DNA from: Spirochaetota bacterium
GTDB lineage: Bacteria > Spirochaetota > GWB1-36-13 > JAKPDD01
Assembly (NCBI GenBank): GCA_029552945.1
Contig: JAKPDD010000048.1
Span: 33,553 to 97,552 of the forward strand
DNA length: 64,000 nt
Reading direction: 5' to 3'
Part shown: one piece after another, positions 1 through 64,000 of the stretch
Layout of the letters: each line of letters begins with the position of its first letter
Numbering within the stretch: the first letter of the stretch is position 1
The notes under the pieces: generated by a model
Told to the model about the DNA's origin: nothing
Seen by the model: only the letters and a program-made list of their open reading frames with translations
Database searches by the model: none
Position numbers and translations under genes: made by a program

Positions 1-316
1 TTAAAAACCCAGGATTATTTTCTCTCAAATATTTTTCATAGAGTGTTTCAGCTATTATCTTTTCATCAGCCTCCTCTTTTGTTATTATATCAAAAACCTT
101 AAGTGATAATAAAAACCTCATTCCTATTTTCTTTACTTCTGGATTAGAATGGTTAACAGCTTTTTTAATATACGGGATTAACAAAGCTTCCTTAAGCCCT
201 TTACCATAAGACTCTGTTGTCATAAATGTTAATGTTGATAAACTCTGTTTCCAATCAGAAGGATCATTACTATTCTCAAGGCCATCAACAACCCATAAAA
301 ACTCTTTTAAGTCCAT
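1..316 (-). CDS. Hypothetical protein, C-terminus cut by window edge
   Basis: An open frame absent from the ORF track. It starts at the ATG complementary to 314-316 and runs off the left edge without a stop, giving 105 visible codons. The peptide begins MDLKEFLWVVDGLE and looks largely helical, with a patch (ALLIPYIKKAVNHSNPEVKK) that resembles a HEAT-type repeat. It lies 22 nt downstream of the PP2C phosphatase gene on the same strand, so it is probably in that operon. I do not recognise the family. The reading frame is clear but the function is unknown. Confidence 0.6.
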   Translation of the reverse strand, partial: MDLKEFLWVVDGLENSNDPSDWKQSLSTLTFMTTESYGKGLKEALLIPYIKKAVNHSNPEVKKIGMRFLLSLKVFDIITKEEADEKIIAETLYEKYLRENNPGFL

Positions 317-338
317 AATAAAATAACCTACTTAATTT

Positions 339-1718
339 TTATACAATATCTAAAATTATCAATGCTTTATCATCAAGAATATTATAATTATCTTCAAAGT
401 TTTCTATATTCCTTACTATAAACTTTTTAGTTGCCTCAGTATCAAGATTCCTAGATAGTAATATAAGATTTTCAAGCCTCTCCTCTGTAAACTCTTCCAT
501 GTTTTTACTAATCATCTCTGTCACACCATCTGTATACAAAACAATCCTGTCACCTCTATCAAGTGTTATAGCTTTTTCCTCCCAATATTCATCTTTAAAA
601 ACACCCAAAAACTTGCCCTTAGTATTAAGTCTTTCAATTTTATGTTTTGAATTCTTATAAATCATAGCCTCATTATGACCTGCATTTGTAAAAACAGCCC
701 TGTTTGTTTTAAGATCTATAAAAATATAGAATGCTGTAACAAAGTAATCACTTATGTTATTTTCTAGTAAATCACTATTTATCTTTTCCATAAGCCCTGA
801 TGGTTTATTATGATAAGCCCTGTAAGTATTTAAAAGGCTTTTAATCATTGTAGTTATTAAGGCAGATGGTACACCATGTCCTGCAACATCAGAGATAAAA
901 ACACCTATTCCATCTTTTTCTCTTCTTACAATAAACTCAAAAAAATCACCGCCAAGCTCTTCCATTGGTTTGTACCAGAAATCAATTTTTATACCATCAA
1001 GTACAGGTGGTCTATCTGGTAAAAGATTTGACTGGATCTTTTGTGCAAGTTCTATTTCCCTCTTAAGATTAACATTTATTCTCTTTATATATTGATAATC
1101 TCTGTAAATACTTTCATAAAGTTTTATAGCTTTTATTATCATACTAAGTGGTAAAACGTTTTTTTCAACATAAGCTATATCATCATACCCTAAGATAATA
1201 GATTTTGTAACTGAAAAGAATACAATGACTCCTATAGGTATTGTTTCAAGGAAAAGTGGTATAGTAAGATGAGACCTAATAGGTAAAACTTCAAAAAACT
1301 CTTTAGTTGATTTTGGCATGTCTTTATCAAGGTCTTTTACATATACTATTTCTTTATTTATAACACTATAAGAAAGAAGTCCACCATTCTCATCAAATGG
1401 TATATCAACTCCCATAAGTCTTGACATTATTTTAGGATCATTACTATACTTTGAAAATATAGGATAAAAATATGGGTCTCTTTTCTTTGTTTCAAGTATA
1501 TAGAGAACAACCCCCTCAGCTCCTAATTGTTCTGTTAAAATCTCAACATATTCATATAATAACATCTTAACTTTATTTATCTGAATTTCACTAAAAACAT
1601 CAGTAATAATCTGGTTTTTAAAAATTTTTATTTTATCTATAGCTTCTCTTAATATTTTTTCAATATCATCTATATTTGTTAAGGTAGATAAAATTTCATG
1701 CCAATTAAAAACTTTCAT
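339..1718 (-). CDS. GAF-SpoIIE/PP2C family serine phosphatase (RsbU-like)
   Basis: A 459-residue cytoplasmic protein. Residues about 45-200 look like a GAF sensory domain and residues about 240-459 are a SpoIIE-type PP2C phosphatase. The metal-binding aspartates are visible in GGDFFEF (D258), SDVAGHGVPSAL (D277) and YTDGVTEM (D397), and a helical linker (ELAQKIQSNLLP) is typical of RsbU-type proteins. Family members dephosphorylate a STAS anti-anti-sigma factor in partner-switching circuits. A STAS protein and an RsbW-like kinase lie at 11653-12401, so they are plausible partners (inference). GGAAG sits just before the ATG. It follows argJ by 48 nt on the same strand. Confidence 0.85.
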   Translation of the reverse strand: MKVFNWHEILSTLTNIDDIEKILREAIDKIKIFKNQIITDVFSEIQINKVKMLLYEYVEILTEQLGAEGVVLYILETKKRDPYFYPIFSKYSNDPKIMSRLMGVDIPFDENGGLLSYSVINKEIVYVKDLDKDMPKSTKEFFEVLPIRSHLTIPLFLETIPIGVIVFFSVTKSIILGYDDIAYVEKNVLPLSMIIKAIKLYESIYRDYQYIKRINVNLKREIELAQKIQSNLLPDRPPVLDGIKIDFWYKPMEELGGDFFEFIVRREKDGIGVFISDVAGHGVPSALITTMIKSLLNTYRAYHNKPSGLMEKINSDLLENNISDYFVTAFYIFIDLKTNRAVFTNAGHNEAMIYKNSKHKIERLNTKGKFLGVFKDEYWEEKAITLDRGDRIVLYTDGVTEMISKNMEEFTEERLENLILLSRNLDTEATKKFIVRNIENFEDNYNILDDKALIILDIV

Positions 1719-1766
1719 TAACTTCCTTTTTTATGAAAGATTTATTATTTAAAATTTTAAAAAATA

Positions 1767-2936
1767 TCAAGTTGTATACTCTGCATTAATCTTAACATAA
1801 TCATAAGAAAGATCACAAGTAATAAACTCAGTATTAAATATACCGATCCCCATATCAACAATTATAATATTTTCCTTTGATTTCATGGAATTCGATAACA
1901 TCACTTTATCAAAATCTGTTGGTTTACCATCTTTAAATACAAGAATATCATTAATAATTATTTTAATCCTCTTTTCATCTATTTTTAATGCCCCACTATA
2001 ACCTATAGAGGCAACTATTCTACCCCAATTAGGATCATTTCCAAAAAGTGCTGTCTTAACAAGTAACGAGTTAGCAATAGTTCTTGCTATCTTATCAGCA
2101 TCGGAAACAGAGTAAGCATTATTTACAATAATCTTAACAACCTTTGTTGCACCTTCACCATCTTTTACTATCATATAAGAGAGTTCTTTAGCAATTTCAA
2201 GAATAGCTCTGTAAAAAATATCATAATTTTTAGAATTAATCTCTACATCAGATGCTCCATTAGAAAGCAAAATAAGACTATCATTAGTACTCATATCACC
2301 ATCAACAGATATTTTATTAAAACTATTATCAGCAACACTTTTTAAAATTTTTTGAGAAATTTTCATACTTATGGATGCATCTGTTAATATAAAACCAAGC
2401 ATTGTAGCCATATTAGGATGTATCATCCCTGAACCTTTAGCAAAACCAGTTATAGTAACCATCTTACCATCTATTAAAATCTCTTTATAAGCATATTTAG
2501 GAAACGTATCAGTAGTCATTATAGCTTTAGCAAACTCCTCTGGCTCATCAAGTACAAGATTAGCAAAAGAACTTACCATTCTGTCAACCGGAAGCCTTAC
2601 TCCTATAACACCTGTAGAAAGTGGTAAACACTCATCCTCATTAACGTTAAACTTTTTTGATAATTCTTTTAATAAATAAATAGAATCTTTATAACCATCA
2701 TCACCTGTACAAGCATTAGCATTTCCACTATTTACCATAACAAGCCTTATATTTTTTTTATCTTTAAGTCTTTTAATACATATATTAACAGGTGCTGCTT
2801 TAATAACATTTTTTGTAAAAACCCCAGAATATACAGCAGGTCTATCTGAAAATATTAAGCCTATATCTTTACGCCCCGGCTTTTTTATTGAAGCTGATGT
2901 TGTATAAACAGAATAGCCAGAAGGTAGTTTTAACAT
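1767..2936 (-). CDS. argJ: Glutamate N-acetyltransferase / amino-acid acetyltransferase ArgJ
   Basis: A 389-residue arginine-biosynthesis enzyme that transfers the acetyl group from N-acetylornithine to glutamate; bifunctional forms also use acetyl-CoA. The self-cleavage and nucleophile motif HPNMATMLGF is present (A177-T178), so the chain should split into alpha and beta subunits. The oxyanion motif STGVIG (107-112) and MVNSGNANACTG are intact. Length is normal for the family. It overlaps the upstream argC by 7 nt, so the two are translationally coupled. Whether it is mono- or bifunctional cannot be read from the sequence. Confidence 0.93.
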   Translation of the reverse strand: MLKLPSGYSVYTTSASIKKPGRKDIGLIFSDRPAVYSGVFTKNVIKAAPVNICIKRLKDKKNIRLVMVNSGNANACTGDDGYKDSIYLLKELSKKFNVNEDECLPLSTGVIGVRLPVDRMVSSFANLVLDEPEEFAKAIMTTDTFPKYAYKEILIDGKMVTITGFAKGSGMIHPNMATMLGFILTDASISMKISQKILKSVADNSFNKISVDGDMSTNDSLILLSNGASDVEINSKNYDIFYRAILEIAKELSYMIVKDGEGATKVVKIIVNNAYSVSDADKIARTIANSLLVKTALFGNDPNWGRIVASIGYSGALKIDEKRIKIIINDILVFKDGKPTDFDKVMLSNSMKSKENIIIVDMGIGIFNTEFITCDLSYDYVKINAEYTT

Positions 2937-3931
2937 AATCCCTCCTTTTCATCAAATCCAAATAAAATATTCATGTTCTGAATAGCTTGTCCGCTTGCAC
3001 CCTTTATAAGATTGTCAATCACTGAAACTATTATCATAGTAGATATACCATCATAGTATAAATTAAAATGGCAGTGATTTGTATAAATAACATTTTTTAT
3101 CTGTGGTTCAACAATTTTTATAAAAAGTTCATCTCTATATTTTTCATAAACATATTCACAAGCAATTTTATAATCAGTTTCAGAAATACCTGTAAGATAA
3201 ATTGTAGATATTATCCCCCTGTTTATTGGTATAAGGTGGGGAGTAAAAACAATTTTTTTATTTTTCCCTGTCCATAGTTTAATATATCTTTCAATTTCTG
3301 GAATATGTCTATGTTTTCTACCAATACTGTATGCTTTCAAAGACTCATTAACTTCACAGAAAAGATAATCTTCTGCAACTTTTTTGCCAGCTCCACTTAC
3401 ACCACTTTTAGAATCAATTATTATTGTCTCAGGATCAACTTTTTCTAAAACAGGTATTAAAGGTATAAGTACAGAGGTAGGATAACAACCAGGATTAGCA
3501 ATAATTTTTACATCTTTCTTAATATCTGTTCTATTAATTTCTGGAATACAATATACAGCTTTATCAAGCAATTCAGGAATAAAATGATCAAACTTATACC
3601 ATCTTTTATAATCATTATTTTCAAGTCTAAAGTCAGCACTTATATCAATAATAACTTTATTGCCATCATAGATATCTTTAACAATTTTATGTGATGTATC
3701 AGAAGGAGTTGCAAGAAAAATTACATCAAGATTTTCCATATATTTTTTATCAACATCCTTATATCTTAGATTGGAATATTTTTTTGGTAGAAATGGATAA
3801 TCATCAATAACAGGTTTATCCTTATCCCTCGAAGATACGTATAATACTTCAACACCAGAATGAAAAGAGAGAAGTCTTAATAGTTCTTTACCACTATATC
3901 CAGTACCGCCTACTATTCCTGCTTTTATCAT
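2930..3931 (-). CDS. argC: N-acetyl-gamma-glutamyl-phosphate reductase ArgC
   Basis: A 333-residue NADPH-dependent reductase for the third step of arginine/ornithine synthesis. The N-terminal nucleotide-binding loop GIVGGTGYSGKELLRLL and the catalytic cysteine motif NPGCYPTS (C149) are present, as is the SGVSGAGKK segment. Full length for the short bacterial class. It is the first gene of an argC-argJ pair overlapping by 7 nt. The 126 nt upstream are AT-rich and separate it from the HAD gene; I see no clear promoter or ARG-box there. Confidence 0.94.
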   Translation of the reverse strand: MIKAGIVGGTGYSGKELLRLLSFHSGVEVLYVSSRDKDKPVIDDYPFLPKKYSNLRYKDVDKKYMENLDVIFLATPSDTSHKIVKDIYDGNKVIIDISADFRLENNDYKRWYKFDHFIPELLDKAVYCIPEINRTDIKKDVKIIANPGCYPTSVLIPLIPVLEKVDPETIIIDSKSGVSGAGKKVAEDYLFCEVNESLKAYSIGRKHRHIPEIERYIKLWTGKNKKIVFTPHLIPINRGIISTIYLTGISETDYKIACEYVYEKYRDELFIKIVEPQIKNVIYTNHCHFNLYYDGISTMIIVSVIDNLIKGASGQAIQNMNILFGFDEKEGLC

Positions 3932-4057
3932 AAATTAAACCTTAAAAAATTGTTTTCTACTACTTAAATTTAAATATTTATTAAATAAATCTTAGGCATT
4001 TTTTAGAATTTAAAAGATTAATTTTTTAATAACTAAAAGCAGAATAATAGAACAATA

Positions 4058-4726
4058 TTAAATCATAACAGATAGTCTTTTATAAAGAAGATCAATATTT
4101 AAAAGAAAAATATTATCTAAAATAAAGTCTGGATTATATTTTTTAAGTTCTTCAGCAGTGTATATTCCTGTTGTTACAGCAACAGATATTCCGCCTGTCT
4201 TTTTTGCAAGACTTATATCAAGCGGTGTATCACCTATTATAACAGGTATTTTAGACTTATTTCTTTTTAATAATACATCAGCAAGTTCATCACGATAGTA
4301 TAATGCATCATCACCAAAAACAGATCTATCCCAATAAAAATAATCTGATAATTTTTTAAAGCCCAATTTTATTTTTGCACCCTCTTTTATATTACCAGTT
4401 ACAAGTATCTTATCCTCATTTTCAATAGATTTCAAAAACTCATAGACACCATCAAAAACAGTAACTTCGCTATTTTTTATCTCTTTTTTAAGATTTTCTA
4501 TATACAAAGACTTAAATTTATCCCAGATATCATCAGAATACTCATAATCAATTAATTTTAATATGTCTTTGAATATACCAGGATCTACTCTCCCAGCCAT
4601 TGAAATATTTGACCAATCAATTTTTTTATTAAAGAGGTGCCAGGTCGCACTTTTAAACGACCTTGTACCAGCACCATTTGTTGACAACAAAGTCCCATCA
4701 ATATCAAAACAAAAAATTAAACTCAT
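4058..4726 (-). CDS. HAD-family hydrolase, phosphoglycolate-phosphatase-like
   Basis: A 222-residue haloacid-dehalogenase phosphatase. Motif I is FDIDGT (D8, D10), motif II is LVTGN near residue 115, and motif IV is VIIGDTPLDISLAKK. A helical cap domain lies between motifs I and II (residues about 20-95), as in the Gph/PGP subfamily. The substrate cannot be told from sequence; phosphoglycolate or another small phosphate ester is possible. It lies 9 nt downstream of the HU gene and probably ends the sua5-hisB-purH-hup run. Confidence 0.8.
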   Translation of the reverse strand: MSLIFCFDIDGTLLSTNGAGTRSFKSATWHLFNKKIDWSNISMAGRVDPGIFKDILKLIDYEYSDDIWDKFKSLYIENLKKEIKNSEVTVFDGVYEFLKSIENEDKILVTGNIKEGAKIKLGFKKLSDYFYWDRSVFGDDALYYRDELADVLLKRNKSKIPVIIGDTPLDISLAKKTGGISVAVTTGIYTAEELKKYNPDFILDNIFLLNIDLLYKRLSVMI

Positions 4727-4735
4727 AAAATAAAA

Positions 4736-5044
4736 TTAATTTATTGAATCGTTTAATTTATCACTTGCCTTAAATCTTACAAGCTTTTTAGCAGGAACTT
4801 TTATCTTTTTAGATGGGTCTTTTGGATTTGTTTTTAAAGTTGCCTTCCTCTCCTTAACAGTAAAAGAACCAAACCCAATAAGAGATACTTTCTTCCCTTG
4901 CTTAAGTGAATCACACAATACATCAACAGTAGAATCAACAATCATTTCAATCTCTTTTTTTGTAATCTTTTCTTCTGGATTTTCCTGTTTGATTTTTTCA
5001 AAAATCAAGCTTACAATATCTTTTTTGTTAACTGAAGCTGACAT
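4736..5044 (-). CDS. HU/IHF-family DNA-binding protein
   Basis: A 102-residue histone-like protein. The N-terminal helices (KKDIVSLIFEKIKQ) and the beta-arm core LIGFGSFTVKERKA are classical HU, followed by NPKDPSKKIKVPAKKLVRFK; the usual arm-tip NP is present. It compacts and bends DNA as a dimer. It is slightly longer than canonical 90-residue HU at the N-terminus and at the NPKDPSKK arm. A strong TAGGAGG-like ribosome site (complement of tcctccta) precedes the ATG. It could be HU or an IHF-like subunit. Confidence 0.92.
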   Translation of the reverse strand: MSASVNKKDIVSLIFEKIKQENPEEKITKKEIEMIVDSTVDVLCDSLKQGKKVSLIGFGSFTVKERKATLKTNPKDPSKKIKVPAKKLVRFKASDKLNDSIN

Positions 5045-5156
5045 ATTTCCTCCTAAAAATATGATTTTTATTTTTTATATTTTTAATTTAATAAAAAAAC
5101 AATAAAAAAAGATAATAAACAAATTTTTAATTAAAATATTAAAATTTTATAAAAAA

Positions 5157-6275
5157 TTAATGATGAGAAAAACTCCTCTCATCAGTAAATACCATTGTAA
5201 TATTATGTTCATTACAGGCTTCTATAATCTCTTTATCTCTTAAAGAGCCTCCTGGTTGAACTATTGCAGATATGCCAACACTTGCTGCAAGGTCAATTGA
5301 GTCTCTAAATGGAAAAAACCCATCAGAAGAGAGAACAGCACCATCAAGAGAGATACCTAATTTATTTTTAGTTTTAGCCTTGTTAATCGCCTGTTCAAGG
5401 GCACCAACTCTATCCTGCTCCCCAGTACCTATTGAAAGAGTAACACCATTTTTCACTATAACTATACCATTTGACCTTACACCAATATTAACATACCAAG
5501 CAAAAAGCATATCATTTAATTCTCTTTCAGTCGGCTCTCTCTTTACTTCTATAATCCCATTCTCATCTTTATAATAAGCTTTTATAAAATCATCTGATGA
5601 TTTTATTTTTGTTAAAAATTGTTCAGCAATAATCACAGAACCATCCTGCAATAATTTAATTTCAGGTAGAGCTTTATCATCTCTATATTTAGGGAGGCTA
5701 TTTATATTTTTAACCTTAATAATCCTTATCTGTTTATTCCTCTTATATTTATCAAAATTATTAAATACTCTTATTGCCTCCTTAGTATAACCTGGAGCAA
5801 AAACATTTTCAACAACAGTTTGCATTATTTCATCAGCAGTATACTCATCAACTTCTGTATTAAAAACAACTGATGCACCGAAAGCTGCTTGAGGATCAGC
5901 TTCCCTAGCTTTTATATATACATCTTTTAATTTTTCTTCCTGATTAAACTTTATAGCAACACCACTTGGATTAAGGTGTTTCATAACAGCAACAGCCGGC
6001 TTATCAAAATATTTTAATATTTTATATGCCTGATTAGCATCCTCTATGTTTGTCTGAGAAAGACCATCTTTTCCATTTTTTATTATCTCCAAATCACCAA
6101 AAAACATATCGAATTCTGTCATAATTTTATAGTAACTAGCAGGTTGATGAGGATTTGTACCATATCTTAAGTCCATAACCTTTGAATATTCTATTACTAC
6201 ATCCCCAAACCTAATACATAATTTTTCAGGATAAAATGACTCAGTTTTTTTAAAATACTTATCTTTAAAACTCAA
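5157..6275 (-). CDS. purH: Stand-alone AICAR formyltransferase (PurH-type, no IMP cyclohydrolase domain)
   Basis: A 372-residue protein matching only the AICAR-transformylase part of PurH: LRYGTNPHQPASYY, KHLNPSGVA, DPQAAFGASVVFN, SDGFFPFRDSID and the C-terminal RSFSHH. It formylates AICAR with 10-formyl-THF late in purine synthesis. The roughly 195-residue N-terminal MGS-like IMP-cyclohydrolase domain of bifunctional PurH (over 500 residues) is missing, so ring closure must be done elsewhere. Short AICARFT-only proteins are known in some bacteria. The start codon overlaps the hisB stop by 4 nt. That is meaningful because histidine synthesis releases AICAR. Confidence 0.88.
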   Translation of the reverse strand: MSFKDKYFKKTESFYPEKLCIRFGDVVIEYSKVMDLRYGTNPHQPASYYKIMTEFDMFFGDLEIIKNGKDGLSQTNIEDANQAYKILKYFDKPAVAVMKHLNPSGVAIKFNQEEKLKDVYIKAREADPQAAFGASVVFNTEVDEYTADEIMQTVVENVFAPGYTKEAIRVFNNFDKYKRNKQIRIIKVKNINSLPKYRDDKALPEIKLLQDGSVIIAEQFLTKIKSSDDFIKAYYKDENGIIEVKREPTERELNDMLFAWYVNIGVRSNGIVIVKNGVTLSIGTGEQDRVGALEQAINKAKTKNKLGISLDGAVLSSDGFFPFRDSIDLAASVGISAIVQPGGSLRDKEIIEACNEHNITMVFTDERSFSHH

Positions 6276-6856
6276 TCTAAAACTCCTTTTGTTGATGGTA
6301 TATCGTCCTTTGATATTCTAGTAGCTTTTTTTAAAGCTCTTGCAAGAGACTTAAATATTGCTTCTGCGATATGATGTTTATTATTGCCATAAAAAACCTG
6401 AATATGTATATTGGCCTTAAGATTATTTGTAAAAGATATTATAAACTCCCTTATAAGTTCTGTATCAAATCTATTAATAATACCATTGAATCTATCTGGT
6501 ACATTATATACCCAGTATGGTCTCCCTGATATATCAACAGCACACATACACAGTGTCTCATCCATAGGAATGATAGAACTTCCAAACCTTTCTATACCCT
6601 TTTTATCACCCAGGGCCTTATTAATAGCTCTACCAAGAACTATACCAATGTCCTCAACAGTATGATGCATGTCTATATCAAGGTCACCATTAGCCTCAAT
6701 CTCTATATCAAAACCGCTATGTTTGGTAAATATATTTATCATATGATTTAAAAATCCAATTCCACTTGCTATATTTGCTTTACCTTCTCCATCAAGATTA
6801 ACTCTCACAAAGATTTCTGTTTCAGAAGTCTTTCTATTTTCCTCTCCAATTCTCAT
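6272..6856 (-). CDS. hisB: Imidazoleglycerol-phosphate dehydratase HisB
   Basis: A 194-residue monofunctional IGP dehydratase of histidine synthesis; the HisB phosphatase domain of enterobacteria is absent. Both metal-binding repeats are visible: DMHHTVEDIG (residues 62-71) and GNNKHHIAEAIFK near the C-terminus. The N-terminal pattern TSETEIFVRVNLDG is typical. It lies 10 nt after sua5 and overlaps the AICAR formyltransferase gene by 4 nt (ATGA), so it is probably co-translated. No other his gene except hisS is in the window. Confidence 0.95.
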   Translation of the reverse strand: MRIGEENRKTSETEIFVRVNLDGEGKANIASGIGFLNHMINIFTKHSGFDIEIEANGDLDIDMHHTVEDIGIVLGRAINKALGDKKGIERFGSSIIPMDETLCMCAVDISGRPYWVYNVPDRFNGIINRFDTELIREFIISFTNNLKANIHIQVFYGNNKHHIAEAIFKSLARALKKATRISKDDIPSTKGVLD

Positions 6857-6866
6857 TTAAAACTCC

Positions 6867-7847
6867 CTAATTTATGAAATAATCACTTGCTTTCTGAAGT
6901 CTGTTTAAAATACTGAACCCAATTCCTTTACTCTCTGGTTCTTCTATCATTATAAGGTCATACCCTTTAGTTTCACACTCATAAAGCAGTCTGTAAATTT
7001 TACTTGAAAGTTCATCATAAGAATTAAAATTATATACATCAAATTTATCTATTTTTTGTCTTGAGATAAAAAAAGGTTTAATAAAATTGTTATTTTTAAC
7101 AAAATCAAAAGCAGTATTAAGGTTTTTAAACATACATACAGTTGTACTAACCTTGTAATGTCTATACTTTGTCCCAGGTGAAATAAAACTATTATTGATT
7201 TCAACTCTACCAACAACTTTTTTAAGTTCCTCTATTGTAACAGATCCTGGCCTTAAGACTTTTAATGGATAAGTTCTTATATCAACAACTGTCGATTCAA
7301 TACCAAACTGTGTTTCACCACCATCTATTATTAAAGGAACTTTATTAAAAAGTTCTTTTAACATATCAATATTTGTTGCACTCGGTCTGCCTGAGATATT
7401 AGCACTTGGGGCTGCAATTGGAAGTTTGGAATCTTTTATAAGAGATAAAGCAATTTGATGATCAGGTATTCTTATTGCAACACTATCAAGCCCGCCAGTA
7501 GTTTCATAAGGTATAATATTTTTTTTATCAAGTATAAACGTGATAGGGCCTGGAGAAAATCTATCATATAAGTCATTAAGCATAGACTTCTCTTTTACCA
7601 CAGCATACTCATATATCCAATCTTTATCAAACACATGAAGTATTAAAGGATTATCTGCCGGCCTATTTTTTATTTTAAATATTTTTAAAACTGCTTCTCT
7701 ATCAAGACCATTTGCCCCTATGCCATACACAGTTTCTGTTGGAAAAACAACTACTTCAGAATTTTTGATAAGTTCAACTGCCTCTTTTATTGATGAACTT
7801 ATATCTGTATCTATCTTTATAATCTTTGTTTCCAAAGTTACCCTCAT
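6867..7847 (-). CDS. sua5: Threonylcarbamoyl-AMP synthase, Sua5 type
   Basis: A 326-residue Sua5 protein. Residues about 18-205 are the YrdC fold, with VVFPTETVYGIGANGLD, KNRPADNPLILHV, PIAAPSANISGRPSAT and LRPGSVTIEEL; the remaining ~115 residues form the C-terminal Sua5 domain, which distinguishes it from TsaC. It makes threonylcarbamoyl-AMP from threonine, bicarbonate and ATP for t6A37 in ANN-decoding tRNAs. It is the first gene of the sua5-hisB-purH-hup-HAD run and diverges from htpG across 131 nt. Confidence 0.92.
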   Translation of the reverse strand: MRVTLETKIIKIDTDISSSIKEAVELIKNSEVVVFPTETVYGIGANGLDREAVLKIFKIKNRPADNPLILHVFDKDWIYEYAVVKEKSMLNDLYDRFSPGPITFILDKKNIIPYETTGGLDSVAIRIPDHQIALSLIKDSKLPIAAPSANISGRPSATNIDMLKELFNKVPLIIDGGETQFGIESTVVDIRTYPLKVLRPGSVTIEELKKVVGRVEINNSFISPGTKYRHYKVSTTVCMFKNLNTAFDFVKNNNFIKPFFISRQKIDKFDVYNFNSYDELSSKIYRLLYECETKGYDLIMIEEPESKGIGFSILNRLQKASDYFIN

Positions 7848-7978
7848 AATTTTGATAAAAGACCTATTTTAAAACTAAATAAATACCTTAAAAATAAAAA
7901 AAAGCAAGGTATTAAAAACCATAATATTAGGAAATATTAAATTTAAATATATAAAATTTTTAGTTTAGGAGTTAAAAA

Positions 7979-9760
7979 ATGGCTGAAAAAGGGACTCTAT
8001 ACGTAAATACAGAAGGTTTACTTCCAATAATAAAAAAATGGTTATATACTGAAAGAGAAATATTTTTAAGAGAAATAATATCAAACAGTTATGATGCAAT
8101 AAATAAACTTAAACACTTATGTTTAATAGGAGAATACAAGGGAGAAGAGACAGAATATAAAATAGAGGTATTTATTAATAAAGACAATAAGACAATAAGT
8201 GTAAAAGATAATGGTATCGGTTTATCATATGAAGAGGTAAAAAAATATATAAATCAAATTGCTTTTTCAGGTGCAAAAGAGTTTGTACAAAAATATACAA
8301 ACATAGATAAAAACTCACTTATAGGATTTTTTGGTCTTGGTTTTTACAGTTCATTCATAGTATCAAAAAAAGTTGAAATAATATCAAAGTCTTATAGAGA
8401 AGATGAAAAACCAATAAAATGGGTATCTGACGGTACAACATCTTATGAGCTTGAAACATTGGATGATAGTAATATAAAAAGAGGAACAACAGTAACAATG
8501 TATCTTGATGATGAAAGTATTGAATTTATTGACAAAGAAAAAATAAAATCTATAATAAAAAAATATTCAAACTTTCTCGATATTCCTATATATATTGATA
8601 ATGAAAAAATAAATTATGGGGAACCACTGTGGGCAAAAGATCCTAAAACTCTCAGTGAAAATGATTATAAAGAGTTTTTTAAAGAATGTTTTGGTTATAA
8701 AGAGCCCATGTTCTGGATACACTTTAGAACAGAATATCCTTTTGAAATGAGGGGAATACTCTATTTCCCTAAGATTTACAGTAATCTAGATCTTGAAAAT
8801 GGTTCTATAAGATTATTTGTTAAAAATGTATTTGTAGTTGAAAACATAAAAGAGATGCTGCCAGACTTTTTAGCAGGTGTATATGGAGTCATAGACAGTA
8901 CTGACATACCACTTAATGTTTCAAGGAGTCAATTCCAGAATGATATTAAGATAAAAAAAATATCCTCATACATTGTAAAAAAATTCGGGGAAGAGATATC
9001 AGAAATATATAATAAAGATAAAGAAAGATTCATAAAAATATGGGAAGACATAAATGTTTTACTAAAATATGGTGCTATAAAGGATGAACAATTCTACAAT
9101 AAAATAAAAGATATAATAATATTCAAAGATAATAATAATGAATATTGCACAATAAATGAATATATCACAAAAAATAAAATAGAAAAAGATGGCAAAAATA
9201 TAATACTTTACTCTGATCAAAAAACACCACAGTTAGACAGCTTTGTAAAGACATCTGGTAAAAACACAATAATTATAAATCCTATAATAGACATACATCT
9301 ATTTAACTTTATAGAATCAAAAGAGAATACAATAAGTTTTGTAAGGTTTGACTCAGATAAAAACCCATTAATATATAGTGAGATAGAAGTTGATAAAGAA
9401 AAAAAAGATAGGATTATAGAAGTTTTTAAAAAATATCTTGACGTAGAAGTCGAGGTAAAAAATACAAATGATAGTGATTCACACCTTGTAATCTTAATAG
9501 ATGAAAATATGAAAAGATTTAGTGAAATTTCAAGATTTATACTAAAAGACCAAAATATTAAAAACCATTATAAGATCCTTGTTAATCCAAACTCACACCT
9601 TGTCTCAAAAGTGTTGCTACTTGACACAGTAGATAAAGAAAAAGCAAAAAAACTTGCTGAGCACTTAAGAGATCTTGCACTACTTTCAAGTGGGCTTCTG
9701 GAACCAGAATTAGTTAAAGATTTTGTCAAACGAAGTTACGAATTTATAATAAACATATAG
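7979..9760 (+). CDS. htpG: Hsp90-family chaperone HtpG
   Basis: A 593-residue Hsp90 chaperone, a little short for HtpG (usually 610-650). The N-terminal GHKL ATPase motifs are present but divergent: FLREIISNSYDAINKL, VKDNGIGLSYEEV, and IGFFGLGFYSSFIVS where IGQFGVGFYS is usual. The middle-domain segments LYFPKIYSN and DIPLNVSRSQFQ follow, with a C-terminal dimerisation region from about residue 480. The ribosome site TTAGGAG is 8 nt before the ATG. No CIRCE repeat is visible upstream. The 3' end overlaps convergent aat by 17 nt. Confidence 0.93.
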   Translation: MAEKGTLYVNTEGLLPIIKKWLYTEREIFLREIISNSYDAINKLKHLCLIGEYKGEETEYKIEVFINKDNKTISVKDNGIGLSYEEVKKYINQIAFSGAKEFVQKYTNIDKNSLIGFFGLGFYSSFIVSKKVEIISKSYREDEKPIKWVSDGTTSYELETLDDSNIKRGTTVTMYLDDESIEFIDKEKIKSIIKKYSNFLDIPIYIDNEKINYGEPLWAKDPKTLSENDYKEFFKECFGYKEPMFWIHFRTEYPFEMRGILYFPKIYSNLDLENGSIRLFVKNVFVVENIKEMLPDFLAGVYGVIDSTDIPLNVSRSQFQNDIKIKKISSYIVKKFGEEISEIYNKDKERFIKIWEDINVLLKYGAIKDEQFYNKIKDIIIFKDNNNEYCTINEYITKNKIEKDGKNIILYSDQKTPQLDSFVKTSGKNTIIINPIIDIHLFNFIESKENTISFVRFDSDKNPLIYSEIEVDKEKKDRIIEVFKKYLDVEVEVKNTNDSDSHLVILIDENMKRFSEISRFILKDQNIKNHYKILVNPNSHLVSKVLLLDTVDKEKAKKLAEHLRDLALLSSGLLEPELVKDFVKRSYEFIINI

Positions 9761-10397
9761 AGTCTTGAAAAAGAGGTGGAGCCCACCTACCTTTTATAGT
9801 TTCAAACTCATTATTTATCAAAATAATTTTTTCAAATTCACTTCGTGAGATAAAGAAGGCACCGAAAGACTTAAAAGTATCAGTATAGACCTGACAATCT
9901 ATGAGTATAAAACCAAGTCTTTTAAGATTAAGGGCAAGGTTAACAAATGCAAGTTTTGATGTATTTTCCATAGTATGAAACATGGATTCACCAAAAAATA
10001 TTTTTCCAAGTGATATACCATAAAGACCACCTACAAGCTTATTATTATAATACACTTCAACAGAATGTGCATATCCCATTTTATTTAATTTTGTATATGT
10101 AGTTATAAACTCTTCTGTTATCCATGTATCATCCCTTGTATTTTTACACATATTTATAACTGAAGAAAAAGCAGTATCATATTTTATTTTAAAACAGTCT
10201 GATTTTTTTAAAAACTTCCTTAAGGTTCTGTTTATATAAATATTATCTGGTTTTAATACAAACCTTTCTCTTGGTGACCACCATATAGGAAAAGGATCAG
10301 ACTGCCATGGAAAAGCACCCATCCTGTAATATTTTATAACATTTGAGGGTGTAATAAGAGGTCCAATAAATGCAATATCATCTTTTGTGTAAATCAT
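9744..10397 (-). CDS. aat: Leucyl/phenylalanyl-tRNA-protein transferase Aat
   Basis: A 217-residue N-degron enzyme that adds Leu or Phe from aminoacyl-tRNA to proteins with N-terminal Arg or Lys. Visible family motifs are VIKYYRMGAFPW, IWWSPRERFVL, GGLYGISLGKIFFGESMF and FILIDCQVYTDTFKSFGA. Length is typical. It converges on htpG and overlaps its 3' end by 17 nt. The 144 nt between it and the rpmA stop hold only the rpmA terminator. No clpS or clpA is in the window. Confidence 0.93.
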   Translation of the reverse strand: MIYTKDDIAFIGPLITPSNVIKYYRMGAFPWQSDPFPIWWSPRERFVLKPDNIYINRTLRKFLKKSDCFKIKYDTAFSSVINMCKNTRDDTWITEEFITTYTKLNKMGYAHSVEVYYNNKLVGGLYGISLGKIFFGESMFHTMENTSKLAFVNLALNLKRLGFILIDCQVYTDTFKSFGAFFISRSEFEKIILINNEFETIKGRWAPPLFQDSICLL

Positions 10398-10516
10398 ATT
10401 TATCTTAATATAAAATTTTTAGATGAAAATTTATAAAGGTTCTGCTTTTAATAGATAGAAAATTTAAATATGAAATCAGGAATAGAATAAGATTATGATA
10501 AAATAAAATTAAAAAA

Positions 10517-10534
10517 GCCTTGAAGAATCAAGGC
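10517..10534 (-). terminator. Rho-independent terminator of rplU-prp-rpmA
   Basis: On the minus strand GCCTTG, a six-base loop, then CAAGGC forms a perfect 6-bp GC-containing stem, directly followed by TTTTTTAATTTT (10516-10505). It lies about 8 nt after the rpmA stop, in the expected place and orientation. Confidence 0.85.
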
Positions 10535-10541
10535 CATAAGA

Positions 10542-10805
10542 TTAGTTTTCGTTTACTGGATATATTGATATTTTCTTTTTTGTTTTTCTATATTTTTCAA
10601 ACTTTACAACACCATCAGACAATGCAAAAAGTGTAAAGTCTCTACCCAAACCAACATTACTACCAGGAAAGAACTTTGTTCCTCTCTGCCTTACAAGTAT
10701 TTCACCTGCCTTTACAAACTGGCCACCAAATCTTTTTACACCAAGTCTTTTTGATATACTATCTCTACCATTCTTACTTGACCCACCACCCTTCTTATGA
10801 GCCAT
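10542..10805 (-). CDS. rpmA: 50S ribosomal protein L27
   Basis: An 87-residue L27 with the hallmark [16 protein letters not shown] and the core [21 protein letters not shown]27 sits near the peptidyl-transferase centre. The start is fixed by AGGAGGAG a few bases upstream, so the protein has no N-terminal extension. That matters because in Firmicutes a Prp protease, encoded between rplU and rpmA as here, removes such an extension. It is followed by a strong terminator. Confidence 0.97.
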
Positions 10806-10821
10806 AAACTCCTCCTAAATT

Positions 10822-11132
10822 TTATTTATTTCCTTTTTTATAAAAAACTTTTATTTTATCAGAATACTCATTTTCAAAAACCCTTAAGGTTGCATAAAGT
10901 GTTTTAACTAAAATTAAACCTTCGGGTTCATTTATATCTAAAATAGATATATACCCATCCTTCTTTACAACTTTTTTTTTAAGTTCAAAACACCATTTAT
11001 TCCTATCTCAAACATTTGAACAACACTTGAGACACCAGCACAAACTAAGTCATGCCCTTTATTTCCACCAGCATGCCCGCTTATTTCAATAGATAAGCTT
11101 CCATCAAAGTCTAAAAATACTGCTTCAATCAT
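10822..11132 (-). CDS. prp: Ribosomal-processing cysteine protease Prp homologue, reading frame broken at an A9 run
   Basis: Missing from the ORF track because the frame is interrupted. From the ATG at 11132, which overlaps the rplU stop as TAATG, the frame encodes 55 residues including the Prp active-site region SGHAGGNKGHDLVCAGVS (H20 and C31 visible), then stops at TAA after KKKL. Adding one base in the A9 run (10972-10980) gives a 103-residue protein of normal Prp length. It continues DGYISILDINEPEGL and ends SDKIKVFYKKGNK, with its stop at 10822-10824 just before the rpmA ribosome site. Causes could be sequencing error, pseudogenisation, transcriptional slippage or programmed frameshifting. 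Confidence 0.8.
10933..10977 (-). promoter_or_regulatory. Candidate -1 frameshift site in prp: slippery A AAA AAG plus downstream hairpin
   Basis: In the zero frame of prp the codons TTA AAA AAA AAG TTG TAA contain the dnaX-type heptamer A AAA AAG (10977-10971). A -1 slip there yields exactly the downstream Prp frame, and the zero-frame stop follows one codon later. A perfect 8-bp stem with a 3-nt loop (TATATCTA ttt TAGATATA, 10951-10933) lies 19 nt downstream. That spacer is longer than in E. coli dnaX and the stem is AT-rich. The same heptamer occurs harmlessly in the SpoU gene, so the motif alone proves nothing. Confidence 0.35.
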
Positions 11133-11443
11133 TATGCAATAATATCTTCAATAACAAGTTTATGATATTTTTGTCTGTGCCCTTTTTTCTTTCTGTATCC
11201 TTTCTTAGCTCTAAACTTAAAAACTATTAGTTTTTTACCTTTAACCTCTTTTTCAAGTTTTGCTTTAATTTTTACACCATCTACATAAGGAGAACCTATC
11301 TTTACAATATTTCCATTGTTATAATACAGAACCTTATCCAATTCTACAACATCACCCTCATTTGCATCTAAAAGGTCAACATATACCTCTTTTCCTTTTT
11401 CAACTTTATATTGATGTCCTTTTATATCAACTATAGCGTACAT
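11132..11443 (-). CDS. rplU: 50S ribosomal protein L21
   Basis: A 103-residue L21 beginning MYAIVDIKGHQYKVEKGKE, with KVLYYNNGNIVKIGSPYVDG and the rRNA-binding tail FKFRAKKGYRKKKGHRQKY. The track start at 11464 adds MMMQGGN, but AAGGAGG lies inside that stretch, so the ATG at 11443 is the real start. It is the first gene of rplU-prp-rpmA and its stop overlaps the prp start by 1 nt. It diverges from the STAS gene across an AT-rich 209-nt region. Confidence 0.95.
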   Translation of the reverse strand: MYAIVDIKGHQYKVEKGKEVYVDLLDANEGDVVELDKVLYYNNGNIVKIGSPYVDGVKIKAKLEKEVKGKKLIVFKFRAKKGYRKKKGHRQKYHKLVIEDIIA

Positions 11444-11652
11444 ATTTCCTCCTTGCATCATCAAAAAAACTGATTAAAAATTAATAAAATTCTTGTAAAA
11501 TACAAAATTTTGAATAAATATTATTAATAATAACAAACAATCTATAAGAAATTTAACTATATAAAAAATTTAACTAAAAGATATTAATTATTAAGTATAA
11601 ATTTATTTAAATTTTATTTAAACTAATTAAAAAATAAATAAAAGGAGAAAAT

Positions 11653-11991
11653 ATGGAACTAAAAATAGATTTCATCAAAGACAACAATATTGTAATAGCA
11701 AAAGTAGAAGGTATTTTGGATGCACATTATGCCCCACAGTTTGAAAAAAAATTATCTGATTATGTAAAACAGATAAATAATAATCTAATAATAGACCTTT
11801 CGGGTGTCTCACATATAGCATCTGCTGGTTTTGGTGCATTAATGCCAATTAAAAATATACAAGACTCTAAAGGAAAAAAAATAGTACTTTCTGGACTTAA
11901 TGATAATGTAAAAAAAATATTTAATTTATTAGGATTCAGTAATGTTATAAAAGAATATAAGAATATTGAAGAAGCTAAATCATCATTATGA
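11653..11991 (+). CDS. STAS-domain anti-anti-sigma factor (RsbV/SpoIIAA-like)
   Basis: A 112-residue single STAS domain. The phosphorylation loop is LIIDLSGVSHIASAGFGAL, with serines in the SpoIIAA/RsbV positions. Family members, when unphosphorylated, bind and sequester an RsbW-type anti-sigma kinase. The next gene, overlapping by 4 nt, encodes such a kinase. The RsbU-like phosphatase at 339-1718 is a candidate reactivator. No sigma factor is in the window, so the output may be sigma or another target. The start has AAAGGAG 6 nt upstream. Confidence 0.88.
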   Translation: MELKIDFIKDNNIVIAKVEGILDAHYAPQFEKKLSDYVKQINNNLIIDLSGVSHIASAGFGALMPIKNIQDSKGKKIVLSGLNDNVKKIFNLLGFSNVIKEYKNIEEAKSSL

Positions 11992-12401
11992 TAAAAATAA
12001 AGTTAAATATTGAACCAAATATAGAATCTCTTGAGAAAACAAGAGAAAGTGTAAATAATGCTATCATTCAGTTAGTTGGTGATCAGCCATGGCTCTATGA
12101 ATTAAATCTTGCAATAGAGGAGGTTATAGTAAATATAATAGACCATGGTTCAAAGGCTGTAACAATAAATGTTACACTTGAAAGAAAAAATAATGAACTT
12201 GTTGTAGAAATAATAGATACAAGTATACCATTTGATATAACAAAAAAAGAGGTCCCAGACCTACAAAAACACTATAGAGAATACAAGAATAGAGGACTTG
12301 GAGTATTTTTAATAAAAAATATTGCTGATAACCTCAAATATAGATATGAAAATGGTAAAAATATATTGACAATAATAAAAAGGATCGAGGCAAAATGCTA
12401 A
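11988..12401 (+). CDS. RsbW-like serine kinase / anti-sigma factor (HATPase)
   Basis: A 137-residue GHKL ATPase of the RsbW/SpoIIAB family. The N-box ELNLAIEEVIVNIIDHGS, the EIIDTSIPFD segment and the G-box NRGLGVFLIKNIADNLKY are clear. These kinases phosphorylate a STAS partner and bind a sigma factor. It overlaps the STAS gene by 4 nt and the following lipoprotein gene by 7 nt, so all three are probably co-translated. The direct target is not encoded nearby. Confidence 0.85.
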   Translation: MIKIKLNIEPNIESLEKTRESVNNAIIQLVGDQPWLYELNLAIEEVIVNIIDHGSKAVTINVTLERKNNELVVEIIDTSIPFDITKKEVPDLQKHYREYKNRGLGVFLIKNIADNLKYRYENGKNILTIIKRIEAKC

Positions 12402-13102
12402 GAAAATATTTATATTCATTATTTATATTAATAGTTTTAATTATTAATATTATATCCTGTAGTTCCCAATACACCAGACCTTATGATGAAGCAACTGAGG
12501 AATATGAAAATAAAAATTATGATAATTCACTTAAAAAATATAGAGAGTTCCTGGGTTACAATATAATAAATAATAAAGAAGTTTTTGATACATATTTAAA
12601 AATAGCAGAAATATACGCAAAAAAAAATAGACCTGATCTTTCTTATAACTACCTTAATGAAGCAAAAAATCACATTATAGCAATAGAAGATAAAAAAATA
12701 AGAAATGAATATATTAACAAAATAGAACAACTAAAAAAATCTATATTAGCTTCAATAAAAGAGAGCAAAAAAAATAAAGATATATCAAAAGTAGAAAAAA
12801 TATACCAGACAGCTATAAATTTTTATAATAAAAAAGATTATCTATCAACATATAAGTATTTAAAGTTAATAGAAGATTCAAATTATAAAGAAACTAATAA
12901 AATTCTTGATGAAATAGAAGAAATTGTAAATAAAACGCTTGATAATATGTTTAAGGAAGGATTTAATTTATACACAAATGGAGATTATAAAGAAGCATTA
13001 AATATATTTGAAAAAATATTATCAATAAACCCTGAACATAAAGAGGCTTTATATTACAAAGAAAATTCAATAAAAAAAATAAAAGTATTGGAGAGTATGT
13101 AA
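12395..13102 (+). CDS. TPR-containing lipoprotein
   Basis: A 235-residue protein with a lipoprotein signal: a basic start, a hydrophobic stretch (residues 6-20) and lipobox IISC with C22 as the likely lipidated residue. The rest is helical with tetratricopeptide-like repeats; the clearest is GFNLYTNGDYKEALNIFEKILSINPEHKEALYYK at the C-terminus. It probably acts as a periplasmic or outer-membrane scaffold. It overlaps the RsbW-like gene by 7 nt and pyrE by 1 nt. Confidence 0.75.
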   Translation: MLRKYLYSLFILIVLIINIISCSSQYTRPYDEATEEYENKNYDNSLKKYREFLGYNIINNKEVFDTYLKIAEIYAKKNRPDLSYNYLNEAKNHIIAIEDKKIRNEYINKIEQLKKSILASIKESKKNKDISKVEKIYQTAINFYNKKDYLSTYKYLKLIEDSNYKETNKILDEIEEIVNKTLDNMFKEGFNLYTNGDYKEALNIFEKILSINPEHKEALYYKENSIKKIKVLESM

Positions 13103-13668
13103 TGGAAGATAAAAAAAAATTATTAAATTATATTGCTAAAAACTCTTTTAAGTACAGTGAAGAACCAATATTTAAATTACAATCAGGTAAAATGAGTAAT
13201 TACTATATAAACCTCAAAGTAACAACACTAAATCCACAAACTTTATGGATAATAGGAAAACTTGTTTATGAAATACTAAAAGACAAAGATATAGAGGCTG
13301 TTGGTGGTCTTACATTAGGAGCTGACCCAATAGCAATAGCAACATCTCTGTATGCAATAAATCAAGGTAAAAATATATATCCTTTCATAGTAAGAAAAGA
13401 GGCAAAGTCTCATGGAACAAAAAAACTTATTGAATGTGCATTTGAAAACAAGCCTTCTGTTTTTGTAATAGATGATGTTATTACTACAGGTGGTTCAACA
13501 ATAAAAGCAATAGAATCCTGTATAACAGAGGGTTTTAATGTAAAAGGGGTTGTATGTATTGTTGATAGAATGGAAGGTGGAAAAGAAAATATTGAAAATA
13601 ATTATAAAATCCCTGTATTTTCTCTTTTTACAAAAGAAGATATATTTCAGGAATACAAAAAAAATTAA
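13102..13668 (+). CDS. pyrE: Orotate phosphoribosyltransferase PyrE
   Basis: A 188-residue type I phosphoribosyltransferase. The PRPP-binding motif VFVIDDVITTGGSTIKAIES, the N-terminal FKLQSGKMSNYYINLK and the catalytic-loop RKEAKSHGTKK are present. It makes OMP from orotate and PRPP in pyrimidine synthesis. It starts at the end of the TPR lipoprotein gene. The run of nine A near its start (13111-13119) is in frame and intact, a useful contrast to prp. No other pyr genes are nearby. Confidence 0.93.
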   Translation: MEDKKKLLNYIAKNSFKYSEEPIFKLQSGKMSNYYINLKVTTLNPQTLWIIGKLVYEILKDKDIEAVGGLTLGADPIAIATSLYAINQGKNIYPFIVRKEAKSHGTKKLIECAFENKPSVFVIDDVITTGGSTIKAIESCITEGFNVKGVVCIVDRMEGGKENIENNYKIPVFSLFTKEDIFQEYKKN

Positions 13669-13714
13669 AAGATAACTTTTAAATCTTACAAATAACAAAA
13701 GAGATATTAAAATT

Positions 13715-14308
13715 ATGAAAAAAGTAGTAAAAAGAATTACTATAATATTGTTTATTTTTATAATTATGGTAACATTAAGTACACTATTTGTAGTATTTTT
13801 CCCAAGAACAAATATCAATGAAAATGTATATGAGTATGGAATAGTATTTGGTGCTGCAATAAGACCAAAAAATAATATGTCAGATACACTGAAAAGTAGG
13901 ATGAATAGAGCCTTAGAATTATATCATAGAGGAATAATAAAAAAATTAATATTTACAGGTGCTAAAGATAACCAGATAAGACCAGGTGAACCTATGGTAA
14001 TGAAAGCATATGCAATAAAAAATATGGTAAATGAGAATGATATAATACTTGATGAAAAAGGCGACAATACTTTCAAAAGTATTTTAAACATTAACGAATA
14101 TATAAGCGACTCATCATCAAAAGTCTTTATAAGTAGCAACTTTCATATTCCAAGAATATATATAACAGCTAAAATTTTGGGAGTAAAAAACTTTTATATT
14201 GATTCGTCTGTCAGTGAAAGTGAAAAAATAGTATTTCTTGTATTTAGAGAGTCATTAGCAATATGGTATTACACATTTTTATCTATTTTTTATAAAATTT
14301 TCGTATAA
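13715..14308 (+). CDS. DUF218 (YdcF/SanA-like) membrane-anchored protein
   Basis: A 197-residue protein with one N-terminal transmembrane helix (residues about 8-30) and an extracytoplasmic DUF218 domain: YGIVFGAAIRPKNNMSDTLKSRMNRALELY, KKLIFTGAKDN, ILDEKGDNTFKSILN and VFISSNFHIPR. This matches the SanA/YdcF family, linked to envelope integrity or murein precursor metabolism; the exact reaction is not established. It lies 46 nt after pyrE and 6 nt before the SpoU methylase gene. Confidence 0.75.
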   Translation: MKKVVKRITIILFIFIIMVTLSTLFVVFFPRTNINENVYEYGIVFGAAIRPKNNMSDTLKSRMNRALELYHRGIIKKLIFTGAKDNQIRPGEPMVMKAYAIKNMVNENDIILDEKGDNTFKSILNINEYISDSSSKVFISSNFHIPRIYITAKILGVKNFYIDSSVSESEKIVFLVFRESLAIWYYTFLSIFYKIFV

Positions 14309-14314
14309 GATATT

Positions 14315-15061
14315 ATGGGATTTACAAAAAAAAAGTTTTTAAAAATATCAACAAACTCAAAATTAAAAAAAATAGGCTTTTTTTTAAAAGAATATATTAC
14401 AACTGAAAAAAAAGAGTTATTAGAAACATCAAAATTACTTATTGAATGGTTAAGAGAAATAGATAATATATCTTTGAAATTGCCTGAAAATAGATATGAA
14501 GCTGGAATATTGTACCATAAAATATTATCTATACTTAACAAATCAGTATATGAAGATATATATCCATACGACGACACAGGAAAAGAAAGAAAAATATTTG
14601 AGATAGCTCTAATACTTGACAATTTAAGGTCTCCCCATAATGTTGGTTCAATAATAAGAACATCAGAAGGATTAGGAGTAAAAAAAATAATACTTACTGG
14701 AATAACGCCAAGAACTGATAATCCTAAAGTTAAAAGAGTCTCAATGAACAGTATTGTAGATACAGTATATATCGAAAGAACAGAAGATGCGGTAGAATTA
14801 ATGAAAAAAGATAATTATAAAATAGTAGCTATTGAAAAAACCAAAAAATCTATACCATACAACAATTTTTTTATAGAAAGACCATGTTTTATATTTGGTA
14901 ATGAAGAGTTTGGAATAAGTCAATCAATTCTTGAAATGTCAGAATATATAGTACATATACCTATGTACGGTATAAAAAACTCTCTTAATGTATCTGTTGC
15001 AACAGGTATAATAATAAGTAATTATCTTAATCTATATTTTAAAAATATTAATAATATATAA
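14315..15061 (+). CDS. TrmH/SpoU-family RNA 2'-O-methyltransferase
   Basis: A 248-residue SPOUT methyltransferase. An N-terminal helical region (about 1-95) precedes the catalytic domain, which carries the three SpoU motifs: LDNLRSPHNVGSIIRTSEGLG, FIFGNEEFGIS and NSLNVSVATGIIISNYL. The last two form the SAM-binding trefoil knot. It could modify rRNA (RlmB-like) or tRNA (TrmH-like); sequence alone does not decide. An in-frame A9 run lies near the start and contains A AAA AAG without frame disruption. Confidence 0.85.
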   Translation: MGFTKKKFLKISTNSKLKKIGFFLKEYITTEKKELLETSKLLIEWLREIDNISLKLPENRYEAGILYHKILSILNKSVYEDIYPYDDTGKERKIFEIALILDNLRSPHNVGSIIRTSEGLGVKKIILTGITPRTDNPKVKRVSMNSIVDTVYIERTEDAVELMKKDNYKIVAIEKTKKSIPYNNFFIERPCFIFGNEEFGISQSILEMSEYIVHIPMYGIKNSLNVSVATGIIISNYLNLYFKNINNI

Positions 15062-15105
15062 AATAAACTCGAAAATTATATAAAAAACATAAACAGGAAA
15101 ATAAA

Positions 15106-15795
15106 ATGAGAAAAAAATTACCATATCTATTAATAATAACAGGTATAATATTAATAGAATGTACCCCAAAGGTAAAAGAAAAACCGTCAGTAGAAAATAA
15201 AGATGAAGGGAAAACAGTAACAGAATTCGAAAAAGATTTAAGTGATTATAACAGCATAATTAATGACTTTAATATTAAGAATGATATATACAGGTTTATA
15301 AAATATGAAAAATCAGAAAACAATATAGAATTAATAATATCAAAAATGAGTGAAATAATTGATAAAATATCAAAGAATAATAACGATGAAAGTTTAATAA
15401 ACTCATACTGGAAACTTTCAAAACAGTATGAAGAAATACTTACAAAAGAGTATAAAAAGGAAGAGATAAAAAACACACATATAAAAACAATAGAAAACAT
15501 AATTAAAGAATATTCTCATAAAGAAAATACCTTGAGGATAAGGATAGGAATGCTTAAAAGTAGAATAAATGATAATAATGAGATTGACTTTGAGTATGCA
15601 AATACATTACTGGATTATACAATAAACTCAATAAAAAACTTTGAAGAACAGAAAAATGTTTTGCTAAACCTTTCAAAAAATGGTTTTATTTGGATACCAA
15701 AAGAAAGTAAATCTTTTGAAGAATGCATGGAAAACAAAAAAAATTACCTGGTTTATATAGAAGACCAGTTTAAAACAGTAGCAAAATCATTGTAA
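15106..15795 (+). CDS. Hypothetical lipoprotein, helical
   Basis: A 229-residue protein with a signal peptide ending in lipobox LIEC (C19), followed by a charged low-complexity linker and a lysine/glutamate-rich, predicted helical body. I do not recognise a domain. It follows the SpoU gene by 44 nt and ends the plus-strand run that began at 11653. The 208 nt downstream separate it from convergent YggT and hold no clear terminator or gene. Confidence 0.6.
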   Translation: MRKKLPYLLIITGIILIECTPKVKEKPSVENKDEGKTVTEFEKDLSDYNSIINDFNIKNDIYRFIKYEKSENNIELIISKMSEIIDKISKNNNDESLINSYWKLSKQYEEILTKEYKKEEIKNTHIKTIENIIKEYSHKENTLRIRIGMLKSRINDNNEIDFEYANTLLDYTINSIKNFEEQKNVLLNLSKNGFIWIPKESKSFEECMENKKNYLVYIEDQFKTVAKSL

Positions 15796-16003
15796 ATCAA
15801 AATTTGAAATAAAAAAATTTGACAATAATAAAAATAATTTATCAATTCTTATACTGAATGAAAAATCATCTAAGAAATCTACTAGCAGGACTAAAATACA
15901 ATAATTAAAAATTTTGGAAATTGTAAGGACTCTTACTCAGAATTAATATAATACTGAAAATTAAATTATTTTTGTTCTAAAAATTTATAACTATAAAAAA
16001 ATA

Positions 16004-16300
16004 TTAAAATACAAAATAGAGTTTTAAAATAATATAGTCTATTAACTCTTTAGCTATATTAAGTAAAATAAAAACAACTATAACAGAAAGGTCTAAAAAA
16101 CCTATTACAAGGAATCTGAAAGTATTCCTTACTCTAATTAAAACCGGTTCAGTAATAGAATATATAAAATTTAACAAAGGATTTGAATAGTAATCCCTTA
16201 CAAACCAGGAAAGAATTATTCTTGCAATAAGTATAAGTTCATATATATTTAAAAAACTTCTCAAAATTAAAAGTATTGGTTTAAGGACAACTTCAATCAT
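16004..16300 (-). CDS. YggT family membrane protein
   Basis: A 98-residue integral membrane protein with two long hydrophobic segments and the family pattern LILIARIILSWFVRDYYSNPLLNFIYSITEPVL. YggT proteins are implicated in osmotic tolerance, chloroplast CCB3-like functions and cell-division neighbourhoods, without a defined activity. It begins 1 nt after the Hfq-like gene. It is the last gene of the minus-strand run 18998-16004. Confidence 0.82.
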   Translation of the reverse strand: MIEVVLKPILLILRSFLNIYELILIARIILSWFVRDYYSNPLLNFIYSITEPVLIRVRNTFRFLVIGFLDLSVIVVFILLNIAKELIDYIILKLYFVF

Positions 16301-16301
16301 A

Positions 16302-16562
16302 TTATATCTTCCTATAACCTTTTATAGCATGTTTATAAAAAAAATATTCAATATTATCTTTTTTTAAAATAACCCTACTTCTATCTATATCAATAAGTTC
16401 TCCTCTTATACTTTCACCATTTAAAAACATTAGTTCTATAGTTTTACCCTTATTCTCAACAAGAAAATTACCCTCTCTATCCTCAGAAACTATACTGTGT
16501 ACCTTATCCTCAAGTGTTTTAATTATTTTATCAAGTTCATTCTTAGCATCACTCTTATTCAT
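16302..16562 (-). CDS. Divergent Hfq-like Sm-fold protein
   Basis: An 86-residue protein whose residues 40-82 align by eye with the Hfq core. IELMFLNGESIRGELIDIDRSRVILKK corresponds to the Sm1 block (Hfq: [21 protein letters not shown]), and FFYKHAIKG matches the Sm2 signature YKHAI (residues 76-80). A 36-residue N-terminal helix-like extension replaces the short Hfq N-terminus. Hfq hexamers bind sRNAs and A/U-rich RNA. The Hfq assignment is mine from motif matching and its RNA-binding role is inference. It overlaps the upstream gene by 8 nt. Confidence 0.65.
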   Translation of the reverse strand: MNKSDAKNELDKIIKTLEDKVHSIVSEDREGNFLVENKGKTIELMFLNGESIRGELIDIDRSRVILKKDNIEYFFYKHAIKGYRKI

Positions 16563-17316
16563 TCTTCCCCTCCTTATTTTTTTCTAAATCTTTTTTATCT
16601 AAATTATCATTTTTTTCAGGACTTTTATCTTTTTCTGATTCTTCCTTTGTCTCCCTTTTACCTTTCTCCTCAATCAAACTCTCTTTTTCTTTTATATAAC
16701 TTTCCTTTAATTCAAGCAATCTCTTTTTTTCATCAAGTAATAATCTTAAAACCCCAAGTTCTTTTTTTTGTTTCTCAATACCTTTTTTCTCTATTTCTAT
16801 CTCTTCAAGTGGTTTACATATTACTTTTTGAGTCTCAAAAGTCCCTGTATAATCTTTTATAATATAATCAATTAGAAAGTCAATATTTACAGACTTTAAA
16901 CTCTTATTATAAATTTTATCAATTAAAACTGCTGCAATCTTATAATCTATTGGAGATTCTGATTTTAAAATATAATCAATAATTTTTTTTCCATTACTGT
17001 TTCTTTTCGTTTTATAATACATAAGTGAACTTAATAAAGCAGTATTATAAAATATATCGTCTTTAACTTTTGATCCTATTTTTTTAGCATAATCAATAAA
17101 ATTATCATAATCTTTTTTAAGAAAATAAATCCAACAATACAGATAAAAAAGCTCTCTTTTTTTAGACTCATCTACTTTTTGATTTTCATACTCTTTAAGG
17201 TAAGAATAAGCTATATCAAGGTCATTCTTCAGTATTAATTCCTCAACATTTTTAAAACTCTGTTCTGAAAAAGATACATTATAAATAAACAACAAGAAAA
17301 TAACCAATTTTTTCAT
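16555..17316 (-). CDS. Secreted helical-repeat protein with coiled-coil charged tail
   Basis: From the ATG at 17316 the product is 253 residues: signal peptide MKKLVIFLLFIYNVSFSEQ, then TPR-like helical repeats (residues about 20-170), then a coiled coil rich in K/E/L from about 180 and a very acidic/basic tail. I do not recognise the family. The track start at 17331 adds five residues, but the 17316 start lies 1 nt after the aroQ stop and has GGAAAAG upstream. It overlaps the Hfq-like gene by 8 nt. Confidence 0.6.
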   Translation of the reverse strand: MKKLVIFLLFIYNVSFSEQSFKNVEELILKNDLDIAYSYLKEYENQKVDESKKRELFYLYCWIYFLKKDYDNFIDYAKKIGSKVKDDIFYNTALLSSLMYYKTKRNSNGKKIIDYILKSESPIDYKIAAVLIDKIYNKSLKSVNIDFLIDYIIKDYTGTFETQKVICKPLEEIEIEKKGIEKQKKELGVLRLLLDEKKRLLELKESYIKEKESLIEEKGKRETKEESEKDKSPEKNDNLDKKDLEKNKEGKNE

Positions 17317-17317
17317 T

Positions 17318-17764
17318 TTATACTTTTCCATTTTTCTTTAAAAAATTAATAATACCATAAAAAGCAAGTACATAACCATATATTCCAAAACCAACTATCT
17401 GACCAATTGATATATCTTTAAAATAAGATCTTCTCCTGAATTTTTCTCTTTTATATATATTAGTTATATGAACCTCAACAAAAGGTATATTAACAGAAAG
17501 TATAGCATCCCTTATTGCAATAGAAGTATGGGTATATGCACCTGGATTTATTAGCATACCGTCGGCTTTAGCCCCCTCTTTCTGTATAAAATCTATTATC
17601 TCTCCTTCATGATTTGATTGAAAAAAAATAAGGTCAACCTTAAACTTTTTAGCTTTATCTAATAAAATTTTTTCAATATAATTTAAACTCTTTTTTCCAT
17701 ACTTATCTGGTTCTCTTTTTCCAAGCATATTAAGGTTAGGGCCATTAACTATAATTATTTTCAT
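17318..17764 (-). CDS. aroQ: 3-dehydroquinate dehydratase, type II
   Basis: A 148-residue shikimate-pathway enzyme from the ATG at 17764: MKIIIVNGPNLNMLGKREPDKYG contains the type II signature and catalytic tyrosine loop. FQSNHEGEIIDFI, LINPGAYTHTSIAIRDA and VEVHITN follow. The track start at 17800 adds 12 residues inside the ferredoxin gene; GGAAG 6 nt before 17764 supports the shorter form. It lies 2 nt after the ferredoxin gene. Confidence 0.94.
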   Translation of the reverse strand: MKIIIVNGPNLNMLGKREPDKYGKKSLNYIEKILLDKAKKFKVDLIFFQSNHEGEIIDFIQKEGAKADGMLINPGAYTHTSIAIRDAILSVNIPFVEVHITNIYKREKFRRRSYFKDISIGQIVGFGIYGYVLAFYGIINFLKKNGKV

Positions 17765-17766
17765 AA

Positions 17767-17952
17767 CTACTTCCAATATGTTATACATGAGGATGGGCAT
17801 TTTTTCATAACATATTGTAGTTTTTCAAAGTCATAGTTATTATCCTGGTTCTTAACAAAAGCCCACCCATATTCATCAAATCCAAAAACCTCAGGCATAG
17901 ACCTAATGCAAAAACCGCAAGATGTACACTCTTCCTTGTTTATTTTTATCAT
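17767..17952 (-). CDS. Small 4Fe-4S ferredoxin
   Basis: A 61-residue ferredoxin with one [4Fe-4S] site: CTSCGFC near the N-terminus and CPSSC near the C-terminus supply four cysteines. The sequence between (MPEVFGFDEYGWAFV) is typical of the Fer/Fer4_13-15 single-cluster type found in anaerobes. It lies between ilvC and aroQ on the same strand with 26 nt and 2 nt gaps. Its redox partner is unknown. Confidence 0.88.
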   Translation of the reverse strand: MIKINKEECTSCGFCIRSMPEVFGFDEYGWAFVKNQDNNYDFEKLQYVMKKCPSSCITYWK

Positions 17953-17978
17953 AACAAAAAACTTGTATATTTTACTTC

Positions 17979-19016
<1,038 letters not shown>

Positions 19017-19109
19017 TTAATCTGTTTTATACTTAATTAATAAGATTAAATTTAATATTTTGATATTTAAATTAAACTTATTTTATTCCAAAAAAAAATA
19101 AGCTAATAC

Positions 19110-19138
19110 TTGACTTACTTGTATTTTTTTGATTTATT
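19110..19138 (+). promoter_or_regulatory. Possible sigma-70-type promoter of the GGDEF-EAL gene
   Basis: TTGACT at 19110-19115 is followed after 17 nt by TTTATT at 19133-19138 (4 of 6 matches to TATAAT). It lies 28 nt before the ATG. The same -35 hexamer is seen before the tRNA cluster. Weak evidence in an AT-rich background. Confidence 0.3.
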
Positions 19139-19165
19139 GTAATATAACAAGTTGCAGGAATTATT

Positions 19166-21406
19166 ATGGCCAAAAATTTAGAAGAGAAAATAGAAATAAT
19201 AAAAAAGATAATTGACAAAACATCAATACCAATATGTCTATACAAAAACACTATATTATACTATAACGATAGTTTTAAAAAATTCTTAGAAAAAATAGAC
19301 TATGATATAAATAAAGAGATAGAAATACTAATAAATAAAAACAATGAAAAAACAGTTGAAAACTATTCAGATTATAAAATAATAATAGAAGAAATAATCC
19401 TGGATGAAAAATACTATATAGTTCAGATAGATTTTAACAAAGAAGAGAACCAAGATTATCAGTTATTCAACAGTAAACCAATAATAAAAATAAATCAAAA
19501 TGGAATAATAGTATATAAAAATCAGGCTGCATCTTATATTTTTGATATAAAAGAGAAAAATATTAATAACTTAGTTAATGTATCACTAATTAAAAAATCA
19601 ATCGATGATGGTAATTTAACAACAATTATTAATTATAAAGAAAAAACATTCCAGTTAAATATATTCCCAACTGAAGACTTTTATCTTTTATACTTTATTG
19701 ATATAACAGAAAAGTCAATTACAGAAAAAAAATTTAAAATACTTGAAAAAGCTTTTAATTCTATCCACGAGGGAATAATTATTACTGACAAAGAAAACAA
19801 AATCATTATGACAAATACTATGTTTTCAAAAATAACTGGATATAGAGAAGAAGAAGTAATAGGTAAAAACCCTTCATTTCAATCATCAGGAAAGCATGAT
19901 AAAGATTTTTATATAAAATTATGGGAATCTTTATACAGAGATGGATTCTGGGAAGGCAATATATGGAATAGAAAAAAAGACGGAAGTATTTATCTTGCAA
20001 GGTATACAATAAGCACTATAAAAAATGAAAATAATATAGAATACTTTGTGGCTATTTTTGAAGATATAACAGAGTTATCTAATTCTAAAAACAGTGTAGA
20101 GTTTATTATGAACCATGATTATTTAACTGGGTTATTTAATAGGTCAGCTTTTGAAGATAAAACTTATGAATTACTAGAAAATCTAAAACCAAATAGAAAA
20201 GTAGCTCTTATACTTGTTAATATCAAAGGTTTTAGGAAAATAAATACAATATTAGGACATGTTATTGGTGATTTTGTTCTTATTGAAATGTCTAATAAAC
20301 TTAAAAATATATTCAAAGAAAATATAATAGCAAGATATAATGCAGATGTATTTAGTATACTATTGGAGTATGATGAACAATTAAAGGATAGAATAAAAAT
20401 AGATGTGCAGAAAATAATAGATGCTTTTAAAGAACCTTTATTAATAAAAAACAAGGAAATTTTTGTAAATGTAAACATAGGTGTATCAATATACCCAGAA
20501 GATGCCAATAATATATATAAACTATTACAGAATGCAGAAGAATCATTATATAAATCAAAAATAGATGGACTAAACTTCTACATATATAGCTCAATAGATA
20601 AAAGAGATGAAGAATTATATAATCTTGAAAACTTTTTAAGAAAAGCATTAAAAGATGAATTATTTGAACTATACTATCAACCACAGATAAATTCAATAAC
20701 TGATTCTGTTTACGGTGCTGAAATACTTTTAAGACTTAGAGATAAAGATGGTAACTACATAAGTCCTGCGAAGTTTATACCTGTTGCTGAAAAAATCGGA
20801 ATAATAATAGATATAGGTGAATGGATATTTGATAAAGCATTTAAAACCTTTTATGAATGGTTTTATTTAAAATGTTATAATCCAATAAATATTTCAATAA
20901 ACCTATCTCCAAGACAGTTTAATGACCCTAATCTTTTAGGAATGATAGAAAGAAAATTAAGAATGATAAACATAGAAACAAAGTATATAACTATTGAAAT
21001 AACTGAAGGAGTTGCTGTTGATAATATAAAAAATGTTATTGAAAAAATAAATTATTTAAAATCATTATCTTTTTCTCTTGCGATAGACGACTTTGGAACA
21101 GGTTACTCATCACTTGCGTATATAAAGAAACTACCCTTAGAAAAAATTAAAATAGATCAGTCTTTTATAAAGGAACTGCCAGCTTCAAAAGAGGACTTTG
21201 CTATAGTTGTTGCAATAATAAACTTAGCATCAAACCTGAGACTTGATATAATAGCAGAAGGAGTTGAAACAAAAGAGCAGGTTGAACTTTTAAAAAGACT
21301 GGGTTGTTATATAATACAAGGATATTATTACAGTAAACCTTTACCATCAACAGAGTTTGAAAAACTATATTTAGAAAAGATAGAACAGGCAGAAGAAATA
21401 AATTAG
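19166..21406 (+). CDS. PAS-GGDEF-EAL protein, probable c-di-GMP phosphodiesterase
   Basis: A 746-residue cytoplasmic signalling protein. PAS-like regions lie at about 10-180 and 195-305 (second: GYREEEVIGKNPSFQSSGKHD), GGDEF at about 315-475 and EAL at about 490-735. The diguanylate cyclase site is degenerate: RYNADVF (390-396) where R-GGDEF is expected, so cyclase activity is unlikely. The EAL domain keeps NLSPRQF, IEITEG, IDDFGTGYSSL, KIDQSFI and AEGVET, although the name motif reads EIL (519-521). The PilZ gene follows by 22 nt. Confidence 0.88.
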   Translation: MAKNLEEKIEIIKKIIDKTSIPICLYKNTILYYNDSFKKFLEKIDYDINKEIEILINKNNEKTVENYSDYKIIIEEIILDEKYYIVQIDFNKEENQDYQLFNSKPIIKINQNGIIVYKNQAASYIFDIKEKNINNLVNVSLIKKSIDDGNLTTIINYKEKTFQLNIFPTEDFYLLYFIDITEKSITEKKFKILEKAFNSIHEGIIITDKENKIIMTNTMFSKITGYREEEVIGKNPSFQSSGKHDKDFYIKLWESLYRDGFWEGNIWNRKKDGSIYLARYTISTIKNENNIEYFVAIFEDITELSNSKNSVEFIMNHDYLTGLFNRSAFEDKTYELLENLKPNRKVALILVNIKGFRKINTILGHVIGDFVLIEMSNKLKNIFKENIIARYNADVFSILLEYDEQLKDRIKIDVQKIIDAFKEPLLIKNKEIFVNVNIGVSIYPEDANNIYKLLQNAEESLYKSKIDGLNFYIYSSIDKRDEELYNLENFLRKALKDELFELYYQPQINSITDSVYGAEILLRLRDKDGNYISPAKFIPVAEKIGIIIDIGEWIFDKAFKTFYEWFYLKCYNPINISINLSPRQFNDPNLLGMIERKLRMINIETKYITIEITEGVAVDNIKNVIEKINYLKSLSFSLAIDDFGTGYSSLAYIKKLPLEKIKIDQSFIKELPASKEDFAIVVAIINLASNLRLDIIAEGVETKEQVELLKRLGCYIIQGYYYSKPLPSTEFEKLYLEKIEQAEEIN

Positions 21407-21428
21407 AATAAACAAGGAGTAAAATATA

Positions 21429-22157
21429 ATGAATATTATTTTAATGACAAAAAATGAGATGTTAAAAAAAGTTTTAATTCACAAATTACTTGTTGAAGGT
21501 ATAAATATTATAAACTTGAATACAATAGATGAGGTTGAAGCATCAATACCTGTAAGAGCAAGAATAGCAATAATAGATGATGATGATATAAAAGACATAA
21601 AAGAAATATTAAAAAAAGCAAGAGAAATAAAAATAAATAAAGATAAATCAACTTCAAGACTAATACTGGTTACTAAAATAAATGATAATTTCGTATTAAA
21701 GTCTCTATTTAATATAGGATTTGATCTTGTATTACAAAATAGCTTGCATCCTGATACAATTGCAGAAAAGATTCATATTTTTGTATCCAATATAGTAAAT
21801 CAGGAACACCAGAATAGACGTTATATAAGGGTAAAACCAGATAACAATGAAGAAGCAACAATTAGAATATTATCTAAAAATAATCAATATTTAACAGGGA
21901 GAATAACTGATATAAGCCTTGGGGGAATTGCAACAAAGTTTAATCAAGATATTTCAAATGATTTTGCAATAAAAGATACATTTACAAGTATCCAGATAAA
22001 TATCGGTGACAAAAACATTATTGCAGACGTATCTGTTGTAAAGACAGGTGGGGATATGGTTGCATTCCTATTTTTAAAGATGAGAGATTCTTTCAAAACA
22101 CTACTTGCTGAATATATATTTGAAAAAATACAAAAAAACCTTGATTTATTACAATAA
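21429..22157 (+). CDS. Receiver-like plus PilZ domain c-di-GMP effector
   Basis: A 242-residue protein. Residues 1-125 resemble a response-regulator fold (RIAIIDDDDIKDIKEI), but a clear phosphoacceptor-lysine set is not obvious. Residues about 130-235 are PilZ with the c-di-GMP pattern NRRYIRV and DISLGG. It should bind c-di-GMP, which fits its position directly after a GGDEF-EAL protein. Downstream targets cannot be inferred. The next gene starts 14 nt later. Confidence 0.78.
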   Translation: MNIILMTKNEMLKKVLIHKLLVEGINIINLNTIDEVEASIPVRARIAIIDDDDIKDIKEILKKAREIKINKDKSTSRLILVTKINDNFVLKSLFNIGFDLVLQNSLHPDTIAEKIHIFVSNIVNQEHQNRRYIRVKPDNNEEATIRILSKNNQYLTGRITDISLGGIATKFNQDISNDFAIKDTFTSIQINIGDKNIIADVSVVKTGGDMVAFLFLKMRDSFKTLLAEYIFEKIQKNLDLLQ

Positions 22158-22171
22158 GATGGCTTCTTAAT

Positions 22172-23527
22172 ATGTTAAAAGTAAGTGTTTCAGGCGTACG
22201 TGGAATATGGGGAAAAGATTTAAACCATAATATAATTATAGACTATATCAAAGCATATATAGCATATATTAAACCTAAAAAAGTATCTATTGCAACAGAT
22301 ACAAGAATAAGTGGAAATGTAATAAAATTACTTGTAAAATCTGTTTTAAACTCATATGGGATAAAAATACTAGACCTTGGTGTTCTGCCTACACCTTTAC
22401 TCCTTTATGCTGTAAATAAATTAAAACTTGATGGTGGAATCATAATAACATCAAGTCATAACCCAGTTGAGTGGAATGGGCTTAAGTTTGTAAAAAGTGG
22501 TGGAGTTTTTCTTGATAACAATGATATAAAGGTATTGCAAGAAAATTTTATAAACAAAAATTTTAAAGAGTTTTCAATTTATACATTGAAAGAGGATGAA
22601 GAATCATACAATATAATTGAAGATTATTTGGAAGAATTATCAAAATATATAGACTTTAATCTAATAAAAAAACAAAAATTTAAAATAGCAATAGATGCAG
22701 GAAATGGTGCAATATTAGCTGTAATAGACAAAATATTATCAAAGTTAAATATTGAATATACAATTATACATAAAAAACCTGGATTATTTGAAAGAAATCC
22801 TGAACCAGTTCCAGACGCACTCAATAAACTTGTAGAAAAGGTAAAAGAGACTAAATCAGAAATAGGTTTTGCATATGATCCTGATGCAGACAGGTTGGCA
22901 CTGGTAACTGAAAATGGACCTGTAGGAGAAGATTACACCCTAGCTATTGCATACCTTAATATGCTTGACAAAGGAATTAAAACAGATATAGTAATAAACT
23001 TTTCAACATCGTCCATAATAGATGAAATAGCAAAAATGTTTAATCAGAATGTATATAGATCAAAAGTTGGAGAAATTAATGTTACAGAGGAGATAAAAAA
23101 AAGAGATACACTTATAGGTGGCGAAGGAAATGGTGGTGTTATATTGTACAATTTTAACAAGTGCAGAGACAGTATTGTTGCAACTTTAATTTTACTTGAA
23201 TATCTTGCACGAAAAAAACAAAGTTTGATAGAAGTAATAGAGTCATTGCCTAAATTTTATATAATTAAAGATAAAATTGAAACTGATTGGAATAATAAAA
23301 TAATAGAAATTGTTAAAGATACTATATCTAAAAATAAGGTAACAATAGTATCAGAGTCAATAGAAGATGGACTATGGTTTAAACTTGAAAAAGGATTTTT
23401 ACACATAAGAGGATCCAATACAGAACCTATAGTAAGGATAATTGGAGAAAGTAATAAAAAAGAGTTTATAAGTAACATTATTGGAGAAATAAAAGATGGT
23501 ATCAGAAAAGGTTGTTGTTGTAATTGA
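22172..23527 (+). CDS. Phosphoglucosamine/phosphomanno-mutase family protein
   Basis: A 451-residue alpha-D-phosphohexomutase. The phosphoserine loop is TSSHNP (S95), the metal loop is YDPDADRLAL, the sugar-binding loop is GGEGNGGVI and the phosphate loop is RGSNTEPIVR; all four domains are complete. It interconverts hexose-1- and hexose-6-phosphates; GlmM or ManB activity cannot be chosen with certainty. Its 3' end overlaps the next gene by 32 nt. TTAATATG precedes the start with a weak ribosome site. Confidence 0.85.
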   Translation: MLKVSVSGVRGIWGKDLNHNIIIDYIKAYIAYIKPKKVSIATDTRISGNVIKLLVKSVLNSYGIKILDLGVLPTPLLLYAVNKLKLDGGIIITSSHNPVEWNGLKFVKSGGVFLDNNDIKVLQENFINKNFKEFSIYTLKEDEESYNIIEDYLEELSKYIDFNLIKKQKFKIAIDAGNGAILAVIDKILSKLNIEYTIIHKKPGLFERNPEPVPDALNKLVEKVKETKSEIGFAYDPDADRLALVTENGPVGEDYTLAIAYLNMLDKGIKTDIVINFSTSSIIDEIAKMFNQNVYRSKVGEINVTEEIKKRDTLIGGEGNGGVILYNFNKCRDSIVATLILLEYLARKKQSLIEVIESLPKFYIIKDKIETDWNNKIIEIVKDTISKNKVTIVSESIEDGLWFKLEKGFLHIRGSNTEPIVRIIGESNKKEFISNIIGEIKDGIRKGCCCN

Positions 23528-24695
23528 TGATGACCCAATATTTAATACACTTGTAATAAAGCTTTTAGAACAGATAAACATAAAAGCAAAAGGTTTCTCT
23601 GAAAAATATGGTGCATTAGAGTATATTAAAGGAAATTTAAATATAGTATCCTGTATTATAATAGATGTTTTTTTACCAGGAAATCAGTTCAAAGAGATAA
23701 TTGAAGATATAAGATCTGATGTAGAGACAAGATATATTCCTATAATGGCTATAACTGGAAATAAAAAAGAAGATGTGAATAAAATATTATACTTCGCTTA
23801 TCAGGAAAGTATAGATGACTTTTTATTCAAACCAATAAACTCACACGAGTTTACACTAAGAATTGACAGATTGATTAAATTAAGAGATTCATTTATAAGT
23901 CTAAAAAACCAGATATATGACCATGATAAAATAGTAAACATACTTGAGAACAAACTAAGAGAAGTTTCAAAAATAGATGAAATCCAGAAACAAGAAATAA
24001 AATTATATCAGGAAAAGATTAAAAAAGAGAAAGAAAATTATGCGAGTGTTATACATGATATAAAGTCTGCTTTAAATAATATAAGTATGGGTATATCAAT
24101 ACTTTCAAATAACAAAAATCTTAATAGTGAGGAGAAAGATGTAATCAATGTAATATCTTCAACAGTAAACAAAATAGTTGATATATCAAAGAGCTATCTT
24201 GAACACCTAAAAAAGGAAAATGAAGAAATAAAAATAGAAAAAACAAATATAGATATACTTCTAGAAATACTTTTAAGAGAATATTATCCGAAAGCAAATG
24301 AAAAAAATGTTATGATATATCTACAGTTTCAGGATAATATCAATCCTATATACTGTGATAAAACAATAATATTAAGAATACTTAGTAACATAATTGACAA
24401 TGCTATAAAATACAACAGACCTGGCGGCTCAATAGATATAATTATAAATCAAAATAATGAGTTTACAAGAATAAACTTTATTGACACAGGTATAGGAATA
24501 GATGATAATAAACTTAACAGTATATTCCAGATGTTTTATCAGGCTGATAAAAGTGTTGAGGGTTACGGTATAGGACTTGGTTGGGTTAAAAGAATGCTTG
24601 ATAAAATAGGGGGAAAAATAAATATAAAAAGCAAAAAAGATGAGGGGACAGATGTTGAAATAATAATACCAAATAAAATTGAATTAGTTCTATAG
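23496..24695 (+). CDS. REC-first hybrid histidine kinase
   Basis: A 399-residue protein with an N-terminal receiver domain (VVVIDDDP; phosphoacceptor D57 in IIIDVFLPG; K in FKPI), a coiled-coil linker (130-180), a HisKA-type dimerisation helix with H187 in VIHDIKSALNN, and a HATPase domain (NIIDNAIKYNR, DTGIGI, GYGIGLG). There is no membrane segment. Receiver-first kinases usually take phosphate from another kinase or report an intracellular signal. The start overlaps the mutase gene by 32 nt but has GGAGAAA upstream. Confidence 0.85.
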   Translation: MVSEKVVVVIDDDPIFNTLVIKLLEQINIKAKGFSEKYGALEYIKGNLNIVSCIIIDVFLPGNQFKEIIEDIRSDVETRYIPIMAITGNKKEDVNKILYFAYQESIDDFLFKPINSHEFTLRIDRLIKLRDSFISLKNQIYDHDKIVNILENKLREVSKIDEIQKQEIKLYQEKIKKEKENYASVIHDIKSALNNISMGISILSNNKNLNSEEKDVINVISSTVNKIVDISKSYLEHLKKENEEIKIEKTNIDILLEILLREYYPKANEKNVMIYLQFQDNINPIYCDKTIILRILSNIIDNAIKYNRPGGSIDIIINQNNEFTRINFIDTGIGIDDNKLNSIFQMFYQADKSVEGYGIGLGWVKRMLDKIGGKINIKSKKDEGTDVEIIIPNKIELVL

Positions 24696-24873
24696 ATAAA
24701 TTAATGAATAGTTTCAAATCAAAAAAATTCAAAAAGTTATAAATTAATAATAGTGTATAAAAGATAATTCAAATCAATTAAAATAAATATTCATAACTAA
24801 AGTAATGTAAAAGATTAATCATTTAATTAAATTTTAGTATTAAAATTTTTAACCAAAATTTAGGGAGAAAATT

Positions 24874-26070
24874 ATGAAGATAGTTTTAGCTTATTCAGGT
24901 GGACTTGATACATCAATAATATTAAAATGGCTTAAAGATAAATATAATGCTGATGTTATAGCATTTTGTGCAAACATAGGACAGGAAGAAGAGTTAACAG
25001 GACTTGAAGAAAAAGCAAAGAAAACAGGTGCATCAAAAATATATATAGAAGACCTAAGGAAAGAGTTTGTTGAAGAATATGTTTTTAAGTGCCTTAAGGC
25101 AAATGCAATATATGAAGATAGATATTTATTAGGAACATCGATAGCAAGACCACTTATTGCTAAAAAACAGGTTGAAATAGCTTTAAAAGAAAAAGCTGAT
25201 GCTGTTGCTCATGGTGCAACAGGAAAGGGAAATGACCAGGTAAGGTTTGAACTCACATTTAAGGCCCTTGCCCCACATCTTAAAATAATTGCTCCATGGA
25301 GAGAATGGAGTTTTTCATCAAGACAGGAACTTATAGAATACGCAAAATCTCAGGGTATTGATGTACCAGTTACAAAAGAAAAACCATATTCAATGGATAG
25401 AAATCTTATTCATATAAGCTACGAAGGTGGAATATTAGAAGATCCATACAGAGAACCTGATGAGGATATGTTCAGACTAACTAATTCAGTAAATAAAACT
25501 CCAGATGAACCTGAATATATAGAAATTGAGTTTGAAAAAGGAATACCTATAAAAATAGATGGTAAAAAAATGTCAGGTCTTGAAATAATGGAAAAAGTAA
25601 ATAAACTTGGAAGAAAACATGGCATAGGAAGAATAGATATTGTTGAAAACAGGCTTGTTGGTATAAAGTCAAGGGGTGTTTATGAGACACCAGGTCTGAC
25701 AATACTTATGAATGCACACCAGGCATTAGAAACTATAACTCTTGAAAAAGATGTTTATCATTATAAACAGAGAGTAGCATTAGAGTATGCTGAACTTGTA
25801 TATAATGGCAAGTGGTTTCATCCTCTAAAAGAAGCACTTGACTCATTTATAGACAAAACACAGGAAACAGTAAACGGTACAGTAAGACTTAAACTATATA
25901 AAGGACACTGCATTGTTGTGGGAAGAAAGTCTGATAATTCTCTATACAATACTAAACTCTCTTCTTTTGAAGAAGCAGGTGGCTACTCTCAAAAAGATGC
26001 TGAAGGTTTTATAAACATATATGGACTTAGCACCAGAGAGTTTGGAAAAATAAAGAAATGGTTAAAGTAA
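24874..26070 (+). CDS. argG: Argininosuccinate synthase ArgG
   Basis: A 398-residue ATP-dependent ligase joining citrulline and aspartate. The PP-loop [15 protein letters not shown] is at the N-terminus. [32 protein letters not shown] and [10 protein letters not shown] follow. Length is typical. TAGGGAG is 7 nt before the ATG. argH is not adjacent; the 178-nt upstream region is AT-rich with no clear operator. Confidence 0.97.
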
Positions 26071-26837
26071 TAAAACAGAAAAAATGTTTCTCTTATTTTA
26101 AAAGTAGTAATAAAAAAGTATTAAAAATATTAATAATAGTAATACTGTTAAACCCAATATCTTTATTTTCTAAGAGAGAAGATTATAAAACACAAATATA
26201 TTATAAAAAAAATGATCCTATAAAAGAGATTTATAAAATAAAAAGTATCTTAGAAAAGAAAAAAGATTATGATACATTGATAAAATACAGTCAAAAAATA
26301 TTTATAATTTCAGCATTTTTCAGAGATAAAGTAAAAAACAAAGAGGAATTAATCAACATAGTAAACGATGGAATAAACTCTGCTAGAGAAGCATTGGCAA
26401 TAAAAAATAGTGTTGAAGCAAGAGCACTACTTGCTTTCTGTTATACTCAAAAAGCAGATCTTGAGAGAAGTCTAAGTTATGCAAGAATTTCAAAAGATAT
26501 ACTTGAAAATATAATAAGAGAGGAACCCAATTTTATGAACGGTATAGGATATACTATTCTGGGAAAACTATATTATGAGGTTCCTGGCTGGCCAATATCA
26601 TTTGGAAGCAATAAAAAAGCATTAGAATACCTTGAGATAGCACTAAAAAAAGATAAAAATAATCCTTATAATTATCTTTTTATGGCAGAAATCCTTTTAG
26701 ATGAGGGATATAAAAGTGAAGCTAAAAAATTACTTGAAACAGCCTTAATGATACCAAATAGAAAAGATTTTTATGAAGAAGATCAAAAGTGTAAAGAGAT
26801 AATAAGTTATATTATTAAAAAAGATATAATAGATTAA
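26058..26837 (+). CDS. TPR/TatT-like protein with N-terminal membrane segment
   Basis: A 259-residue protein. A hydrophobic segment at residues 21-37 ([17 protein letters not shown]) is a signal anchor or signal peptide after a basic stretch. The rest is helical-repeat, with [23 protein letters not shown] and a TPR-like [20 protein letters not shown]. The P..FG(S/G)..KA pattern recalls TatT-like TPR lipoproteins of spirochaetes (family guess). It overlaps argG by 13 nt. The protein at 35912 has a similar pattern. Confidence 0.65.
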
Positions 26838-26880
26838 AAATAAGTCTTATACTTTTAAAAAATCTTATTTAAGTAAAAAA

Positions 26881-27684
26881 CTATTTAAAGTACAGATCTT
26901 CTCTTCTATCAGTAAAAATATTATTAAGCAAGTTAAGGCTCTTATCTCTTGCTTCATTTATATCAATATACACACTCTTAATCTCCTCTCTATCTGTCGA
27001 GTATTTTAGTATTTTCCCTTTAGGACTTACTATCCTTGACATACCAATAAACTTTAAAACTTCATCACCTACTTTCTCTTCTCCAATTCTATCAGCTAAA
27101 ACTATAAAAACTCTATTCTCAAGGGCCCTTGTTATAGTTGCAGCAGGACAATAAGGCATAACAAGATTTGCTGCATGAAGAATAATATCAGAGCCTTTCA
27201 ATGCTAAAGTTCTTGCAACCTCAGGAAAAAACCAGTCAAAACATATCATAAGACCCAATCTTATATCCATTCCTCTTATGTTTACAGTTACAGGTTCTAT
27301 AGGAGAGTTTGCAGTATCAAAAAGTTTTTTTTCCTTATAAAATAAATGATTTTTCCTATAAACATAAAAACTTCCATCAGGTTTTATAATCATAGCTGAA
27401 TTATATATTTTATTATAACTCTTTTCTGGAAATCCAAAATATATTGCCATATCTCTTTTTTTAGCTATTTTGCTTAAAAATTGGTAGGTCCTACCTGTAG
27501 GTTCTTCAGCAACAGTTTCTAATAATGATCTATCCGGGAAAAAATAGCCAGTCGCAAATAACTCAGGTAATACTAAAATGTCAATATTTTTTTTATACGA
27601 TTCTATAATTTTTCCTGCTTTCTCAAGATTATAATCAATATTCATAAACTCTGGATTAAACTGAAGATATCCAACACTTATCAT
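26881..27684 (-). CDS. Carbon-nitrogen (nitrilase-superfamily) hydrolase
   Basis: A 267-residue nitrilase fold with the catalytic triad visible: E41 in LVLPELFATGYF, K111 in VYRKNHLF and C148 in GLMICFDWFFPE. It hydrolyses an amide or nitrile; the subfamily may be omega-amidase, N-carbamoylputrescine amidase or similar, and the substrate is not decidable from sequence. It follows prs by 4 nt, so it is co-transcribed with prs-HAD-mnmG. Confidence 0.88.
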   Translation of the reverse strand: MISVGYLQFNPEFMNIDYNLEKAGKIIESYKKNIDILVLPELFATGYFFPDRSLLETVAEEPTGRTYQFLSKIAKKRDMAIYFGFPEKSYNKIYNSAMIIKPDGSFYVYRKNHLFYKEKKLFDTANSPIEPVTVNIRGMDIRLGLMICFDWFFPEVARTLALKGSDIILHAANLVMPYCPAATITRALENRVFIVLADRIGEEKVGDEVLKFIGMSRIVSPKGKILKYSTDREEIKSVYIDINEARDKSLNLLNNIFTDRREDLYFK

Positions 27685-27688
27685 GGTA

Positions 27689-28690
27689 TTACTCTAAAAT
27701 CTTTGATATACTAATATTTTTATTTATATTATAAATCACTTTTGCAAAAAGTGCAGAAACACTAACAGATTTATACCATGGATTTTTATCCAAAAAATCT
27801 TTTTCCCTATTTACACAATCCGTTGTTATGAAAGACTTAATAATCCCCTCTCTATAAGCATTAGCCATTCTCTCATCACCACCACCACTTAGAAATGGAA
27901 ATGTTGTTACCACATGTATATCTTTTGCCCCATTATCCTTTAATAGTTTTGCAGCATTTATAATAGTACCACCTGTATCAACCATATCATCAATTATAAG
28001 TGTATTTTTATTTTCAACATCACCTATAAGACTCATAACCTCAATAGTACTTACTTTTGAATAATCTCTTGCTTTATAAATAACAGCAAACCCTTTTTCA
28101 AGTTTTTTTGCATAAAATCTTGCCCTATCAACACCACCTGCATCAGGTGCAACAACAACAAAGTCATCAATACTGTTCTTTATTTCATCTATAAATACAG
28201 CTGAAGCATGAATATTCTCAAGTTTTGCTCTGTCAAAAAAACCTGCTATAGCTTCAGCATGAATGTCTATTGTAATAATTCTATCAGCCCCAGTATCTTC
28301 AAGAAATCTTGATGCAAGTTTTGCAGTTATGCCCTCCCTTTCTTTCCTTCTCTCCTGTCTTGAATATGGGAATTGGGGTATAACAGCTGTTATCCTTCCT
28401 GCATCAGATTGTCTTGCAGCATCAATTGCAGTAAGAAGAGCAATAAAATTATCATTAACACTCCTATTAGAAGTCGGATCATAAAAAAGTTGAAATATAT
28501 AAACATCGTCTCCTCTTATAGGCTCTTTTATTACAGTCTTAACCTCACCATTCTTAAACCAAACTTCCTCTGTATTTATTATTTTAATATTAGCAGTATG
28601 ATCAGATATTGTTTTTAGATAACTAAATATTTTTTCACCAAAAGAATTAGCACTATTACAAAGTATTAAACTTATATTGTTGTTTATCAT
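27689..28690 (-). CDS. prs: Ribose-phosphate pyrophosphokinase
   Basis: A 333-residue PRPP synthetase. The substrate segments IPQFPYSRQERRKEREG, the TIDIHAEAIAGFFD region, the flexible VVAPDAGGVDRARFYAKKL and the PRPP loop LIIDDMVDTGGTIINAA are intact. Its N-terminus and the DIHAEAIAG segment (usually DLHxxQIQG) are divergent, so it belongs to a side branch of the family. It makes PRPP for PyrE, HisG and purine synthesis. It overlaps the upstream HAD gene by 4 nt. Confidence 0.9.
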   Translation of the reverse strand: MINNNISLILCNSANSFGEKIFSYLKTISDHTANIKIINTEEVWFKNGEVKTVIKEPIRGDDVYIFQLFYDPTSNRSVNDNFIALLTAIDAARQSDAGRITAVIPQFPYSRQERRKEREGITAKLASRFLEDTGADRIITIDIHAEAIAGFFDRAKLENIHASAVFIDEIKNSIDDFVVVAPDAGGVDRARFYAKKLEKGFAVIYKARDYSKVSTIEVMSLIGDVENKNTLIIDDMVDTGGTIINAAKLLKDNGAKDIHVVTTFPFLSGGGDERMANAYREGIIKSFITTDCVNREKDFLDKNPWYKSVSVSALFAKVIYNINKNISISKILE

Positions 28691-29421
28691 AAAAGCTCCT
28701 TCCTTATTTTTTCCCAGGATTGATTTGAATCAATCAAAAATATCTTATTTATACCTACTTTTTTATAAGCCATTATATCAGATTCTCTATCACCAATACC
28801 AGCAATTATTTCAAGACCAGTCTCTTTAACAAGGTCCCTAATTTTTTTTACTTTATATGAATAACTCTTAAATGGATCGTATTTCATTGACCAAAGAAAA
28901 ACAGGGGCAATTGGAAAGTCATTACTAATTATCCACTCTTTTGTTGTGTTTGTAAACATATCATGCCTATGAGTAAGATAAAGTATATAATACTTTTCCG
29001 AAATCTCCTTTAATACATTCCTTGCACCATTTATAGGAGTAAGTCCTAATCCAAAAATAAAAAGCATGTATGAAAAATTAACAATTGTATTATCAATATC
29101 GCAAACTACAAGTTGATTTTTTTTCTCAGGTGAAATAATCAAAACATTCAAAATACCTGGTTCTGTGTCATATTTTTTAAGCTTTACTTTAAGTGAGTAT
29201 AAACCTGGTTTTTCAAAATTATAAGTGGTATAAAACCTTCCATTTACATCTGTTCTTACTTCAGAAATCTTAGTATTATTATGGTATATCTCCAATTCCT
29301 CATTTTTTATTGAAAAATTAAACCATAAAAACCTTGAGACCCATCCCTCAAGAATAACTTCAGTATTTTTAGATATTTTATCAACACAGTTTATTATCAC
29401 TCTATTTTCCCCTTTTTTCAA
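28687..29421 (-). CDS. Ig-like domain plus HAD (LNS2-like) phosphatase
   Basis: A 244-residue protein. Residues about 20-98 form a beta-rich domain (TKISEVRTDVNGRFYTTYNFEKPGLYSLKV) like a bacterial Ig or prealbumin fold. Residues about 103-244 are HAD: VVCDIDNTIV (D108, D110), LYLTHRHDMFTNTTKEWI and GIGDRESDIMAYKKVG. The YLT-R---TxxW pattern resembles the LNS2/lipin class of phosphatidate phosphatases (inference). No signal peptide is present. It overlaps mnmG by 20 nt and prs by 4 nt. Confidence 0.72.
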   Translation of the reverse strand: MKKGENRVIINCVDKISKNTEVILEGWVSRFLWFNFSIKNEELEIYHNNTKISEVRTDVNGRFYTTYNFEKPGLYSLKVKLKKYDTEPGILNVLIISPEKKNQLVVCDIDNTIVNFSYMLFIFGLGLTPINGARNVLKEISEKYYILYLTHRHDMFTNTTKEWIISNDFPIAPVFLWSMKYDPFKSYSYKVKKIRDLVKETGLEIIAGIGDRESDIMAYKKVGINKIFLIDSNQSWEKIRKELL

Positions 29422-31252
29422 GATAAATAATAAGGTGCCATATATCAGCAGGTTTTATCCCCTGTATTCTACTTGCCTGACCTAAACTTAAAGGTCTTAT
29501 TTTATCAAGTTTTTCTGCCGCCTCTTTTTTCAAGTTAGGAACTTTTTTATAATCAATATCACCAGGTATTATTCTATTTTCAAATTTTTTAAACTTTTCA
29601 ATCTGCTGATTCTGGTTGTTTATATAACCCTCATACTTACAATCAACATAAACTCTAAATAAGGTATCATAATCAATGTCCTTAAAAATATCAAGCTTTT
29701 TTGCATCTTCAGGTTTAAGTCCTTTTGTAAAAGCTTTAGAAAGTGTATCACCTGGTTTTATTTTATCATTTTCTTTTAAAAAATCAAATTTTTCAATATC
29801 TTTTTTAAATAGTTTATAAGTTTTAGCCTCCTCTATTTTATCCCTCTTTTTTTTCATTCTGTCTAAAAAATTTCTATAATCTGCCTCACTAATAGAGCCA
29901 ACTTCAAAAGCAATAGGCATAAGTCTTTCATCAGCATTATCATACCTAAGGTTAAGTCTATATTCAGCACTGGATGTAAACAATCTATAGGGTTCTGAAA
30001 GCGGTTTATTTATAATATCGTCTATCATTATACCTATATATGAATCACTTCTATGTAGTATCAGTGGTTTTTTACCTTTTATTTTAAGAGCAGCATTTAT
30101 TCCTGCAACAAGCCCCTGGGCTGCTGCCTCCTCATAACCACTGGTACCATTTATCTGCCCAGCAAAAAAAAGATTTTTAACTACTTTACTCTCAAGTGTT
30201 GGATAAAGTTGCTGGGGATCAGCAAAGTCATACTCTATAGCATAACCTATTTTAAGTATTTGAGCATTTTCAAGACCAGGTATAGTTCTAATAAATTCTT
30301 TTTGAACACTTTCAGGTAAAGAGGATGACATACCATTAACATAGACAGAATTGTGATAAAGAGTTTCTGGCTCAAGAAAAAGTTGATGCCTTTTTTTATC
30401 AGAAAATTTAACAACCTTATCCTCAAGCGATGGGCAATAGCGAGGCCCTATACCTTCAATCTCTTTTGTTCCATAAAGTGGAGAAAGGTGAAGATTTTTC
30501 ATTATTATCTCATGAGTTCTTTCATTAGTATATGTAATGTAGCAGTTAACTTTTGATTGAGGAATAAAGTCACTTGAATATGAAAAAGCAAAGAAATTTT
30601 CCTGATTTTCCTGTTTTTCAACTTTTGAATAATCAATAGTTCTACCATTAATTCTAGCAGGAGTGCCTGTCTTCATTCGTCCAAGTTTAATTCCTGCAGC
30701 TCTTAGCGAATCAGAAAGATTATAAGAAGCTTTATCACCAAATCTACCTGCTTTTTCTTTATAATCACCTATATGTATAAGCCCACGAAGAAAAGTTCCT
30801 GTTGTAAGAATAACAATATCAGAATAATATTTCATATTTCTTTCAGTTACAATACCTTTACAAACTCCAGTTTCTACTATTATCTCAGCTGCTGTGTCCT
30901 GAATTATAGTAAGGTTAGGTTCATTTTCCATTACTTTTCTCATAAAAAGAGAGTATAATACTTTATCAGCCTGGGCTCTTGGAGACCATACAGCAGGACC
31001 TTTTGATAAATTAAGCATTCTAAACTGAATCCCAGTATAGTCTATAGTTTTTGCCATCTGCCCACCAAGTGCATCTATTTCACGTACAACAATTCCTTTA
31101 GCAACCCCACCTATAGATGGATTACACGACATCTCAGCTATATGGTCAACATTTATAGTTATGCAAAGAGTTTTAAGTCCCATTCTACTTGTTATAAGAC
31201 TTGCTTCAATACCAGCATGACCTGCACCAACAACTATAATATCATACTTCAA
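29402..31252 (-). CDS. mnmG: tRNA uridine 5-carboxymethylaminomethyl synthesis enzyme MnmG (GidA)
   Basis: A 616-residue FAD protein. The N-terminal dinucleotide loop VVGAGHAGIEASLI is followed by NPSIGGVAKG, the tetrahydrofolate/FAD segments and the GYEEAAAQGLVAGINAA signature; the C-terminal helical domain ends with ASRIQGIKPADI. With MnmE it modifies U34 of several tRNAs. Length is normal. It is the first gene of mnmG-HAD-prs-nitrilase. Confidence 0.96.
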   Translation of the reverse strand: MKYDIIVVGAGHAGIEASLITSRMGLKTLCITINVDHIAEMSCNPSIGGVAKGIVVREIDALGGQMAKTIDYTGIQFRMLNLSKGPAVWSPRAQADKVLYSLFMRKVMENEPNLTIIQDTAAEIIVETGVCKGIVTERNMKYYSDIVILTTGTFLRGLIHIGDYKEKAGRFGDKASYNLSDSLRAAGIKLGRMKTGTPARINGRTIDYSKVEKQENQENFFAFSYSSDFIPQSKVNCYITYTNERTHEIIMKNLHLSPLYGTKEIEGIGPRYCPSLEDKVVKFSDKKRHQLFLEPETLYHNSVYVNGMSSSLPESVQKEFIRTIPGLENAQILKIGYAIEYDFADPQQLYPTLESKVVKNLFFAGQINGTSGYEEAAAQGLVAGINAALKIKGKKPLILHRSDSYIGIMIDDIINKPLSEPYRLFTSSAEYRLNLRYDNADERLMPIAFEVGSISEADYRNFLDRMKKKRDKIEEAKTYKLFKKDIEKFDFLKENDKIKPGDTLSKAFTKGLKPEDAKKLDIFKDIDYDTLFRVYVDCKYEGYINNQNQQIEKFKKFENRIIPGDIDYKKVPNLKKEAAEKLDKIRPLSLGQASRIQGIKPADIWHLIIYLEKRGK

Positions 31253-31419
31253 TATGTTTTACTCCATTTTTCAAATCAAAATTTTAAGAATAAAATTTAC
31301 AAAATATTATTATATTTTTAAAGATAATTAGTAAAACTATTATTTTTTAATTAATAATTTTATTTTAATCTAAAAATTATTTAAATTTGATAAAATACAA
31401 AAAATCCAGGAGTTATAAA

Positions 31420-31629
31420 ATGATGAACATACCAGGTGATATTCAAAAAATGATAGAAAAGTACATGCAAATGTTTCAGAACCCAGAAAAAGCATTAGAA
31501 TTTTTTCAGGAGTTCTATAAGAGTTATGTAGATCCTGCTATGTGGCAAGACTTTATGAAAAAGTATCTTGATATGTTCCAGGGTTGTTTTAATATCTTCG
31601 GTTCAACATCAGATAATAAAAAAAAGTAA
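31420..31629 (+). CDS. Small Met/aromatic-rich protein of unknown function
   Basis: A 69-residue product from the ATG at 31420, with CCAGGAG 6 nt upstream; the track start at 31387 adds 11 residues without a ribosome site. The peptide (MMNIPGDIQKMIEKYMQMFQNP) is helical and amphipathic, rich in Met, Phe and Tyr, and ends in a polar tail. I do not recognise the family. It stands alone between divergent mnmG and convergent nth and is followed by a hairpin. Confidence 0.6.
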   Translation: MMNIPGDIQKMIEKYMQMFQNPEKALEFFQEFYKSYVDPAMWQDFMKKYLDMFQGCFNIFGSTSDNKKK

Positions 31630-31639
31630 TATAGAAGAT

Positions 31640-31662
31640 AAAGCAGGCACAAAACCTGCTTT
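31640..31662. terminator. Bidirectional hairpin terminator between the small ORF and nth
   Basis: AAAGCAGG, a 7-nt loop, then CCTGCTTT form a perfect 8-bp stem between two convergent genes, 10 nt after the plus-strand stop and overlapping the nth stop. The T-tract is short on both sides, so strength is moderate. Confidence 0.65.
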
Positions 31663-32315
31663 CAAAAAACTATTCTCTTGCTATTATATTCACATATACT
31701 TACTATAGGGCATTTAAAACATTTAGGTATGGGACCACATAAAGTCTGACCAAAACCAACAAGTAATTTGTTAATTTTTTTCCAGAACTCTTTTGGAACA
31801 ATATCCATTAACATTTTTTCAGTTTCATAAGTTTTTTTTGTTTTAACAACACCTAATCTATTAGAAATCCTGTGAACATGAGTATCAACACATATATAAT
31901 CCTTATTAAAGGCCTCGATCATAACAAGTGTTGCTGTTTTTCTTCCAATACCATCTATTTTTAACAATTCATCAATACAATCAGGTACAATGGAATTATA
32001 TCTCTCAATTAAAATAATACATATACCTATTATAACTTTAGCCTTATTTTTATAAAAACCAACAGGTTTTATAATATCTTCAATTCTTTCAATACCAAGT
32101 GATAAAATATTTTCAGGAGTTTTAGCAAGACTAAAAAGTTTTTTTGAGACATCCATAGTAACCTGGTCCCTTGTCCTAAGACTTAATACTGTTGATATTA
32201 AAATCCTGAATGGGTCTTTACCTCTTACTTTATCAAGTTCAAAAATCGGTGGACTCAAATCATTTATAATATTTTCTATAATTCCAAGTGCTCTTAAAAA
32301 AACTTCAACTTTCAT
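31662..32315 (-). CDS. nth: Endonuclease III (DNA N-glycosylase/AP lyase)
   Basis: A 217-residue base-excision repair enzyme. The helix-hairpin-helix LLKIDGIGRKTATLVM carries the catalytic lysine, and the catalytic aspartate is in CVDTHVHRIS. The C-terminal iron-sulfur loop is C-X5-C-X2-C-X5-C (CGPIPKCFKCPIVSIC), one residue shorter in the first gap than the E. coli pattern. It acts on oxidised pyrimidines. It lies downstream of hisS on the same strand but after the hisS terminator. Confidence 0.92.
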   Translation of the reverse strand: MKVEVFLRALGIIENIINDLSPPIFELDKVRGKDPFRILISTVLSLRTRDQVTMDVSKKLFSLAKTPENILSLGIERIEDIIKPVGFYKNKAKVIIGICIILIERYNSIVPDCIDELLKIDGIGRKTATLVMIEAFNKDYICVDTHVHRISNRLGVVKTKKTYETEKMLMDIVPKEFWKKINKLLVGFGQTLCGPIPKCFKCPIVSICEYNSKRIVF

Positions 32316-32398
32316 TTTTATATTAAAGATTTAGTAGTATGATTTTCGATAATATATGCAAAATTACGAAACCTCCCCTTGAAACAAATACTATAAAT

Positions 32399-32430
32399 AA
32401 AACAGAGGACTATAAAAAGCCCTCTGTTTT
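32399..32430 (-). terminator. Rho-independent terminator of hisS
   Basis: A perfect 10-bp inverted repeat AAAACAGAGG ... CCTCTGTTTT with a 12-nt loop begins at the hisS stop codon. On the minus strand it ends in TTTTATTTAT. Well placed to end hisS transcription before nth. Confidence 0.8.
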
Positions 32431-33679
32431 AAATTCTCATAATATAACTTAAAAACTCATCAATTAAGTATGTAAACTGTCTTCCATTACTCATGTCTTT
32501 AAGAGTTATAGTATTGTTTTTACTCTCATCTTCACCAAATATTAATACAAACCTTGCCCCTAATTTATCTGCATCTTTAAGTTGCTTTGATATTCTATCA
32601 GGTCCTGAGGTAATAATACTCATACCTGCTTTTCTTATATTTTTCATTATTTCAAAAGGTTTTTCCGGGTTAACACCTTCCTGAATTACAAGATAATAAT
32701 CAAGGCTATAATCTTTAATGTTTTTGGTAAGTTCCAACTCTTCTAATAAAATCAAGAGTCTCTCAAAGCCTATAGCAGAACCAACAGCAAACTTATTTAT
32801 TTTTGGATCAAACTGAGAAAACAGACCATCATATCTACCGCCACCTGCTATAGCAGATTGTGCCCCAAGACTTGAATGATGTATCTCAAATACAGTATTG
32901 TTATAATAATCAAGCCCCCTTACTATCATTGGGTCTATTTTATAATTTACTTTATTTATTTCAAGTAATGAAATAACATTATTAAAATTAGTTTTACAGT
33001 TATTACAAAGAGAATCTATGATAGTAGGAACAGAAGATATTATTTTTCTACACTTTTCCTCTTTACAATCTAAAACTCTTAATACATTTGTTTCAAATCT
33101 TTTATTACATGTATCACACATATGAACAAGATGAGGAGAAAGATACTCTTTTAATTTTAAGAGATAGGACTTCCTACACTCAGGACACCCAACAGAATTA
33201 ATTCTAAGCTCATAGTCTCTAATACCAAGTTTATCAAGTAACATAATATTGAACATAATAACATCAATATCTGCATATACACTTTCATCACCTACAATTT
33301 CAACCCCGATCTGATGAAACTCCCTTAATCTTCCCTTCTGAGGTTTTTCTGCTCTAAACATTGCACCTTTGTAAAATAATCTATTAATCTTATTTCTATA
33401 AAGCCCAGATTCTATTAAAGCCCTGACAACACCTGCTGTCCCCTCAGGTCTTAAACATAAAGTACGACCAGCCCTATCATCAAACTCAAACATCTCTTTT
33501 GAAACAACATCTGTATCAGAACCAATAGCTCTTTTAAAAAGAGATGAATATTCAAGTATAGGAGTTCTTATCTCTTTTAAATAAAAAGACTTAGCAACCT
33601 CATCTACAACAGATTCAACATACTTTATTATATAAGAATTATTCGGTAAAACATCCTTTGTTCCTTTTACAGAGTTCAT
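32429..33679 (-). CDS. hisS: Histidyl-tRNA synthetase
   Basis: A 416-residue class II synthetase. Motif 1 region (GTKDVLPNNSYI...), motif 2 (FRAEKPQKGRLREFHQIGVE), the histidine signature LVRGLDYYNNTVFEI-like segment (IVRGLDYYNNT) and GGGRYDGL are visible, with a C-terminal anticodon-binding domain from about residue 325. Length is normal. It ends at a strong terminator. The window also carries tRNA-His at 39053. Confidence 0.96.
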   Translation of the reverse strand: MNSVKGTKDVLPNNSYIIKYVESVVDEVAKSFYLKEIRTPILEYSSLFKRAIGSDTDVVSKEMFEFDDRAGRTLCLRPEGTAGVVRALIESGLYRNKINRLFYKGAMFRAEKPQKGRLREFHQIGVEIVGDESVYADIDVIMFNIMLLDKLGIRDYELRINSVGCPECRKSYLLKLKEYLSPHLVHMCDTCNKRFETNVLRVLDCKEEKCRKIISSVPTIIDSLCNNCKTNFNNVISLLEINKVNYKIDPMIVRGLDYYNNTVFEIHHSSLGAQSAIAGGGRYDGLFSQFDPKINKFAVGSAIGFERLLILLEELELTKNIKDYSLDYYLVIQEGVNPEKPFEIMKNIRKAGMSIITSGPDRISKQLKDADKLGARFVLIFGEDESKNNTITLKDMSNGRQFTYLIDEFLSYIMRI

Positions 33680-33853
33680 AATAAACCTCTAAAAATTAAT
33701 ATAAAATTAAATTTAATTTATTAAACAAAAGTTAATAATATTTTTCAAGGAATGAATATAAGAATTTAATAAAATACTATTTGGTCATATAGTAATTTTT
33801 TATTATATTTAATATTATCCAAAATAATGTAAGAAACTTTATAAGGAGGAAAA

Positions 33854-35737
33854 ATGAAAAAAATATTTCTTATCTCTCTTATTATGTTAAACCTAACAAA
33901 TATATTTTGTTATGACTATAATATTGATGTAACAACAAGGAGTATAGAGACAGGTTCATACAGAAAGAAAGTAATAAAAGAAGAGGAAATAAAAAACTTC
34001 AAGGATCTCTCAGAATTAATAAATAAAGTATCTATCAATTTCAGTAAAACACAACCCGGGGCATTAGGGAGTGTATGGATAAATGGAGTTAAAACAACAG
34101 ATTCAGACATATACTCAAGTTCTGGTGTATTGATACTTATAAATGGTCACCCGGTAAACTCCTTAATAGATAATATACCTTCTGAAGGTATAGAAAAAAT
34201 AGAAATAATAGAAGGCCCATTCTCATCTTCTTATGGGTCTGGTGCCATAGGTGGGATTATAAATATAATCACAAAGAAAAAAGATGATAATAAAATCGGT
34301 ATAGATATATCATACGGTTCTTTTGATTATTTAAAAGCTGGTTTTTTTGCTGGCTTTAACAAAGAGTTATCTATTATGACAGCAGGAAGTCATGAAGAAA
34401 GAAAAGACTATAATACTCCAGAGGGAAGGTATATAAATACTGATTATAAAAAAAATAATGGATACTTTGGGTTCTTAACACCAATAGGTAACAGTATATT
34501 AGAGGGAAGTTTTATCTATTTTAAAGGAGATAATATAGGAACACCTTTTAAAATATCTATGAACGACCCTGACGACTATGTTAACATATTAAACATTGTT
34601 TCTGACATAAAACTGACAACAAATATAAATGATAATATATTAACAAATCAGATATACTTTACATATAATAAAAGATCAAACTATGGCATAGACACATTAT
34701 GGCCATACGAGTCACATACCAAAATAAAAACACTGGGTTATCAACCTGGTTTATACATATTCACAGACATTTTTAATATATCCTGTGGAATAGATATATC
34801 ATATTCAACCATATCTAAAAAAAATGAAAATGGTAATTACAACCAGCCAGATGTATCAAATATAAACTTTGGTTCATTTGTAGAAATAAATAAAAAAATA
34901 ACAGAAAGTCTTAAAATTTTATTAGGTGGAAGGTATGATCTTTATTCAATGAAAATAGAAGAGAGTAAAGGGATAACATTCATAGGTTCTATAAAAGATA
35001 AAAAATTTGATTATTTTAGTGTAAGGGGTGGTTTAAATTATGAGTTTTATGAAAAAACTCTAATAAAAATCAATGGTGGTACTGGCTTCAGAGCACCATC
35101 AATATTAGAAAGATATGGAACCTATACAGGACCATGGGGAAACTACGAGGGTAATCCCGAGTTAAAACCAGAGACATCATTAGGAATAAGTTCAACTATT
35201 GGTTATTATTCTAAAAACATTATGTATATAACACTCGACTATATAGAAATAAAAGACAGGATATCTACATATTATAATAGTTCTACATTTACTACTTCAT
35301 ATTACAACCAGAAAAAAGCATACATAAGCAATATAAAAGCAGGTATTGAATACAATTTTGCAATAACAGATTCATTAGACATAAAAATAGAAACAGAAGG
35401 TGTATACAATATAAAAGGAGAAGATGAAAACAATAACCATATATTATACTTACCTGAGTATAAAATAATAGCAAATCTATATTTAATTTCAACCTATTTT
35501 ACTTTTAACATAATTAATAATTATACTGGAAAAGTATATGATACAGGAGATAAAAACATAGGGGAATATAATGTATTAGACTTATCACTTACAATACCTT
35601 TTAATATAAGTGGCAAAGATATAAAAATAAAAAGTAAAGTAAACAATGTTACAAACAAATATTACCAGTTTGTTGATGGGTTCCCTATGCCAGGAAGGAA
35701 TTACGAGATAGGAATTGAATATAGTATGAAAATATAA
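33854..35737 (+). CDS. TonB-dependent outer-membrane receptor
   Basis: A 627-residue protein with a signal peptide (MKKIFLISLIMLNLTNIFCYDY), a plug domain (about 35-150: VLILINGHPVNSL, IEKIEIIEGPFSSSYGSGAIGGIINIITKK) and a beta-barrel with TGFRAPSILERYG and NPELKPETS. The substrate is unknown: siderophore, cobalamin or another ligand. The C-terminus ends YSMKI, not the usual aromatic residue. No B12 riboswitch or Fur box is clear upstream. AAGGAGG precedes the ATG and a hairpin terminator follows. Confidence 0.92.
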   Translation: MKKIFLISLIMLNLTNIFCYDYNIDVTTRSIETGSYRKKVIKEEEIKNFKDLSELINKVSINFSKTQPGALGSVWINGVKTTDSDIYSSSGVLILINGHPVNSLIDNIPSEGIEKIEIIEGPFSSSYGSGAIGGIINIITKKKDDNKIGIDISYGSFDYLKAGFFAGFNKELSIMTAGSHEERKDYNTPEGRYINTDYKKNNGYFGFLTPIGNSILEGSFIYFKGDNIGTPFKISMNDPDDYVNILNIVSDIKLTTNINDNILTNQIYFTYNKRSNYGIDTLWPYESHTKIKTLGYQPGLYIFTDIFNISCGIDISYSTISKKNENGNYNQPDVSNINFGSFVEINKKITESLKILLGGRYDLYSMKIEESKGITFIGSIKDKKFDYFSVRGGLNYEFYEKTLIKINGGTGFRAPSILERYGTYTGPWGNYEGNPELKPETSLGISSTIGYYSKNIMYITLDYIEIKDRISTYYNSSTFTTSYYNQKKAYISNIKAGIEYNFAITDSLDIKIETEGVYNIKGEDENNNHILYLPEYKIIANLYLISTYFTFNIINNYTGKVYDTGDKNIGEYNVLDLSLTIPFNISGKDIKIKSKVNNVTNKYYQFVDGFPMPGRNYEIGIEYSMKI

Positions 35738-35746
35738 AAACTTAAG

Positions 35747-35773
35747 AAGAGAGGATATTCAATATCCTCTCTT
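35747..35773 (+). terminator. Terminator after the TonB receptor gene
   Basis: AAGAGAGGATATT C AATATCCTCTCTT is a perfect 13-base inverted repeat beginning 9 nt after the stop, followed by AATATTTTAAT. It contains four GC pairs and is well placed, although the T-tract is imperfect. Confidence 0.75.
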
Positions 35774-35911
35774 AATATTTTAATAAGACTTAAACCCCTT
35801 TTGTCTTAATAAGATATCTTGTTTTAATCATTATCAGAATATTGATAAATTTTTATTTTAATTTTTTTTTAATAACTTTAATTACAATAACCAATAAAAA
35901 AGGATAAAAAG

Positions 35912-36976
35912 ATGATAAAAAAAATAATAACAATAATGATAATATTTTTTTCATCTATTTATTCACTTGATTATAATTATCTTAAAACAATGAATGAACA
36001 GGATATTGAAACATTAAAAATTGCTGGTATTGAGGTAAAAGAGAGTTTTAAAAACTTAAATATAAACTGGTACGATTCTGAAGTTAATCTATTTAATTAT
36101 GGTGTAAAATTACTTGAAGAAGAGCATGATATATATAACGCATCAAGGATATTCAGTTATCTTACTACAAACTATAAAGCTGAAATATATCTATTTTATC
36201 TTGGTAAATGCTACTATATGATGGCTGAACATTACTATGAAGGTTACAATGAAAAATATTATAGAATGGCTTATGATATATTTGAAAAACTATATGATAA
36301 AAATGATAAAAATATAGAATACCTTAGATGGTACTCATATTCATCTGCAAAATTAGGCAATTTCATAAGAGATAAAGAAAAAGGCAAGTTAAGTGGTTTA
36401 TCATACCTTAGAAAGTCAATAAGTATAAACTCTGATATTCTTGATGATTTTAACAAGAATGACGAAGATGCACTTATAACAGAGGCTGAGTATCAGGCTG
36501 AAACTGATGATGTTCCAATATTTGGTGGGTCATTAAAAAAAGCATACAAGATAATTGATAAAGTGCTCTCAATAAATCCGAACAGTTTAAGGGCAAATAT
36601 GGTAAAAGGTAAGTTTTTATATAAATATGCAAAAAACTATGGAGAATCAATAAAATATCTTAAAAAAGCTATAGAGATATATGATAATGGGCTTGTAGAA
36701 AAAAATATAGTAAATAAATATATAAGAATATTCCTTGATATGCATCTTGTAAGAGTATATAATTATATTGGGGATTCTGCAAATTCATTTTTGCACTTAA
36801 AGAGTCATTTATCTATGTTACCAAGAAGTATTTCAGGGCTTAATGCTCTTATAGACCATCTTGAAAAAGTTGAAAAAAATAAAAGTAAAGCATGTATAGT
36901 CGCAAAAAGACTTGCGTCACTCAATCCATATTGGAGTAAAAAAGATGAAACAATAAAAAGAGTATGTATAAACTAA
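35912..36976 (+). CDS. Secreted TPR/TatT-like protein
   Basis: A 354-residue protein with a signal peptide (MIKKIITIMIIFFSSIYSLD) and helical repeats throughout. Segments include FEKLYDKNDKNIEYLRWYSYSSAKLG, VPIFGGSLKKAYKIIDKVLSINP and GKFLYKYAKNYGESIKYLKKAIEIY. The P-FGGS-KA motif is shared with the protein at 26058 and recalls the TatT component family (family guess). It lies 1 nt before a membrane-free PAS kinase gene and may work with it. Confidence 0.65.
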   Translation: MIKKIITIMIIFFSSIYSLDYNYLKTMNEQDIETLKIAGIEVKESFKNLNINWYDSEVNLFNYGVKLLEEEHDIYNASRIFSYLTTNYKAEIYLFYLGKCYYMMAEHYYEGYNEKYYRMAYDIFEKLYDKNDKNIEYLRWYSYSSAKLGNFIRDKEKGKLSGLSYLRKSISINSDILDDFNKNDEDALITEAEYQAETDDVPIFGGSLKKAYKIIDKVLSINPNSLRANMVKGKFLYKYAKNYGESIKYLKKAIEIYDNGLVEKNIVNKYIRIFLDMHLVRVYNYIGDSANSFLHLKSHLSMLPRSISGLNALIDHLEKVEKNKSKACIVAKRLASLNPYWSKKDETIKRVCIN

Positions 36977-36977
36977 T

Positions 36978-38663
36978 ATGGAAAATATAGAATATTCAAT
37001 AATACCTATAATAATAGTCAACAAAGAAAAGATAATTGCTATCAATAGTATAGCAAAAGAATTATTTAACAACTTTGAAGAATATAATTATAGTCTTAAG
37101 AGTTTTGTAGAAAAAGAGTTTAATAAAAAAGTTTTTGTAAATATAAAAAAAGCAATCAAAGAAAATAAGGAAAAAGAAATAATAAACATAAATAACAATC
37201 TATTTTGTTTATTGGAAAAATATAATAATGATAATTACTATTTAAAACTATATGATATATCATACTTAAAATTACAGGAAGAAATAAACAATTTAACAAC
37301 TGACATAATTATAATAACAAGAACAAATGGAGAAATGATATATGGTAATAAATCATATTTTTTATTGTTACATGCCAATAAAGAAAGAAATAATATTACA
37401 AATACATTTGAAGTTAATATAAAAAAAATAATAGAAGATATTGAAAAAAATGGGATTACCAGTATAAATATAAAATTTGATGTTAATAACATCACAATAT
37501 ATATATCGTTTTTAATAAAAAAAATAACTATAAAAGATAAAGAATATCTTATTTTTTCAGGTAAAAATATAACAGAATTAATTGAATACCAAAAAGTGTT
37601 ATCTGAATATCTAAAAAATCAAACGATAATAATGGAAAGTTTTGAAATTTTAATAAAAAATAAAAGTATAGAAAAGATATTGGAAGAAATAGAAAAAAAA
37701 ATTATCAAAAATATGAATATAGAAGGTATAGAGTTTATAGAAAATGGAAAATCAATATACTCCTCTACAAAAACTAAGTACTACTATGATATAAACTTTT
37801 CACCATCATTAGACCCAGAAAAAAAAATAATATTCAGAATATACTTAAAAGACATAAAATTTCTATTACAAAACCTCCATATAAAAGAATCACTAATTTA
37901 CATATTTACAAATATTTTTAACACATATGAAAAAATAATTTTTATAAATAGACTTAAGGAAGAGAGGGATAAAGCATTAAAAGCTGATAAATTAAAATCA
38001 TGCTTCCTATCAAACTTGAGTCATGAAATAAGAACACCACTTAATGGTATAATAGGATTTTTGCAGCTTATTGAAAGTGATAATGTAAAACCAGAAATGC
38101 AGGAATATATAAATATAATAAAAGAAAGTTCAGAAAGACTTATAAGAAATATAGAAAACATACTATATTTATCAAAAATTGAAACAGGAGACGTAAAAGT
38201 TAGAAAACAGAATTTTGTAATAGATGAAGTAATAGATGAAGTAGTTAAAAAATATAAAAAATCAGTAGATGAAAAAAAAATATCACTTGAATTAATACTA
38301 AAAAATAAAAATAAAAAATTAAATAATGATAGAGAGAAGATAAAAAAAATAATAACTGAAATACTTGATAATTCAATAAAGTTTACAGAAAAAGGCAAAA
38401 TAACTCTAAGTCTAGAAGATGAAGATAATATAATCAGGATAATAGTAAAAGATACAGGAATAGGAATACCTAAAGAAGATATAAAAGATAGTATTTTTGA
38501 AAAGTTTTTCCAATCCGAAAACATAAAATCAAAAAAAAACTATGGTTTAGGGATAGGACTTCCAATAGTCAAAAAATTAATAAATATGTTACATGGCAAA
38601 ATAAAAATTGAAAGTTCGGAAAATAACACAAGTATTACTATAACAATACCAAGAGAATTATAA
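36978..38663 (+). CDS. PAS-domain histidine kinase
   Basis: A 561-residue cytoplasmic kinase. A PAS-like region (about 1-70), a second PAS (about 95-200: IIIITRTNGEMIYGNKS), a variable sensory region (200-330), then HisKA with FLSNLSHEIRTPLNGIIGF and HATPase with ITEILDNSIKFTEKG, KDTGIGIPKED and YGLGIGLPIVKKLI. No response regulator is adjacent. It follows the TatT-like gene by 1 nt. Predicted isoleucine/lysine-rich composition follows the genome bias. Confidence 0.87.
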   Translation: MENIEYSIIPIIIVNKEKIIAINSIAKELFNNFEEYNYSLKSFVEKEFNKKVFVNIKKAIKENKEKEIININNNLFCLLEKYNNDNYYLKLYDISYLKLQEEINNLTTDIIIITRTNGEMIYGNKSYFLLLHANKERNNITNTFEVNIKKIIEDIEKNGITSINIKFDVNNITIYISFLIKKITIKDKEYLIFSGKNITELIEYQKVLSEYLKNQTIIMESFEILIKNKSIEKILEEIEKKIIKNMNIEGIEFIENGKSIYSSTKTKYYYDINFSPSLDPEKKIIFRIYLKDIKFLLQNLHIKESLIYIFTNIFNTYEKIIFINRLKEERDKALKADKLKSCFLSNLSHEIRTPLNGIIGFLQLIESDNVKPEMQEYINIIKESSERLIRNIENILYLSKIETGDVKVRKQNFVIDEVIDEVVKKYKKSVDEKKISLELILKNKNKKLNNDREKIKKIITEILDNSIKFTEKGKITLSLEDEDNIIRIIVKDTGIGIPKEDIKDSIFEKFFQSENIKSKKNYGLGIGLPIVKKLINMLHGKIKIESSENNTSITITIPREL

Positions 38664-38798
38664 TTGAGGCTATTATTAATATTTTTTGCAGGAATCATAA
38701 TAGGTATATTTTTAGACAGTAAAATAAACACATCCCCATTTTTTACTATTTTATTTATAATAATATGGTTTATAAAAATGTATAAGAATATAAAATAG
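38664..38798 (+). CDS. AtpZ/AtpI-like two-helix membrane micro-protein
   Basis: A 44-codon frame too short for the track. It starts with TTG directly after the kinase stop (TAATTG) and encodes two hydrophobic helices joined by GIFLDSKINTSPFFTILF. That G-x-x-LD-x-x-x-xTxPxF pattern resembles the AtpZ/AtpI assembly factors of F-type ATPase, which are usually about 70-100 residues. No ATPase genes are nearby, so the match may be only fold-level. A TTG start without a strong ribosome site makes this tentative. Confidence 0.45.
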   Translation: MRLLLIFFAGIIIGIFLDSKINTSPFFTILFIIIWFIKMYKNIK

Positions 38799-38805
38799 AA
38801 CTATA

Positions 38806-38886
38806 TGCGAGAGGAGGGAGTTGAACCCTCACGCCGGAGGCGGTAGATCCTAAGTCTACTGCGTCTGCCAGTTCCGCCACCCTCGC
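38806..38886 (-). tRNA. tRNA-Leu (UAG)
   Basis: An 81-nt cloverleaf with acceptor GCGAGGG/CTCTCGC, anticodon loop CTTAGGA giving UAG, a class II variable arm (CGCC TCC GGCG) and T-loop GTTCAACTC. Discriminator A, no encoded CCA. Last gene of the six-tRNA cluster. Confidence 0.95.
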
Positions 38887-38890
38887 AAAA

Positions 38891-38963
38891 TGGGCTGTAC
38901 AGGATTTGAACCTGTGACCCATTGATTAAGAGTCAATTGCTCTACCAACTGAGCTAACAGCCC
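38891..38963 (-). tRNA. tRNA-Lys (CUU)
   Basis: A 73-nt cloverleaf, acceptor GGGCTGT/ACAGCCC, anticodon loop CTCTTAA giving CUU, T-loop GTTCAAATC. No encoded CCA. Confidence 0.95.
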
Positions 38964-38969
38964 CAAATG

Positions 38970-39043
38970 CGTGCCTGGCAGGACTCGAACCTGCGACCAC
39001 TGGATTCGAAGTCCAAAGCTCTATCCAACTGAGCTACAAGCAC
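38970..39043 (-). tRNA. tRNA-Arg (UCG)
   Basis: A 74-nt cloverleaf, acceptor GTGCTTG/CAGGCAC with one G-T pair, anticodon loop CTTCGAA giving UCG. Discriminator G, no encoded CCA. Confidence 0.94.
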
Positions 39044-39052
39044 CTTAAACAA

Positions 39053-39127
39053 GGTGGATGATGGGATTCGAACCCACGACCGCCAGAGCCACAATCTGGA
39101 ACTCCAACCAACTGAGCTACATCCACC
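39053..39127 (-). tRNA. tRNA-His (GUG)
   Basis: Cloverleaf with acceptor GTGGATG/CATCCAC plus the His-specific extra G-1 opposite discriminator C73. Anticodon loop TTGTGGC gives GUG. No CCA follows in the gene. Confidence 0.95.
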
Positions 39128-39144
39128 ACTAATTGATTATTAAA

Positions 39145-39218
39145 CGTGCCAAAGAGGAATCGAACCTCTGACCAATAGCTTAGAAGGCTATTGCTCTATC
39201 CAGCTGAGCTATTGGCAC
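39145..39218 (-). tRNA. tRNA-Arg (UCU)
   Basis: A 74-nt cloverleaf, acceptor GTGCCAA/TTGGCAC, anticodon stem ATAGC/GCTAT with loop CTTCTAA giving UCU. Discriminator G, no encoded CCA. This decodes AGA/AGG, the arginine codons favoured in AT-rich genomes. Confidence 0.95.
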
Positions 39219-39224
39219 GCAAAG

Positions 39225-39297
39225 TCGGGATGGAGGGACTTGAACCCCCGACAACTGGTTCCCAAAACCAGTGTGCTACCAACTGCACTACATCCCG
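39225..39297 (-). tRNA. tRNA-Pro (UGG)
   Basis: A 73-nt cloverleaf, acceptor CGGGATG/CATCCCG, anticodon loop TTTGGGA giving UGG, discriminator A, no CCA. First gene of the cluster, next to the candidate promoter. Confidence 0.95.
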
Positions 39298-39316
39298 CAA
39301 AATTTTATTGATTAAA

Positions 39317-39345
39317 ATTTAACATTATCTGACATGAATAGTCAA
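39317..39345 (-). promoter_or_regulatory. Candidate sigma-70-type promoter of the tRNA cluster
   Basis: On the minus strand TTGACT (39345-39340), a 17-nt spacer, then TTAAAT (39322-39317) lie about 20 nt before tRNA-Pro. The -35 matches 5 of 6 and the -10 matches 4 of 6 consensus bases; placement is good. Confidence 0.5.
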
Positions 39346-39369
39346 GTTTTTATAATTTAAATTTAATCA

Positions 39370-41721
39370 TTAAAACTTTAAATTCCTAAACAAAATAAAA
39401 AATAGTGTACCAATAATATAAACACTTATACCTATCAATAATACTAAATTAAAACCATAACTAATAGCAAGATAAACAGTAAGAAAACTTGATAATACTG
39501 AAAATATACCATTAATAGACCACATCCATGGTACAGAAAGCTGATTATAATTTGAAACAACTGTTATACCCGTTGGCATAAAAATACCCATAAAAAATCC
39601 AGCTATACCTGTAAGTATTACTGAAAATATAAGTCGAAAAATAAAAGGGAGGCTTATAAGATAATCTGATAAAAACCTAAAAAACAAGATATTTAATAAT
39701 ATAGAAATAATTAGACCACTTAAAGATATACCTATAGTTTTATATGGACTTTCACTTATCTTTTTGCTCAACAAACTACCAATACCAGAAGTTATAAGTA
39801 TTGTGGAAAGAATAACAGAAAATGAGTACATAGGATGACCTAAAAATAATATATATTTTTGCATGAATATAACCTCTATAAACATAAAACCAAGCCCGAG
39901 GGAAGCAAAATATATAATAGACCCAATTTTATTTCTAACTTTTCTTAAACCACCAATATTTAATATGATTAAAGGTAAAATTAAGAATATTAAAGCATAT
40001 TTTAATACAGTTTCTGACATAGTTTTAATTATTAAAAACGGTTGTGGATAGAAAAACTCAACTTTTTTAAGTGTCTTAGTTTTATCATCCAGTTTATCTG
40101 TTCTTATCCTTTGAGTAAAGAATGGCCAGTTATCATAAGTTGGTCTTATTTCACTGTCTGCTAATTGGTATTCTTTATCTATATTATCAGTTGTAACAAG
40201 CCTCTCCTGATAAGTTTCTGTTTTATCAAAAGGAGAATACAATAATTTGTGTTTATGACTTTCTATATATTTTTTTATTTTAGAAACCTCTTCTTTAGTA
40301 AATACACCATTTTTTATAGTTATCTTGCAAGTTCTATAATCATCATCTGGAATCCATGAAACAATAATACTTTTTTTAAAAGAATCTGATAAACCCAATC
40401 TTTTAAAACTCTCTCTTATAACAGTTATAAACCTGTCAACATCAGTATATGGATTGGAAAGATAAAGTATACCATTATCTTTAAGTCTTTTCATATAGTT
40501 CATAAATGCCTCAACAGTAAAAAGATAACTTTCTGTCAAAGCGTTGGCTCCGCTTGTTGCTGCTGTTATAGATATAGAGTTATTAAATATTATTATATCA
40601 TATTTTTTCTTTGTTGATTTAAGATAATGCCTTGCTTCACCAGGAATAAGATTTACACCTGGATAATCAACTAGATTACCAGAATAGTGTTTAAACTTTT
40701 CTTTAAGTAAATAATAAAAAGTTGGATTAAACTCTATTGCATCAATATTTTTTGAATTATATTTTATACTTAATGCTATCTCACAACCTCCACCAGCACC
40801 AACAATAAAAACATCATCAACTTTATCCTTTACAATAAAGGGATATAAATGATTTTTAAAATAACCACTAATGTCTTGTGGTTTTTTATTTCTCATATCA
40901 AGTATTGGAGTTATTACAGCATAATCACCAAAAACCCTATAAAACTTTTTTTGGTCATGAACAGCAACATAAGCAAAATTGTCCCAATACGAATAAACCA
41001 GTGGACCAACTGTTTTTAAATCTCTTTTTGTCTTAGAGACTCTTACTTCTATTTTTTCAGCCTTAGGATAAATATAATAAAAATTAACCCAAATAAGCCC
41101 TATTGAAATAAGCACAAGTATTGTTCTTATATACCATTTGTAGCTCAATACAATAAAAGATAGGGCAGCAATAAAAAAAACTCCTGTAACAATTACAGCC
41201 ATAAGTATTGGCCCTTTACCAGGAAATAATAAGAGTACAAAGAAACAACCTATTCCACCACCCATAAGATCCGCAAAATAGAGTGAGTTTATTTTATTAC
41301 TGAAGTTTGTAAAAACTATTGAAAAAATTATGCCACTAAAAACAAAAGGTATTGAAAGCAATAAAAATGTATCTCTAAAATATGCATTGTGTTTTGGGCT
41401 TTTTCCTAATAGTTCTGTCTCAAGTGGAATAGTATTAACAGTATATATAGAATAAATAAGAGATATACCAAGTAGTATTGTAAATATAAAAAGCCAGAAA
41501 TTAACAGATCTTTTTATAATAAAATTCAAGAAAAACACAATTACTCCACCTAAACCTATACCAAAAAGTGCAATAGATATTATAAGAAATGCAAAATGAT
41601 ACCAATAAGTTAAGGCAAACATCCTATTAAGGAAAACCTCAATTGATATAGTACCAAGCGATACAAGAAATACTCCGATATGAAGAGGAAGACTCTTAAA
41701 ATCTAATTTTATTCCAATCAT
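39370..41721 (-). CDS. Membrane-bound spermidine-synthase-like protein
   Basis: A 783-residue protein. About seven N-terminal transmembrane helices (residues 10-225) are followed by a cytosolic class I methyltransferase-like/SpeE domain (about 290-440: VFIVGAGGGCEIALSI, IDAIEFNPTFYYLL, PGEARHYLKSTKKKYDIIIFN) and another block of helices to the C-terminus. Membrane SpeE-like fusions are known in several phyla, mostly with unproven activity. It may be an aminopropyltransferase or a transporter-coupled enzyme. No speD is nearby. It is transcribed away from the tRNA cluster promoter region. Confidence 0.8.
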   Translation of the reverse strand: MIGIKLDFKSLPLHIGVFLVSLGTISIEVFLNRMFALTYWYHFAFLIISIALFGIGLGGVIVFFLNFIIKRSVNFWLFIFTILLGISLIYSIYTVNTIPLETELLGKSPKHNAYFRDTFLLLSIPFVFSGIIFSIVFTNFSNKINSLYFADLMGGGIGCFFVLLLFPGKGPILMAVIVTGVFFIAALSFIVLSYKWYIRTILVLISIGLIWVNFYYIYPKAEKIEVRVSKTKRDLKTVGPLVYSYWDNFAYVAVHDQKKFYRVFGDYAVITPILDMRNKKPQDISGYFKNHLYPFIVKDKVDDVFIVGAGGGCEIALSIKYNSKNIDAIEFNPTFYYLLKEKFKHYSGNLVDYPGVNLIPGEARHYLKSTKKKYDIIIFNNSISITAATSGANALTESYLFTVEAFMNYMKRLKDNGILYLSNPYTDVDRFITVIRESFKRLGLSDSFKKSIIVSWIPDDDYRTCKITIKNGVFTKEEVSKIKKYIESHKHKLLYSPFDKTETYQERLVTTDNIDKEYQLADSEIRPTYDNWPFFTQRIRTDKLDDKTKTLKKVEFFYPQPFLIIKTMSETVLKYALIFLILPLIILNIGGLRKVRNKIGSIIYFASLGLGFMFIEVIFMQKYILFLGHPMYSFSVILSTILITSGIGSLLSKKISESPYKTIGISLSGLIISILLNILFFRFLSDYLISLPFIFRLIFSVILTGIAGFFMGIFMPTGITVVSNYNQLSVPWMWSINGIFSVLSSFLTVYLAISYGFNLVLLIGISVYIIGTLFFILFRNLKF

Positions 41722-41767
41722 AATAAACCCTTATATATTATTTAAAGTGTAATAAATTTATTAAATA

Positions 41768-42784
41768 TTATATAAAAAAATCTTTATATATTCTTTGATT
41801 AAGGTTTTTATAATTTAATCCTACCTCTTCCCAAACAAAATATGGTTCCATACATAAATATATTTTATTTGTGTACTTCTTTAAATTATCAATAATATGT
41901 TTAAATAATTTCAATCTCAAAGGATAAAAAAATCTTAATTTACCATCATAAAATGAAGGTAAAATCTCCATAGATGTTATAGAGGTCTTTCTATTATAAA
42001 GATGTTCAAGTAATTTTGGATTAAATCTAATCATACCAACACTTACCCAACCTATATTATTTTTAATAATTGGGAAAAGAGAAGAAATTATTTCCTCATA
42101 TTCCTCGAAACATCCATCATAGTAATAAAGTGGATCAAAGTGTACTCCTATTTTATAACCCTTCTCAGAAAGTCTTATAATAGAATCAAGCCTCTCTTTT
42201 AATGTAGTATTACCTTTTTCCTCATTTTCAATCATTCTTTGTGTATTTAAAGACCATGAGACAATAATATTTCTATACGGTTTATTTTCTAAAAAATATT
42301 TTATATTAGTAGTCTTTGTTTTAAACTCAAGTACAGCATCATATCTTGAGAAAATATTAATTAAATATTCAGCATAATTAAAAAAATTTTCCCACAAAAG
42401 TGAATCGGTAAGCTCTCCAGTACCTATTCTTATAAACTTTTTAGTACTAAGATAATAATCAACCTCTTTTTCAAAGTCATCAAGATTAGTATAAACTTTT
42501 ATAGCCGGGAAATCAAGGTAAGCATCTATTGCACAATAATTACAATTTAAAGTACATCCCTCTACAATATTAATATTATGATATGAACAGGAGATAACAG
42601 ATGGAGAACAAGGGCACTCTTTTAAAAAACCACCTTTCTTTTCAGTTAAAAAAATAGTTTTCTTTAAATTATAATTAGAAGGAACATAATCAGAATAAAA
42701 TATTTTACCTTTAAAATTATTAAGGAACTTTTTAATAAAACTCTCATTTCTTACAGTTGGATCAATAAATACAGTATCTATCAT
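41768..42784 (-). CDS. Spore-photoproduct-lyase-family radical SAM protein
   Basis: A 338-residue radical SAM enzyme. The cluster motif C-X3-C-X2-C is CTLNCNYC (C77, C81, C84), followed by AIDAYLDFPAIKVYTNLDDF, GTGELTDSL and VLEFKTKTTNI, a combination characteristic of the SPL family. Extra cysteines lie upstream (CPCS, SC at 57-66). In spore formers SPL repairs the spore photoproduct; non-sporulating homologues exist and their substrate is uncertain. It follows the 84-residue protein gene by 5 nt. Confidence 0.82.
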   Translation of the reverse strand: MIDTVFIDPTVRNESFIKKFLNNFKGKIFYSDYVPSNYNLKKTIFLTEKKGGFLKECPCSPSVISCSYHNINIVEGCTLNCNYCAIDAYLDFPAIKVYTNLDDFEKEVDYYLSTKKFIRIGTGELTDSLLWENFFNYAEYLINIFSRYDAVLEFKTKTTNIKYFLENKPYRNIIVSWSLNTQRMIENEEKGNTTLKERLDSIIRLSEKGYKIGVHFDPLYYYDGCFEEYEEIISSLFPIIKNNIGWVSVGMIRFNPKLLEHLYNRKTSITSMEILPSFYDGKLRFFYPLRLKLFKHIIDNLKKYTNKIYLCMEPYFVWEEVGLNYKNLNQRIYKDFFI

Positions 42785-42789
42785 AAAAA

Positions 42790-43044
42790 TTATTTATTAT
42801 AAATAATATCATACACATATAACACAGGACCAATACAATTCCCCATTATTTTATATGTCCTGTTAAATAGATCATGATCAATAAAAGTAAAACTATTATC
42901 TATTATTCTTGCCTTCTTTTCTTTTATCATATTTTTAAATAATTTTCCATCATCCTCAAATATTGAGATCAAAAATTCTCTTATTACCTCTTTATCTTTA
43001 TCACTTAAATTAATTTTTTCTATAAAAACAACATCTTTATTCAT
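42790..43044 (-). CDS. Conserved-looking small protein, unknown function
   Basis: An 84-residue soluble protein (MNKDVVFIEKINLSDKDKEV, then DHDLFNRTYKIMGNCIGPVL). It contains one cysteine and no clear motif. It sits 5 nt upstream of the SPL-like gene on the same strand and diverges from queC, so it may be an accessory of the radical SAM protein. I do not recognise it. Confidence 0.55.
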   Translation of the reverse strand: MNKDVVFIEKINLSDKDKEVIREFLISIFEDDGKLFKNMIKEKKARIIDNSFTFIDHDLFNRTYKIMGNCIGPVLYVYDIIYNK

Positions 43045-43117
43045 ATTTAATACCTTTTAATATTTTATTCGATATTAAATTTACTAAACGAAAATTTAAT
43101 AAAATAAGGTCAAAATA

Positions 43118-43801
43118 ATGAAAAAAGCAGTTGTCCTATTAAGTGGAGGGCTTGACTCAGCAACGACAGCAGCAATAGCCAGGTCAGAAGGATATGAGAT
43201 TTATGCTATCACTTTTAGTTATGGCCAGAGACATAAAATAGAGATAAAGAGTGCAAAGAGAATTGCAAAAGAAATTAAAGTAAAAGAACATAAAATAATA
43301 AAAATAGATTTAAGGACATTTGGTGGCTCAAGTTTAACAGACAATATAGATGTTCCTAAAGAAAGAGATATTGAAAATATAAAAGAGATACCATTAACAT
43401 ATGTACCTGCAAGAAATACAATTTTTCTCTCATATGCCTTAGCATATGCTGAGGTAATAGATGCAGATTCAATATTTATAGGAGTAAATGCTATAGACTA
43501 TAGCGGGTATCCTGATTGTAGGCCAGAATATATAAAAGCATTTAACGAAGTTTCAAGACTTGGTACAAAAAAAGGAGTGGAGGGAAGACCAATATTAATC
43601 AAGACACCAATAATAAACATGACAAAAAAAGAGATAATAAAAAAGGGACTTGAACTTGGCTTAGACTTTTCTAAAACTCATTCATGTTATGACCCGATAA
43701 AAGGAAAAGCATGTGGAAAGTGTGACAGTTGCCTTATAAGAAAAAGAGCGTTTTTAGAACTTGGTATAGAAGATCCAACAAAATACTACAATGGAGAGTA
43801 A
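43118..43801 (+). CDS. queC: 7-cyano-7-deazaguanine synthase QueC
   Basis: A 227-residue PP-loop enzyme of queuosine precursor synthesis. The ATP loop VVLLSGGLDSATTAAIA, the FSYGQRHKIE segment, VPARNTIFLSYALAYAE and the zinc site SCYDPIKGKACGKCDSC (four cysteines) are intact. It converts 7-carboxy-7-deazaguanine to preQ0. Other que genes are outside the window. The next gene starts 2 nt after its stop. Confidence 0.96.
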   Translation: MKKAVVLLSGGLDSATTAAIARSEGYEIYAITFSYGQRHKIEIKSAKRIAKEIKVKEHKIIKIDLRTFGGSSLTDNIDVPKERDIENIKEIPLTYVPARNTIFLSYALAYAEVIDADSIFIGVNAIDYSGYPDCRPEYIKAFNEVSRLGTKKGVEGRPILIKTPIINMTKKEIIKKGLELGLDFSKTHSCYDPIKGKACGKCDSCLIRKRAFLELGIEDPTKYYNGE

Positions 43802-43803
43802 AA

Positions 43804-44535
43804 TTGTTATATGCAATAATATCTGATATACACGCAAACCTTGAGGCTTTAAATGCTGTATTAGAAGATATAAATTCTTTTAATGTAGACAGCATATACA
43901 GTCTTGGAGATATAATAGGATATGGACCTAACCCTAATGAGTGCGTTGAGCTAATAATAAAAAACAATATAAAGTCAATAAAAGGTAATCATGAAAGAGC
44001 ATTATCAAATAAAAAATACCTTGAAAACTTTAACTTAATAGCAGCTAATGTAATAAACTGGACTGAAAAAGAACTTACCGTTGAAAACAAAGAAATATTG
44101 GAAGGTCTTACAAATTATATTATACTTGAAGAGAAGTTTATACTTGTTCATGGTAGTCTGAAAAACCTTGATAAATACCTTGTTGAAAATGAAGATATTA
44201 TAGAAGAAGTTGAAGAACTAAAAGAATCAGGTTTTAAAATAGAGTTTTTCGGGCATACACATATAAGCAGAGTAATAGTTGATGAAAAAAAACCTATAAA
44301 ACCAAAGGGTAATGAAAAAATAAAACTTAATCCTGATAACATATATCTAATAAACCCAGGTTCTGTTGGACAACCAAGAGAGGCAGATAATAGAGCATCT
44401 TATATAATCTTTGATTCAGATAACCTTACTGTAACCTATAGAAAAGTAAATTACGATATAGAGAAAACTATAAAAAAAATAAAAAGTATTGGATTACCAG
44501 AATTCCTTGCAAATAGATTAAAGTTTGGAATATAA
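43804..44535 (+). CDS. YfcE/DUF-type calcineurin-like metallophosphoesterase
   Basis: A 243-residue product from the TTG at 43804, preceded by GGAGAG at the queC stop; the track start at 43729 lies inside queC and is unlikely. Metal ligands are in ISDIHAN, SLGDIIGYGPNP, KGNHERAL, LVHGS, FGHTH and NPGSVGQPR. It belongs to the small YfcE/MJ0936-like phosphodiesterase group with unspecific substrates. It is transcribed with queC and converges on glnD. Confidence 0.85.
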   Translation: MLYAIISDIHANLEALNAVLEDINSFNVDSIYSLGDIIGYGPNPNECVELIIKNNIKSIKGNHERALSNKKYLENFNLIAANVINWTEKELTVENKEILEGLTNYIILEEKFILVHGSLKNLDKYLVENEDIIEEVEELKESGFKIEFFGHTHISRVIVDEKKPIKPKGNEKIKLNPDNIYLINPGSVGQPREADNRASYIIFDSDNLTVTYRKVNYDIEKTIKKIKSIGLPEFLANRLKFGI

Positions 44536-44537
44536 TT

Positions 44538-46898
44538 TTATCCAAAAACATTCTTAGATACTTCATGAATATAACTTAAAAGTTTTTTATCAAGATCCTC
44601 TATATTTTCACCCTCAATATAAAAACCATCTTTTGCCCTTATACCGACTGTATGAATTTTAGATTTCTTTATATTAAAACCATTATCAAGAAAAAACTTC
44701 AATAAGAAATAGAGTAATCCTGGGAAACTCCTTGTTGATATATTAACATAGAAATAATTATCTCTTAAATGGTTTACTACTACTACAGGCTCTATATAGT
44801 ATATCTCTTTTTTTATAGTAGAATAAAGTTTATTGTAAAATAGTTTATAAATATTAATATTCTTATTAAAATCACTTTTTACAGAATCTAATATTTTTTG
44901 TTTAAGAGTATCATCATCAATGTTTGAGATAGGATTGCAAAAAAAATAATCTATAACATTACCATCATAGAGTGTATATATACCAGCATCTACTATATCC
45001 ATATAGTTTAAAGTAATAGGAAGTACTATTTTTAGTAATAAGCCTTTATAATCTTTTCCAAAATATTTTATTCTTTTAAGCCCTTTATAATTATCAATTA
45101 ATACATTCTCACTTCCTATATATTTTATATCCTCTATTATATCCTTATCATCTATATCATAAAGATATTCATCAGGCAGGGTATTTAAAATATTTATATC
45201 AACTTTATTTATAAGTCTATTAACCACAGAATCTCTACTTATATCTATTTTACCTTTATCAAAATATTCAGAACATAATTTATATATTTTAACCAGTTTA
45301 TCAATAATAAAAAGTGGTACTCTATTTTTATTAACAGAGTTCATATCAAGGTATGTTAATATAAACAACAATCTTAGTTTTCTTTTATCTTCTATTTTTT
45401 CAACAAGATAACTAACAATTTTTTCATTAATATCTTTTGCATTTACAACATCACTTAATAAAAGATGGTTTATTACAAGAAACTCTACTATATATTTTTC
45501 ATCATCTTTAAGACTAAGGGATGCTGTTATTTTAGATATAAGTTTGATATTATTGACTATATGATCACCATCCATTATCTTGCCAACATCATGTAATAAT
45601 ATAGAATAAATAAGAACAATTTTATCATTTACCGATAATTCATAACACTTTTCTGTTATAAAATAATCATTAGATCCAGAACCTAAAAAAATATTTGAAA
45701 AATTATTAATCATAAAAAGAGAGTGATAACTTAAAGTAAAATCATGATAATAATCTATCTGAGGTCTCAAAACCATTTCAGAATAAAAAGGTATTATTTT
45801 TGGCAAAAAACCAATAACATCAAGATATAAAAAATAATCATATAAACCTATTTGTAATTCCGCTATATGCTCATGAAACTTGTCTATATTACTTTTATTT
45901 AAGTCTACTGTTGTTATATAATTTTTTATCTCAATAATAGAAGAATATGATATTTTTTTACCTATTTTGATCGTATTATATATAAAATCCAAACATAAGT
46001 TTACGTCTTTAACATTTTTTATATAAGAATAATTTTTATCAAAAAGCATATTATCAAAAGACTTTAAATAACAATTTTTTCTTTTATAAAATCTTTCATT
46101 TATAATATCTTTAAAATAAATCACAAAATCGAATATATCTGAAAAACATACAAATATATCTTTTATAAACTCTTCAAAATAAGACTTTTTTTTATCTTTG
46201 CCAATTATAATTTGCAAAATATCTATTGTAACTATATTTATCTTCCTTTTCAGCAATATTGTTATCTTTTCTCTTATTTGAAAAAGTTTTAAATAAGAAA
46301 TTAATGCTTTATTATATAACTCTGACTGTCTTATACTTCTAAGTTCAGGATACAATCTAATAAGCCAATTAATTATCTGATAGCTCCTTAAACCACCATA
46401 AGAGTTTTTAAGGTCTGGATGATTTAAAAAAATCTCTTCTTTATTATAGTAGTCAATAGTTTTAAATCTATCATTAAAGTATTCGAGAACTTTTATCCTA
46501 TTATCTTTTATCAAACTTTTTTTTAATTTTAAGAATCTGCTATAAAGTTCCTTAGAACCAACTATATATTTTGAAAAAAGTATTGATGTAAAAAAAGTAA
46601 TATCATTTTTAGATTGTACAAGAATATTTTCAAAGTCTCTTACACTATAACTTATCTCATAACCCTTTTCCCATAATAAAGATATTACAGGCTTAACAGA
46701 ATCATCATCATATGTTATAAACAAAAGATCAACATCAGAATATTTTCCCTGTTCAAGTCTTCCCAAACCACCAACAGCCACAAGAACAAAAGAATCAAGT
46801 CTTAGATTGTTTAAAGATAGAACTTCATTCCTTATTTTTTTTATAAAATCTTTTGAAAAGTCTCTTATTGGTTTATATATTTCTTTAAAACTTAACAA
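44538..46898 (-). CDS. glnD: GlnD-type PII uridylyltransferase/uridylyl-removing enzyme
   Basis: A 786-residue protein with the GlnD order: nucleotidyltransferase domain (VAVGGLGRLEQGKYSDVDLLFI near residue 45), a helical linker, an HD domain (LLHDVGKIMDGDH near 440) and two C-terminal ACT-like regions (about 620-690 and 705-775, RSFPGLLYFLLKFFLDNGF). GlnD senses glutamine and modifies PII. Both catalytic motifs look intact, but the middle region is divergent. No glnB, glnK or glnA is in the window. It lies 9 nt after the ATP-grasp/FMN fusion gene. Confidence 0.82.
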   Translation of the reverse strand: MLSFKEIYKPIRDFSKDFIKKIRNEVLSLNNLRLDSFVLVAVGGLGRLEQGKYSDVDLLFITYDDDSVKPVISLLWEKGYEISYSVRDFENILVQSKNDITFFTSILFSKYIVGSKELYSRFLKLKKSLIKDNRIKVLEYFNDRFKTIDYYNKEEIFLNHPDLKNSYGGLRSYQIINWLIRLYPELRSIRQSELYNKALISYLKLFQIREKITILLKRKINIVTIDILQIIIGKDKKKSYFEEFIKDIFVCFSDIFDFVIYFKDIINERFYKRKNCYLKSFDNMLFDKNYSYIKNVKDVNLCLDFIYNTIKIGKKISYSSIIEIKNYITTVDLNKSNIDKFHEHIAELQIGLYDYFLYLDVIGFLPKIIPFYSEMVLRPQIDYYHDFTLSYHSLFMINNFSNIFLGSGSNDYFITEKCYELSVNDKIVLIYSILLHDVGKIMDGDHIVNNIKLISKITASLSLKDDEKYIVEFLVINHLLLSDVVNAKDINEKIVSYLVEKIEDKRKLRLLFILTYLDMNSVNKNRVPLFIIDKLVKIYKLCSEYFDKGKIDISRDSVVNRLINKVDINILNTLPDEYLYDIDDKDIIEDIKYIGSENVLIDNYKGLKRIKYFGKDYKGLLLKIVLPITLNYMDIVDAGIYTLYDGNVIDYFFCNPISNIDDDTLKQKILDSVKSDFNKNINIYKLFYNKLYSTIKKEIYYIEPVVVVNHLRDNYFYVNISTRSFPGLLYFLLKFFLDNGFNIKKSKIHTVGIRAKDGFYIEGENIEDLDKKLLSYIHEVSKNVFG

Positions 46899-46907
46899 AA
46901 ATATACC

Positions 46908-49175
46908 TTACAATATATAATTACTTTTATTAAAATGTTCCATCTCAACAATAAGATCTTTTTTTATATCTTTAACAGTCTTACATCCAGTAAGTAACAT
47001 AATTTTTTTAAACTCATCTCTTATATTTTCAACAAGTAGTTTTACGCCTTCACTACCACCACCCACATTTACTACAACAAAAGGTCTTCCAATTCCAACA
47101 AAGTCAGCACCTAAAGCTATAGCTTTAAAAACATCATAACCATCTCTTATACCACCGTCAACAAGTACTATAGCATCTTTTCCAACCACTTTTTTAATAT
47201 CAGGTAGCACATCCAGAGTTCCTCTCATATAATCTAAAACCCTTCCACCATGATTAGAAACATAAATTATTTTAGCCCCAGTCTTCAATGCCTTCTCAGC
47301 ATCATAAGGGGTCATTATACCCTTTAGCACAAATGGCAACCCACTTGCATCTATTATTTCTGAGAGTTCCTTATATGTTTTTGTTGAAACCTTCTCTTTT
47401 TTAAGTTTCATTGTAATAAAATCAGCTGCATCAATATCAATTCCAACTGCTGTTGCACCATTTTTTTTTGCATATTCTATTCTCTTTATTATCTCTTTAT
47501 TGTCAAGCCTTGGCTTAAATATTTGAACACCATAACCAATAGACTTTATAGCTTCAGCACCTAAAAGATATTTACTTGGTGTTGCACCATCACCGAAAAA
47601 GGGCATTACACCAGACTCTTTAGCACCTTTAGCAAGATTAAGTAAAAAATTAAGCTCATCTATAGAAGGCCCCATATTTGTTTTTGTTCCACTTAAAGGT
47701 GCAATAAATAAAGGAAGAGACAAATCATGTGATAAAAAACTTTTTTCTGTATTAGGTTCCTTGACATTATGAATATACCTTGTGTTAATTGAATATTTTC
47801 TTACACTCCTTATATTATTTATAAAAGTTATACCTTTACCAACAGAACCCATACCAGGCATTTTACCTCTGCACTCAATTCCATTACAATCAGTACATGC
47901 ATAACATGTAGTAAGTTTATCAATAGCATTCTTTCTTATCTCTTCTATACTCTTTTTCTCTGACTTAGGTTCTGTATAAACCTCAACAGTGTTTAAAGCT
48001 TTATTTGCAATTTCCCAAGCAGTCTTAAAGTCATCAGCAACTACTATAACATGCCCTGCTTTTTCAACATTATTTCTGGGCACTGTTATTTCATCACCTA
48101 TCTCTTTGGTTATAAATATATTTTTTACACCAGGTATCTTTTCAGCATCCTCAATATTTCTTATCTCCTTTATTATCCCAGGTTTTGGTATTATAGCTCT
48201 CTCTATTGAAACTTTATTCCATTTAGGCTTAAGTTCCTCTTCATCTGGCCTTTCACCCAATGCAATCTTTATTGCAACTTTCATAAGGTTTATACCAGTA
48301 GAATAAGGAAAAGTATATGTAGACATAAATCCACCTGATAACCTTGCTGCCATTTCAACAATTTTTATACCATTTTTGGTTACTTTTATATCACCTTTTG
48401 CTGCTCCTATATTTATTCCAAGAGCCCTTATACCTTCTTTCATAACCTTAATAGCTTCATCAATAATATGAGAAGGTTTCTGGGAAGGCATTATATGCCC
48501 TGTTTCAACAAAAAAGGGTGGATATTCTATTATTCTATCAGCAACACCAGTAATATATACATTCCCATTATATACAAGAGAATCTATACTAAGCTCATCT
48601 CCTTCCATATATTCCTCAATTATTATTTCACCAGAAGGAGAATTATTTTTAGCATCTTCAAAAGCTTCTGATAGTTCTTCCTCTTTATCAATCCTTCTTA
48701 CACCCCTTGCTCCCATATTGTCAGCAGGTTTTATAACAACAGGCTTTTTTAATTTTTTAAATGCTTCTATAGCCTCAGAATATGTCCACACAGGATAAAA
48801 ATCTGGGATAGGAACATTATTTTCTTTGAACCTTGTCCTCATTTTTATCTTATTTGATGCACACTCAGCATCTTCGAACTTTATGCCAGGCAAACCAAGA
48901 GTATTAGCCACTGCAGCAACTGTCTTTGAAGCATCTGTTCCAACAGTCATAACACCATCTATTCTTATCTTTTTCCTAAGTTCTTTTGCTATTCTTACAG
49001 TACCATCAACATCTCTGGTACTTATAATAACAGGATAATCTGCTATTTTAAGACCATATGCATTAGGATTATAGTCTGTTACAATTGTTTTAATGTTAAG
49101 ACTTGCAGCTGTTTGAATAAGGGGCACCTGTAATATACCCCCACCTATTATCATAAGATGTTTTTCTTTTATCAA
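46908..49175 (-). CDS. Fusion of ATP-grasp ligase and FMN-dependent alpha-hydroxyacid oxidase-like domain
   Basis: A 755-residue two-enzyme protein. Residues 1-400 are an ATP-grasp ligase of the carbamoyl-phosphate-synthase/amino-acid-ligase type (VIKPADNMGARGVRRID, IIIEEYMEGDELSIDSLV, KIVEMAARLSGG). Residues about 405-755 are an FMN TIM barrel of the lactate-oxidase-like group, with GKMPGMGSVGKG, VSNHGGRVLDY (catalytic His) and VDGGIRDGYDVFKAIALGADFVGIGRP. A four-cysteine motif CYACTDCNGIEC (C424, C427, C430, C435) begins the second half; it is known in clostridial stand-alone hydroxyacid-oxidising proteins. I do not know this fusion. Substrates are unknown. Confidence 0.85.
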   Translation of the reverse strand: MIKEKHLMIIGGGILQVPLIQTAASLNIKTIVTDYNPNAYGLKIADYPVIISTRDVDGTVRIAKELRKKIRIDGVMTVGTDASKTVAAVANTLGLPGIKFEDAECASNKIKMRTRFKENNVPIPDFYPVWTYSEAIEAFKKLKKPVVIKPADNMGARGVRRIDKEEELSEAFEDAKNNSPSGEIIIEEYMEGDELSIDSLVYNGNVYITGVADRIIEYPPFFVETGHIMPSQKPSHIIDEAIKVMKEGIRALGINIGAAKGDIKVTKNGIKIVEMAARLSGGFMSTYTFPYSTGINLMKVAIKIALGERPDEEELKPKWNKVSIERAIIPKPGIIKEIRNIEDAEKIPGVKNIFITKEIGDEITVPRNNVEKAGHVIVVADDFKTAWEIANKALNTVEVYTEPKSEKKSIEEIRKNAIDKLTTCYACTDCNGIECRGKMPGMGSVGKGITFINNIRSVRKYSINTRYIHNVKEPNTEKSFLSHDLSLPLFIAPLSGTKTNMGPSIDELNFLLNLAKGAKESGVMPFFGDGATPSKYLLGAEAIKSIGYGVQIFKPRLDNKEIIKRIEYAKKNGATAVGIDIDAADFITMKLKKEKVSTKTYKELSEIIDASGLPFVLKGIMTPYDAEKALKTGAKIIYVSNHGGRVLDYMRGTLDVLPDIKKVVGKDAIVLVDGGIRDGYDVFKAIALGADFVGIGRPFVVVNVGGGSEGVKLLVENIRDEFKKIMLLTGCKTVKDIKKDLIVEMEHFNKSNYIL

Positions 49176-49177
49176 AT

Positions 49178-50014
49178 CTATCTCCCAAAATTGTCTAGGT
49201 ATAAGAATAGTCTTGGATTTAAAAACCTGCCATTTAACAGAACCTCATAATGAAGGTGATAGCCGGTAGATACACCAGTATTACCTACATAACCTATTAT
49301 AATACCTTTATTTACAGACTGACCAGGATAAACATTTATTCTGGAAAGGTGTGCATATCTGCTTTCATACCCATACTCGTGCCTTATAGTTACAGTAAGA
49401 CCATATCCACCTTTCCAACCCGCAGATACTACTACCCCTGTTGCAGTATTTCTTACAGGAGTTCCAGGAAATGCTGCTATATCCTGCCCACTGTGAAATT
49501 GCCTTGCACCTGTAATAGGGTGTCTCCTGTACCCAAAACCAGATGTATACCAAAACCTATTTGAAGCAAGTGGAAATATTGATGGAACATTTAAGAAAAA
49601 ACTCTTAAAACCTTTTATATAATCTGAAATATCAGCGATTTTATCCTTATATATATCAACACCATAGTCTATTATTACATCACTTTTATTTCTAATTTTA
49701 AATGTCTGAAAAATACTTTCAATCTTAGCTGTAATACCTTCTTGCCCCTCATTTATTTTAGGCATAAAACTCGAAAAACCAGATAATTGATTTTTATAAT
49801 ACTTTTTTTCTTCTTCATAAAAGTTCAATATATTTTCTTTGTCACGTAATGAAAAAGAGAAAAAAATCCCTAAACCAATAATGGCGAGTAGGATAATTGG
49901 TATAAATATTAATCTTAAATTAGATATATGAAGACTCAAAACATTATCAGTATCAGTAGGTATAAGCATAAAAGTAATTTTACTATGCAAAAAAAGCCTT
50001 ATTTTTTTACGCAA
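49178..50014 (-). CDS. M23/LytM-family peptidase, membrane anchored
   Basis: A 278-residue protein with one transmembrane helix (residues about 31-52), a short coiled region and a C-terminal LytM domain. The zinc ligands are in HSGQDIAAFPGTP and HLHYEV, with YGYESRYAHLSRI between. FGYRRHPITGARQFH is the typical domain entry. It either cuts peptidoglycan cross-links or regulates amidases. It ends 2 nt before the fusion gene and is 57 nt downstream of trmB. Confidence 0.88.
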   Translation of the reverse strand: MRKKIRLFLHSKITFMLIPTDTDNVLSLHISNLRLIFIPIILLAIIGLGIFFSFSLRDKENILNFYEEEKKYYKNQLSGFSSFMPKINEGQEGITAKIESIFQTFKIRNKSDVIIDYGVDIYKDKIADISDYIKGFKSFFLNVPSIFPLASNRFWYTSGFGYRRHPITGARQFHSGQDIAAFPGTPVRNTATGVVVSAGWKGGYGLTVTIRHEYGYESRYAHLSRINVYPGQSVNKGIIIGYVGNTGVSTGYHLHYEVLLNGRFLNPRLFLYLDNFGR

Positions 50015-50071
50015 TTTAATTCTCCCTAAATTAATATTTTTATAAATAGTTATCGGTATAAAGTTTAAAAT

Positions 50072-50665
50072 TTATAAAATTAATGGCTTTTTTATAAATG
50101 AAAAATATATATCTTTTCCCTCTTTTTTAAATTTCTCAAAATACAAAGTAGGATAATAATAATCAATATTAACAGCATAATAGTTTTCAAAAATTGGTAT
50201 AAAGTCACTCTCTTTAAACATCTCTATCACACTGAAAAAATACTCTTTATGATCGCTAACAAAGTATAAAATACCCTCACTTGAAAGTTTATTAAAGATA
50301 AGTTTTATCCTTTCTTGATTAAAAAACCTTCTTTTATTATGTCTCTTTTTAGGCCATGGATCAGGAAAATTAACATACAAACTTTTAATACTGTTATCAG
50401 GGAAAAAAGATAGAAGTTCCTCACCCCTCCCCCTATAAAGAAGTATATTTTCAATTTGATTGTTCTTTACTTTTTTAAGAGTCTTATTAAGTCTATCAAG
50501 TTTTATATCACAGCCTATTATAAGATCATTTTTATTATTTAAAGCTAAAGCTACTATAAAATGTCCATTGCCAGTTCCAATCTCAACACTTAAATTAGAT
50601 GGGTGAAGTAGTGTTATAGCCCTCCCAAGTTCATCAAGGTCATTAAATATAATATTTTCAATCAT
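50072..50665 (-). CDS. trmB: tRNA (guanine-N7-)-methyltransferase TrmB
   Basis: A 197-residue SAM methyltransferase that modifies G46 of tRNAs. The SAM loop VEIGTGNGHFIVALA, the family signature YVNFPDPWPKKRHNKRRFF and DHKEYFFSVIEMF are present. Length is close to typical. It starts 13 nt after the PP-loop gene and belongs to the 56313-44538 run. Confidence 0.93.
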   Translation of the reverse strand: MIENIIFNDLDELGRAITLLHPSNLSVEIGTGNGHFIVALALNNKNDLIIGCDIKLDRLNKTLKKVKNNQIENILLYRGRGEELLSFFPDNSIKSLYVNFPDPWPKKRHNKRRFFNQERIKLIFNKLSSEGILYFVSDHKEYFFSVIEMFKESDFIPIFENYYAVNIDYYYPTLYFEKFKKEGKDIYFSFIKKPLIL

Positions 50666-50678
50666 AGTATTATCCCCA

Positions 50679-51623
50679 TTATATAATGTAGCTCTTTAAA
50701 TTATATTTTTTTCTATTTTTTATAAATTCCAATATGCCATTTATGTATACATTAGCTTCATCAACCTTTGCATAATGTAAAAAAATATGTTTACAAATAT
50801 CAACTATATTTTCATCAACATCGCCAAAATATATTATATTAGGCCCAGGTTTATCATAAGGCTCTAAAAAAAGGTCATATTTATCAATTGCTTTTAATTT
50901 TTTACTCTCTTTCTCGTTTCTACTAACAACTGCATATTTGCCCTTTCCAAATCTCAAAAATCTACCATATTTAATAGATTTCAAAATATAAGGATTTTGG
51001 ATAGATTCTTCTTTTAAAAACTTAATCCTATTTGAAAAACTTGGCATAGTAAGGATACATCCCCCGCCAGGTTTTGAATAGTATTTTATATCATATCTCT
51101 TTATAAGTTCAAACTGGATCTTTCTCTCCCTGCCTTTTATGTCAAACAATTTATCCCTATTAACCCAACCCTCTTTTTCAGGGATAGTAATATCAAGATT
51201 TTTGGCAGTAAGTGGCCTTAAAATCAACCCTTTCAAACCAGATGCTTTATCAAGAATATCTATAGCCCTTCTATTTTGTGACATTGGTCTTTGACCAAGT
51301 ACCTCTCCAGTAATCAAAAAACTGGCTCCATACTCATTCAAAAGAGATCCTGCTTTTTTTATCATCAGCAAATGGCAATCTATACATGGGTTAATATTTT
51401 TGCCATATCCATACACTGGATTATATACAATATCAAGATGTTCTTTACTTATATCTATTACTTTAACATTAATTCCAAAAGATTTTTCTAAATTATATTC
51501 ATTAATACCGAAAAAATATGAGTTAAAACTTACTGGTATAACCTCAATACCCTGTTCCTCAATCACTTTAATCGCAAGAAGACTATCAAGGCCACCAGAA
51601 AATAATGCAATGCACTTCAAAAA
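50679..51623 (-). CDS. ThiI/MnmA-like PP-loop ATPase (tRNA thiolation type)
   Basis: A 314-residue product from TTG at 51623, which has AGAGG 5 nt upstream and begins MKCIALFSGGLDSLLAIK; the track start at 51653 is less likely. It has the PP-loop SGGLDS, the segment NPCIDCHLLMIKKA with conserved cysteines, LITGEVLGQRPMSQN, and a C-terminal region (YGRFLRFGKGKYAVV) resembling NFACT-R/DUF814. There is no THUMP domain. It resembles the short ThiI-like proteins of anaerobes that probably thiolate tRNA. Exact target unknown. Confidence 0.75.
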   Translation of the reverse strand, partial: FLKCIALFSGGLDSLLAIKVIEEQGIEVIPVSFNSYFFGINEYNLEKSFGINVKVIDISKEHLDIVYNPVYGYGKNINPCIDCHLLMIKKAGSLLNEYGASFLITGEVLGQRPMSQNRRAIDILDKASGLKGLILRPLTAKNLDITIPEKEGWVNRDKLFDIKGRERKIQFELIKRYDIKYYSKPGGGCILTMPSFSNRIKFLKEESIQNPYILKSIKYGRFLRFGKGKYAVVSRNEKESKKLKAIDKYDLFLEPYDKPGPNIIYFGDVDENIVDICKHIFLHYAKVDEANVYINGILEFIKNRKKYNLKSYII

Positions 51624-51720
51624 CAACCTCTTTGAATAGATTTTCAATATCAAAATTTTAGATAATAAAATTTAACAAGAAAAATCAACCAAGAATCTTA
51701 TCAGTAAATTTTGATTTAAT

Positions 51721-53466
51721 CTATTCTAAAAGTCTGTAATAAGCTTCAAAAGTGTCACCAAGGCCAAAAACTTTCATAAAAAATCTTACTAAAGGATATA
51801 AAAACTTTGGGATCTTATTATAAATCCTTTTAGGATGAAGACCTGTATAAACGATTTTAACTTTTTTAAATCCATACTTTTCCAAAATCTTTGTTAATGA
51901 TTTTGGCGTAAACTCATAATAATGGTCATCAGGAATCTTTGAAGAATAATTTTTTATATTTTTTCTACCTGTAATACCATAACAGTTAGGAGTAGATATA
52001 GCTAATATCCCATTCTTCTTTAAACCTGACTTGACTTTAAGTATAAGATTATCAAGTTCCTTTATATGTTCAATAAAATACCACATAGTAATAACATCAT
52101 AATACTTATAATCAAAGTTAAAGTCAAAAAAAGATGAATTTACAACATCAAGTTTAAGTATGTTCTTAGAATAATCAGTTGCATATTTTGAGATTTCAAC
52201 ACCTTTTACAATAAATCCCTCACTTCTTGCAAGATCAAGAAAAAAACCCAAAGCAGAACCTGCTTCAAATAGTTTAGGCCTTGCAACATTTTTTAAGATT
52301 TTTTTTATTATCTTAATCCTTCTTTTATTCAGTCTGTCAATATTAGGCCTATCCTCTTCATATGTCTTACCATACTGAGACTTATAACTTGTAATAAAGT
52401 AGTCAGGACCATATTTTTTATCCGACGAATAATCACTATTTCTGAAAATAATTTTATCTTTTTTACAAAAAAATATGTTATTAAACCCATCCCTGAAAAC
52501 AGTAATCCTATTAACATAAGAATTACATATAGGGCACAATTCTTTATTTCCAGACAAAAACCTTTTAATTAAACCAACAAAAGAGGAGTTTGAAGTAGGT
52601 AACTTTAAGACAGGAATAAAAGGAGATTTTATAAACTTTATGATAGCAGCTTTTATATTATCAAAATTCTTATAGTCTCCTAAAAAAGAACTTACTTTTA
52701 AAATATTAGCAAGTCTATTATGGTAATCTGTTGGATTTATTAAAAAAACTGGCCTTTCTGCAACAAGAGACTCTATTGCTGTTATTCCAAAAGATGTTAT
52801 AACAATATCAGCCCATTGAATATAATCATACAAAGACTCTTTAAATTCTTGAATAGTAAAGTTTGGTGGCAATCTATCTTTATTTATTTTCCCACTATAT
52901 AAAGGACCAAGAATTATTTTAACATTAAAATTATTGCTAATCTCTTCCAGAATATGTACAATCAGACTTGAAAGGTCTTTTGGGTCAGAACCACCAAAAG
53001 TTACCAAAATATTTTTAATATCTCTATTTTTACTTTTCCTTATCTCGAATATTTTACTATCTAATACAAGGTATTCAATACCTTTAAAATTAACATTAAA
53101 CTCCTTTTCATATGGCAGGGCTGAGATAGTAAAGTCAAAATAATCTGTGTCAGATCCGTAATTATCAATACCAACAGTTATACCTCTCCTATTCTTATAA
53201 AACGATGTTTCTCTTTTATCAACAAGAAGTATATCATAAGATATCGAATCTAAAAGTTTTATTTCATCTTTTTTGCTTTTAATCACTACATATTTTATTC
53301 CGCTCTTTTCTAATTCTCTTATACCATTTTTATCATTATTAACAAATATTATTGGATAAGAAAAAGGTAATAGTTCTTTAGCTATGTTTATAGATCTCTT
53401 AAGGTGACCTGCTCCATAATTTTTTGAAACCTTAGTTGAAATTATTACAAGTTTATTATTTTCCAT
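51721..53466 (-). CDS. PseG-like glycosyl hydrolase/transferase fused to SAM methyltransferase
   Basis: A 581-residue protein. Residues 1-300 match the PseG/MurG-like fold: YGAGHLKRSINIAKEL, LVTFGGSDPKDLSSLI and ITSFGITAIESLVAERPVFLI; PseG removes UDP from a diacetamido-sugar in pseudaminic acid synthesis. A zinc-ribbon-like CPIC...FCKKD segment at about 316-345 precedes a class I methyltransferase (FEAGSALGFFLDLARSEGF, GVEISKYA, YYDVITMWYFIEHI, GILAISTPN). A PseG-methyltransferase fusion is unusual. It starts 7 nt after the small membrane ORF. Acceptor unknown. Confidence 0.8.
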   Translation of the reverse strand: MENNKLVIISTKVSKNYGAGHLKRSINIAKELLPFSYPIIFVNNDKNGIRELEKSGIKYVVIKSKKDEIKLLDSISYDILLVDKRETSFYKNRRGITVGIDNYGSDTDYFDFTISALPYEKEFNVNFKGIEYLVLDSKIFEIRKSKNRDIKNILVTFGGSDPKDLSSLIVHILEEISNNFNVKIILGPLYSGKINKDRLPPNFTIQEFKESLYDYIQWADIVITSFGITAIESLVAERPVFLINPTDYHNRLANILKVSSFLGDYKNFDNIKAAIIKFIKSPFIPVLKLPTSNSSFVGLIKRFLSGNKELCPICNSYVNRITVFRDGFNNIFFCKKDKIIFRNSDYSSDKKYGPDYFITSYKSQYGKTYEEDRPNIDRLNKRRIKIIKKILKNVARPKLFEAGSALGFFLDLARSEGFIVKGVEISKYATDYSKNILKLDVVNSSFFDFNFDYKYYDVITMWYFIEHIKELDNLILKVKSGLKKNGILAISTPNCYGITGRKNIKNYSSKIPDDHYYEFTPKSLTKILEKYGFKKVKIVYTGLHPKRIYNKIPKFLYPLVRFFMKVFGLGDTFEAYYRLLE

Positions 53467-53473
53467 GATTAAA

Positions 53474-53647
53474 TTATTATATTCCTTGAGATAATCTATA
53501 AAACTTGTACAGAAAAATTATAGACAGTATAATTATAACAGAAGCCCATATTATAACAATTAATCTAATTTTTCTGTTAAGTCTTAAAGAATACAAGATC
53601 AAAATTATAGAAACCACTATTACAAACAAAATAAAAATATACATCAT
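53474..53647 (-). CDS. Two-TM micro-protein, overlapping start with the lipoprotein stop
   Basis: A 57-residue frame just below the track limit. It starts at ATGATG overlapping the TGA of the PPC lipoprotein gene, with GGGAGA immediately upstream, and ends 7 nt before the PseG-fusion start. The peptide (MMYIFILFVIVVSIILILYS ... SVIIILSIIFLYKFYRL) has two hydrophobic helices joined by a basic loop. Function unknown; the tight coupling on both sides makes it a credible gene of this operon. Confidence 0.65.
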
Positions 53648-55371
53648 TCTCCCATCCTCTTTATTGTAATATTATAAGGTTTTTTGGTATTAAAGTAGTT
53701 TCTATCAGAGGCTCTCACTGATATTCTTATAACCTGTTTTGTGGGTATAAGAAGTTCAAAACTCCTGTTATTCAAATCAACCTTAATCTCTTTTATAATA
53801 AAGTTCTTAAAATCATAAACAGTAACAATAAAAGGAACCTCTATATTTTCAAAGTTTAAAACATATTTCCCAGTATCAGGAACAAGATAATAAAAATTAT
53901 CCAGATCACCTTTATTATTTACAAATCCACTTATAGAATCTGAAAATGTATTGTATTTTACATTTTGATTGTTCTCATCATTTGGTTCAGCTTCAATATT
54001 CGAATCAAAACTATCATTGAACTTTATTTTGAAAATATATTCCTCTTTAAAATTACCTAGTAAGTTATCTCTACCCCCTTTTACAGCAAGAAAAACTCTA
54101 TTTCCTTTTTCAAGTAGTAGATTAGGAATCTCTTTTTTAAAACCAACACCCCCATTATCTATAACCTTCAATAAATTACCAGTATCTGAATAAATTTCCA
54201 GAGAAATATCAATATCTTTCGGTGGTTCAATCTCAACAGTAGCTAATTTGTAGTTTATATCCTGAAGATCCTTACCCATAGAGATTGATATGAACGATGC
54301 CTCATCACCATTAAAAACGTAGTAATCTATATCACTTGCTGGGTTTAAAAAACCTTTAATAATATTTGATGATATAATATTAGCACTCTCTTTATTATCA
54401 TTTACCTCAATTTCGTTAATATTAGAAACATTTTGTAAACTTAAATTAAGAGAATATGGGTTTTTTATAATATCTTTAATATCTTCATAATTAAGTCTTG
54501 TGATTGATGTAAGTATAATATAGTATTTATTATTCCCTTCTATCTTTAAGTTATTTATTCCTTCCCCTCTATCATAAGAGTTTGAGTCAGAAAAATAAAT
54601 ACCATCAGTTTTTTTATCATTCAAAAAAGAATGAAAGTTATTTTCACTAAAAAAAATTATAACAGGATCATAGTTTGGCAGGTCATTAACAGATAAGTTT
54701 AAAAGAAAAGAGCCTTTATCTTTTAAAGTAAAGTTAAAAACATCTATATCTTGATAAGTTAAATCTTTATTAATTCTAGAAGATACATAATTTAAAACAC
54801 TATCCAATTTACCTTTAGAAACCCTATTTATTGCAGGCTTATAAAATCCATATATAGTTTTTGGTTCAAAACCAATAGATATATTATTTGATTGTTCTAT
54901 AAGATCATTTGGTTCCATTTCAATATTACTACTAGGAAGTGATAAGAGATCACCTATTAAAACATAATCATCAGACTGAATAACAACAGGTCTATCACTC
55001 TTATAATCATTAGGACTTGGTGATACTTTAATAAAATAGATTCCTTTTTTAAGAAAAAGGGCAACACTCTCTCCAAAATTACTTGGATAATCATCTACTT
55101 TTTTTAATAATACATTATTTGAATCAAATATCTCAATCTGAGTATCAAAACCCTTTAAACTTGATATAGAAAAATAACAATAACTATCATTATTAATTCT
55201 AAACTTAAAATAGTCTATATCCATACCATTGTTAAGCCTACCCTTAAGAGAAAAAGGAAAATTAATAAAGTTAGCGGTTTCAGGAGTATTATTAGGCTCC
55301 TCTTCATAAATTGATGATGAACATGAAAAAAATAAAAATATAGCAAATGTTAATAAAATTCTGTTTCTCAT
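53644..55371 (-). CDS. Lipoprotein with four PPC (pre-peptidase C-terminal) repeats
   Basis: A 575-residue protein with signal peptide and lipobox FFSC (C17). Four beta-sandwich repeats each start with an E-x-E-(P/V)-N-(D/N) motif: EEEPNNTPETAN, EMEPNDLIEQSNN, EIEVNDNKESAN and EAEPNDENNQNV, each followed by D-x-D-x-(F/Y). PPC domains often sit next to secreted peptidases or cell-surface proteins. No catalytic domain is present here. It is 9 nt downstream of the tail-anchored protein gene. Confidence 0.8.
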   Translation of the reverse strand: MRNRILLTFAIFLFFSCSSSIYEEEPNNTPETANFINFPFSLKGRLNNGMDIDYFKFRINNDSYCYFSISSLKGFDTQIEIFDSNNVLLKKVDDYPSNFGESVALFLKKGIYFIKVSPSPNDYKSDRPVVIQSDDYVLIGDLLSLPSSNIEMEPNDLIEQSNNISIGFEPKTIYGFYKPAINRVSKGKLDSVLNYVSSRINKDLTYQDIDVFNFTLKDKGSFLLNLSVNDLPNYDPVIIFFSENNFHSFLNDKKTDGIYFSDSNSYDRGEGINNLKIEGNNKYYIILTSITRLNYEDIKDIIKNPYSLNLSLQNVSNINEIEVNDNKESANIISSNIIKGFLNPASDIDYYVFNGDEASFISISMGKDLQDINYKLATVEIEPPKDIDISLEIYSDTGNLLKVIDNGGVGFKKEIPNLLLEKGNRVFLAVKGGRDNLLGNFKEEYIFKIKFNDSFDSNIEAEPNDENNQNVKYNTFSDSISGFVNNKGDLDNFYYLVPDTGKYVLNFENIEVPFIVTVYDFKNFIIKEIKVDLNNRSFELLIPTKQVIRISVRASDRNYFNTKKPYNITIKRMGE

Positions 55372-55380
55372 AAAGTTCCT

Positions 55381-56313
55381 CTAAAATATCTGCATAATTA
55401 TTATAGCAATAAGTATAATAAATATAACTAAAGTTATGTATAAAGTTGTTTCACTTTTTATCTGTTCTTTCTTTTCTTCCTCTTTTTTCTGTCTTATCTC
55501 CTCTTTCTGTTTTTCTTTTTGTACTAACTTACTTTTTGATGCAATCTTTTCAGGTTCAATATATTTTACCTTAACAGCCTCATCCTCTCTTGCAATACCC
55601 ATAAGGTCAGACTTAAGAGATATAACAACAACAACCTCCCCCCCTTCTGAAAAAACTCTATAAACTTTACCTAAAGATGGTCTAAGTTTGTTGTCCTCTG
55701 TATAAAGACCATAAGTCAAAGCAATACTTTTGCCAAGCTCATTAGAGTCATCTATCTTACAGAGAATTAAGTCTCCCTCCTTTATCTCTGTTATAGGCTT
55801 ACCCTTTATAGGTGATAGAACAACAAAACAGTCAATAACCTGTGTATTCGGCGGTATTCTGTATTTATCAAGAAACTCCTTCTCTTTTTCCTCCTCTTTC
55901 TTTTTCAAAATACTAGCTTCTATATCAAAAGTCTGGATACTATCTCTCTTTTCTGAATTAATTACAACATCAACCTCAGCACTTAAGAACTTTGAAAGTA
56001 CATCCTTAATTTTTGACTGAAGTTCAATTAGATTTGGAATTGTTTGAAAAGAGTTAAAAAATGATGATATAACACTTTTTATCTCCTTACTCATATCAAA
56101 ACTTGCTTCCTCATCATCAAGAAGCTCATTTATTATATTAATAAGAGCCTCGTAATTAGTATCAAGAGAGTATGTAGAAATAAAACTACTCCTTCCTGCT
56201 GCTACTACAGTATCCTCAACTGTAGATGAGTTTTCATTATAAAAAACAATAAAAAGTCCATAAAACTCTTTTTCTAAACAAACAAATTTACCTTTAATTA
56301 CCTTATATGACAA
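55381..56313 (-). CDS. Tail-anchored protein with coiled coil, unknown function
   Basis: A 310-residue protein with no signal peptide, a hydrophobic C-terminal segment (LYITLVIFIILIAIIIMQIF, residues about 291-310) and a preceding K/E-rich helix. A helix-rich N-terminal half (to about 140) is followed by a beta-rich region (VIDCFVVLSPIKGKPITEIKEGD, SLGKVYRVFSEGGEVVVVIS). The IKEGD segment resembles small beta-barrel folds such as RNA- or signal-binding domains, but I do not recognise it. It appears to be the first gene of the long minus-strand run. Confidence 0.6.
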   Translation of the reverse strand: MSYKVIKGKFVCLEKEFYGLFIVFYNENSSTVEDTVVAAGRSSFISTYSLDTNYEALINIINELLDDEEASFDMSKEIKSVISSFFNSFQTIPNLIELQSKIKDVLSKFLSAEVDVVINSEKRDSIQTFDIEASILKKKEEEKEKEFLDKYRIPPNTQVIDCFVVLSPIKGKPITEIKEGDLILCKIDDSNELGKSIALTYGLYTEDNKLRPSLGKVYRVFSEGGEVVVVISLKSDLMGIAREDEAVKVKYIEPEKIASKSKLVQKEKQKEEIRQKKEEEKKEQIKSETTLYITLVIFIILIAIIIMQIF

Positions 56314-56447
56314 TATAAAAACCTTCTATTTGTTTTAGATTAATATCTATTATAAATCGGTAAAATAAACAAAAATTTATAGTATTATAATATAACAAAA
56401 AACTTAAAAATTTAAACAGTATAAAAATATAACATTAATTATATGTT

Positions 56448-56468
56448 AAGTGTATTATAGTAACACTT
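56448..56468 (-). promoter_or_regulatory. Inverted repeat around a TATAAT box upstream of the tail-anchored gene
   Basis: AAGTGT-N9-ACACTT is a perfect 6-base inverted repeat whose spacer contains TATAAT on the minus strand, about 140 nt before the 56313 start. No convincing -35 hexamer is present. It could be an operator over a -10 box or a chance match in AT-rich DNA. Confidence 0.3.
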
Positions 56469-56541
56469 TCACAATATTATGCTTAAATTTATACTATTAA
56501 ACTATTATTTTTTGACTTAATAAAAAAACAGAATTAACCAT

Positions 56542-57234
56542 ATGAGAAAATATTTTCAGTTATTATCAACAATATTTTTTAATCTACCATTTTTATCAAA
56601 TATATTCAAATATATACCCGCACCTGTTTTAAACTGCTATTCATGCCCCCTAGCATCATGGGCATGCCCAATAGGTATTATACAACACTTTGGTATAATA
56701 AAAGAGTTCCCATTTTTTACAATAGGATTAATAATTATCTTTGGTCTAATACTTGCAAGAGGATTCTGTAGTTTTTTATGCCCTTTTGGTTTTTTTCAGG
56801 ACCTTATATATAAAATACCTGTAAGAAAAATAAAGTTAAGATCAAACCTAAAATACGTACAATACTCTATTTTAATATTCGCTGTATTACTTATTCCAAT
56901 ACTAAATAATATCCCCATTTTTTGTTATATATGCCCTGCTGGTACACTTGAGGCCTCAATACCTACAGTAATAATTGAAAAATATAATTCTTATAATAAT
57001 CAGTTTTTTGATTCATTCATACTTGAGTCACTTGGTTGGATATTCTATACAAAAATATTGATATTACTAACTTTTACTACAGTATCAGCAATCACACCAA
57101 GACCATTTTGTAAAATATGCCCTTTAGGATTAATACTATCATTTTTCAATAAAATTTCGATTTTAAACTTTTTTAAACCAAAACTAAAGTGCAAAACATG
57201 CAACAACTGCCTTAATAAGTGTGCACTAAAATGA
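56542..57234 (+). CDS. NapH/4Fe-4S membrane oxidoreductase-like protein
   Basis: A 230-residue membrane protein with four to five transmembrane helices and cysteine motifs YSCPLASWACPIG, FCSFLCPFGFFQD, CYICPAGTLEAS, FCKICPLGLIL and a final KCKTCNNCLNKC. These C-x-x-C-P patterns are typical of NapH/YccM/FixG-type iron-sulfur proteins in electron transfer. No nap, nos or fix gene is adjacent and the protein is short, so its role is unknown. It diverges from the tail-anchored gene across 228 nt that hold only the candidate inverted repeat. Confidence 0.78.
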   Translation: MRKYFQLLSTIFFNLPFLSNIFKYIPAPVLNCYSCPLASWACPIGIIQHFGIIKEFPFFTIGLIIIFGLILARGFCSFLCPFGFFQDLIYKIPVRKIKLRSNLKYVQYSILIFAVLLIPILNNIPIFCYICPAGTLEASIPTVIIEKYNSYNNQFFDSFILESLGWIFYTKILILLTFTTVSAITPRPFCKICPLGLILSFFNKISILNFFKPKLKCKTCNNCLNKCALK

Positions 57235-57329
57235 AAAAATTTATTTATTAAAATTTTTAATAAATAGTGTATTTTATACTAATTGAGCCAAAATATGATA
57301 CTTATGAACATCAAAATTATAATCAGTAA

Positions 57330-57611
57330 TCATACTTCAAATCTATCAAAATTAGACTGAATATTTTCTGAAATAATTTTAAGTTCTGATGCTATTTTAG
57401 CAATATGAGAAGAAGCCATACTTGTTTCATTTAATGCTTGATCTTCCTTTTTAAGAGCAATTAAAACTTCCTGAGATATTTTCTCCAGACTTTCAAAAAC
57501 TTGTTGAAGCTTCTCTAAATTTGCTGTCTCTTCAGTTGTTTTTTTTGCAAGTAAAACTCCCAATTCTCTTAATGTTTTTATCGTATTTAAAATTGAATCA
57601 TTTTTCTCCTT
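57330..57611 (-). pseudogene. Remainder of the chemoreceptor C-terminus after an in-frame amber codon
   Basis: The frame of the chemoreceptor continues directly past the TAG at 57612-57614 (GAG TAG AAG GAG) for 93 codons (LNTIKTLREL, then ETANLEKLQQVFESLEKIS) and stops at 57330. The sequence is the expected C-terminal methylation helix and tail. The track lists only 57330-57563 from an internal ATG. Either the gene is decaying, or TAG is read through, or the base call is wrong. Confidence 0.7.
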
Positions 57612-59381
57612 CTACTCTTCTGTAATAGATGTTATTTCATGATTAATTTGGGAAACTTTATTAATCTTTTCTTTTAACAAAAGAAAGTTTTTAATTGTCT
57701 TTTCACCTTTCTCCTGATTCAAATTAATCCCTTCACCAATTTTCTTAACTACATTTTTAATTTCATTTGATGAGTGGATTGATTTATCAGCCAATTTTCT
57801 TATTTCCTCAGCCACTACTGCAAAACCTTTACCATAATCACCTGCATGTGCAGCTTCAATAGCAGCATTTATAGCTAAAAGATTCGTCTGTTCAGCTATA
57901 TCCATAATAATTCCTACCATTTCATTAATCTGAAAAGACTGTTTATATACATTTTCAATAGTTTCAAGAAGATCACTCATAACTCTATTTGTTTCATCAG
58001 AAAGAAATAAAAGTTCATCTGATGCTTTCTTGCATTCCTCTGCCATAGAAGCAGACTTTAAAATAGAATCAGATATTTTTCCAACATCATTAAAAGCATT
58101 CTCTATTGCATTTTGATTTTTTTCAGTTTTCTCAGTAATTTTCGAAATAGAAAAAACAATCATATCAAGTAGATTACTAGCCTCTTTAACAATTTCTATC
58201 TGCTTTTCCATACTTGTTCCCATATTTTTAGAAGAACCCAATATTTCTTGAATGCTTAAAGATGATTGAAAGGTCTCGTTTGCAATATTTTCTGAAAATG
58301 AAGCTAACGATAATCCATCAACTTTCATTTTTTGAATAATTTTTTGTTGATTTTCCATAAAAATATTAAAGTAATTTGCTAAGTCTCCTATCTCATTATT
58401 TAAATATACTTTTAATCTTGTTTTTAAGTCAGCCTCTCCCTTAGATAAACCATACAGTATAGATACTATTCTTTTTATAGGATCCGCTATCTTTTTACCA
58501 AGAACAGTGCTCAATAAAAAAATACTTGAAATAGAAAAAATAATAGAAATAATTGCAACCCATTTAACATTGCTAAAAATAGGTTTTAAAATTTCATGTC
58601 TTTCTACAAAAGAAAATACAGTCCAGCCTGTAACTACAGACTTATTTTTTAAATAAAATGACTCCTCACTTTTTAATATATTTTCTGAAGAATTAATACT
58701 ATTAATAAAATCCTGAATATTTTTCCCTATCCATTGTTTATCTGGATGAATAAAAATTTCATTATTTTCATTGACAATAACATGAAAAAGTGATTTATAA
58801 AAAGTAGGTTTATTAACAAAATCAATTACATCATTAAGAGAATAATCAGCAGCCATTACTCCCACTGTATTTTGATTAAGCTTAATAGTTTTTACAGTAG
58901 AAAAAATTAATTCTTTTGTTGAAGCATCTTCATAAGGCATTGTAATAGCAATCTTATTATCTGATTTAAGTGCTGTTTGATACCATGGTCTAACTGTTGG
59001 GTCAAAACCTTCTGGAGGAGTGTAATCATTAATAACCAATTTTTTATCTGAATAACCAGAATAAAGATACTTAATATTCTTATTAACTTCAGTTACTCTT
59101 TTATAAAGATAAAGAGCCCTTTTTAAGCTATCTTCATCCTTATTTGCTAAAACAATATCAGGATGGTTGGCAAGAAACTCAACAGTATGAGTAAGTTCTC
59201 GAAAATAACCATCAATAAATGTCAATACTTTTTCATTTTCACCTGTAATATATTTTTCAGCAGCTATAAGACTATTTTTATATGAATGATAAAACATTGT
59301 AATAATTACCAAAACCAGTGCTAAACCTGTAATTATTAATGTAGAAAAAAATATTTGTTTTCTTATTGATCTTGATTTCAA
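57612..59381 (-). CDS. Methyl-accepting chemotaxis protein, cut short by an in-frame TAG
   Basis: A 589-residue chemoreceptor: transmembrane 1 at about 10-32, a dCache-like periplasmic sensor ([17 protein letters not shown]), transmembrane 2 at about 273-295, HAMP (295-345) and a signalling hairpin with [36 protein letters not shown]. The hairpin tip that binds CheA/CheW is intact. The stop at residue 590 removes about 93 residues of the second methylation helix. With read-through the protein would be 683 residues, a normal length. No che genes are in the window. Confidence 0.85.
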
Positions 59382-59545
59382 GAATTAATACTCCTCTTTT
59401 AATTTCAAAAAAATTTATTTAAAATTATAAATTTTGTTTAAAAAATCAAGATTTTTTATAGATTATAATTAAAATTTTGACTTTAAAAAAATCATTACAT
59501 TATTATTCAACCAGAATTAATTAAAAATATAGAGGTTTAAATATA

Positions 59546-62479
59546 TTAGTTTTCTACTATCTTATTCTTAAATTCATCAAAACTCTCAAACCAATAATTT
59601 TTATAACTTTCAAGAACTTTTGATATAGGATATTGAGTTTTAAAAAGCATTTTCATTTTTATTGTAAGTCCATCATATGAAAAACTTTTATCCTTGTTAT
59701 CAAATACTACCCTATATCCATCAATTTTTCTATACCCATCAGTATGTTCTGTTCCTTTTGGATCAATAAAAAGAATAGTATAATTATTATCTTTTTTTAA
59801 CCAGAAAATAAAATCTGGTTTAAACTTTTCTATTTTATTTGTTTTTGGTTGATAATATGGGATATAAACCTCATCCAGTGTTTCATCTATCTTAGAAAAA
59901 TACCACCAATCAAACTGTTTAAAAAAGTTGTTCTCTTTCTCTAAATAATTTTCCAGCTGATTAATGAAATCTACTTCGCTTTTGTGTTTTATAATATGAT
60001 GAATAAAATCTACTTTTTCAGATTCTGCCAAAGCAACAGGCAAATAATAATGATTTGCTAAGTACTTTATTTTTAATTTTTCATTTTTATTATATATTAC
60101 CTCAGATTCCTTTAGCATAGTTGTTGAAATATTTTCAATTTGTTTAGTATAATCATCAAGTGTAATTTTCCCTCTTTTAAAATCTTCTTTAAGACTTTCA
60201 GTTATATAACCTTTATCTTTATATTTTTTTACCTTTTCAATCTTTTCTCTTAATGAGTTTAATCTTTCTACTGTTATACTGATTCTTTTAAAATGTATAA
60301 TTTCTTCTTCAAGTTTTTTAAATGTTTTAAACTCTTTTACTTTATTAATAAAATGATTAAATATTCTTCCAAGTAAAAATTCTGGTTTTTTTATCTCGTT
60401 TTCTTCATTGCTCAGTATAAAATAATCATTGCATTTACTATTAAATCCTTCTTTTATTTTGTTTAACACCCTTAAATCACAGTCATATTTTACCAAACAA
60501 ACTCTTTCGCCTAAATAATTAAAATATTTTTTTACAAGTTCAAAATCATTCTTATTTATCTGAAATTTCAGAACATCTTTCTCTTCAACAATGATTTTAT
60601 CAGAATCTTTATAAACTGGTATTAATAATAATTTATCCTTTACTTCTGGATTAATTTCAAATAAATCACTAATTAACTCTTCCTGTTTTTCCTCTTTAAT
60701 GGTCTCTATAACTTCTCTTAAATTTTCTGCTTTTGTCCCAAAAACAAATAAAGTTTCAAGTGCTGGTATGTTATTTTTGATTTGATTAAACTCTTCATCT
60801 GTAATATCTCCATTATTATATAAAAATAGAAGTCTTTTTCTTTTATTTGGCAATGGTTCGATTCTAACTCCTCTACCCATTGATTGTAAGACAAACTTTC
60901 TTGCATCTGTTCCTTTCCCTATGTTTATATAAAGAACAATATTCGGGCGATTGCTATCCCATCCTTCATAAAACGCACGTGAGCCCATAAGGATTGTAAT
61001 ATCTGAATCATTATGATTTATTCTATCAAAGACACTTTTATTATCAAATTTTTCAACAATCTCATAACCTGATAATTTGTTTTTTATCCATTCTGAAATA
61101 TCACCGATTTTAATTAAACCAAATGGTTTTTCACTTGTTTTAAGTTTTAAAACAATCTCCTGCCTATTGCCTGGAATTTTTAAGACTTCTATTTTTCCAG
61201 GTTTATCAGAATTAAAAACATTTTCTAAAATATCTTTATAAGTAATATCTTTAATTATATTTTCATTAATTTGTATATTGTCATTTGAAAACTCATATTT
61301 ACCTTGAATTTCTTTTAAAATTTCATTTTTCGCCTCTCCTAAAACACCTTCATCCCATGTACCGTTTGCTATATTTACAATTTCATTAAAAAATAAAAAT
61401 AGATCAGAATCTTCTGTATTTACAGAGTTTACTAATGTAAGAATTAATGGTTTATGATAATATTTACCTTTAATCTCTCTCTTTTGCTTAAAGATATAAG
61501 TATACAGAAGCAAAATTTTAAGAATAATGATTTGCTTTTTTTTAACTGTGAAATCTTCTTTTTTATTTAACTCAGAAATATCACTTTTTGATATGTAAAT
61601 CTGTTTTCCATACCCATCCTGAATAAACTTTTCAAGATTAAAATTAAAAACGCAGGTTACAAAGTCAATAGCATCTGTAAAAGTTGCAGAAAAATTAAAT
61701 AAAAATCCATTTCTTGAAAGTATTGAATAAAATTGCTGTCTTTTACTATCTCCTTTGTCTCCCTTATGTGCTTCATCAAGTAAAATATACCAGTTACCAA
61801 AATTATCATAGTTACGAAAATCTATAATCTTATCTTTTTGTTCATCTGAAATTAAATCACTACGATAATAAAAAACATTTATCTCATTACCAAACTTTAA
61901 TCTATTTTCTCTTTTTACATATTCATAGCTTTTCAAATTATATAACTCAATAGATATACCATTGTTAGCACTATTAAACTCATCAATATGTTTTTTAAAC
62001 TGCTCCAATAAATCCTCACGATAAGATAAAAATAAAATATCCTTTTTTGGGATCTGATTATCTTTAATCAAATTAGCTAGTAACTCAATTAATTTTACAA
62101 TCACAAGAGTTTTTCCACTCCCTGTTGCCATCCAGAAACTCATTCTGTTAATAAAGTGATAAAATGAAATTTTATTATTATTAATCTGGTAATCATTGCT
62201 AAAATCTTCAAATATTTTTTTGTTTTTTGAATTTGTCAAATTAAGGTCGAAACTTTCATTTAACCCATTATTCTGATAAAAGTTATAAAACTCCTGTTTA
62301 TTAGATTTAAAATCAATATAGTATTTATATAATACCTTTATCGAATTTTTTAAAGCATTCTGTTGATAGTCAAACAATCTCTTGTTTTGTGAAAATTTTA
62401 CAAGATCAAAGTTTATCCACTCGGTAGGTAAACTATCCCAATTTATACTCTCTGCTATATTTTGTAGATAAAGTTTCAT
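59546..62479 (-). CDS. Type III restriction enzyme Res subunit (helicase-nuclease)
   Basis: A 977-residue SF2 protein. Walker A MATGSGKT (117-124), DEAH (235-238), SAT (264-266) and motif VI SMGRGVRIEP are visible. The C-terminus has a nuclease motif PD-X16-D-P-K (D889, D906, K908; KPDFIFWL ... FIDPKGTE), as in type III Res subunits. No Mod methyltransferase gene is adjacent inside the window. The start overlaps the DUF4411 gene by 47 nt and has AAAGAGG 7 nt upstream. Mod may lie right of the window, or this is an orphan. Confidence 0.88.
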   Translation of the reverse strand: MKLYLQNIAESINWDSLPTEWINFDLVKFSQNKRLFDYQQNALKNSIKVLYKYYIDFKSNKQEFYNFYQNNGLNESFDLNLTNSKNKKIFEDFSNDYQINNNKISFYHFINRMSFWMATGSGKTLVIVKLIELLANLIKDNQIPKKDILFLSYREDLLEQFKKHIDEFNSANNGISIELYNLKSYEYVKRENRLKFGNEINVFYYRSDLISDEQKDKIIDFRNYDNFGNWYILLDEAHKGDKGDSKRQQFYSILSRNGFLFNFSATFTDAIDFVTCVFNFNLEKFIQDGYGKQIYISKSDISELNKKEDFTVKKKQIIILKILLLYTYIFKQKREIKGKYYHKPLILTLVNSVNTEDSDLFLFFNEIVNIANGTWDEGVLGEAKNEILKEIQGKYEFSNDNIQINENIIKDITYKDILENVFNSDKPGKIEVLKIPGNRQEIVLKLKTSEKPFGLIKIGDISEWIKNKLSGYEIVEKFDNKSVFDRINHNDSDITILMGSRAFYEGWDSNRPNIVLYINIGKGTDARKFVLQSMGRGVRIEPLPNKRKRLLFLYNNGDITDEEFNQIKNNIPALETLFVFGTKAENLREVIETIKEEKQEELISDLFEINPEVKDKLLLIPVYKDSDKIIVEEKDVLKFQINKNDFELVKKYFNYLGERVCLVKYDCDLRVLNKIKEGFNSKCNDYFILSNEENEIKKPEFLLGRIFNHFINKVKEFKTFKKLEEEIIHFKRISITVERLNSLREKIEKVKKYKDKGYITESLKEDFKRGKITLDDYTKQIENISTTMLKESEVIYNKNEKLKIKYLANHYYLPVALAESEKVDFIHHIIKHKSEVDFINQLENYLEKENNFFKQFDWWYFSKIDETLDEVYIPYYQPKTNKIEKFKPDFIFWLKKDNNYTILFIDPKGTEHTDGYRKIDGYRVVFDNKDKSFSYDGLTIKMKMLFKTQYPISKVLESYKNYWFESFDEFKNKIVEN

Positions 62480-62984
62480 AATAAACCTCTTTAAAATTTA
62501 AATCTTTAAGCATTTGATACAAATCACAGGTATATAAGTTAAATTCTTTACAAACATTGGGTATAGGTATTCTATTCTTCTGGTCTTTATTGAATTTCTC
62601 AAAAGTAACTATTTTATAATTTTCTTTCTTACTTAAAGCAAAAGCTATAAGCCAGGGGTCTGCATTATCTTCTTTCATAAATTCATCGATAGCATTTCTT
62701 GTATAATGATTATTTTTACTTTCTGCCCATCTCATAAGTTCGGAATATTTTTGAATAACTTTTGGGTCTTTTGTATTTAAAAAATAATTTGAAAAATAAT
62801 TATTTGCCCATTCTTTAAGATTATTTTCACATCTATTAATTTCCTCTTTGACTTTATCTAAACTTGCTAATTTTCCATTTTCAGCTTTGTCTACTAAAAA
62901 ATTCCAAAAATTCATCCCAAAAGCAAAGCGATAAAAAGTATTAGCTGGTGTAATAAATATATTTGAGTCAAGTAAATAAATCAT
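62433..62984 (-). CDS. DUF4411 family PIN-like protein
   Basis: A 183-residue protein with the PIN-like start MIYLLDSNIFITPANTFY and a second acidic segment DNADPWLIAFALSKKE; the conserved aspartates could bind a metal for RNA cleavage. The family (DUF4411) is usually encoded with an ImmA/IrrE partner, as here, where it overlaps that gene by 4 nt (ATGA). A toxin or accessory role is inference. It overlaps the Res gene by 47 nt. Confidence 0.82.
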   Translation of the reverse strand: MIYLLDSNIFITPANTFYRFAFGMNFWNFLVDKAENGKLASLDKVKEEINRCENNLKEWANNYFSNYFLNTKDPKVIQKYSELMRWAESKNNHYTRNAIDEFMKEDNADPWLIAFALSKKENYKIVTFEKFNKDQKNRIPIPNVCKEFNLYTCDLYQMLKDLNFKEVYYETLSTKYSREYKLG

Positions 62985-64000
62985 TTTATTCTCTCAATTA
63001 GTTTATTAAATGCCTTAGCTTTCAATCCAGTAATTCTTAACATGTCTCGATAAATAATAATATTGTTATGGAAACCATTAATTAATATATTCAAAAATCT
63101 TTTACTTAAACGATGGGATGTTATAGCATAGAAATTACCACCGCCAGATTTCTGTTCATTTTTTATTTCCTTATTGTATAGATTATTTAATTGTTCATAA
63201 AATTCATTTTGAGTCATTAATTGAGTATCTAATAGTCTTCTTAATATTACTATCTGACTTACCTTAAAGTATCTAGCCAATTCTTCCAAATTATTTGTAT
63301 TTTGGTATTGTTTTATTAATTCACTTAAAGGAACTAAAAATTCAGCAGTACATACATCACAAAATTTTTCTATTTTATTCTCAGCAGATTGTAAATGGTG
63401 TAGATCAAAAGAAGCACTTTCTCCAATTAAAATATGAACAACTTCATGAATTAAAGTAAATATCTTTGCAGAAATAGCATCATTGTTATTGATAAAAATT
63501 ACAGGGGCAACATCATCATATAAAACAAATCCTCTAAATTCTTCTACATTCAATTTGCGATGAGTATTATTTTCAACAACTCCATTTATAAGAACAATTA
63601 TCCCTTTTTCCTCTGCTTTTTCTTTTAAATAGTTAAATGCTTCTCTCCATTTATTCATTTCACTTGCCCAATTATTCTTTATGTCAAAAATTGTTTTTAA
63701 CTCTTCAATTATTTTTTCTTTATTATAATCATCTTTATACTTTCCACAAAATTGTATTTTCTCCTGTCCCCATTCTAACAATATATATTTAGCCCATTCC
63801 TGTATTTTTTGTGCAAACATAACTGTATCTAATAATTCGTTAGAAGGTAAAAATAAAAGGTTTTTTTCAGTTCTATAATGTGTAATAGGATACTTTCTTT
63901 CAGGTAATTTTTCCAGGAAGAAATGCCCAAAAGGTACATGAAAAATTTTAGATAGTTTAACTAATTGTTTGTATGTAGGATAATCATCACCACTAACCCA
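62981..64000 (-). CDS. XRE-type/ImmA-IrrE metallopeptidase, N-terminus beyond the window
   Basis: The track starts this gene at 63820, but the frame is open to the right edge and the extra 60 residues (WVSGDDYPTYKQLVKLSKIF, then GHFFLEKLPE) are the second half of an XRE helix-turn-helix domain. So the gene is a 5'-truncated XRE-ImmA fusion with 339 codons visible. The zinc motif HEVVH is in FTLIHEVVHILIGE and a second glutamate lies in AEFLVP. Such proteins act as antitoxin-like or phage-sensing regulators. It overlaps the DUF4411 gene by 4 nt. Confidence 0.85.
   Translation of the reverse strand, partial: WVSGDDYPTYKQLVKLSKIFHVPFGHFFLEKLPERKYPITHYRTEKNLLFLPSNELLDTVMFAQKIQEWAKYILLEWGQEKIQFCGKYKDDYNKEKIIEELKTIFDIKNNWASEMNKWREAFNYLKEKAEEKGIIVLINGVVENNTHRKLNVEEFRGFVLYDDVAPVIFINNNDAISAKIFTLIHEVVHILIGESASFDLHHLQSAENKIEKFCDVCTAEFLVPLSELIKQYQNTNNLEELARYFKVSQIVILRRLLDTQLMTQNEFYEQLNNLYNKEIKNEQKSGGGNFYAITSHRLSKRFLNILINGFHNNIIIYRDMLRITGLKAKAFNKLIERIK

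Follow-up and report, generated by a model that had tools for sequence, protein, structure and literature searches.

A frame break at an A9 run in a spirochaete prp gene probably reflects a change in homopolymer length and does not look like a built-in frameshifting switch

The window analysed here is a stretch of 64,000 nucleotides with 27% G+C, taken from an assembly of 1.87 Mb in 50 contigs that is 99% complete. FlaA (PF04620), the spirochaete flagellar sheath protein, was detected in this genome and in all but one of 60 genomes of the same phylum, and in 0 of 14 controls, a distribution indicating that the window comes from a spirochaete. On the minus strand, rplU, prp and rpmA follow one another in the usual order, and rpmA is preceded by AGGAGG (Table 1). 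A search of contigs for relatives of the locus returned only distant relatives of L21. The prp gene starts at 11132 and extends to 10822. Its zero frame reads MIEAVFLDFDGSLSIEISGHAGGNKGHDLVCAGVSSVVQMFEIGINGVLNLKKKL, ending in ...GVLNLKKKL*, and the stop codon at 10967-10965 comes one codon past a run of nine adenines (A9), after 55 codons. Beyond the run, the -1 frame reads VVKKDGYISILDINEPEG...KKGNK*; the continuation after 10980-10972 is VVKKDGYISILDINEPEGLILVKTLYATLRVFENEYSDKIKVFYKKGNK, with its stop at 10822. The heptamer A AAA AAG at 10977-10971 lies in the zero frame of prp. A sequence-only reading of this DNA had described prp as frame-broken at the A9 run, with the zero frame stopping after KKKL, the heptamer in frame one codon ahead of the stop and the remainder of Prp in the -1 frame. 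This description was confirmed, as was the remark on a SpoU gene at 14315 that also has this heptamer in frame.

Table 1. Coordinates of features at the prp locus and of the tRNA-Lys gene in the window
Feature	Position	Strand	Remarks
rplU (L21)	11132..11464	-	stop overlaps prp start (TAATG)
prp zero-frame ORF	10965..11132	-	55 aa; Prp catalytic His20 and Cys31; ends LKKKL*; PF04327 43.2 bits
A9 run, place of the frame break	10972..10980	-	next base is G (10971), which completes an in-frame A AAA AAG
prp second half, -1 frame	10822..10971	-	49 codons and stop; without a start codon of its own
Hairpin, AU-rich, 8 bp (TATATCTA TTT TAGATATA)	10933..10951	-	19 nt after the heptamer
rpmA (L27)	10542..10805	-	lacks the N-terminal extension cleaved by Prp in Firmicutes (PMC9405229)
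tRNA-Lys, anticodon CTT	38891..38963	-	in the window

The two halves of prp, when joined across the run, gave a Prp of normal length (103 aa) that matched Pfam PF04327 with 54.2 bits over positions 1-90 of the 90-position profile, in keeping with the earlier statement that both ends match Prp. The truncated zero-frame product alone scored 43.2 bits and covered positions 1-55 of 90. H20 and C31 were invariant in the Prp alignment, the junction aligned with the Prp of a relative from the same order without a gap save for one residue, and the solved Prp of S. aureus (4PEO) matched the joined protein along most of its length. The gene therefore shares with the ribosomal-processing cysteine protease Prp (PF04327, MEROPS C108) the whole profile, the His20 and Cys31 pair and the placement between rplU and rpmA, and differs from known Prp in the frame break at A9 and in being accompanied by an L27 that lacks the cleavable N-terminal extension expected with Prp. 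The open -1 frame exceeds chance, since only 0.4-0.6% of off-frame stretches in real genes reach 49 stop-free codons, and the codon usage of this half is coding-like and its end normal. A second half that is still open and still coding-like points to a break that happened recently or is not real. The second half is unlikely to be a separate gene or the product of a translation restart, because no ATG, GTG or TTG was found within it in the -1 frame.

With an in-frame heptamer just one codon ahead of the stop and a hairpin downstream, the locus suggested programmed -1 ribosomal frameshifting of the dnaX type, in which the hairpin would stimulate the shift on A AAA AAG, as the source of full-length Prp. 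In the E. coli dnaX cassette, too, A AAA AAG is in frame and a stop follows shortly. However, prp differs from that cassette in its 19-nt spacer, its weak AU hairpin, the two tRNA-Lys of the genome and, apparently, the want of a good Shine-Dalgarno sequence 9-14 nt upstream, and its long product would need the shift, which is the reverse of E. coli dnaX. Upstream of the heptamer, only a GGTG lies at a suitable distance, ending about 13 nt away, and an AGGA lies 23 nt away. The caveat that the spacer is long was well founded, as stimulatory structures usually lie 5-9 nt from the slippery site (PMC5009743). The 8-bp hairpin itself is present, but its role as a stimulator was not borne out, its folding being no better than that of shuffled sequences (z -0.5 to -1.0). 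That A AAA AAG is so extremely shifty in E. coli has been tied to its having only one tRNA-Lys, whose pairing with AAG is weak (PMC5009743), whereas here a second tRNA-Lys (TTT) is encoded on another contig and the genome has both the CTT and the TTT anticodon, which argues against efficient shifting of this type. In Thermus, which has two lysine tRNAs, slippage of the polymerase takes the place of frameshifting (PMC5009743). Nor is the heptamer avoided in this genome, as 172 in-frame copies were counted in 400 sampled genes (414 kb), compared to 102 +/- 9 in synonymous-codon shuffles. A AAA AAG is thus over-represented in genes here, in contrast to E. coli, where it has been reported to be avoided (PMC5009743). 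Together with the lack of conservation of the site and the break in the 52 relatives with a Prp match, described below, these results leave dnaX-type frameshifting at prp unsupported, and we regard it as barely credible.

Conservation of the break was compared at the distance of different families, in a set of 60 same-phylum genomes, of which a single one (G001) belongs to the order of this genome and none to its family. A Prp match was found in 52 of these genomes and was uninterrupted in all 52. In the same-order relative, prp reads ...GLLALAGLSEKNIEKKDGFL... across the position of the break, and no in-frame A AAA AAG is present there. The frame break is thus shared by none of these relatives, and the heptamer is absent from the one of the same order; relatives of this kind were one of the two outcomes that the sequence-only reading had named as refuting it. 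The retention of Prp by 52 of the 60 speaks for a function and weighs against the explanation preferred below. The remaining eight genomes were without a Prp match and included all three of one family (f17), which are 99-100% complete and contain an ordinary L27 and FlhB; Prp can therefore be lost within the phylum. The L27 proteins of relatives that were read had no N-terminal extension, as here. L27 lacks this extension in all spirochaetes, and FlhB has been proposed as the substrate of Prp there (PMC9405229). Loss of Prp is tolerable, given an L27 with no extension to cleave (PMC9405229) and a family without Prp. The proposed substrate FlhB is present in this genome, so that its absence does not account for the prp break. 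Most relatives also have a second short protein that matches only the C-terminal part of FlhB, and this protein is absent from the present genome and from the same-order relative. An L27 that needs no cleavage and the absence of Prp from one family of the phylum would also suit an old pseudogene, a prp that died long ago. The second half is, however, open over a length seldom reached off frame, coding-like in its codon usage and recognisable as Prp, and an old death of the gene is very improbable.

We then considered how A/T runs behave in the genome at large. A9 itself is not rare, the 9-mer being matched 110 times in the forward and 111 times in the reverse direction in the genome. Within genes, compared to synonymous-codon shuffles of 400 genes, A9 was observed 31 times against 51 expected, A10 once against 21, A11 and longer 0 times against 8, and T9 7 times against 18; the same shuffles gave no depletion of A5-A8 runs in genes. 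Genes here are under selection against A/T runs that reach or exceed nine, as in many AT-rich genomes (PMC1088944), and instability of long runs during replication or transcription would be expected to produce such a depletion (PMC1088944). Homopolymers and frame breaks were scanned in a sample of 772 kb, 41% of the genome, read as stretches. Uninterrupted ORFs of 100 aa or more in this sample contain at least 64 other A/T runs with nine or more bases, which argues against a general failure of the assembly at long runs, and prp was the only gene found broken at an A/T run this long.

Two unrelated genes were found broken at shorter A/T runs, so that a homopolymer break, through assembly or through mutation, is a background event in this genome. 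A MASE3 histidine kinase gene (C3:39203-39218) is broken at a T7, and its HisKA and HATPase domains lie in the -1 frame, in which HisKA starts. A gene for an AP_endonuc_2 (Xylose isomerase-like) protein, at about C3:169,830, is broken at an A6, and its match to the Pfam profile runs on past this point. The second half of both lies in the -1 frame, as in prp. These three broken genes are a lower bound, since the scans miss some breaks and the gene calls were simple; the scans also produced many false candidates. Two candidates that had seemed genuine, an MptE-like gene (C12:62318-62342) and a methyltransferase-like gene (C41:11711-11739), were not counted, being probably normal junctions with an unusual start codon, and C41:173165 was set aside as a normal overlap by eye. 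The MptE-like and methyltransferase-like genes have no ATG, GTG or TTG near the expected start and show a Shine-Dalgarno-like stretch before an ATT or ATA; they perhaps have unusual start codons, or perhaps are frame breaks.

The intact prp of relatives and the similar breaks elsewhere in the genome make a change in homopolymer length, which had been raised only as a caveat to frameshifting, the better explanation. We therefore consider that the prp break is most probably (a probability of roughly 0.8) a one-base change in the length of the A run, present either as an assembly or population variant or as a recent mutation, and it does not look like a built-in frameshifting switch. The run holds nine A, whereas the frame of prp calls for a length that differs from this by one (modulo three). 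The site has the appearance of a slippery heptamer, as would every A run that ends in a G in this phase. The change may indicate either that the draft consensus carries a length error, or a minority or majority length variant, in which case prp would be intact in many cells, or that a recent mutation occurred in the cells through replication slippage. In the latter case prp would be a leaky null, whose main product would be the 55-aa fragment, which lacks the second half of the fold; RNA polymerase slipping on the A9 run would be expected to provide some full-length Prp, by analogy with slippage elsewhere. The odds between these two cases are about even. We infer that the break is recent or a matter of the consensus, and likewise that slippage leaks through it. 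The poly(A) indels of Buchnera and Blochmannia, which are partly corrected by polymerase slippage (PMC5009743), offer a parallel in that an AT-rich genome carries a gene broken at a long A run and the full protein would be recoverable through slippage; the prp break, unlike these, is known from one genome sequence alone. A stricter proposal, in which the A9 is fixed in the species, Prp comes only from extra-A transcripts and its dose is set through transcriptional slippage, is quite improbable.

Slippage that is itself under selection has precedents in Thermus dnaX and Shigella mxiE. Applied to prp, it would mean that RNA polymerase slips on the A9 run, that mRNAs with extra A give full Prp and that the ratio of products is selected. 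Slippage becomes efficient once a run reaches nine (PMC1088944, PMC5009743), the two halves of prp have kept their coding character, and the selection against A9 and longer runs indicates that slippage has effects in this genome. Against this, the run and the break are common to none of the relatives, the other A9 runs of the genome sit in uninterrupted genes, and the 55-aa product is only half of the fold and has no known use. The dnaX gene of Thermus thermophilus similarly has an A9 run in a genome with two lysine tRNAs (PMC5009743), but its zero frame gives the long product, whereas the zero frame of prp gives the fragment. On balance, selected slippage at prp is unlikely, and a change in homopolymer length remains our preferred explanation.

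The dnaX gene of this genome (C3:32576) carries an A9 in the linker that precedes the C-terminal domain, and the other two frames have stops 0 and 8 codons away. In the dnaX of the same-order relative (C56), an A12 occupies the same linker, and the other-frame stops are 4 and 6 codons away. Taken with the two tRNA-Lys, the A9 and A12 runs resemble the arrangement for slippage that makes gamma from Thermus dnaX, and dnaX is a better slippage candidate than prp, although nearby stops alone are common at such base composition.

The prp locus carries a warning for the reading of AT-rich draft genomes, in which a slippery-looking heptamer is expected wherever the homopolymer length at a frame break differs by one. 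Such slippery-looking breaks can be checked quickly by looking at the tRNA-Lys content and by counting the heptamer across the genome. If selected slippage at prp were true, it would add a new class of regulated gene to those subject to slippage in spirochaetes.
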